From a virus, in the IMG/VR virus record IMGVR_UViG_3300012006_000039, positions 1 through 21,186 of that record: a stretch of DNA of 21,186 nt. One strand, given 5' to 3'. The first letter of the stretch is position 1; every line of letters begins with the position of its first letter. The position numbers and the translations under genes were made by a program. This document shows, in pieces, positions 1 through 21,186 of this stretch. The notes beneath the pieces are model-generated. The model ran no database searches. It was not told the DNA's origin and saw only the letters and a program-made list of their open reading frames with translations.

Positions 1-39
1 AGAGTCTTGCGAATGTGCTGACGGAAAGGAATTATTTTA

Positions 40-249
40 ATGTATAAAATAACTCTAGCCTATGACGGAAATGCCCCACACTGGCAGAAAGACTACGAAA
101 ACGAATTTGAAGCGTGGAAAGATTTCTTTGCTTTTGTTGATTGGGGATTTGCCGATAAATTCTCAACTGTAAATATTTATAATTCAGAAATGAAATGCTT
201 TACTAAAATTTTCTATCGTGAGGAAAGAAAGGTCGTTGAAGTAAAATGA
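40..249 (+). CDS. Hypothetical small phage protein (69 aa)
   Basis: Not recognised. A 69-residue acidic/aromatic protein with no visible membrane segment or metal-binding motif. A GGAAAGGA ribosome binding site lies at about 24-31, ahead of the ATG. Its TGA stop overlaps the ATG of the next gene by 4 nt (ATGA), so the two are translationally coupled and belong to an operon entering from the left of the window. The gene is real by its binding site and coupling; function is unknown. Confidence 0.7.
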   Translation: MYKITLAYDGNAPHWQKDYENEFEAWKDFFAFVDWGFADKFSTVNIYNSEMKCFTKIFYREERKVVEVK

Positions 250-392
250 AAACTTTTGAATTCCTAACCTACATAAATGTAGAAGCCGAAAACTATGATG
301 AGGCTATTGATGTATTTCAATTCCAATTAAAATACGGAATGAATAAAGACAATGTTTATGTCGCAGACATAAAGGATTTGGAGTTAGCGTAA
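246..392 (+). CDS. Hypothetical microprotein (48 aa)
   Basis: A 48-residue protein starting MKTFEFLTYINVEAENY, coupled by ATGA overlap to the gene before it and by a TAATG overlap to the gene after it. The sequence (predicted strand, then 'AENYDEAIDVF' helix) resembles small alpha/beta proteins common in phages, in which a strand leads into a helix with an Ala/Glu-Asp-Ala pattern, but no family can be named. Support comes from the exact overlaps on both sides. Confidence 0.6.
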   Translation: MKTFEFLTYINVEAENYDEAIDVFQFQLKYGMNKDNVYVADIKDLELA

Positions 393-577
393 TGATGACA
401 CGAAAAGACTATATCGCAACTGCTGAAATATTAAAGTATCTTAGCAATAAAACTCACCCCGCTGTTTTTTCTAAAACTGTTCACGATTTCGCAGAAATGT
501 TTGCGAAAGATAATGAGCGATTTGATGTAAAAAGATTTCATGAAGCGAGTGGGTATCATGTTCCGCAATTCTCTTAA
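392..577 (+). CDS. Hypothetical small helical phage protein (61 aa)
   Basis: Starts with tandem ATG codons (392 and 395), overlapping the previous stop by 1 nt. The N-terminus MTRKDYIATAEILKYL followed by a region like 'FAEMFAKDNERFDVKRFHEASGY' fits a small helical protein that I recognise as recurrent in actinobacterial phages, where residues such as F-x-x-D-N-x-x-F-D are kept, but it has no assigned function. It probably forms two or three helices. The next gene starts inside its 3' end. Confidence 0.7.
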   Translation: MMTRKDYIATAEILKYLSNKTHPAVFSKTVHDFAEMFAKDNERFDVKRFHEASGYHVPQFS

Positions 578-695
578 AGATAAAGTAAAACGCATACAGG
601 AATTGCGCCGTAGTAATGCGGCGCAACCTGTTCGCAATAAGAAAAAATATACAAGAAAATTAAAACATAAACGGCGTGTTGACTTGACAGAATGA
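558..695 (+). CDS. Very basic microprotein (45 aa)
   Basis: A 45-residue ORF starting MFRNSLKDKVKRIQEL, overlapping the previous gene by 20 nt. It is extremely rich in Lys and Arg (runs such as NKKKYTRKLKHKRR), so it could bind nucleic acid; that is inference from charge only. There is no clear ribosome binding site because the start lies inside the preceding coding region, so reinitiation is the likely route. Last gene of the first operon, followed by a GC hairpin at 702-718. Confidence 0.45.
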   Translation: MFRNSLKDKVKRIQELRRSNAAQPVRNKKKYTRKLKHKRRVDLTE

Positions 696-701
696 TCGGC
701 G

Positions 702-718
702 CCCGCAAGAGCTGCGGG
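702..718 (+). terminator. GC hairpin ending the first operon
   Basis: CCCGCA (702-707) pairs with TGCGGG (713-718) around a 5-nt loop, 7 nt after the stop codon at 695. There is no U-tract, so it may be a weak or factor-assisted terminator, or a structural part of the recurring regulatory cassette. Comparable hairpins precede the promoters at 3759, 5021 and 6888. Confidence 0.4.
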
Positions 719-725
719 GGCCAAA

Positions 726-758
726 TGTGATTTAAGACACACTGTGATATTTCCCACA
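726..758 (+). promoter_or_regulatory. Tandem CRP/GlxR-like half-palindromes
   Basis: Two sites of the form TGTGA-N6-NCACA lie side by side: TGTGA at 726-730 with ACACA at 737-741, and TGTGA at 743-747 with CCACA at 754-758. Each differs from the TGTGA-N6-TCACA consensus of actinobacterial CRP/GlxR at one position. They are centred about 17 bp apart, upstream of the -10 box at 792. Confidence 0.5.
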
Positions 759-774
759 AATTTTCAGCAGGTTT

Positions 775-797
775 TTGTCAGTGGCTCATGGTATTAT
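775..797 (+). promoter_or_regulatory. TGTCAG-type phage promoter P1
   Basis: TTGTCA (775-780) followed by G, and a -10 box TATTAT (792-797), separated by exactly 11 bp. No acceptable -35 hexamer occurs 16-18 bp upstream of the -10 box. The predicted leader then carries the ACGAAAGG ribosome binding site (811-818) for the GTG-start gene at 827. Confidence 0.65.
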
Positions 798-826
798 TCT
801 CTTAAATCAAACGAAAGGTAATAACT

Positions 827-988
827 GTGGGTAATCTAATCGAAGCCTTATGTGCCGTCTGTAATGCTACTACTAATTCTTATTCCGTTAAGCCGTCTGA
901 ATTATGCCCTGAGCATTATTTTGAATGGTCTGAGGAAAAAGGATTTATGGAATTATCTGAGCGAGAGGATTACTTTCACCTTGTCTAA
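827..988 (+). CDS. Small CxxC...CxxH putative zinc protein (53 aa)
   Basis: Starts with GTG at 827, 8 nt after the conserved ACGAAAGG ribosome binding site of promoter P1. The 53-residue product has C9-x2-C12 and later C27-P-E-H30, a pattern fitting one tetrahedral zinc site, followed by an acidic helix ('YFEWSEEKGFMELSERE'). The binding-site spacing and the cysteine pattern support this frame over the longer overlapping ORF that opens at 852. It ends inside the start of the Gp88-family gene (8-nt overlap). Confidence 0.7.
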   Translation: MGNLIEALCAVCNATTNSYSVKPSELCPEHYFEWSEEKGFMELSEREDYFHLV

Positions 989-1703
989 ACTAAAACGTTC
1001 TAACGATAGAAAAGTTGCTAACCTTGTTACTAAGAATGGAAAGCAAGCCGCAATTGCTAATACTTTCGGATTACCTGCAGGAAAAGAATTCTCATGCCCT
1101 GGCGCTACTAGCATATGCGAAAGCGTATGCTATGCAGGTAAATTAGAAAAGCTCTTCAAGGGCGTTAAGGTTAATCTATTACACAATTGGGAATTGCTAC
1201 GCAATGCAGACATGGATACCATGTTGCTATTGATAGATGAAATGATTGTTGAATTTGTTAACGATTGTGAAAAGAAAGACGCCCCTAAATTATTCCGTAT
1301 CCATTGGGACGGAGATTTTTTCAATGATACTTATACCTATGCATGGAAGACTGTTATTACTAATCATCCCGATGTTCAATTTTGGGTGTATACACGTGTT
1401 AAGTCTGCCGCCCTTATTCTTAAGGATATAACTAATCTTTCACTCTACTATTCTACCGACGACGAGAATAAAGAAATTGCTCACGGTCTAAAACTAAATG
1501 AAGGTATCCGCCTTGCATATTTAGGAAAGACTTTCGCCGTTACCGAAAGCAAGATGAAAGAATTAACGGGAAAACCTGGCGCTAAGTGTCCTGAGAATAT
1601 GAAAAGCATTCCGCTTATATCAAGCAATGGGTCTGCATGCGTCTCATGTGGGTTATGCGTTTATGGTAAAGCGGATATTAGATTTTCTGCGAGTAAAAAA
1701 TGA
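981..1703 (+). CDS. Gp88-family (mycobacteriophage Gp88-like) cysteine-rich protein
   Basis: About 240 residues when started at TTG 981, which has a GAGAGGA binding site upstream and an 8-nt overlap with the preceding gene. Upstream ATGs in this frame (852 on) would be translated inside that gene and give a low-complexity hydrophobic N-terminus, so they are unlikely. Motifs: C39-P-G-A-T-S-I-C46-x3-C50-Y-A, then FRIHWDGDFF (105-114), and a C-terminal cluster C203, C220, C223, C226. This order (SCPGAT..C...CYA, then an R-I-H-x-D/G-D-F-F motif) is what I know from the Gp88 family (PF17338) of actinobacterial phages, whose biochemical role is not established. The cysteines suggest a metal or Fe-S site. 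Confidence 0.75.
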   Translation: MSKLKRSNDRKVANLVTKNGKQAAIANTFGLPAGKEFSCPGATSICESVCYAGKLEKLFKGVKVNLLHNWELLRNADMDTMLLLIDEMIVEFVNDCEKKDAPKLFRIHWDGDFFNDTYTYAWKTVITNHPDVQFWVYTRVKSAALILKDITNLSLYYSTDDENKEIAHGLKLNEGIRLAYLGKTFAVTESKMKELTGKPGAKCPENMKSIPLISSNGSACVSCGLCVYGKADIRFSASKK

Positions 1704-1798
1704 TCATAGATTTATTTGCTGCAGTAATTGCTATTGGATTCTGTTTAATATTAATCGGTCCCATTATTTTGGGAATTTATATTTTCAGTAAAATGTAA
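1700..1798 (+). CDS. Single-pass membrane microprotein (32 aa)
   Basis: A 32-residue ORF coupled to the Gp88-family gene by a 4-nt ATGA overlap. Almost the whole peptide is one hydrophobic segment (residues 4-29, rich in Ile/Leu/Gly) ending in the short polar tail FSKM. The exact coupling and the clean membrane segment argue for a real gene, though it is too short to assign. Confidence 0.45.
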   Translation: MIIDLFAAVIAIGFCLILIGPIILGIYIFSKM

Positions 1799-1843
1799 GC
1801 GTGTCGCCTTGACAAATGTCAGGGCGCCCGCATATGTGGCGGC

Positions 1844-1875
1844 TTATCCACAGGCTTACGAGTGGTTGTGGATAA
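1844..1875 (+). promoter_or_regulatory. Inverted pair of DnaA-box-like TTATCCACA
   Basis: TTATCCACA (1844-1852) and its exact inverse complement TGTGGATAA (1867-1875) face each other across 14 bp. TTATCCACA is the textbook bacterial DnaA box. The pair could equally form a 9-bp RNA hairpin at the end of the previous operon. A TTACGA element (1856-1861) lies in the loop. A very similar arrangement recurs at 3662-3693. Confidence 0.45.
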
Positions 1876-1885
1876 CCCTGGAAAA

Positions 1886-1901
1886 TGTGAGAAAACTCAC
1901 A
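1886..1901 (+). promoter_or_regulatory. Perfect CRP/GlxR-like site
   Basis: TGTGA (1886-1890), 6 bp, TCACA (1897-1901): an exact match to the TGTGA-N6-TCACA consensus recognised by CRP-family regulators, including mycobacterial CRP and corynebacterial GlxR. It lies 56 bp (centre to -10) upstream of promoter P2. Confidence 0.6.
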
Positions 1902-1932
1902 AAAGCTGCGACACGCCGTAATAGATTAGGAA

Positions 1933-1955
1933 ATGTCAGTGGCCTATGCTAAAAT
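1933..1955 (+). promoter_or_regulatory. TGTCAG-type phage promoter P2
   Basis: ATGTCA (1933-1938)+G, exactly 11 bp, then TAAAAT (1950-1955). The leader carries CAACCAACGAAAGG (binding site GAAAGG at 1973-1978) before the ATG at 1985. Only a weak -35 match (TTAGGA, 18-bp spacer) is present. Confidence 0.65.
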
Positions 1956-1984
1956 ACTCTTATCCAACCAACGAAAGGTAACAA

Positions 1985-2200
1985 ATGAAACTAACTCATA
2001 ATGTAAAAGTAGATGTAGAGTTTAACGATACTACTACTCCCGACTATGTAATTCTTGCATTAACTAGCATGAAAGAATCAGACTTACAGGCCATGCTTGC
2101 AGATGTATTTATTAACTCTCTTGCAAGCATTGACGCATTAACTAAAATTAACGAAAACAATTCTTATGCAACAGTATCATTCCCTATGGTGCAAAACTAA
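1985..2200 (+). CDS. Hypothetical small protein (71 aa)
   Basis: First gene after promoter P2, with GAAAGG 6 nt before the ATG. A 71-residue protein: an N-terminal strand with alternating hydrophobics (MKLTHNVKVDVEF), a Thr-rich turn, then a helix (SDLQAMLADVFINSLASIDAL) and a final strand. Not recognised. Its stop overlaps the next ATG (TAATG), so the two genes are coupled. Confidence 0.7.
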   Translation: MKLTHNVKVDVEFNDTTTPDYVILALTSMKESDLQAMLADVFINSLASIDALTKINENNSYATVSFPMVQN

Positions 2201-2469
2201 TGGGATACAATACAGCGTTAGATTTATCTAATGAATTAGATTTAGAAATGGCATTGTCTATACACTTACAATCTAATCATTACCCGCCCGTTCCTCTTTC
2301 TATGGTAGAGCCTTGCATACAAGCAATTGACGCATACTATGACGAGGACTATAACAAAATGATCGAAATGCCTGCGGGAGTATTTTATCGTGGAAGCGAT
2401 TTAGCACCTGCATCGGCTATCATCGAACAACACCACCTAGAAGCGTGGCTACCTGAAAATTGTGACTAA
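2200..2469 (+). CDS. Conserved hypothetical phage protein (89 aa)
   Basis: Coupled to the gene before it by TAATG. The 89-residue product starts MGYNTALDLSNELDLEMALS and contains the segment 'SNHYPPVPLSMVEPCIQAIDAY' and the C-terminal 'ASAIIEQHHLEAWL', a combination I know from uncharacterised actinobacterial phage proteins. No catalytic motif is evident. Its last codons overlap a perfect TGTGA-N6-TCACA palindrome (2461-2476), so coding and regulatory information are superimposed. Confidence 0.75.
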   Translation: MGYNTALDLSNELDLEMALSIHLQSNHYPPVPLSMVEPCIQAIDAYYDEDYNKMIEMPAGVFYRGSDLAPASAIIEQHHLEAWLPENCD

Positions 2470-2476
2470 TGTCACA
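2461..2476 (+). promoter_or_regulatory. Perfect CRP/GlxR-like site over a stop codon
   Basis: TGTGA (2461-2465), CTAATG, TCACA (2472-2476). The site spans the last two sense codons and the stop of the preceding gene, and lies upstream of promoter P3, centred 55 bp before its likely start site. Confidence 0.55.
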
Positions 2477-2494
2477 GGCATAGGGGGTTGATAA

Positions 2495-2517
2495 ATGTCA
2501 GCCCTCTATGTTACAAT
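2495..2517 (+). promoter_or_regulatory. TGTCAG-type phage promoter P3 with inverted repeat
   Basis: ATGTCA (2495-2500)+G, 11 bp, TACAAT (2512-2517). A TTGATA at 2488-2493 with an 18-bp spacer could act as a -35 box here. CATAGGGGG (2479-2487) and CCCTCTATG (2502-2510) form an 8-of-9 inverted repeat that encloses the TGTCAG box and ends in the promoter spacer. Confidence 0.6.
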
Positions 2518-2542
2518 AAACCCCTACAAGAAAGGAAGCAAA

Positions 2543-2719
2543 ATGACAGTAAATGGATACACTTACAAGGTTGGTGATTTATTCACCACCCTAAAGTCAA
2601 AAAAGACAGGAGTAATCAAAGAGATTATTCCTAACGCATCTGGCTCGGTGCGAGTACTACTAGAAATGCCAACAAAAGAAACTCGTTGGACAACAGTAAG
2701 TAACTCAGCCCTAGTATAA
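2543..2719 (+). CDS. Small beta-rich phage protein, SH3/KOW-like candidate (58 aa)
   Basis: The ATG at 2543 is preferred: it follows the AAGAAAGGAAG binding site and lies downstream of promoter P3, whereas the in-frame ATG at 2495 is inside the promoter. The 58-residue product, starting MTVNGYTYKVGDLFTTLKS, has repeated short strands and the pattern 'KVGD.F...KSKKTGVIKEI......RVLLEM....RW', as seen in small SH3-like barrels. That fold is inferred from pattern only. Followed by promoter P4. Confidence 0.7.
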   Translation: MTVNGYTYKVGDLFTTLKSKKTGVIKEIIPNASGSVRVLLEMPTKETRWTTVSNSALV

Positions 2720-2725
2720 AGAGGT

Positions 2726-2765
2726 GGAGGGGTCGCATTGACTTGTCAGACCCCTCCGCTATAAT
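2726..2765 (+). promoter_or_regulatory. TGTCAG-type phage promoter P4 inside a perfect inverted repeat
   Basis: TTGTCA (2743-2748)+G, 11 bp, TATAAT (2760-2765). GGAGGGGTC (2726-2734) and GACCCCTCC (2749-2757) form a perfect 9-bp inverted repeat around the box; the right arm is the promoter spacer. TTGACT (2739-2744) overlaps the box with a 15-bp spacer. Drives the gene at 2813, which has a GAAAGAGG binding site. Confidence 0.65.
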
Positions 2766-2812
2766 ACAACTTAATAACAACTAACCAAACCAACTAACGA
2801 AAGAGGAAACAA

Positions 2813-3235
2813 ATGGCTAGAGGAAAAGCAATCTCAGTTAAAATCGCAACACCAAAAATCATCAAGGCACTAGAAACTAAGTTAGCACAATTAACTAAAG
2901 ACTACGAGGCACAAGAAGCAAACGAAGCAAAGTATAAGAAGTCTTATGAAAAGTGGCAAAAGGAAATTGGCAAATGGGCTATGGAACGCTGGGCTAAGGC
3001 TGAGGACATCAGAACTAACTACCGTTCTTGGAATAACCAATTAAACATTGACTTTAACCTAACAACTAAAGAAGCCGACTTCCCAGTAGAACCTGAAAAG
3101 GACTACGAGGTAATTCATGCTCACTCCTATCGTGAAATGAAAACTGAAATTGAAAACGCTATCCGTATTCTGAAAATGACAGATGAGGAAACAGTAAATA
3201 CTAGCACCTATAATGCGGTTGCTCAGTATCTCTAA
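2813..3235 (+). CDS. Coiled-coil hypothetical protein (140 aa)
   Basis: Starts 6 nt after GAAAGAGGAA. The 140-residue protein is charged and helical: residues about 10-55 have the heptad-like pattern of a coiled coil ('IIKALETKLAQLTKDYEAQ'), continuing with a Trp-rich stretch (KWQKEIGKWAMERW) and a second helix near residues 108-124. No enzyme motif is visible. Monocistronic by position, between promoter P4 and the hairpins at 3243-3310. Function unknown. Confidence 0.8.
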   Translation: MARGKAISVKIATPKIIKALETKLAQLTKDYEAQEANEAKYKKSYEKWQKEIGKWAMERWAKAEDIRTNYRSWNNQLNIDFNLTTKEADFPVEPEKDYEVIHAHSYREMKTEIENAIRILKMTDEETVNTSTYNAVAQYL

Positions 3236-3242
3236 ATAAAAT

Positions 3243-3310
3243 CGTTCTCGCATAACGATAAATTGCGAACGACCTGAGTATGTCGCCAAACTGCTCACAC
3301 CTTCGGGTGT
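3243..3310 (+). other. Two hairpins in the leader of the gene at 3333
   Basis: CGTTCTCGCA pairs with TGCGAACG (3243-3271, one bulge). A second hairpin, ACACC-TTCG-GGTGT (3297-3310), has a stable UUCG tetraloop. Neither has a U-tract. They sit between the stop at 3235 and the AAAGG binding site (3321-3325), and no TGTCAG promoter is present, so they may be an RNA processing or attenuation structure. Confidence 0.45.
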
Positions 3311-3332
3311 TCCTACTAACAAAGGTAATACC

Positions 3333-3596
3333 ATGGCAAATCGTTTTAGAATAGAAATCTATGACGCTAACAAGCAAAATGATTTAACAATTTATTCAGA
3401 GCAGGGAATTGACAAAGAATACTTAACTGAATTAGTATTTAGTAATCTGCGTAGATTTAATGGAACAGTACGTGCTTATGTTTTTGATAGTCTAAAGAAA
3501 AAGAAAACAACGGCTATGTTCCTAGATGAAGAAATTGTTGATAGCACAAATGCTAAAACAAATTTAACCACCGCAAAACAACTTAATTTAATTTAG
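3333..3596 (+). CDS. Conserved hypothetical phage protein (87 aa)
   Basis: An 87-residue protein starting MANRFRIEIYDANKQNDLT after an AACAAAGG binding site. The segment 'YSEQGIDKEYLTELVFSNLRRF' and the following 'YVFDSLKKKKTTAMFL' are familiar from unnamed actinobacterial phage proteins. It looks like an alpha/beta fold with a basic loop (KKKK). No known catalytic residues. Follows the two leader hairpins at 3243-3310. Confidence 0.8.
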   Translation: MANRFRIEIYDANKQNDLTIYSEQGIDKEYLTELVFSNLRRFNGTVRAYVFDSLKKKKTTAMFLDEEIVDSTNAKTNLTTAKQLNLI

Positions 3597-3661
3597 CGGG
3601 GATCAAGCTGGACAACTTGTAAAACTGTCCCACTATTTGAGATGCCCCCATAGCTGCGGGG

Positions 3662-3693
3662 TTATCCACAGCCTTACGGCTACCTGTGGAAAA
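3662..3693 (+). promoter_or_regulatory. DnaA-box-like TTATCCACA with partial inverse copy
   Basis: TTATCCACA (3662-3670) faces TGTGGAAAA (3685-3693), 7 of 9 matching the inverse complement. A nested GCCTTACGGC (3671-3680) lies between. The layout copies that at 1844-1875, again just upstream of a CRP-like site and a TGTCAG promoter. Confidence 0.4.
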
Positions 3694-3705
3694 CGCCTGA
3701 AAATT

Positions 3706-3721
3706 TGTGAGATTGATCACA
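3706..3721 (+). promoter_or_regulatory. Perfect CRP/GlxR-like site
   Basis: TGTGA (3706-3710), GATTGA, TCACA (3717-3721). Preceded by CGCCTGAAAA, a sequence that also precedes the sites near 6828 and the promoter at 5021. Centre lies about 74 bp before the predicted start of promoter P5. Confidence 0.6.
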
Positions 3722-3758
3722 TAGCACAATTCGGACAAATGACTAACAAGACTAGTAA

Positions 3759-3781
3759 ATGTCAGACCCCTATGTTATACT
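3759..3781 (+). promoter_or_regulatory. TGTCAG-type phage promoter P5
   Basis: ATGTCA (3759-3764)+G, 11 bp, TATACT (3776-3781). No -35 match at 16-18 bp. The leader carries CAACCAATCGAAAGG ahead of the DUF932 gene. Confidence 0.65.
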
Positions 3782-3813
3782 TACCAAATCAACCAATCGA
3801 AAGGAATAAATTC

Positions 3814-4818
3814 ATGGCTCATAATCTAGAAATGGAAAATGGCGAAGTTGCTTTTGCTCTTCGTGGTGCTCCTGCTTGGCATAATCTTGCCAATCGTATT
3901 TTCTCACAAGATGAGGAAGTAACTACTCAAACAATGCTTGAAGAAGCAAAACTATCAAATTGGAATGTTCGTCTATCTCCAATCACTGAGCACATTCCAG
4001 AATCTTGGAATGATGTATCTACCGCATCTCTTGTCATTCGTGACAACCCATTCAATGGTGCTACCGATGTTCTTGCTACTGTTGGAAAGCGTTATGTTCC
4101 AGTACAGAATGAGGAACTATTTGCCTTTGCCGATGCTATTCACGATGCCGACCCTAATTGCCGTTGGGAATCTGCTGGCTCATTGAAAAAGGGTAAAGTG
4201 GTTTTCGGAACTGTGGACATTCCCCGCACAATGGTATTAGACCCACAAGGCGCTAATGACCAAACCAAACTTTATTTAATTGTTTGGACATCACACGATG
4301 GTTCTGTTGCTGTTCAAGCAGCCGTGACACCTGTTCGTGTAGTTTGCCAAAACACATTGAATCTTGCTATGCGTGAGGCTAAGCAATCTTTCAAGATTCG
4401 CCATACTCAAACTGTTGAAGGACGAATTGCTGTTGCCCGTGAAACTCTTGGGCTTGCTCTTGGTTACTTTGATGAATTTGAGAAAGAAGCACAAGCGCTT
4501 TATACTCAAGCAATTACCGATGCGGAATTTTCTAAATTGGTTCAAGCAATCTACCCTAAGCCTGAAAAAGATTCTAAGGGTGCGCTAAAGAAGTGGGAAA
4601 ATAAAATTGTTCTGCTTGATGAACTTTATTATAACTCACCTACTAACGCTACAATCAAGGGAACAAAATGGGGTGCGTTTAATGCGCTAACCGAACGCCT
4701 TGATTACTATCGCACAAGCCGTGGAAATTCTGAATCTCTAATGGCTGGCGCAAGCGGTTTCGACCCTGTTCTAACTGCTGAAAAAAATAGAATCAAGAAA
4801 TTGGTTTCTGTTTTCTAA
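3814..4818 (+). CDS. DUF932 phage/plasmid-like protein
   Basis: A 334-residue protein starting MAHNLEMENGEVAFALRG, at the ATG that follows GAAAGGAATAAATTC; in-frame codons upstream (to 3637) cover promoter P5 and are not coding. It matches the DUF932 family (PF06067; TIGR03299 'phage/plasmid-like protein'): N-terminal 'PAWHNLANRIF', the central 'VGKRYVPVQNEELFAFAD' region, 'AVTPVRVVCQNTLNLAMREA' near residues 170-190, and a C-terminal 'NATIKGTKWGAFNALTERLDYY'. The length is typical. Family members occur on phages and plasmids next to replication or accessory genes; no activity has been proven. Single-gene unit followed by tRNA-Asp. Confidence 0.9.
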   Translation: MAHNLEMENGEVAFALRGAPAWHNLANRIFSQDEEVTTQTMLEEAKLSNWNVRLSPITEHIPESWNDVSTASLVIRDNPFNGATDVLATVGKRYVPVQNEELFAFADAIHDADPNCRWESAGSLKKGKVVFGTVDIPRTMVLDPQGANDQTKLYLIVWTSHDGSVAVQAAVTPVRVVCQNTLNLAMREAKQSFKIRHTQTVEGRIAVARETLGLALGYFDEFEKEAQALYTQAITDAEFSKLVQAIYPKPEKDSKGALKKWENKIVLLDELYYNSPTNATIKGTKWGAFNALTERLDYYRTSRGNSESLMAGASGFDPVLTAEKNRIKKLVSVF

Positions 4819-4856
4819 ATAAAAAAATCCTGAGCAAGATTTAAAACTGCTCGCAC

Positions 4857-4930
4857 GATCTCTTAGCTCAGTTGGTTAGAGCGCTACCCTGTCACGGTAG
4901 AGGCCACGGGTTCAAGTCCCGTAGAGGTCG
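4857..4930 (+). tRNA. tRNA-Asp (GTC)
   Basis: A complete 74-nt cloverleaf. Acceptor GATCTCT pairs with AGAGGTC, with discriminator G73. D arm GCTC/GAGC; anticodon stem CTACC/GGTAG with loop CTGTCAC, anticodon GTC; T arm ACGGG/CCCGT with TTCAAGT loop. CCA is not encoded. It lies 38 nt after the DUF932 stop, and no separate promoter is obvious, so it is probably cotranscribed from P5 and processed out. Confidence 0.95.
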
Positions 4931-4968
4931 CTAAGTATATTTGTCGACAATGCCCCCAATATTGAGGG

Positions 4969-4984
4969 TGTGATACAGATCATA
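4969..4984 (+). promoter_or_regulatory. Near-consensus CRP/GlxR-like site
   Basis: TGTGA (4969-4973), TACAGA, TCATA (4980-4984): one mismatch to TGTGA-N6-TCACA. Centred about 73 bp before the predicted start of promoter P6, close to the spacing seen for P5. A copy of the palindrome TGTCGACA lies nearby at 4942-4949. Confidence 0.45.
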
Positions 4985-5020
4985 CGGAGAGCTTAGAAAT
5001 TTGCCTGAAATCCTGGACAA

Positions 5021-5043
5021 ATGTCAGTGGGACCTGCTACAAT
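5021..5043 (+). promoter_or_regulatory. TGTCAG-type phage promoter P6, leaderless
   Basis: ATGTCA (5021-5026)+G, 11 bp, TACAAT (5038-5043). Six bases later comes the ATG at 5050, so transcription would start at the A of the start codon. There is no ribosome binding site. TGGACA with an 18-bp spacer (5014-5019) is a possible -35 box. Confidence 0.65.
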
Positions 5044-5049
5044 TCTGTC

Positions 5050-5712
5050 ATGACCAACGAACTAGTATCATCTGTATATACATTCGTCTGTGACCCAGAT
5101 GAATGTGATTCATTAATTCAATTAACATCATCAGATGGATTTGGATTCCCATCTGGTGTGACAGAACTCACATGCCCATGTGGTCGCAAAACCACATTAG
5201 TGTCAGTGGAGCATGCTACAATTGCACCTTCAACCCAAACGAAAGAGGAAAAAATGGAAGAGACAACAACACCTGCAGTAACAGTACCTGATACATATAA
5301 CGCTAATCTATTAGTAACATATAAAGTTATTCATGGATATTCAGACGCAACATATGAAACAGATAAAGTTGCTAGCATTGAATGGTCTTTGCATAATGGC
5401 CGTCAATCACAAAAGCAAGTAAATATGTATTTATCTAAGATTGATTCAGTAAAAGATATTATTACTGAGGCTTATGCTGATTCAGATGACCAAGATACAC
5501 TTCGTTCAATTGCTGAAGCGCTAGACATTGAGTTAACACGAGATGTTGAGTGGTCTGCAACAATTGAGGTTAGCGGTACTATTCAATTAGATTTACTTGC
5601 TGATTCAGATACAGATATTGAATCAGAAATCTATGACAATCTTTATGTTGAGTCTCAGAATGGCAACATTGAAATTGTTGACACTGAAGTTACGAATGTA
5701 CGTGAAAACTAA
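5050..5712 (+). CDS. Zinc-ribbon protein with C-terminal acidic domain (220 aa)
   Basis: The N-terminal module (residues 1-60) has C14-x4-C19 and C42-P-C44, with the segment 'DGFGFPSGVTELTCPCGRK' that I know from short zinc-ribbon proteins of actinobacterial phages. A second module (about 69-220) is acidic and alpha/beta, ending in 'SGTIQLDLLADSDTDIESEI'. The linker between them (codons for 'VSVEHATIAPSTQTKEEK') is encoded by a full TGTCAG promoter plus GAAAGAGG binding site, placed in front of in-frame ATG 5254 (M69). Two products are therefore likely: full-length from the leaderless start and a 152-residue short form. The arrangement may have arisen by in-frame fusion of two genes. Coupled to the next gene by TAATG. 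Confidence 0.75.
   Translation: MTNELVSSVYTFVCDPDECDSLIQLTSSDGFGFPSGVTELTCPCGRKTTLVSVEHATIAPSTQTKEEKMEETTTPAVTVPDTYNANLLVTYKVIHGYSDATYETDKVASIEWSLHNGRQSQKQVNMYLSKIDSVKDIITEAYADSDDQDTLRSIAEALDIELTRDVEWSATIEVSGTIQLDLLADSDTDIESEIYDNLYVESQNGNIEIVDTEVTNVREN
5200..5222 (+). promoter_or_regulatory. TGTCAG-type promoter P6b inside a coding region
   Basis: GTGTCA (5200-5205)+G, 11 bp, TACAAT (5217-5222), followed by a CAACCCAAACGAAAGAGG leader and ATG at 5254. All parts of the cassette seen at P1-P5 are present, though the segment lies in an open reading frame that begins at 5050. Confidence 0.6.
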
Positions 5713-5924
5713 TGTACTTTGAACTTACCGCTCCCGATAGGTTGTCCATGGAGATGGCCTATTGGGAAGCACAGATTACTGGACTAGACCCCGAAGCAAT
5801 GACACCATTGACATTCAACATTGGAACTGGTAGTATTGAGAAAGTAAGTAGGTTGCGAGATAAGTTTAACTTAGTTGAATCTTATATGGCAGACCAAGAA
5901 CCTACTGGATATTTGAGAGGATAA
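5712..5924 (+). CDS. Hypothetical small protein (70 aa)
   Basis: Coupled to the preceding gene by TAATG. A 70-residue acidic helical protein starting MYFELTAPDRLSMEMAYWEA, with a central 'PLTFNIGTGSIEKVSRLRDKF' segment. Not recognised. The next gene starts 2 nt after its stop and uses the GAGAGGATAAT around the stop codon as binding site. Confidence 0.7.
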   Translation: MYFELTAPDRLSMEMAYWEAQITGLDPEAMTPLTFNIGTGSIEKVSRLRDKFNLVESYMADQEPTGYLRG

Positions 5925-5925
5925 T

Positions 5926-6072
5926 ATGTCAGACTATAAAGACGGATTTGCGGACGGTTATAAGTTTGCTCGTGAAGAAATCACGGAAAAGCTTGCCGAG
6001 ATTGATATCAATGATATTGACTCTTGGATTCTAGCCCGTCTTTCTGACATGATTGAAGGGGGACAACTATGA
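5926..6072 (+). CDS. Hypothetical microprotein (48 aa)
   Basis: A 48-residue ORF starting MSDYKDGFADGYKFAREE, with AGAGGA 7 nt before its ATG and a 4-nt ATGA overlap with the next gene. 'DGF.DGY.FAREE' is a common start of small phage proteins with no known function; the remainder is an amphipathic helix. Confidence 0.65.
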   Translation: MSDYKDGFADGYKFAREEITEKLAEIDINDIDSWILARLSDMIEGGQL

Positions 6073-6275
6073 CAACGGAAGATCTAGATCGTTGGACTAA
6101 ATGCGACCAATGCTCAGCACAAGCCTTATGGTTAATTAAAGGAGTAGAAGGCGAACTCTTTTTCTGCGGGCACCATAAGAATAAAAACTTTGAGGCACTA
6201 GACAAATGGGCCTTTGAGATGATAGAATTAAACAAAGTCGAAGAAGTACCTATACTAGAAGAGGCGGAACTATAA
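6069..6275 (+). CDS. DUF7455-like zinc-binding protein (68 aa)
   Basis: The 68-residue product has C12-D-Q-C15 and, about 20 residues later, F-C-G-H-H, with 'KCDQCSAQALWLIKGVEGEL' between them. That CxxC...CxHH arrangement around two strands is characteristic of the small DUF7455-type actinobacterial proteins, found both in hosts and in their phages; they probably bind one zinc. Function unknown. Sits mid-operon, with ATGA and TAATG overlaps on either side. Confidence 0.75.
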   Translation: MTTEDLDRWTKCDQCSAQALWLIKGVEGELFFCGHHKNKNFEALDKWAFEMIELNKVEEVPILEEAEL

Positions 6276-6640
6276 TGGGAGACAGAGCAAATTTTGGATT
6301 TAAACAGAGCAGCGGAGAAACAATTGTACTCTATGGCCACTGGGCTGGATATCAAATGTTATCTAAACTATCACATGCAGTGGAGCAGGCCCGTCCACGG
6401 TGGACGGATGAATCATATGCAACACGTATATGCATTTCACAACTAGTTGGAGAAGACTGGAATTCAGAAACGGGCTGGGGACTTTCAGTCAATAGAATTC
6501 TAGACAATGAGCACAAGATTCCTGTAATTGATTGGAGCGCTCAAACGTTTAGCCTTCACGAGGAGTTAGACGGTCCGCCAATCTTTACCATGGACCTGAA
6601 TGCTTTCTGCAGCAAATACTCGGAGCTTGCTTCGGTATAA
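6275..6640 (+). CDS. Conserved hypothetical phage protein (121 aa)
   Basis: Coupled by TAATG. The 121-residue product begins MGDRANFGFKQSSGETIVLYGHWAG and contains 'ATRICISQLVGEDWNSETGWG' and 'IDWSAQTFSLHEE', a set of motifs that I know from a recurrent but unnamed protein of actinobacterial phages. Mixed alpha/beta, no membrane segment. Last gene of the operon that begins at 5050, closed by the strong terminator at 6731-6759. Confidence 0.8.
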   Translation: MGDRANFGFKQSSGETIVLYGHWAGYQMLSKLSHAVEQARPRWTDESYATRICISQLVGEDWNSETGWGLSVNRILDNEHKIPVIDWSAQTFSLHEELDGPPIFTMDLNAFCSKYSELASV

Positions 6641-6730
6641 TTATTAATGGGTGCCTCTATAGTCATTCGGCCAGGGGCTAAGTAACGCAGGTTTTTTACT
6701 TTCGTTGGTAACCTAGCAGCCCTTGTATCA

Positions 6731-6759
6731 ATCCCCCAGGTAAGATCTGGGGGATTTTT
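6731..6759 (+). terminator. Rho-independent terminator
   Basis: ATCCCCCAG (6731-6739) pairs perfectly with CTGGGGGAT (6747-6755) across a 7-nt loop, followed by a T tract to 6759. The best terminator in the rightward arm; it closes the 5050-6640 operon. The 90 nt between the last stop and this hairpin hold no gene I can support (see findings). Confidence 0.85.
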
Positions 6760-6827
6760 GCATGCCCTCAAAAACATGAGGGTAGCATAATTCTCTTACG
6801 AGGTCAATATAAATTCGCCTGAAATTC

Positions 6828-6870
6828 TGTGATCTTGACCACAAAGCTGAATCATGTGGCATGTATCACA
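6828..6870 (+). promoter_or_regulatory. Two near-consensus CRP/GlxR-like sites
   Basis: TGTGA-TCTTGA-CCACA (6828-6843) and TGTGG-CATGTA-TCACA (6855-6870), each one mismatch from consensus. The second is overlaid by a palindrome, GGCATGT-ATC-ACATGCC (6858-6874). Both lie upstream of promoter P7. An AAATTCGCCTGAAATTC segment precedes the first site. Confidence 0.5.
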
Positions 6871-6887
6871 TGCCAAATCTATTCCAT

Positions 6888-6910
6888 TTGTCAGTGGTCC
6901 ATTGTATAAT
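6888..6910 (+). promoter_or_regulatory. TGTCAG-type phage promoter P7
   Basis: TTGTCA (6888-6893)+G, 11 bp, TATAAT (6905-6910). No -35 box at 16-18 bp. A short leader with CAACGAAAGG precedes the ATG at 6938. Confidence 0.7.
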
Positions 6911-6937
6911 TAGAACATATCAACGAAAGGATATAAA

Positions 6938-7714
6938 ATGCCAAATTGGTGTTACAACACATTAACTATCCAAGGACCTAAGTCTGAGGTAGATATGATT
7001 AAAGATAGATTGAATGCTCCATTTACATTAGCACAGGAGACATTTGGTATGGGTGATATTTCTACTATGGGGTTTCCTACTAAGATTACTCAGGTATCTT
7101 ATTCTAATCCCGTTTTTTCTTTTCACAACATTCACTCATATAAAGATGACGGAATTACTGATGAGGAATATGCCTGCCAGCCTAATCGTGGCGACTATGA
7201 TATTCAAAATGACCCTGATTGGTTCCGCAAGTCTGTTGAGTTTGCTAAGACTCAAAAAGATTGGTATTCGTGGAATACATCTAATTGGGGAACTAAATGG
7301 GATGTAGCAGTTCGTGACGGTGAAGGGTATCCTGAAACAGAATTACTTGAATATAAATCAGAAGGTGATGACAACTGGCTTGTCTACAAATATGAAACTG
7401 CTTGGTCACCTGCTGTAACTATCTTAACTAAACTATCTAATCTTGTTCCGAACTGCCTGCTTACTTTAGAGTTTGAGGAAGAAACAGGTTGGGGTGGGGA
7501 ATATGAGATTGTCCGTGGTGAAGTAAAAGAATTGGCTGAATGGGAAACACGTTGCTATGCTTGTCAGTCTTATGATTGTGTTGAGTATTGCGAGAATGAC
7601 TGCGGTCAATTCTGCTCTGAATGCAATGAGGGTTCATGGCGTGATGAAGAGGCTATGAAAGAATGTCAGACCCATAGTGTATTATTGGAATCTAGAGAAA
7701 AGGCGGAAGTATGA
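6938..7714 (+). CDS. Api92-like ferredoxin-fold protein with C-terminal zinc cluster
   Basis: 258 residues. The N-terminus MPNWCYNTLTIQG, the central 'WNTSNWGTKWDV', and 'YKYETAWSPAVTILTKLS' followed by 'EEETGWGGEYEI' are the hallmark blocks of the Api92-like/DUF1281 family, a ferredoxin-like fold in many phages. An added C-terminal tail holds Cys at about 206, 209, 214, 218, 222, 226 and 229, enough for one or two zinc fingers, which is not part of the basic family. Role unknown; the tail suggests nucleic acid or protein binding (inference). First gene after P7 and coupled to the next by ATGA. Confidence 0.85.
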   Translation: MPNWCYNTLTIQGPKSEVDMIKDRLNAPFTLAQETFGMGDISTMGFPTKITQVSYSNPVFSFHNIHSYKDDGITDEEYACQPNRGDYDIQNDPDWFRKSVEFAKTQKDWYSWNTSNWGTKWDVAVRDGEGYPETELLEYKSEGDDNWLVYKYETAWSPAVTILTKLSNLVPNCLLTLEFEEETGWGGEYEIVRGEVKELAEWETRCYACQSYDCVEYCENDCGQFCSECNEGSWRDEEAMKECQTHSVLLESREKAEV

Positions 7715-7941
7715 GTTTCTTAGAAAATGAAAACCAAATGGTAATTGATGCAATTTATTCTGAAATTGGAGAACAACTAGTCGAAGACTGGGTTAACTCC
7801 AATTTGGATGAAGGGCAGATGTATGCAGATTATAGATTTGCAGAAATGTCTAGCGATAATTATATTAAAGGCAGGTTCAATCAATTCTATGATTTGAATC
7901 CTGATGACCAATACTACTTAGAATGGGATGAAGAAGCATGA
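7711..7941 (+). CDS. Acidic hypothetical protein (76 aa)
   Basis: A strongly acidic 76-residue protein coupled by ATGA overlaps to both neighbours. N-terminal helix (MVIDAIYSEIGEQLVEDWV), then a Tyr/Asp-rich half ending 'DLNPDDQYYLEWDEEA'. No family recognised. The negative charge might indicate DNA mimicry, but nothing beyond composition supports that. Confidence 0.7.
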   Translation: MSFLENENQMVIDAIYSEIGEQLVEDWVNSNLDEGQMYADYRFAEMSSDNYIKGRFNQFYDLNPDDQYYLEWDEEA

Positions 7942-8099
7942 TGTTAGGTTATACCAAAGAAGATTTAGATAATATGATCGATTCTGTTGCTTCCGCCATA
8001 ACTACTGTGAATCCTGATGATGACCCGTGGTTGCACGGGAGTTTATCTAAGACACAGGAATTCTTAGAGGGCCTATGGGCAGAGGGGTATTTTGACTAA
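7938..8099 (+). CDS. Hypothetical microprotein (53 aa)
   Basis: A 53-residue acidic protein with tandem ATG starts at 7938 and 7941 and stop/start overlaps on both sides (ATGA before, TAATG after). Contains 'GYTKEDLDNMIDSVASAI' and 'LSKTQEFLEGLWAEGYFD', probably two helices. Not recognised. Confidence 0.6.
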   Translation: MMLGYTKEDLDNMIDSVASAITTVNPDDDPWLHGSLSKTQEFLEGLWAEGYFD

Positions 8100-8242
8100 T
8101 GAATGCTATTCAACTAGTTATGTTAAGAACTCAAATAAAGGAAGCAGTTTCAACTACCGCCATGGAAAATGGGTGGAATGATGAAAAGCGTGATAAATAC
8201 TTTTCTATGATGTTAAAGGAATATGGTATAACTAATGACTAA
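8099..8242 (+). CDS. Hypothetical microprotein (47 aa)
   Basis: A 47-residue helical protein starting MNAIQLVMLRTQIKEAVS, coupled by TAATG to the preceding gene and overlapping the next by 8 nt. An AGGGGTATTTTGAC stretch before the start could serve as binding site. No motif recognised. Confidence 0.55.
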   Translation: MNAIQLVMLRTQIKEAVSTTAMENGWNDEKRDKYFSMMLKEYGITND

Positions 8243-8465
8243 ATCATCTCAATTCCTGGAGTATATGAAGCTTCATCTAATTAGTTTAGAACAGGATTCT
8301 GAACGTATTCAAGAAGAAATGTCTCAGTTTGAATATAACATGGATTCAAAAGACTATCAGTCATTAGAGATTGAAGACATATCTTTAAATGGACAGATTA
8401 TAGCAACCAGGCATTTGTTGTCAGTGGCTACTGATATAATGAACTCTACTAGCGAAAGGGTATAA
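8235..8465 (+). CDS. Coiled-coil hypothetical protein (76 aa)
   Basis: A 76-residue helical protein starting MTKSSQFLEYMKLHLISLEQ, with heptad-like spacing through residues 10-60, so probably a coiled coil. Its final 17 codons ('LLSVATDIMNSTSERV' and stop) are the same bases as promoter P8 and the leader of the next gene, so the C-terminus is constrained by regulatory sequence. Function unknown. Confidence 0.65.
   Translation: MTKSSQFLEYMKLHLISLEQDSERIQEEMSQFEYNMDSKDYQSLEIEDISLNGQIIATRHLLSVATDIMNSTSERV
8418..8440 (+). promoter_or_regulatory. TGTCAG-type phage promoter P8 within a gene end
   Basis: TTGTCA (8418-8423)+G, 11 bp, TATAAT (8435-8440), embedded in the last codons of the gene ending at 8465. 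The leader carries AGCGAAAGGG before the ATG at 8467. No -35 box at 16-18 bp. Confidence 0.65.
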
Positions 8466-8466
8466 A

Positions 8467-8739
8467 ATGAATTCAGAAGATATTGGGCTCCCGCCCCATT
8501 TACAACGTTTGGTTAATGCTGGAGTATCAGGCCTTGACATCATGCACGGGGAACTAAAGAACCTCATGCTAATGGCAGAGCAGGAACTTGCAGACGCAAT
8601 TGAACGGGAAGAAGAATCAGAAGAGGCAATGGACTCTATGGTCCGTACAGAATGCGAAGGGGCACTAGACGCTTTGGTAGCCCTATATGAACTAACATAC
8701 CAACTCTCATTTGCGATTGGAGCACGAGATGAAGCCTGA
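8467..8739 (+). CDS. Conserved hypothetical helical phage protein (90 aa)
   Basis: A 90-residue acidic, all-helical protein starting MNSEDIGLPPHLQRLVNAGV, 9 nt after GAAAGGG. Contains 'EREEESEEAMDSMVRTECEG'. The start 'PPHL..L...G' followed by acidic helices recurs in uncharacterised actinobacterial phage proteins. First gene after promoter P8. The next gene starts 11 nt before its stop. Confidence 0.75.
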   Translation: MNSEDIGLPPHLQRLVNAGVSGLDIMHGELKNLMLMAEQELADAIEREEESEEAMDSMVRTECEGALDALVALYELTYQLSFAIGARDEA

Positions 8740-9046
8740 AGACAAAGACAAGTTAAACCAATGCTTAGAAATTCTTGATACAACGGACCTAGGGCTTTCT
8801 CTGGTCTGGCTGTGGACATGGAGCACAATCAACAACATCCTAGAAGACGCCTCATATGAGGCTGTAGCGACCAAAGACGACATGTGGGGACACCTCTGTG
8901 AGGCTGTAGAGGCAGGCCAAGGCTTCTCTCTAGAGTATGGAGCAGAGGACCACCACGAAAGCGTTATAGACTGGATGTTTAACCACGGGTTCATTCTAGA
9001 CCCTGAAGACCTAGATGAAGAGGAGGAAGAAGATGAAGATGAGTGA
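8729..9046 (+). CDS. Acidic hypothetical protein with poly-Glu tail (105 aa)
   Basis: ATG 8729 is preferred over TTG 8711, which lies deeper in the preceding gene. The 105-residue product has a Trp-rich helix (LSLVWLWTW), a region 'DDMWGHLCEAVEAGQGF', and a C-terminal run of almost pure Glu/Asp (DEEEEEDEDE). Not recognised. The acidic tail resembles those of histone- or DNA-mimic proteins, by composition only. Confidence 0.7.
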   Translation: MKPEDKDKLNQCLEILDTTDLGLSLVWLWTWSTINNILEDASYEAVATKDDMWGHLCEAVEAGQGFSLEYGAEDHHESVIDWMFNHGFILDPEDLDEEEEEDEDE

Positions 9047-9179
9047 CGGCTACTTAAATGAACAGTTAGACAAAGCACAAAAGCTTTTATGGGGTGGATC
9101 TGAAACAGAAAATATTGAGGCCCACAACATCATTGCTAAATTAATTAAAGATCGTATTGAACAAACTAATTTAATGTAA
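9033..9179 (+). CDS. Hypothetical microprotein (48 aa)
   Basis: Starts at ATG 9033 (ATG 9039 also possible), with GAGGAGGA (9020-9027) as binding site, inside the acidic tail of the previous gene. Product MKMSDGYLNEQLDKAQKLLW... is an amphipathic helical peptide with 'IEAHNIIAKLIKDRIEQTN' at the C-terminus. Unknown. Confidence 0.6.
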   Translation: MKMSDGYLNEQLDKAQKLLWGGSETENIEAHNIIAKLIKDRIEQTNLM

Positions 9180-9206
9180 GGGCAAAAAAATATCGTTACG
9201 AGGCTA

Positions 9207-9235
9207 TTTACAAATTCGTGGATAGTTGATATAAT
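9207..9235 (+). promoter_or_regulatory. Sigma-A-type promoter of the Lsr2-like gene
   Basis: TTTACA (9207-9212), 17 bp, TATAAT (9230-9235). Unlike the other rightward promoters it has a good -35 box and no TGTCAG box, so the downstream gene is probably expressed by host RNA polymerase without the phage-specific control. A TTACGAGG element (9196-9203) lies just upstream. Confidence 0.75.
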
Positions 9236-9267
9236 TAATAAAACATCTCTTGAAAGGAGATTATCAA

Positions 9268-9414
9268 ATGGCTACAAAGCGTGAATATCTAAAGTCTCAA
9301 GGCATTACAGTTGGTGCCCGTGGACGTTTCTCAGGTGCTGCAAAGCAGGCTCTACAGGAAGCTACCCAAAAGGGTTTAACCTTCACTGATGAGAAGTCAG
9401 CTCAGACCAAGTAA
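9268..9414 (+). CDS. Mini Lsr2-like DNA-binding protein (48 aa)
   Basis: A 48-residue protein with GAAAGGAGA before the ATG. Residues 4-30 (KREYLKSQGITVGARGRFSG and on) resemble the C-terminal DNA-binding domain of actinobacterial Lsr2: a helix, then a Q-G-I-x-V turn, the R-G-R motif (18-20), and a second helix (AAKQALQEA). In Lsr2 the RGR triplet inserts into the minor groove of AT-rich DNA. The N-terminal oligomerisation domain is missing, so it could bind without bridging, or compete with host Lsr2 for AT-rich phage DNA; that is inference. Has its own promoter. Confidence 0.65.
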   Translation: MATKREYLKSQGITVGARGRFSGAAKQALQEATQKGLTFTDEKSAQTK

Positions 9415-9445
9415 ACCCATAGATCGGAGGGGTGTGCGAGGAGAC

Positions 9446-9474
9446 TTGCCACCCCTCCCCTTATGTGATAGAAT
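9446..9474 (+). promoter_or_regulatory. Sigma-A-type promoter overlapped by inverted repeat
   Basis: TTGCCA (9446-9451), 17 bp, TAGAAT (9469-9474). A perfect 9-bp inverted repeat, GGAGGGGTG (9426-9434) and CACCCCTCC (9450-9458), overlaps the -35 box. The same arm sequence GGAGGGGT is used at promoter P4. Could be an operator or a hairpin that ends read-through from the Lsr2-like gene. Confidence 0.65.
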
Positions 9475-9500
9475 GAAGAACTCAATTTTAGGAGGCGGAA

Positions 9501-9770
9501 ATGACAAAGAGAACATCAGAAGAAAAGTTGGCGGAAGTAATAACAGAAGCACTAGACAATCATTGGTTTAATCCAGCATTGTTTGCTCATTTAATAGTTA
9601 AAGGTACATCGCTATATACCCAAGATAAGTTAATGGAACTAATGAGTCATGTAATCAAATATCAGGCGGGAAGATTCAAAGATGAATGGGAACATGACCA
9701 AACATCAGAAGGACTAATGCTTGCTTCACATTTGGCAGAAGTAATAGAAATGCATGAACCTCTAATCTAA
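9501..9770 (+). CDS. Conserved hypothetical phage protein (89 aa)
   Basis: An 89-residue all-helical protein starting MTKRTSEEKLAEVITEALDN, with the strong binding site TAGGAGGCGG 5 nt before the ATG. The segment 'HWFNPALFAHLIVKGTSLYTQ' and 'LMELMSHVIKYQA' recur in unnamed actinobacterial phage proteins. Last gene of the rightward arm; followed by the terminator at 9799-9820. Confidence 0.75.
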   Translation: MTKRTSEEKLAEVITEALDNHWFNPALFAHLIVKGTSLYTQDKLMELMSHVIKYQAGRFKDEWEHDQTSEGLMLASHLAEVIEMHEPLI

Positions 9771-9798
9771 TATATACAGCCCAAATTATCCACAGGTT

Positions 9799-9820
9799 AT
9801 CCACAGCCTGTGGATTTTTT
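9799..9820 (+). terminator. Rho-independent terminator overlapping DnaA-box-like repeats
   Basis: ATCCACAG (9799-9806) pairs with CTGTGGAT (9808-9815), followed by six T residues to 9820. The stem is built from a TTATCCACA copy and its inverse, so the sequence can act as terminator, protein-binding site, or both. Confidence 0.65.
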
Positions 9821-10140
9821 GTTGTGGTCATGTGGGCCAAATTTTCCCTTTACGAATGGTTGACAAATTCGCCTGAATATGCAGAATAACATTAAATGTC
9901 GACAAATCAATATATTATCATATACAAATGTCGACAAATCTATGTAGAATGTGGGCGAATTTACCCCTTTACGAGGACATTTTAAAAATCGTGGAATATA
10001 AAAGCATTGACAAAATGGTATGGATATGCTTTATATGGCCCAAATTGACATTACGTCTCATTATATGATACGCTCAATTACACATATAGCTATTTGTCGA
10101 CATATCTACAGTTATTCAAAGATAATCTATAGTATATATT

Positions 10141-10187
10141 CTCCACAATGCTCCACTTTACTCCACTAAATAAGCCATAGGAAGCCA
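10141..10187 (+). repeat. 10-bp phased hexamer repeats
   Basis: CTCCAC occurs at 10141-10146, 10151-10156 and 10161-10166, exactly 10 bp apart, followed by AAGCCA at 10172-10177 and 10182-10187, again 10 bp apart. All copies face the same side of the helix, as in iterons or multi-site operators. Confidence 0.6.
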
Positions 10188-10234
10188 TTTGAGACACTTT
10201 AATGGGCGGGGGGATATAGAGGTCTGGACCTAAT

Positions 10235-10390
10235 TTAATCTAAATTGTACACAGGCAACAGAGCTGTGCATCTTGTACAATATTGATATGTTTGTCCTGT
10301 ATATGGACATTGCTCCAAGAAGCTCTCATGTATCTTATGCTTAGTTAGCAAGCATATAACTCCTATTAGTCTATAGAGTATATTGATCAC
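10235..10390 (-). CDS. DUF1660-like small zinc-finger protein (51 aa)
   Basis: A 51-residue ORF starting GTG 10390 after the strong binding site GGCGGGGGAG. The product MINILYRLIGVICLLTKHK... has C13, H18, then C28 and C38-T-R-C41: the C-x4-H-K ... C-P-Y-T-G-x-x-x-x-x-C-x-R-C layout of DUF1660-type phage zinc ribbons ('C.L..HK...... tG....C.RC'). Function unknown. It is the last gene of the leftward arm and too short for most gene finders. Confidence 0.65.
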   Translation of the reverse strand: MINILYRLIGVICLLTKHKIHESFLEQCPYTGQTYQYCTRCTALLPVYNLD

Positions 10391-10408
10391 TCTTGCTCCC
10401 CCGCCTTT

Positions 10409-10483
10409 TTAAATGTTGCCATTGAAATACATGAGAAGAGCTAAAACAAACATAAATGCTCCAAAGTAGTATCCGAATTCCAT
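10409..10483 (-). CDS. Membrane microprotein (24 aa)
   Basis: A 24-residue peptide (MEFGYYFGAFMFVLALLMYF plus NGNI), nearly all one hydrophobic helix, whose ATG overlaps the stop of the preceding gene (TAATG). The next gene follows 18 nt later. The exact coupling supports it, but its size makes the call tentative. Confidence 0.45.
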   Translation of the reverse strand: MEFGYYFGAFMFVLALLMYFNGNI

Positions 10484-10821
10484 TAGAATGGCACCTCTCC
10501 AGTTTCCTTGGCAATGGCAATTTGCTCATTTGCCCATCTATTAATCTTAGTTTCTGGATCTTCTGCTTCCCTTGCCCATTGAGCTTCCCATAGGCCCATG
10601 AGAGATATATTACCTATATCATCAAAATAGTAACGCTTTAGTTCAGGGTTATATGTCCATCCATACCAAGTATCTCCTTCGGCCCAAGTAAGATTGCTGG
10701 GCAGTTCATCCTTATATTCATCTATGCGTTTACGTAAATCATCATACATATGTACCTCATCAAATAAAGCTTCTCTCAATGGAGTCCACCAAAATAGTCT
10801 ATTAACTAACCAATCAATCAT
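10483..10821 (-). CDS. Hypothetical protein (112 aa)
   Basis: ATG 10821 (MIDWLVNRLFWWTPLREALF) is chosen because it overlaps the preceding stop by 4 nt (ATGA); ATG 10833 lies 12 nt further inside that gene. The N-terminal helix is Trp/Phe-rich, followed by a charged region (DDLRKRIDEYKDELPSN) and a C-terminal half with 'EDPETKINRWANEQIAIAKE'. It could associate with membrane through the first helix. Not recognised. Confidence 0.75.
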   Translation of the reverse strand: MIDWLVNRLFWWTPLREALFDEVHMYDDLRKRIDEYKDELPSNLTWAEGDTWYGWTYNPELKRYYFDDIGNISLMGLWEAQWAREAEDPETKINRWANEQIAIAKETGEVPF

Positions 10822-10916
10822 TTCGCACACCATATCTTATAATCGCTCATAGTCTGGTGATTATCCCAGTATTCTATGTTTTCTTTATCCATCCCGCATT
10901 TATTACACATTATCAT
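10818..10916 (-). CDS. CxxC zinc microprotein (32 aa)
   Basis: A 32-residue ORF starting MIMCNKCGMDKENIEYWD and ending 'KIWCAK'. C4-x2-C7 plus C30, with His 20, could make a single small zinc knuckle. It overlaps the gene before it by 14 nt and is coupled to the gene after it by ATGA. One of several tiny zinc-type proteins in this window. Confidence 0.55.
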   Translation of the reverse strand: MIMCNKCGMDKENIEYWDNHQTMSDYKIWCAK

Positions 10917-11049
10917 GCCAATATGGTTTCCCATTTTCATCAAAGTCAGATCCCAATCTTTCTAGTAATTCCTGCGTTTTAGGATCTATTTTCCATGCCT
11001 CTAGCATGGCTTCTAGATCAAATTCTCTATCAAATTCTTCAGAATTCAT
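10903..11049 (-). CDS. Acidic hypothetical microprotein (48 aa)
   Basis: A 48-residue protein starting MNSEEFDREFDLEAMLEAWK after a GGCGGGAGAG binding site. Acidic N-terminal helix, then 'DPKTQELLERLGSDFDENG'. No family recognised. The clear binding site supports it. Confidence 0.65.
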   Translation of the reverse strand: MNSEEFDREFDLEAMLEAWKIDPKTQELLERLGSDFDENGKPYWHDNV

Positions 11050-11076
11050 ATGTCTCTCCCGCCGCACTTTTTCGCA

Positions 11077-11280
11077 CTAATTGCGACCAATATTATTTAA
11101 TATAATCTTGAGGGCATAGTCCATGCCCTCTGTGTATGCCATGGCATCATCTTTAGCCCATAACAACTTTCCTTCTGCGCCAAAGGAAGAGCCGCGATAG
11201 ATTAAATAGTCTGTCTTAGCTAACTCTATCTTTTCTATAAGCTGATTAGTCTTGTTCTTCGATATCTTCTTTAGTTTCAT
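11077..11280 (-). CDS. Hypothetical small protein (67 aa)
   Basis: Start taken at the second of two adjacent ATGs (11280), 3 nt after GGAGG within the end of the preceding gene (35-nt overlap); upstream in-frame codons to 11364 would lie deep inside that gene. The 67-residue protein is basic at the N-terminus (MKLKKISKNKTNQLIEKIEL) with a C-terminal helix 'AMAYTEGMDYALKIILNNI'. Unknown. Confidence 0.6.
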   Translation of the reverse strand: MKLKKISKNKTNQLIEKIELAKTDYLIYRGSSFGAEGKLLWAKDDAMAYTEGMDYALKIILNNIGRN

Positions 11281-11470
11281 CATCCTCCTGCTCTCCGCCC
11301 ACAGGCATAGTAATGCCTGGATTAGGCAATTGGGGTTTAACTGATATTGACTGAGGAACTTCAATAATTGGATCCTGACTAGGTGGAGTATTATCCATCA
11401 TTCTATAAATTGCAGTAGAAAATAGTAATAAAGATATTAAAACTACAATAAATACCGTTCTATCTTTCAT
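11246..11470 (-). CDS. Membrane-anchored Pro-rich small protein (74 aa)
   Basis: A 74-residue protein with a hydrophobic N-terminal segment (residues 5-22, TVFIVVLISLLLFSTAIY) followed by a proline-rich stretch (PPSQDP..EVPQ...PQLPNPG) and an acidic tail. It looks like an N-terminally anchored membrane protein. An i-spanin-like role is conceivable, but there is no lysis gene next to it and the lysis candidates are 8 kb away. Coupled to its upstream neighbour by ATGA. Confidence 0.65.
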   Translation of the reverse strand: MKDRTVFIVVLISLLLFSTAIYRMMDNTPPSQDPIIEVPQSISVKPQLPNPGITMPVGGEQEDDETKEDIEEQD

Positions 11471-11727
11471 TCTAATTCCTTTTCAATAGACTTAATTCCT
11501 TCCAATACTTTGCCCCATATTGAGGATCCATAGTTATCATTAAAGTACTTAAACATCTCTAATCCCGCCTGAGTTTTAATTCCCGTAGTTATTTCAATTC
11601 GTCTTAGTTGAGACTTACTGTCATAGTTACTAGCATCTCTTTCTAATCTTCCCTGATATATTTCATCTGCTCCATCTGCTTGTTCCAATGAACGATTCAT
11701 TCCATCCCAAAAAGTATCGTGTGTCAT
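11467..11727 (-). CDS. Hypothetical protein (86 aa)
   Basis: An 86-residue helical protein starting MTHDTFWDGMNRSLEQADGA, coupled by ATGA at both ends. It sits between the nuclease candidate and the membrane-anchored protein in what looks like one operon. No motif recognised. Confidence 0.7.
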   Translation of the reverse strand: MTHDTFWDGMNRSLEQADGADEIYQGRLERDASNYDSKSQLRRIEITTGIKTQAGLEMFKYFNDNYGSSIWGKVLEGIKSIEKELE

Positions 11728-12203
11728 GCTATCTCCTTAAGATGTTTAACTAAACTATTAAATGGTCTTCCATTAGATGTTGAAGCTAAGTAGAACCTGT
11801 CCTCATGCTGTCTATCTCTATCGTATTTTACTTCTACCCGCCAAGATTCACTGGTGTATGAAGGAACTACAAACATTCCGCCAGTCTTCTGTGACACCAT
11901 AACATAGGCCAAAGGTTTCTTAGCCTTACCCTCAAATCCTGATACAGTATCTATAATTAAATCATCATATGGAAAGCTAGATGGATCATCTGTAAAGTAT
12001 AGATTCCTTGACTTAACTTCAAGCACTTCATCGCCCACCAATATATCCTTTTCATTGGCTGTAAAGTCCTTTATCTGCTCCTTAGACTGGGCAAATTCAA
12101 GATCTGGTACTATACTATCAATCCCGCTCTCTTTAAGTCTTAGAGAGACTATCTCATTGAATCTATGACCCTTTGTCATTGCCGCCTTGTAATCAAATGA
12201 CAC
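11724..12203 (-). CDS. PD-(D/E)XK nuclease-fold candidate (159 aa)
   Basis: Starts with GTG 12203 after AAGGG. Residues 52-66 read KDILVGDEVLEVKSR: D53 followed eight residues later by E62-V-K64, the D-x(n)-E-x-K core of PD-(D/E)XK nucleases, with hydrophobic strand residues around it and an N-terminal helix Glu (E18). The rest is a mixed fold ending 'RPFNSLVKHLKEIA'. Length fits a single-domain nuclease such as a resolvase or repair exonuclease. No specific family can be named; conserved chemistry is inferred from the motif alone. Confidence 0.55.
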   Translation of the reverse strand: MSFDYKAAMTKGHRFNEIVSLRLKESGIDSIVPDLEFAQSKEQIKDFTANEKDILVGDEVLEVKSRNLYFTDDPSSFPYDDLIIDTVSGFEGKAKKPLAYVMVSQKTGGMFVVPSYTSESWRVEVKYDRDRQHEDRFYLASTSNGRPFNSLVKHLKEIA

Positions 12204-12208
12204 TTTAA

Positions 12209-12505
12209 TTAACCCTTCTTAGCTATAATATTCTTACTATTGATTAATAGAAATTTATTACCATCATCATCTTCTATTTCAGTCCCGCCATGTTCTGGAT
12301 AATATACAATATCATCAATATCAATACCTAAAATTGGAATTAAGTCACCTTTATAATTATATTCTCCATCGCCTAGATCAATTACTTTGCCTGTCTTGGG
12401 GCCACTATCTGAAAATGCTGCAGAAATAACAAGGCCTGTTTTAGTTGTTTTATCTCCTAATTCAATTTTTTCTATAAGCAACATCTGGCCTAATGGTTTA
12501 ATCAT
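12209..12505 (-). CDS. groES: GroES-like co-chaperonin
   Basis: 98 residues, the usual Cpn10 length. N-terminus MIKPLGQMLLIEKIE matches the 'IKPLGDRVLV' start of GroES; a mobile-loop region with G24-L-V-I-S follows (hydrophobic tripeptide that docks on GroEL); the end has 'DIVYYPEHGGTEIE' and 'FLLINSKNIIA', corresponding to the conserved YSKYGGTE and 'ILRESDILA'. It is expected to cap the host GroEL chamber during folding of a phage structural protein, as T4 gp31 does; the client is unknown. No groEL in the window. Translated from an operon whose leaderless first gene overlaps it by 8 nt. Confidence 0.9.
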   Translation of the reverse strand: MIKPLGQMLLIEKIELGDKTTKTGLVISAAFSDSGPKTGKVIDLGDGEYNYKGDLIPILGIDIDDIVYYPEHGGTEIEDDDGNKFLLINSKNIIAKKG

Positions 12506-12629
12506 TCTTTTCTACTTTCGTTATAATTACTGGACCATTTTTTGATTTCCAGCTTTCCTGCTCTTGGTTAGTCTTACGCCTCTTTGAGGCACCGCTCTCT
12601 ACTTTATAGATTGCTACACTTAGTGTCAT
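12498..12629 (-). CDS. Leaderless hypothetical microprotein (43 aa)
   Basis: A 43-residue basic protein starting MTLSVAIYKVESGASKRRKT. Its ATG is exactly 6 nt after a TATGAT -10 box, so it should be translated from a leaderless mRNA. It overlaps the GroES start by 8 nt and is the lead gene of the groES operon. Function unknown; it may partly serve as a coupling leader peptide. Confidence 0.65.
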   Translation of the reverse strand: MTLSVAIYKVESGASKRRKTNQEQESWKSKNGPVIITKVEKND

Positions 12630-12635
12630 GTCCTA

Positions 12636-12664
12636 ATCATACAATTTATATCTAAGTCTGTCAA
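12636..12664 (-). promoter_or_regulatory. Leaderless sigma-A promoter of the groES operon
   Basis: On the minus strand: TTGACA (12664-12659), 17 bp, TATGAT (12641-12636), 6 nt, ATG (12629). A near-consensus host promoter with the -10-to-ATG distance expected for transcription starting at the start codon. Confidence 0.8.
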
Positions 12665-12668
12665 TAGG

Positions 12669-12698
12669 AAACGGCCCCATACGAATATGAGGCCGTTT
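12669..12698 (-). terminator. Long hairpin, probable terminator
   Basis: AAACGGCC and GGCCGTTT at the two ends continue inward to a 13-bp stem (one G-U pair) closed by TTCG on the minus strand. It lies just beyond the stop of the leftward gene at 12709 and just before the groES-operon promoter. The U-tract is weak. Confidence 0.65.
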
Positions 12699-12708
12699 AC
12701 TTATTTAA

Positions 12709-12912
12709 TTATATCTTTTTTCGTCCGACTTTTCTTGGTGGTTTTGGATCTAAACTTGTTTCTCTGCGTATACCGTGTCTATTGGTATCTACTTTTAAAC
12801 CAGATCTTAATTTACCTTGATGCGGCTTCTTTCTTCCAACTTCTGTTGAATTTACTGCACCCGCTGGTGAAGATTGCGGAGGTGGAGTCATTCCTGTTCC
12901 ATCCATTGACAT
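12709..12912 (-). CDS. Basic disordered protein (67 aa)
   Basis: A 67-residue protein starting MSMDGTGMTPPPQSSPAGAV, with a disordered Pro/Gly/Ser N-terminus and a basic C-terminus (RKKPHQGKLRSG ... KPPRKVGRKKI). Together with the next two upstream genes it forms a trio of low-complexity small proteins under one promoter. Could be virion-associated or nucleic-acid-binding by composition; not recognised. Confidence 0.65.
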   Translation of the reverse strand: MSMDGTGMTPPPQSSPAGAVNSTEVGRKKPHQGKLRSGLKVDTNRHGIRRETSLDPKPPRKVGRKKI

Positions 12913-12915
12913 TAA

Positions 12916-13098
12916 TTAAATCCCAACTTGTGGTGCACTTGTAAGAGGAAAGTCTCTTGTAACTCCAAGTGTGTCTTCTGAATCTGTATCAAACATCGCG
13001 GGTGATGGTCTTTGTCCTGGACCAACATCATAAACATTTTGATTAGGCATTTCTACGCCCATAAATGCTTCTTTACCGCATCCACACATATCGCACAT
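12916..13098 (-). CDS. Small protein with N-terminal CxxCxC motif (60 aa)
   Basis: A 60-residue protein whose N-terminus MCDMCGCGKEAF holds Cys 2, 5 and 7, suggesting a metal-binding knot, followed by a disordered Pro/Asp/Ser-rich remainder (QRPSPAMFDTDSEDT). No SD-like site is clear; the start follows the preceding stop by 2 nt, so coupled translation is likely. Not recognised. Confidence 0.6.
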   Translation of the reverse strand: MCDMCGCGKEAFMGVEMPNQNVYDVGPGQRPSPAMFDTDSEDTLGVTRDFPLTSAPQVGI

Positions 13099-13100
13099 AA

Positions 13101-13316
13101 TTACATATTCTCTGATTCTGGATATGCATTTGTCTCTGCACGATTGCCCATATCATATGAGCCTTCTGCATTAAATCCTGCGTTACCTTGCGTTGACATA
13201 TCTTTTGCTGGAAAAGCTGCTGCTGGCGACTGTCCTGTTGGATTGAGATCCAAGTTGTTTGAGCCTGACTGCTCGCCTGTCTCATTAAATCCTGTTAAAT
13301 TAATTCCGTCTGTCAT
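13101..13316 (-). CDS. Low-complexity Asn/Gly/Ser-rich protein (71 aa)
   Basis: A 71-residue protein starting MTDGINLTGFNETGEQSGSN, disordered, acidic and rich in Asn, Gly and Ser. It has a TAGGAGTAATAAA binding site and a leader of about 50 nt from the extended -10 promoter at 13374-13379. First gene of a three-gene unit (13316 to 12709). Unknown. Confidence 0.65.
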   Translation of the reverse strand: MTDGINLTGFNETGEQSGSNNLDLNPTGQSPAAAFPAKDMSTQGNAGFNAEGSYDMGNRAETNAYPESENM

Positions 13317-13373
13317 TTTATTACTCCTATAGGTTATTTATTTAAGTGGGACTAGTATTCCACTTATAGATCT

Positions 13374-13379
13374 ATTATA
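13374..13379 (-). promoter_or_regulatory. Extended -10 promoter
   Basis: TATAAT on the minus strand (13379-13374), preceded by TGC to give an extended -10 (TGC-TATAAT). No -35 match. The leader contains an inverted repeat AAGTGG (13344-13349)/CCACTT (13360-13365), and the TAGGAG binding site of the gene at 13316. Confidence 0.55.
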
Positions 13380-13391
13380 GCATTTAGTTGA

Positions 13392-13520
13392 TTAAGACTT
13401 GTATTTTTCATGCCAACAGTCGGTACAAACATCTATTATTGCCCCTCCGTTTGATGTGACCCTACTAGACTCATTATTACAGCCAGGAATCTGACAGATA
13501 TCTAAATTACTTAGGTCCAC
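13392..13520 (-). CDS. Zinc-ribbon microprotein (42 aa)
   Basis: Starts with GTG 13520, 14 nt inside the previous gene. The 42-residue product has C9-x4-C14 and later C32-T-D-C35-W-H37, giving four or five ligands for one zinc site: 'DICQIPGCNN ... DVCTDCWHEKY'. This resembles minimal zinc ribbons in phages that bind nucleic acid or partner proteins. Last gene of its three-gene unit. Confidence 0.6.
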   Translation of the reverse strand: MDLSNLDICQIPGCNNESSRVTSNGGAIIDVCTDCWHEKYKS

Positions 13521-13650
13521 TAGCTTTTTGGCCCCTGTAGCCAGTCTTCTTTTTATTCATTGATCCAGGCTTTTTAAATGCTGATCCGCCAGGTGTTGCT
13601 GCAATTCTTTGCTCTAAAGCTTTTTTAATTTTGTCGTGGTGCTTCGCCAT
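13507..13650 (-). CDS. Basic microprotein (47 aa)
   Basis: A 47-residue Lys/Gly-rich protein starting MAKHHDKIKKALEQRIAATP and ending in 'NKKKTGYRGQKASGPK'. It overlaps the gene before it by 26 nt and the gene after it by 14 nt. The basic, flexible composition suggests nucleic acid binding or a virion role, without a named family. Supported mainly by its place in a tightly packed leaderless operon. Confidence 0.55.
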   Translation of the reverse strand: MAKHHDKIKKALEQRIAATPGGSAFKKPGSMNKKKTGYRGQKASGPK

Positions 13651-13768
13651 TTTCAATCATCCTAACTATATATCTAATAACTTCATGTGGCCTCCAGTCT
13701 GAAGGCAACTCTAAATATTTTATTTCCCTTGCTATTTTTTCTCTTATAGTATCTTGTATGTAATCCAC
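13625..13768 (-). CDS. Leaderless hypothetical microprotein (47 aa)
   Basis: Starts with GTG 13768, exactly 6 nt after the -10 box TAGAAT, so the mRNA is predicted to be leaderless. The 47-residue helical product has 'DYIQDTIREKIAREIKYLEL' and 'WRPHEVIRYIVRMIENGE', the latter a helix pair common in small phage proteins. Unknown function; lead gene of a three-gene unit. Confidence 0.6.
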   Translation of the reverse strand: MDYIQDTIREKIAREIKYLELPSDWRPHEVIRYIVRMIENGEAPRQN

Positions 13769-13774
13769 TGTGTT

Positions 13775-13803
13775 ATTCTATCATTTAATTAATAAGGGAG
13801 CAA
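13775..13803 (-). promoter_or_regulatory. Leaderless sigma-A promoter
   Basis: Minus strand TTGCTC (13803-13798), 17 bp, TAGAAT (13780-13775), 6 nt, GTG (13768). The -35 box lies within the terminator stem of the preceding gene. Confidence 0.6.
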
Positions 13804-13825
13804 GACCCTAAGATCCTGCCCCCTT
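13794..13825 (-). terminator. Terminator of the large secreted-protein gene
   Basis: AAGGGAGCAAGA (13794-13805) pairs with TCCTGCCCCCTT (13814-13825) through 12 pairs when two G-U pairs are allowed, with an 8-nt loop, 12 nt downstream of the stop at 13837. A/T-rich sequence follows on the minus strand. Confidence 0.6.
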
Positions 13826-13836
13826 ATATTAATAAA

Positions 13837-14991
13837 TTACTTCTTTAATGCAACCTTTAGCTTTGGAAACTTTTTGTTCCACTTATTAGCAAGGGCATTA
13901 TATTCCGCCTTGTACTTTGCAGCTGCAGTTGCTGTTGCAAGATCCGCTGCTGCCTTAGCTGATACAGCAGAAGCATCTGATGCTGCCTTAGCGTCTGCTA
14001 GAGCCTTGTCTGATGCTGCCTTAGCGTCTGCTAGAGCCTTGTCTGATGCTGCCTTAGCTGATACAGCAGAAGCATCTGATGCTGCCTTAGCGTCTGCTAG
14101 AGCCTTTGCATTTGCTAACTTGTTTGCTTCATTTGAAGCTTTTTCAGTTGCAAGTGCTGCTTGTGATGCTGCAAGATCTGATTTTAATCCTGTAATGATT
14201 CCTGCAAGATCTGAAACAGTAAACTTAGCAATTGCAGACTTAACTGGTGCTGCTAATCCAGTTACGGCAGTTACTCCAGAAAGTCCTGTTACAACAACTG
14301 TTACTTCTCCAGCAACTGCTGTTGAAAGTGATGCTGTAGCTGTTCCGAGAACTGCTCCAGTAGATGTATTGGTTGCTGTTGCTGTAGTCAATGTTGTAGA
14401 AACAGCACCACCAGTAAATGTTGAACCAATTAAAGTTACTGTTGCTGTATCTGATACTGCGTTACCAAAAACATCTGTAGTATTAATAGAGATCGTTGGA
14501 ATTGTACCAACTGCTGTTGCAGATGGAACTGAAATTCCTAAATTGTATGCTGATCCCGCAAGACCTGCTACATAAATAATTGTTGAATAAGCACCGTTAG
14601 TTACGGTTACTGAACCAACTGTTGTAGTTGTTGTATAAGCATATACTGTTACTGCAGAGCCTGCAGATGTCACTGTAAGTCCTGAAACTCCAGAAGCAAC
14701 TGTCTTTGGTGCATCTGTTGTGTTTAATGCTGCTACTAACTTAACTGTTGGTGAAGCAGAAAAGGTAACTTGTGTACCTGTATCTGCTGTTGCTGCGATA
14801 GCAATAGTATTACCAGAAGTAATTACATTGGTTGCTGGTACTGCTACTGTTGCTGGAGCCGCAGATGTTGTTGCGTTAGCCGCTGCTGCAACCGTAACGG
14901 CAAGTGGTGCTGCCGAAGATGGTGCTACAGAAAGGCCAACGATTGCTAGAGCTGCAGCAGTAGCAATTGATACTTTCTTAAATGAGTTCAT
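13837..14991 (-). CDS. Secreted Ala/Thr-rich surface protein with coiled-coil repeats
   Basis: 384 residues, with AAGGAGA before the ATG. A clear Sec signal peptide (MNSFKKVSIATAAALAIVGL, then SVAPSSAAP with cleavage near residue 28) is followed by a long Thr/Ala/Val-rich region (about 30-265) with the alternating pattern of Ig-like or beta-sandwich domains. An alanine-rich coiled coil (about 266-360) holds repeats of A-L-A-D-A-K-A-A-S-D-K, and a basic tail ends 'NKWNKKFPKLKVALKK'. It resembles cell-surface proteins of actinobacteria more than virion proteins. On a phage this could be a moron gene that changes the host envelope, or an adhesin; both are inference. Confidence 0.8.
   Translation of the reverse strand: MNSFKKVSIATAAALAIVGLSVAPSSAAPLAVTVAAAANATTSAAPATVAVPATNVITSGNTIAIAATADTGTQVTFSASPTVKLVAALNTTDAPKTVASGVSGLTVTSAGSAVTVYAYTTTTTVGSVTVTNGAYSTIIYVAGLAGSAYNLGISVPSATAVGTIPTISINTTDVFGNAVSDTATVTLIGSTFTGGAVSTTLTTATATNTSTGAVLGTATASLSTAVAGEVTVVVTGLSGVTAVTGLAAPVKSAIAKFTVSDLAGIITGLKSDLAASQAALATEKASNEANKLANAKALADAKAASDASAVSAKAASDKALADAKAASDKALADAKAASDASAVSAKAAADLATATAAAKYKAEYNALANKWNKKFPKLKVALKK
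13947..14106 (-). repeat. Direct repeats of 33 and about 60 bp in the secreted-protein gene
   Basis: A 33-bp unit encoding A-L-A-D-A-K-A-A-S-D-K occurs in tandem, and a block of about 60 bp encoding A-L-A-D-A-K-A-A-S-D-A-S-A-V-S-A-K-A-A is present twice with its copies about 99 bp apart. The near identity at the DNA level, in a region that tolerates length change, suggests recent expansion. Confidence 0.75.
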
Positions 14992-15038
14992 TTATTTTAT
15001 TCTCCTTGTTTCCTCTGCCTCTAACTGAGCGCAGAATT

Positions 15039-15239
15039 TTAGTTTAATGCATTTACTTTTACTTGAAATGAACATGGATCTCCACCTTCATCCCATTCTT
15101 GTGATTCTTCTTCTGTTAGTGGTGGTCCATCATGCGTATTACAAAATACATCAGACACCCAACCACGATCATAACCATTCTTAAGCCATATTTCAAACTC
15201 TACATGATCAATATATTCTGGATCAGAATCTATATCCAT
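15039..15239 (-). CDS. Conserved hypothetical phage protein (66 aa)
   Basis: A 66-residue acidic protein with 'DHVEFEIWLKNGYDRGWVSD', then 'CNTHDGPPLTEEESQEWDEGGDPC', the typical blocks of a small actinobacteriophage protein family known to me only as hypothetical. Two Cys and one His might bind metal. Its start overlaps the thioredoxin stop by 10 nt. Confidence 0.75.
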   Translation of the reverse strand: MDIDSDPEYIDHVEFEIWLKNGYDRGWVSDVFCNTHDGPPLTEEESQEWDEGGDPCSFQVKVNALN

Positions 15240-15532
15240 TCGGACAACTCCTTTAATAACATATGCTTGGGCTTAGCCCCTACAATAGTTTTAACTGGTT
15301 GGCCATCCTTAAATAGTACCATAGTTGGTATAGAAGATACTGAGAATTCAAATGATTTTTTAGGATTCTCATCAACATTTAACTTACCAACGAGTAACCC
15401 CGTGTCATTTGATATTTCATCTAGAATAGGAGAAAGCTTTTTACATGGCCCACACCATTCCGCCCAGAAATCTACAAGGATAAGGCTATTACCCTCAAGT
15501 GCTTCTTTAAAGTTATTATCTGTTAGTATCAT
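15230..15532 (-). CDS. trxA: Thioredoxin
   Basis: 100 residues with the complete thioredoxin fold pattern: buried Asp 21 (VDFWAEW), active site W26-C27-G28-P29-C30, cis-proline at P69 in 'SSIPTMVLF', and the C-terminal helix. It is a cytoplasmic dithiol reductant (no signal peptide), presumably kept reduced by host thioredoxin reductase. Phage thioredoxins can supply reductant to ribonucleotide reductase; no reductase gene is in view. Lies in an operon with the secreted protease upstream and a conserved hypothetical gene downstream. Confidence 0.95.
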   Translation of the reverse strand: MILTDNNFKEALEGNSLILVDFWAEWCGPCKKLSPILDEISNDTGLLVGKLNVDENPKKSFEFSVSSIPTMVLFKDGQPVKTIVGAKPKHMLLKELSEWI

Positions 15533-15542
15533 AGTTATCTAA

Positions 15543-15749
15543 TTAACTATCCTTTAACTGATCTGCAGCAGCATTGAATTTATTCATAAAAGTTTGAATT
15601 ACCCAAATTGCTGTTTCATTAGCATTATGTCCTAAAGCAGCAGATATTTCTTCTGTGCGTTCTTCAATTGCTAATGCGTTATACCATTTTTGATATAGTT
15701 CTACACCAATATCTTTAACAATTCCTTCTAGAACTGTCATATCAGCCAT
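15543..15749 (-). CDS. Helical hypothetical protein (68 aa)
   Basis: A 68-residue all-helical protein starting MADMTVLEGIVKDIGVELYQ, overlapping the end of the protease gene by 8 nt and followed 10 nt later by the thioredoxin gene. Not recognised. Position suggests cotranscription with both. Confidence 0.7.
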   Translation of the reverse strand: MADMTVLEGIVKDIGVELYQKWYNALAIEERTEEISAALGHNANETAIWVIQTFMNKFNAAADQLKDS

Positions 15750-16680
15750 TTAATGCTCCAGTCAAATTAATAAGCTTGCCACTTGGCACCTTTGAATTTC
15801 TTGTTGGTAAAGATGTATTGCTGATTAAGTTATAGATTTCTGTATATGATAGCAGTGGCTTTGCTGTTCTAATTGCTATCCATTGTGCTGCCGCAATTTG
15901 TGCAGAGGCAGATGTTCCTGATGTATTTGTTAAAGCTCCTCCTGGAAGAGTAGACTTAAGATTACCCAAAGCATAGAAATCAGTTAGCTTTAAGTCTGCA
16001 TTACTATAGATTGCAATATCATCGTTATCTGTTGTTGCGCCAACTGCAATTCCTTCTGGAATACATGCAGGCCAATCAATTCTTGAATAATCTCTTGCAT
16101 TTCCTGTTGGGAAAAACACGGGCACATTCATTGATGCAAGAATTTGAATTCTTGATTGTGTGATTGGTGTCTTATTGCAATAGTCTGCTCCTGGAAGCAA
16201 TGTGTGATGTCCCTGTGACATAGATACTGCTTGAATGTTGTATTGATCTTTATTAGCAATAACCCAGTTTAATGCAGTATAAATAGTCTTTTCATTTACA
16301 ATTTGTCGTGAACCATTGGCTGTATTTCCAATGATACGAACAAAAACTATCTGCATATTTGGATTAGCTTTAACTGCAATAGAAGCCATCTGAGTACCAT
16401 GCTCAAATCCACCCTGATTTAAAAACTTTAATGGTAGCGTTGAAGATCCAAGACCTTCCATGAACCCCTGAAGATTTGGACAGGTGTTATATTCTGTGAT
16501 ACAAACTTCTTGTGCAATCTTATCTTTAAAAATTGGAAGAGATGTATCTAGCGCTGTATCCAAGATCGCTAGTGTGGGAACCTGTAAGGTTGAATTCTTA
16601 ACTGTCTTAGGTGCTGCTAATGCAGCAGATGGTGTGATTAGTGTTAGGGCAATTAATGCCGCGATTAGTTTTTTGTTCAT
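15742..16680 (-). CDS. Secreted subtilisin-like serine protease (S8 family)
   Basis: 312 residues. Sec signal peptide (MNKKLIAALIALTLITPSAA, cleaved after ALA at about 23). The subtilase triad is complete: D41 in 'LAILDTALD', H94 in 'GFEHGTQMAS', S257 in 'TSGTSASAQIAAA'; the oxyanion Asn is N194 in 'FFPTGNAR'. There is no long pro-region, so it may mature without a classical I9 propeptide. Exported proteases are unusual phage cargo; it may act on host or neighbouring cell surfaces. The ATG sits exactly 6 nt after a -10 box (leaderless). Confidence 0.92.
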   Translation of the reverse strand: MNKKLIAALIALTLITPSAALAAPKTVKNSTLQVPTLAILDTALDTSLPIFKDKIAQEVCITEYNTCPNLQGFMEGLGSSTLPLKFLNQGGFEHGTQMASIAVKANPNMQIVFVRIIGNTANGSRQIVNEKTIYTALNWVIANKDQYNIQAVSMSQGHHTLLPGADYCNKTPITQSRIQILASMNVPVFFPTGNARDYSRIDWPACIPEGIAVGATTDNDDIAIYSNADLKLTDFYALGNLKSTLPGGALTNTSGTSASAQIAAAQWIAIRTAKPLLSYTEIYNLISNTSLPTRNSKVPSGKLINLTGALNG

Positions 16681-16686
16681 GTGTCT

Positions 16687-16715
16687 ATTCTACTAAAATA
16701 GACTGATTCCGTCAA
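16687..16715 (-). promoter_or_regulatory. Leaderless sigma-A promoter of the protease gene
   Basis: Minus strand TTGACG (16715-16710), 17 bp, TAGAAT (16692-16687), 6 nt, ATG (16680). The -35 box overlaps the last codons of the preceding gene. Confidence 0.75.
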
Positions 16716-16879
16716 GGCTTATCTGTAATTTTTTTTGTATACCACTTATTTGCCTCTAAATTTGGCTCCATGCCCTGTGTCTCTAATAGATTATTTAGTG
16801 TTTGTGAATATAATTCAACTAACATTTCCATTCGAACCATCTGTAATTCTAGCATTCTAAGTCGTTCTGATTTTCTCAA
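16712..16879 (-). CDS. Coiled-coil hypothetical protein (55 aa)
   Basis: Start taken at TTG 16879, which overlaps the preceding stop by 4 nt (TTGA) and follows the GAAGGAA binding site; the in-frame ATG at 16942 lies far inside the preceding gene. The 55-residue product MRKSERLRMLELQMVRMEML... is an amphipathic coiled coil with a short basic tail. Unknown. Confidence 0.6.
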   Translation of the reverse strand: MRKSERLRMLELQMVRMEMLVELYSQTLNNLLETQGMEPNLEANKWYTKKITDKP

Positions 16880-17187
16880 TATTCCATTCCTTCTCTGTCT
16901 ACTGGTGTGGGAGCTGTTGCTAAACTTCCACATGTTGCACATATCATATCTAAGAAATATGTTGCTATTTCATAGTTTTCAAATGCTGCTTTCACGTACC
17001 AGATATTGGAACCACATATACATTGATGTGTTGGTGTTCCACGAAGATCCATGCCAATTTCTTCATCTTCTTCTTCAAGGTCGTTCTTGTCAAATATGAG
17101 AACCTCATATCTATCTAAAAATGTTCGTGCTGCCCCTATGGATAATAAACCCAATAAGACCCCAACCAACTTCTTTATGTGTCTCAT
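16876..17187 (-). CDS. Membrane-anchored protein with four-Cys zinc site (103 aa)
   Basis: A short N-terminal hydrophobic segment (KKLVGVLLGLLSIGAA, about 5-20), then an acidic linker and a C-terminal domain with C-x-C ('HQCICGSNIWYVKAAFENYE') and C-A-T-C ('LDMICATCGSLATAPTP'), a two-CxxC-like zinc ribbon often seen alone in actinobacterial phages. So the zinc domain may be tethered to the membrane here. Its ATG is exactly 6 nt after a TATAAT box (leaderless). Confidence 0.7.
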   Translation of the reverse strand: MRHIKKLVGVLLGLLSIGAARTFLDRYEVLIFDKNDLEEEDEEIGMDLRGTPTHQCICGSNIWYVKAAFENYEIATYFLDMICATCGSLATAPTPVDREGMEY

Positions 17188-17193
17188 ATATCA

Positions 17194-17222
17194 ATTATAC
17201 ATCAAACTTGGATGTAAGTAAA
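17194..17222 (-). promoter_or_regulatory. Leaderless sigma-A promoter
   Basis: Minus strand TTTACT (17222-17217), 17 bp, TATAAT (17199-17194), 6 nt, ATG (17187). It overlaps the 3' end of the proteasome-like gene. Confidence 0.7.
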
Positions 17223-17759
17223 TGGAGCTGCCACGCTCATTGAAAATTCTGCTGCTGCTTCTAATGCAGCCTTCATTCTTAATTTAGGATTCTTTTGGTG
17301 TTTAGTGGCGTGTAATGCTCCAAGGGCAAACATTCCGCCTGATCCCTCTGCCATATAATTAACTATATTCTCACCAACATGGAAGTCTTCATCTATAGTA
17401 AAGATTCTACCTTGAAGACCTACTATAAAGATTCCGCCCTCATCTTCTTGTCCCGCCTGAGAAACGCTTCCAAATCCTTCTGCTCTAAATGCATCTTTAA
17501 CTGAGTCAATGAATTTAGTCCTCATAAATTTATCTAGCCCACTATTTGTTTTAGTTGGAGTGTAAACTGGAGGCTTCCAAGAATATTGCAAAATTTGTCC
17601 CATACGAAATGAATCTGTAAATGCAACAGCATATTGCCCAATTTTAAAACATTTAGGCTCTTTTCTAGAAATAATCCATCCACTTTTTTCATCTGATGCG
17701 GCATGATCGGAACCCATGTAAACAATACCATTTTGGGCAATAGCTACTATACAAGTCAT
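17202..17759 (-). CDS. Proteasome-beta/HslV-like Ntn hydrolase
   Basis: 185 residues. After Met removal the N-terminus is Thr1 (TCIVAIAQNGIVYMGSD), with Asp17 in 'GSD', lysines at 32 and 35 near the expected Lys33, and a later 'MAEGSGGMFALGAL' block like the 'GSG...A.GAL' region of proteasome beta subunits and HslV. It is probably a self-compartmentalising threonine peptidase or a related Ntn amidohydrolase. No propeptide is present and no alpha subunit or unfoldase is in the window. Could act on virion proteins or modify host turnover (inference). Leaderless: ATG is 6 nt after TATACT. Confidence 0.8.
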   Translation of the reverse strand: MTCIVAIAQNGIVYMGSDHAASDEKSGWIISRKEPKCFKIGQYAVAFTDSFRMGQILQYSWKPPVYTPTKTNSGLDKFMRTKFIDSVKDAFRAEGFGSVSQAGQEDEGGIFIVGLQGRIFTIDEDFHVGENIVNYMAEGSGGMFALGALHATKHQKNPKLRMKAALEAAAEFSMSVAAPFTYIQV

Positions 17760-17765
17760 ATTATA

Positions 17766-17794
17766 AGTATACTAAATATAAATTCGAAGGTCTA
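17766..17794 (-). promoter_or_regulatory. Leaderless sigma-A promoter of the proteasome-like gene
   Basis: Minus strand TAGACC (17794-17789), 17 bp, TATACT (17771-17766), 6 nt, ATG (17759). The intervening 6 nt happen to read TATAAT, but that would leave no room for a start before the ATG. Confidence 0.65.
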
Positions 17795-18106
17795 GTCGTC
17801 GTGTGTGTGTAATTCTAAATCAATTAATGATAACTTAATCAGGCTTTCCTCAAGCTCAGCTTTTACACTAATTAATTCCTGTATAGCGTTGTAATACTTC
17901 TCACGCCACTCATTTAAGTCTTTTTCTAATTGATACAGCTTAATCTGAAGATCTTTTAACTCTATTTTAAGAGCATCTTGTTCCCGCTCAGTTTTACGGA
18001 TCTTTTCTCTTTTTGCTTCTATTCTGCCAACTACTAATGCCGTGCCTATTCCACTAACTGCGGAGGCAGAAATAACAACTACAATATAATTAGCATCTAA
18101 TGGCAT
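17792..18106 (-). CDS. Membrane-anchored coiled-coil protein (104 aa)
   Basis: A hydrophobic N-terminal segment (residues 7-26, YIVVVISASAVSGIGTALVV) followed by a long heptad coiled coil (about 30-95: 'QDALKIELKDLQIKLYQLEKD') and a His/Asp tail. Topology fits an inner-membrane anchor with a soluble coiled coil, as in spanin- or holin-accessory proteins, but no lysis motif is visible. A TATAAT box lies 8 nt before its ATG. Confidence 0.7.
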   Translation of the reverse strand: MPLDANYIVVVISASAVSGIGTALVVGRIEAKREKIRKTEREQDALKIELKDLQIKLYQLEKDLNEWREKYYNAIQELISVKAELEESLIKLSLIDLELHTHDD

Positions 18107-18114
18107 AATACTTA

Positions 18115-18120
18115 ATTATA
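18115..18120 (-). promoter_or_regulatory. Possible near-leaderless -10 box
   Basis: TATAAT on the minus strand (18120-18115), 8 nt before ATG 18106. No good -35 box. The leader would be absent or about 2 nt. Confidence 0.4.
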
Positions 18121-18134
18121 CCGTGAAATGAATA

Positions 18135-18371
18135 TTAAACTAATAGTTCAGATGCGGCAATATCATTGCCAATATATCTCTTTTTTAATATAACTTCTCT
18201 AACAAAATCTGGGCCAAACTGTCTTCCAGCCAAAATAATAACCCATCGCGGCTCTAACTTTGTTGTTACGCATGTCTCACACATTAATAAGTTAATTGCA
18301 AGCAAAGATGACTTTCTGACATTTAATTTGTTCTTACTCTTATTGCATGAATAGCATAATATTTTTTCCAT
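18135..18371 (-). CDS. Zinc-ribbon conserved phage protein (78 aa)
   Basis: Residues C6-x2-C9 and C31-x2-C34 ('LCYSCNKSKNKLNVRKS', 'LLMCETCVTTKLEPRW') form a four-cysteine zinc ribbon, followed by the well-kept block 'EPRWVIILAGRQFGPDFVRE' and 'YIGNDIAASELL'. This arrangement is common in small actinobacteriophage proteins with no assigned role. Coupled by TAATG to the preceding gene. Confidence 0.8.
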   Translation of the reverse strand: MEKILCYSCNKSKNKLNVRKSSLLAINLLMCETCVTTKLEPRWVIILAGRQFGPDFVREVILKKRYIGNDIAASELLV

Positions 18372-18601
18372 TAATTTTCTTCCTCAACATGTTGGAATAC
18401 TATCTCGTCTATGATAGCAAACTCATCGTTTTCGATAAGTTCTTCGTACTCAATATCTTCTTTTTTGTATTTTACAACTGATGCATATGCACCCATTTGT
18501 TCTACCGTTCCATATACCTTTAAGTCATGTAGGTAGACTATATTAATTACTTCATAGTACTCTTTCACTTGGGACACCAACCAGTTCGCATCTTGTACCA
18601 T
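18371..18601 (-). CDS. Conserved hypothetical protein (up to 76 aa)
   Basis: The core 'VYLHDLKVYGTVEQMGAYASV' followed by 'EYEELIENDEF' looks like a small beta-rich module, with SH3/KOW character, found in actinobacterial phages. The start is uncertain: ATG 18601 lies 50 nt inside the preceding gene, whereas GTG 18568 gives a 17-nt overlap and a 65-residue product that fits the module better. No strong binding site at either. Acidic C-terminus. Confidence 0.65.
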   Translation of the reverse strand: MVQDANWLVSQVKEYYEVINIVYLHDLKVYGTVEQMGAYASVVKYKKEDIEYEELIENDEFAIIDEIVFQHVEEEN

Positions 18602-18860
18602 AGGATTCGATCAACTTTTTGACCTTCCCAACATAATCTATTACACGCTCTTTGGAAGATCCATCGAACTGCATAAAATTGTCTTCATAAAGCTTAATGC
18701 CAATAAAGTCTGGGTACATTGCTACATCCATTAAAAGAAGTACTGGCTGTGGAATTTCACGAACTCTTTTAGCCATTTCTGGTGTATAGAAAACTGGCTT
18801 AGCTGGTTCGCCTGTCCATTGATTAATACCATATTTGAAATGGTTTTTATCAGATGCCAT
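18552..18860 (-). CDS. Conserved hypothetical phage protein (102 aa)
   Basis: 102 residues starting MASDKNHFKYGINQWTGEPA after GGAAGAAAA, overlapping the WhiB gene by 11 nt. Segments 'YPDFIGIKLYEDNFMQF' and 'VIDYVGKVKKLIESYGTRCE' suggest an alpha/beta fold. Recurrent in actinobacteriophages downstream of WhiB-like genes as far as I recall; function unknown. Confidence 0.75.
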   Translation of the reverse strand: MASDKNHFKYGINQWTGEPAKPVFYTPEMAKRVREIPQPVLLLMDVAMYPDFIGIKLYEDNFMQFDGSSKERVIDYVGKVKKLIESYGTRCELVGVPSERVL

Positions 18861-19161
18861 TTTTCTTCCTTATCTTCTTCCATATCTCTGGTGTCTTATG
18901 CATATTTCTTGTTTTATCAATTGAGCCTGCGCTAAGATATATTCCGCCTCTTACTCCATATTCGTCTTTTTCAACTCCGTCTTCATAACATACTTTAGAT
19001 ACTGGACAACTTAAACATGCTTCATCAATATTTTTAGCAATGTTTACATCTGCTTCATACTTATCATAGAATAGATTAGTGTCCATTCCACGACAAATTG
19101 CTAAATGATACCAATCAAAATCGTCTGAATCTATTCCTAAATCATTTAAAATGTTTGACAT
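18850..19161 (-). CDS. whiB: WhiB-family iron-sulfur regulator
   Basis: Started at ATG 19161 (103 residues), 20 nt inside the preceding gene; upstream in-frame codons to 19215 give an unlikely N-terminal extension. The four cluster cysteines are C23 ('AICRGMD'), C49 and C52 ('ACLSCP') and C58 ('KVCYEDG'), spaced C-x25-C-x2-C-x5-C, followed by the G-V-R-G-G-I turn (69-74) matching the family GVWGG and a basic C-terminal helix (WKKIRKK) for DNA contact. WhiB proteins bind sigma-A and redirect promoters; phage versions can repress host whiB genes. It could act on promoters in this window (inference). Confidence 0.92.
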   Translation of the reverse strand: MSNILNDLGIDSDDFDWYHLAICRGMDTNLFYDKYEADVNIAKNIDEACLSCPVSKVCYEDGVEKDEYGVRGGIYLSAGSIDKTRNMHKTPEIWKKIRKKNGI

Positions 19162-19375
19162 ATTTAGCTGGCAGCTTCCAAACCCCTTGTTCATTGACAG
19201 ATATTCTATCTGCAATTCCCCAGGAATCTTTTCTAAACATTCCCTTTACGCTACTGAATCCGCCACTATCTTTTTTCCAAATCATTAAATCGTAATTATC
19301 CCAATATGATTCTTGACTTTTAGTTTTAGATCTTTCTATAAAGATCTCTACACCTTTGAGTGTAAGATGAAGCAT
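19142..19375 (-). CDS. Conserved hypothetical phage protein (77 aa)
   Basis: 77 residues starting MLHLTLKGVEIFIERSKTKS with TAGGGAAAA as binding site. The blocks 'YDLMIWKKDSGGFSSVKGMF' and 'WGIADRISVNEQGVWKLP' are familiar from an uncharacterised actinobacteriophage family, probably a small beta-rich fold. First protein gene behind tRNA-Asn and just before whiB. Confidence 0.75.
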   Translation of the reverse strand: MLHLTLKGVEIFIERSKTKSQESYWDNYDLMIWKKDSGGFSSVKGMFRKDSWGIADRISVNEQGVWKLPAKYVKHFK

Positions 19376-19411
19376 TTTTTCCCTATCTAGTAAGTCCGCC
19401 TAGATTTATTG

Positions 19412-19484
19412 CTGGCCCACTAGGATTCGAACCTAGGACCTAGAAGTTAACAGCTTCCCGCTCTGCCTGCTGAGCTATGGGCCA
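19412..19484 (-). tRNA. tRNA-Asn (GTT)
   Basis: A 73-nt cloverleaf on the minus strand. Acceptor TGGCCCA/TGGGCCA, D arm GCTC/GAGC, anticodon stem GGAAG/CTTCT (one G-U) with loop CTGTTAA, anticodon GTT; T arm CTAGG/CCTAG with TTCGAAT; discriminator G73, as in tRNA-Asn. CCA is not encoded. It has its own consensus promoter and heads the operon containing whiB. Confidence 0.93.
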
Positions 19485-19511
19485 AAGCAGAAACCGTAGT
19501 CTCTATGTATT

Positions 19512-19541
19512 ATTATACAGTAAAAACTACGGCTCTGTCAA
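19512..19541 (-). promoter_or_regulatory. Consensus sigma-A promoter of tRNA-Asn/whiB operon
   Basis: Minus strand TTGACA (19541-19536), 18 bp, TATAAT (19517-19512), both boxes perfect. Transcription would start about 20 nt before the tRNA, whose processing would leave the downstream mRNA beginning near 19411. Confidence 0.85.
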
Positions 19542-19547
19542 TGATTT

Positions 19548-19661
19548 TTATTTAGTCCAGAATGTACCAGCGCCTTTAGCTTTCCCCTGCTCTTTAAATT
19601 TAATTGCTCTACGAGCAGCAGCCTGCATTCCTGCTGTTGGTTTATATCCTTCTTTTGCCAA
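19548..19661 (-). CDS. Truncated 'GYKPTAGM' domain protein (37 aa)
   Basis: Started at TTG 19661, 1 nt after the previous stop and with GGGAGAAG as binding site; longer in-frame starts lie within the previous gene. The product MAKEGYKPTAGMQAAARRAI... is 37 residues and basic. The G-Y-K-P-T-x-G-M-x-x-A-A-R-R motif is one I associate with the start of longer phage proteins, so this may be a shortened relic or a minimal form. Confidence 0.55.
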   Translation of the reverse strand: MAKEGYKPTAGMQAAARRAIKFKEQGKAKGAGTFWTK

Positions 19662-19662
19662 T

Positions 19663-19806
19663 TTACTTCTCCCGAATTTTAATAATATTGACACTTTTAA
19701 TTTCGTCATCAATATTAAATATATCTCCAACGTAATCCTTTGCATCAGCTTCATTAAATGCTTCTACTTCAATTTCTACATCTAATTTAACCCGATAAGT
19801 GTTCAT
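19663..19806 (-). CDS. Leaderless hypothetical microprotein (47 aa)
   Basis: A 47-residue acidic alpha/beta peptide starting MNTYRVKLDVEIEVEAFNEA ('strand, then AFNEADAKDYV helix, then strand'), like other small phage proteins with this strand-helix-strand order, including the one at 246-392. Its ATG is exactly 6 nt after TATACT, so it should be leaderless. Confidence 0.6.
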   Translation of the reverse strand: MNTYRVKLDVEIEVEAFNEADAKDYVGDIFNIDDEIKSVNIIKIREK

Positions 19807-19812
19807 AATACT

Positions 19813-19818
19813 AGTATA
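19813..19818 (-). promoter_or_regulatory. Leaderless -10 box
   Basis: TATACT on the minus strand (19818-19813), 6 nt before ATG 19806. The -35 region lies in the last codons of the preceding gene and is weak (GACCCA at 17 bp). Confidence 0.5.
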
Positions 19819-19823
19819 CCATT

Positions 19824-20153
19824 TTAGTTATAATTTGGGTCATCTTCTGGTTTTCCAGCTGCTTTAGCTGCGGCATCAGCTGCCTGACGTTCTTCTACTT
19901 TAACATCTGCTACAGTTTTTGCGCCCTTATCTACAGTTGAAAATGCTGCATTAATTTCATCAAGCGTAAGCTTCCCATCATCCATAAATGCACGAGCTAA
20001 TTTTTCAATAACTGCTGCTACTGCTGTAAGCCCAGCAACCATCATTGCCTTTGCTACTGATATGCCAGCTACTGCACCAGCACCAATAACTCCTAAACCA
20101 GATGCTGCAAATACTGCAACAATACGCATTAAAACATTATTTAAACTTTTCAT
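19824..20153 (-). CDS. Small membrane protein, holin candidate (109 aa)
   Basis: 109 residues. The N-terminal half holds two adjacent hydrophobic Ala/Gly-rich segments (about 9-30 and 34-49), then a D-D-G-K-L-T-L-D-E-I loop resembling half of an EF-hand, and a charged Ala-rich tail. Two transmembrane segments followed by a polar tail fit a holin or holin-like protein. Coupled by TAATG to another two-segment membrane protein, which strengthens that reading. No endolysin is in view, so lysis is an inference. Confidence 0.6.
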   Translation of the reverse strand: MKSLNNVLMRIVAVFAASGLGVIGAGAVAGISVAKAMMVAGLTAVAAVIEKLARAFMDDGKLTLDEINAAFSTVDKGAKTVADVKVEERQAADAAAKAAGKPEDDPNYN

Positions 20154-20326
20154 TATTCCTCATTTCTATTTCTAATAGGATATGTTACTGCCCATGCAAT
20201 TAATGTGCATACAATTGCATACCCAACTATTGTCTTTGCTGATCCATCTAACACTACCCAGGCAATAAACATACCTAGAAGTGTCCAAAGTTGATCAATC
20301 ATATCTTGAATTATTTTCTTTATCAT
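20153..20326 (-). CDS. Two-segment membrane protein, holin candidate (57 aa)
   Basis: A 57-residue ORF starting MIKKIIQDMIDQLWTLLGMF, not long enough for most gene finders. Two hydrophobic segments (about 12-27 and 32-49) are separated by the short turn DGSAKT, with a basic, polar C-terminus (IRNRNEE). Its start overlaps the preceding stop (ATGA) and its stop overlaps the next start (TAATG), so translation is coupled through the whole group. Typical of small class II-like phage holins. Confidence 0.65.
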   Translation of the reverse strand: MIKKIIQDMIDQLWTLLGMFIAWVVLDGSAKTIVGYAIVCTLIAWAVTYPIRNRNEE

Positions 20327-21186
20327 GGTCTTCTTCTCCTTATTCCCTTGGAATCGCCAGAGGCTCCTCCGCCACCTGACCCACCAGAATTGCTTCCGCC
20401 TGAACGTGAGCCCCCTGTTGATCCTCCAGTGGTTCCTGCAGCAGCACCTACAGCATTTAATGCTGCACCTGTTGCAACTACTGTTGCAACAACCATTTCA
20501 GTTGCTTCTTTTCTTTCCGATGGAGTCATATCTGCTCCAATACTTCCAAGTGCTGCTATTGCTGCTCCTGGATCATTAAATAGCTCTTGTGCAAATGCTG
20601 CTGGGTCTGATACTAATTCTACTTGAACTGCAACTTCTGCAGTAATTACAACAGCATCTCCATTTTCAGATGTACGAACATCTACTGGTGTTTCTGATGG
20701 TAAATCTGATAACTTAATTCCTGCATCTGCAATTTGTTCTGTTGTAAGATTTTGTCCTTCTTGCACTGACTGGATTAATGCGTTTGCAACAATTCCTTTT
20801 TCTGCTGTAGACATATTTCCATCACTAGAAACTAATGCAACAATTGCCGCAACATCTGCTGTAGAAACTTTACCATCTGATGCAAGCGCTTCAAGTACTG
20901 CTTTTTGATCTGATGTAGAAACTTTTCCATCTGCTGCTAATGCTTCAATTAATTTATTAGTTTCTTTTGCATCAACTTTGCCATCTGCCGCCATTACATC
21001 TGCAATTTTTGAGATTTCCTTTGAATCTATTTTACCATCAGACAATGCATCTGTTACTGTATTATCTACAGCTTCTGGTGCACCCTTGTCTATTGCGGCC
21101 TGCTCTGCTGCTGCGGCTTCTGCGGCTGCGGCTTCTTCTGCAGCTGCTTGATCTGCTGCGGCCTGTTCTGCTGCTGCGGCTTCTGC
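20323..21186 (-). CDS. Repeat protein with DGK helical repeats, 5' end beyond window
   Basis: The frame stays open to the right edge, so the N-terminus is missing; TTG 21045 is only an internal codon. In-window order: an Ala/Glu/Gln-rich coiled coil (21076-21186), five 18-residue repeats of the form A-D-G-K-V-S/D-x-x-E/D-x-x-x-x-L-x-A-L-A (about 20784-21048), a linker, a segment 'DPAAFAQELFNDPGAAIAAL', and a Gly/Ser-rich tail ending in GIRRRRP. The D-G-K/N-x-S/D-x-x-E spacing recalls single EF-hand-like turns. It may be a virion or surface-associated protein; I cannot name a family. First gene of the unit with the two holin candidates. Confidence 0.75.
   Translation of the reverse strand, partial: AEAAAAEQAAADQAAAEEAAAAEAAAAEQAAIDKGAPEAVDNTVTDALSDGKIDSKEISKIADVMAADGKVDAKETNKLIEALAADGKVSTSDQKAVLEALASDGKVSTADVAAIVALVSSDGNMSTAEKGIVANALIQSVQEGQNLTTEQIADAGIKLSDLPSETPVDVRTSENGDAVVITAEVAVQVELVSDPAAFAQELFNDPGAAIAALGSIGADMTPSERKEATEMVVATVVATGAALNAVGAAAGTTGGSTGGSRSGGSNSGGSGGGGASGDSKGIRRRRP

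Follow-up and report, generated by a model that had tools for sequence, protein, structure and literature searches.

A promoter family of lake viruses joins a PafBC/RecA-NDp-type core to helically phased CRP/GlxR-type boxes

The consensus sequence of GlxR is TGTGANNTANNTCACA (PMC4254451), and spacing data for class I CRP-dependent promoters are available from E. coli (PMC6301791). In phage T1, the control of lysogeny versus lysis involves host CRP (PMC6737242). For actinobacterial RecA-NDp promoters the motif tTGTCRgtg-8nt-TannnT has been quoted (PMC5656591), and PMC11804915 covers the -26 motif and sigma adaptation by PafBC. In the open-access literature we found no description of a phage with PafBC-type promoters, or of CRP placed upstream at a PafBC promoter. 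Here we analyzed a 21,186-nt stretch of viral DNA (the window), which had no nucleotide match in INPHARED.

Four perfect TGTGA-N6-TCACA boxes and five boxes with one mismatch were located in the window (Table 1). For a window of this kind, a first-order Markov simulation predicted 0.04 perfect boxes, or 0.9 boxes when up to one mismatch is allowed, against the 4 and 9 seen. With two mismatches tolerated, 12 sites were found, which is the chance level, and therefore only near-perfect sites carry meaning. The eight sites listed in a first-pass annotation were all recovered, but its count of three perfect sites had overlooked the one at 5157-5172. Its assignment to the CRP/GlxR type held, as the box agrees with the GlxR consensus including the central TA. 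So did the concentration in the rightward arm, where all nine boxes lie, each upstream of TGTCAG, with none in the half of the window beyond 9500; the leftward arm is empty. The boxes had been placed 50-85 bp upstream of TGTCAG; the real gaps from box end to TGTCAG start are 17-45 bp, or 33-61 bp between starts. Downstream of every box in the window we found the sequence TGTCAG-N10-TANNNT.

Ten such promoters are present on the + strand of the window, seven of them with a box, and the spacer between TGTCAG and the -10 box is invariably 10 bp. Since tTGTCRgtg-8nt-TannnT is equivalent to TGTCRG-N10-TANNNT, the phage core was identified as the PafBC/RecA-NDp promoter type, with the leading T and the gtg of the motif only partly retained. 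That this sequence is the host DNA-damage promoter had been missed in the first-pass annotation, and it alters the meaning of the finding. In a logo of 356 non-redundant phage promoters, TGTCAG occupied about -28 to -23 and no information was present at -35. Conservation was seen at the extended -10 TG and in A/T-rich sequence immediately 5' of TGTCAG. Transcription is predicted to start 7 nt downstream of TANNNT. Of the window promoters, the one at 5022..5043 most resembles the recA promoter TGTCAGTGGCACCTGCTACCTT of the host; its predicted start lies near the ATG at 5050, and its transcript is possibly leaderless. The same phage promoters hold further positioned host-type elements, namely GACACGC and the DnaA-box-like TTATCCACA.

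Table 1. CRP/GlxR-type boxes and PafBC-type promoters in the window, assigned from sequence.
Feature	Positions	Strand	Sequence	Gap from box end to TGTCAG (bp)	Remarks
CRP/GlxR-type box, one mismatch	726..741	+	TGTGATTTAAGACACA	34	TGTCAG at 776
CRP/GlxR-type box, one mismatch	743..758	+	TGTGATATTTCCCACA	17	
PafBC/RecA-NDp-type promoter	776..797	+	TGTCAGTGGCTCATGGTATTAT		precedes small Cys-rich ORF at 827 and Gp88
CRP/GlxR-type box, perfect	1886..1901	+	TGTGAGAAAACTCACA	32	
PafBC-type promoter	1934..1955	+	TGTCAGTGGCCTATGCTAAAAT		precedes ORF 1985; GACACGC element at 1910
CRP/GlxR-type box, perfect	2461..2476	+	TGTGACTAATGTCACA	19	overlaps stop codon of ORF 2200-2469
PafBC-type promoter	2496..2517	+	TGTCAGCCCTCTATGTTACAAT		precedes ORF 2543
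PafBC-type promoter, no CRP box	2744..2765	+	TGTCAGACCCCTCCGCTATAAT		precedes ORF 2813; orthologues box-less too
CRP/GlxR-type box, perfect	3706..3721	+	TGTGAGATTGATCACA	38	kept in 81/81 orthologous promoters
PafBC-type promoter	3760..3781	+	TGTCAGACCCCTATGTTATACT		precedes DUF932 gene (3814-4818)
CRP/GlxR-type box, one mismatch	4969..4984	+	TGTGATACAGATCATA	37	
PafBC-type promoter	5022..5043	+	TGTCAGTGGGACCTGCTACAAT		predicted start near ATG at 5050
CRP/GlxR-type box, perfect	5157..5172	+	TGTGACAGAACTCACA	28	gap of 28 conserved among orthologues
PafBC-type promoter	5201..5222	+	TGTCAGTGGAGCATGCTACAAT		precedes start at 5254
CRP/GlxR-type box, one mismatch	6828..6843	+	TGTGATCTTGACCACA	45	
CRP/GlxR-type box, one mismatch	6855..6870	+	TGTGGCATGTATCACA	18	
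PafBC-type promoter	6889..6910	+	TGTCAGTGGTCCATTGTATAAT		precedes Api92-like gene (6938-7714)
PafBC-type promoter-like sequence, box-less	7664..7685	+			within 3' end of Api92-like ORF; upstream of ORF 7711
PafBC-type promoter, box-less	8419..8440	+	TGTCAGTGGCTACTGATATAAT		precedes ORF 8467

The pair of box and promoter recurred in at least 120 IMG/VR stretches, compared with 7 and 14 for the controls, and about half of the phage TGTCAG-N10-TANNNT promoters had a near-consensus box one to four helical turns upstream. Among the 356 non-redundant promoters, the gaps between box and TGTCAG peaked at 18, 28, 38, 48, and 59 bp, which are helical-turn steps, with a periodicity of 10.2 bp (n=195; R was 0.70, and the null reached 0.28 at most). 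Orthologues of the promoter at 2496..2517 retained it with the box at gaps of 18, 38, or 48/49 bp, thus differing by whole turns, and a pair of boxes at gaps of 18 and 45/46 bp was found again upstream of Api92-like orthologues. In 1.08 Mb of phage DNA there were 398 perfect palindromes versus 15 for five control palindromes, and the enrichment near TGTCAG was borne out, as 322 of the 398 had a TGTCAG promoter no more than 90 bp away where 5% was expected. The sites were not lost from relatives that kept the promoters: when 80 DUF932 orthologues were retrieved by protein (81 counting the window), promoter and box were both kept in 81/81, and the box was perfect in 76/81. Together, these patterns support the boxes being real, strongly selected, promoter-linked, and helically phased sites of the actinobacterial CRP/GlxR type. 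The composite promoter was also considered as a host feature, and this was rejected: the 41 matches in cellular genomes came from unrelated taxa with scattered gaps, at about the chance level, except for a low-GC phage-like contig in a cyanobacterial bin (L145) that carried several composites in register.

We then considered the source of the regulators. A search of 49 related phage records, several of them longer than 100 kb, revealed neither a cNMP-binding (CRP-type) domain nor a WYL/PafBC domain, and therefore both factors are probably supplied by the host. The largest records of these phages measure about 115 kb. On the host side a CRP-type domain was found in 389/395 Actinomycetes genomes. 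A WhiB gene is present in the window and in 19/50 relatives, chiefly the longer records. The hosts of this lake virus group are probably streamlined actinobacteria. Small actinobacterial genomes served as proxies for the putative host; at 1.2-1.8 Mb and about 40-53% GC, they would fit Ca. Nanopelagicales. A TGTCAG-N10-TANNNT promoter precedes recA in 14/30 of the small genomes, and ahead of recA TGTCAGTGGcgCCTGCTACCTT adjoins the SOS box; the two proxies lowest in GC (G283 and G210) have TGTCCT instead of TGTCAG at recA. WYL matches were obtained in 33/33 small genomes, as adjacent pairs in nearly all. The second protein of the G283 pair has a PafC HTH domain (Pfam, E 5e-28), and NCBIfam gave no name for this pair. 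G283 encodes a CRP orthologous to that of the M. tuberculosis CRP structures, and the RETVNKAL segment is identical in the two. The first-pass annotation had suggested that the phage reads host cAMP or carbon status. This was not borne out: class III adenylate cyclase (PF00211) was not found in 33 small candidate host genomes, and 37 small genomes had 0-1 perfect CRP sites each, not above the reversed control. In G283, the sole proxy scanned in full, no CRP site scored up to a typical phage site. A CRP regulon in this genome was rejected, as the weak intergenic excess did not exceed that of permuted matrices.

Taking the sequences, their rigid spacing, helical phasing, and conservation together with the lack of CRP and WYL proteins in the searched phage records, we think it fairly probable that the phage promoters are PafBC-dependent and boosted by host CRP bound in helical register. 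The rightward arm would be driven by a composite promoter family built for host proteins. Its core without a conserved -35 would act as a RecA-NDp promoter, which SigA-RNA polymerase would be able to use with the help of ssDNA-loaded PafBC, a WYL heterodimer of the host. From the upstream box, a CRP dimer would make contact with PafBC or with the alpha-CTD of the polymerase, giving more initiation. Binding and activation by both factors, with ssDNA from infection or replication as the trigger, are what we infer from this arrangement, by which viral genes would seem to be connected to two control circuits of the host simultaneously. Several observations count against this reading. Measured to the -10 box, the boxes lie about 3 bp out of phase with the class I optimum of E. 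coli (52.5/62.5 versus 49.5/59.5), a shift that is unexplained unless PafBC alters the geometry. Strong CRP sites are nearly absent from the proxies, and class III cyclase was not found in 33 of them. The ssDNA requirement of PafBC fits awkwardly with very early genes, and TGTCCT stands at recA in G283 and G210. A broader proposal, that a freshwater actinophage clade runs its non-structural arm as a dual-input host-promoter regulon in which PafBC senses ssDNA of infection or replication and CRP, used in a streamlined host without cAMP, works from the upstream side, perhaps through a contact with PafBC that would account for the 3 bp shift, is tentative and in our judgment doubtful.

Alternatively, phage proteins might read one or both boxes, as a MotA-like activator at TGTCAG replacing the -35 contact or as a dimer of undetected fold at the palindrome. 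T4 MotA is a precedent for a phage-encoded activator, and dense boxes in phage DNA with few strong CRP sites in candidate hosts would resemble a private regulon. However, the 49 related records held neither a cNMP-binding nor a WYL domain, the agreement of the motifs with host RecA-NDp and GlxR goes into detail (10 bp spacer, central TA), and the TGTCAG core motif is also found at host recA, which makes this unlikely. We consider it quite unlikely that CRP is involved while TGTCAG is not a PafBC site, serving instead as an extended -10 spacer element or being contacted by a WhiB-like protein of the phage that acts with SigA. A plain spacer is not expected to give a six-base element fixed 10 bp from the -10, and the element matches RecA-NDp exactly and is common to host recA promoters, although the conserved extended -10 TG and A/T-rich sequence and the WhiB genes in the window and 19/50 relatives would be in keeping with it.

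Host CRP might be titrated by the boxes, or the boxes might repress or block, instead of activating phage genes. This would accord with phage boxes scoring far higher than any proxy-host site, as expected of a decoy, and with a box copy number that presumably goes up during infection. Decoys need no fixed distance, however, and the gaps are periodic and conserved gene by gene; moreover, the boxes lie upstream of the promoter and not over it, like activator sites, so that we regard this as very improbable. Chance or a base-composition artefact, which the two-mismatch count in the window would allow, was ruled out by control palindromes and scrambled-promoter scans; with at least 120 stretches against 7 and 14, and both elements in all 81 DUF932 promoters, we give it virtually no credence.

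If host PafBC and CRP do serve these promoters, a widespread lake-virus group times its genes by the DNA-damage sensor of the host and relies neither on a plain strong promoter nor on an activator that it encodes itself. It becomes testable whether infection activates PafBC, what role CRP has in streamlined bacteria seemingly without adenylate cyclase, and whether CRP can act on the polymerase when PafBC keeps sigma region 4 away from the DNA. Hundreds of natural variants at 18, 28, 38, 48, and 59 bp offer a ready structure-function series, and the composite promoter is a sequence signature by which to recognise this phage group in metagenomes.

Compared with the GlxR and mycobacterial CRP regulons, the TGTGANNTANNTCACA consensus and the recognition segment of the CRP orthologue are common to both, but the candidate hosts have no comparable strong-site regulon and no class III adenylate cyclase. 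Phage T1 is gammaproteobacterial and temperate, with neither a PafBC core nor a repeated phased promoter family. Streptomyces phages of the Stanwilliamsviridae (NootNoot and Mandalore) encode DUF932 and Gp88-type proteins 52-56% identical to those of the window, with DUF932 at the left genome end in NootNoot. The motif was sought in the cultured relatives NootNoot, Mandalore, and CRB1 and was absent from the stretches examined; each phage gave just an isolated match or two. As in class I CRP-dependent promoters such as E. coli lac, a near-consensus box lies upstream of the polymerase site at helical-turn distances; the phage core is instead of the PafBC type, the distances from box to -10 exceed the E. 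coli optimum by about 3 bp, and the nearest phage box centre would lie at about -54. Actinobacterial RecA-NDp promoters (recA P1; PMC5656591, PMC11804915) have TGTCRG, the TANNNT spacing, and the missing -35 in common with the phage promoters, and the recA promoters of small actinobacterial genomes are nearly identical to them in sequence. Host recA has an SOS box, whereas the phage promoters dispense with it, occur in many copies, and often carry a CRP box upstream.

All eight CRP/GlxR-type palindromes (TGTGA-N6-TCACA) named by the first-pass annotation were present in the window, together with a fourth perfect box. With at most one mismatch there were 9 boxes versus 0.9 expected, and none lay past position 9500, which bore out the proposed concentration in the rightward arm. 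When two mismatches were allowed the count equalled chance, so the signal was confined to near-perfect boxes. Every box had a TGTCAG-N10-TANNNT promoter 17-45 bp downstream; the + strand carried ten such promoters, seven preceded by a single or double box, and the only one on the minus strand was probably a chance occurrence.

In 10/10 window promoters exactly 10 bp separated TGTCAG from the -10 box. Its sequence identifies this element as the RecA-NDp motif that PafBC targets, given as tTGTCRgtg-8nt-TannnT in PMC5656591. This PafBC-type core, the most important half of the finding, had been overlooked by the first-pass annotation. PafBC is activated by ssDNA bound at its WYL domains, the PafB HTH contacting the -26 promoter motif and PafC contacting SigA domain 4 (PMC11804915); the phage TGTCAG spans about -28 to -23. 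Across 356 non-redundant phage promoters there was no -35 signal, and an A/T-rich triplet immediately 5' of TGTCAG and an extended -10 TG were found. In small Actinomycetes genomes, 14/30 recA loci paired a promoter of this type with a neighbouring SOS box; one of them reads TGTCAGTGGCACCTGCTACCTT-TCGAACAGGTGTTCG, against TGTCAGTGGGACCTGCTACAAT in the phage promoter at 5022. Since no SOS box stood out in the phage promoter logo, the phage promoters appear to have taken over the activating arm of recA regulation and left out its LexA arm. WYL-domain genes occurred in 33/33 small genomes, usually as an adjacent pair. In G283, a small actinobacterial genome serving as host proxy, the second member carried a PafC HTH domain (E 4.9e-28), and the genes after the pair encode a TatC-like protein and a large DEAD-box helicase, an order known from mycobacteria.

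In 195 non-redundant boxes carrying no more than one mismatch, the TGTG and CACA cores hardly varied; most mismatches were at positions 5 and 12. TA was the favoured centre (36%), as it is in the GlxR consensus TGTGANNTANNTCACA (PMC4254451). The G283 CRP is orthologous over its full length to the M. tuberculosis CRP of known structure (PDB 3i54 and 3d0s as best matches) and shares its RETVNKAL segment. A CRP-type cNMP-binding domain was encoded by 389/395 Actinomycetes genomes; neither this domain nor a WYL domain was found in 49 phage records, several >100 kb and some of them fragments.

The pattern of box, 17-47 bp and promoter occurred in at least 120 IMG/VR stretches, versus 7 with the box reversed and 14 with TGTCAG scrambled in the identical scan. 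In 1.08 Mb of fetched phage DNA there were 398 perfect palindromes, versus 15 for five control palindromes combined; 322 of the 398 lay no more than 90 bp from a TGTC[AG]G promoter, versus 5% expected, and many of the remainder lay near variant promoters. In cellular genomes the composite promoter was at chance level, with 41 matches across unrelated taxa. The only one with three composite promoters in register is probably a misbinned phage contig (CAINGU010000031.1, 110 kb, from a cyanobacterial MAG; the fetched stretch was 35% GC).

Among orthologues, the box was held at gap 37/38 before DUF932, gap 28 was held before the gene at 5254, and Api92-like genes kept a double box at gaps 18 and 45/46. 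Orthologues of the gene at 2543 had gaps of 18, 38 or 48/49, differing by whole turns; those of the gene at 2813 kept the promoter and were box-less. Because these loci had been selected by motif, an unbiased set of 80 more was fetched by the DUF932 protein alone. Including the window, 81/81 DUF932 loci had the promoter and 81/81 the box (76 without mismatch, 5 with a single one; gap 37 or 38), with TGTCAG and both box halves invariant or nearly so and many columns between them variable. Relatives keeping the promoter and losing the box, which the annotation had named as evidence against its reading, were not found among these 81.

Features located in the window
Feature	Position
Fourth perfect CRP/GlxR-type box	5157-5172
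DnaA-box-like TTATCCACA copies	1844-1875, 3662-3670, 9786-9805
GACACGC element	1910
Palindrome TGTCGACA, four copies	4942, 9897, 9929, 10095
tRNA-Asp (gtc), one arm	4857-4931
tRNA-Asn (gtt), other arm	19411-19484

The DnaA-box-like sequence (238 per Mb in phage loci versus 7 per Mb in G283) preceded many composite promoters, most densely 60-120 bp ahead of TGTCAG; its window copies lie beside CRP/PafBC-type promoters and in the gap separating the two arms. GACAC[AG]C (-25/-26) or GCGTGTC (-16/-17) preceded TGTCAG in 69/211 boxed and 12/175 box-less promoters, and host recA promoters of small genomes had GACAC 13-17 bp before TGTCAG. Related phage loci contained the palindrome TGTCGACA at 43 per Mb; G283 had none. 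Mycobacterium phage CRB1 carried a RecA-NDp-like TGTCAGTACCCACCTGTACATT (46221, minus strand) about 220 bp upstream of its immunity repressor gene, which may be chance.

A nucleotide comparison of the window (21,186 bases, 38.5% GC, an IMG/VR virus record) with the INPHARED phage collection gave no match. The window encodes WhiB-like, GP88, DUF932, Api92-like, Cpn10, thioredoxin and subtilase proteins. WhiB, by which actinophages are usually recognised (PMC10202952), was present in 19/50 related phage records, mostly longer ones. The nearest annotated relatives of DUF932 and GP88 were in Streptomyces and Mycobacterium phages (52-56% identity). Because DUF932 of Streptomyces phage NootNoot sits at the left genome end amid small hypothetical genes, the rightward arm is probably a non-structural, early-type region.

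The first-pass annotation had proposed that the phage may sense host cAMP or carbon status. Perfect boxes numbered 0-1 in each of 37 small genomes, not above the reversed control; no G283 intergenic box scored >12 (phage sites averaged 18.6), and matches there did not exceed permuted matrices. A search for class III adenylate cyclases found none in 33 small Actinomycetes genomes. These genomes, G283 among them, have a CRP orthologue without an obvious cAMP source. The TA-centred consensus occurred in 110/395 Actinomycetes genomes and the reversed control in a mere handful, so by sequence the motif is in use in Actinomycetes, with perfect copies rare. Candidate hosts thus show little sign of an extensive cAMP-CRP regulon and, with few strong CRP sites and no class III cyclase in them, carbon sensing drew no support. 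Either the CRP that the phages meet has no need of cAMP, or they infect a different lineage, or another protein reads the box.

The sequence, spacing, phasing and conservation of the composite promoters are direct observations. PafBC is a likely factor at these promoters, and CRP, taken by itself, an equally likely one; the combined reading, PafBC-dependent promoters raised by phased CRP, is somewhat favoured. During infection, ssDNA arising as the phage replicates or as the host is damaged would load PafBC, which would steer SigA-polymerase to the phage promoters; CRP on the correct helix face would boost polymerase recruitment, and box-less promoters would depend on PafBC only. The finding is real; it brings together two promoter types already known in a new arrangement and does not amount to a new kind of regulation.

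Although the scan weighted all gaps from 17 to 47 equally, gaps from box to TGTCAG peaked at 18, 28 and 38, with a minor peak at 33/34 and, beyond the scanned range, peaks at 48/49 and 59. The best period was 10.2 bp (vector strength 0.70, 195 sites), versus a maximum of 0.28 in 2000 trials with random gaps. Class I CRP activation in E. coli is likewise periodic in distance (PMC6301791). Measured to the first -10 base, the phage peaks lie at 42.5, 52.5, 62.5 and 72.5 bp, whereas in E. coli lac the distance to -10 is 49.5 bp; this shift of about 3 bp may reflect PafBC separating sigma region 4 from the DNA, or contact of CRP with PafBC.
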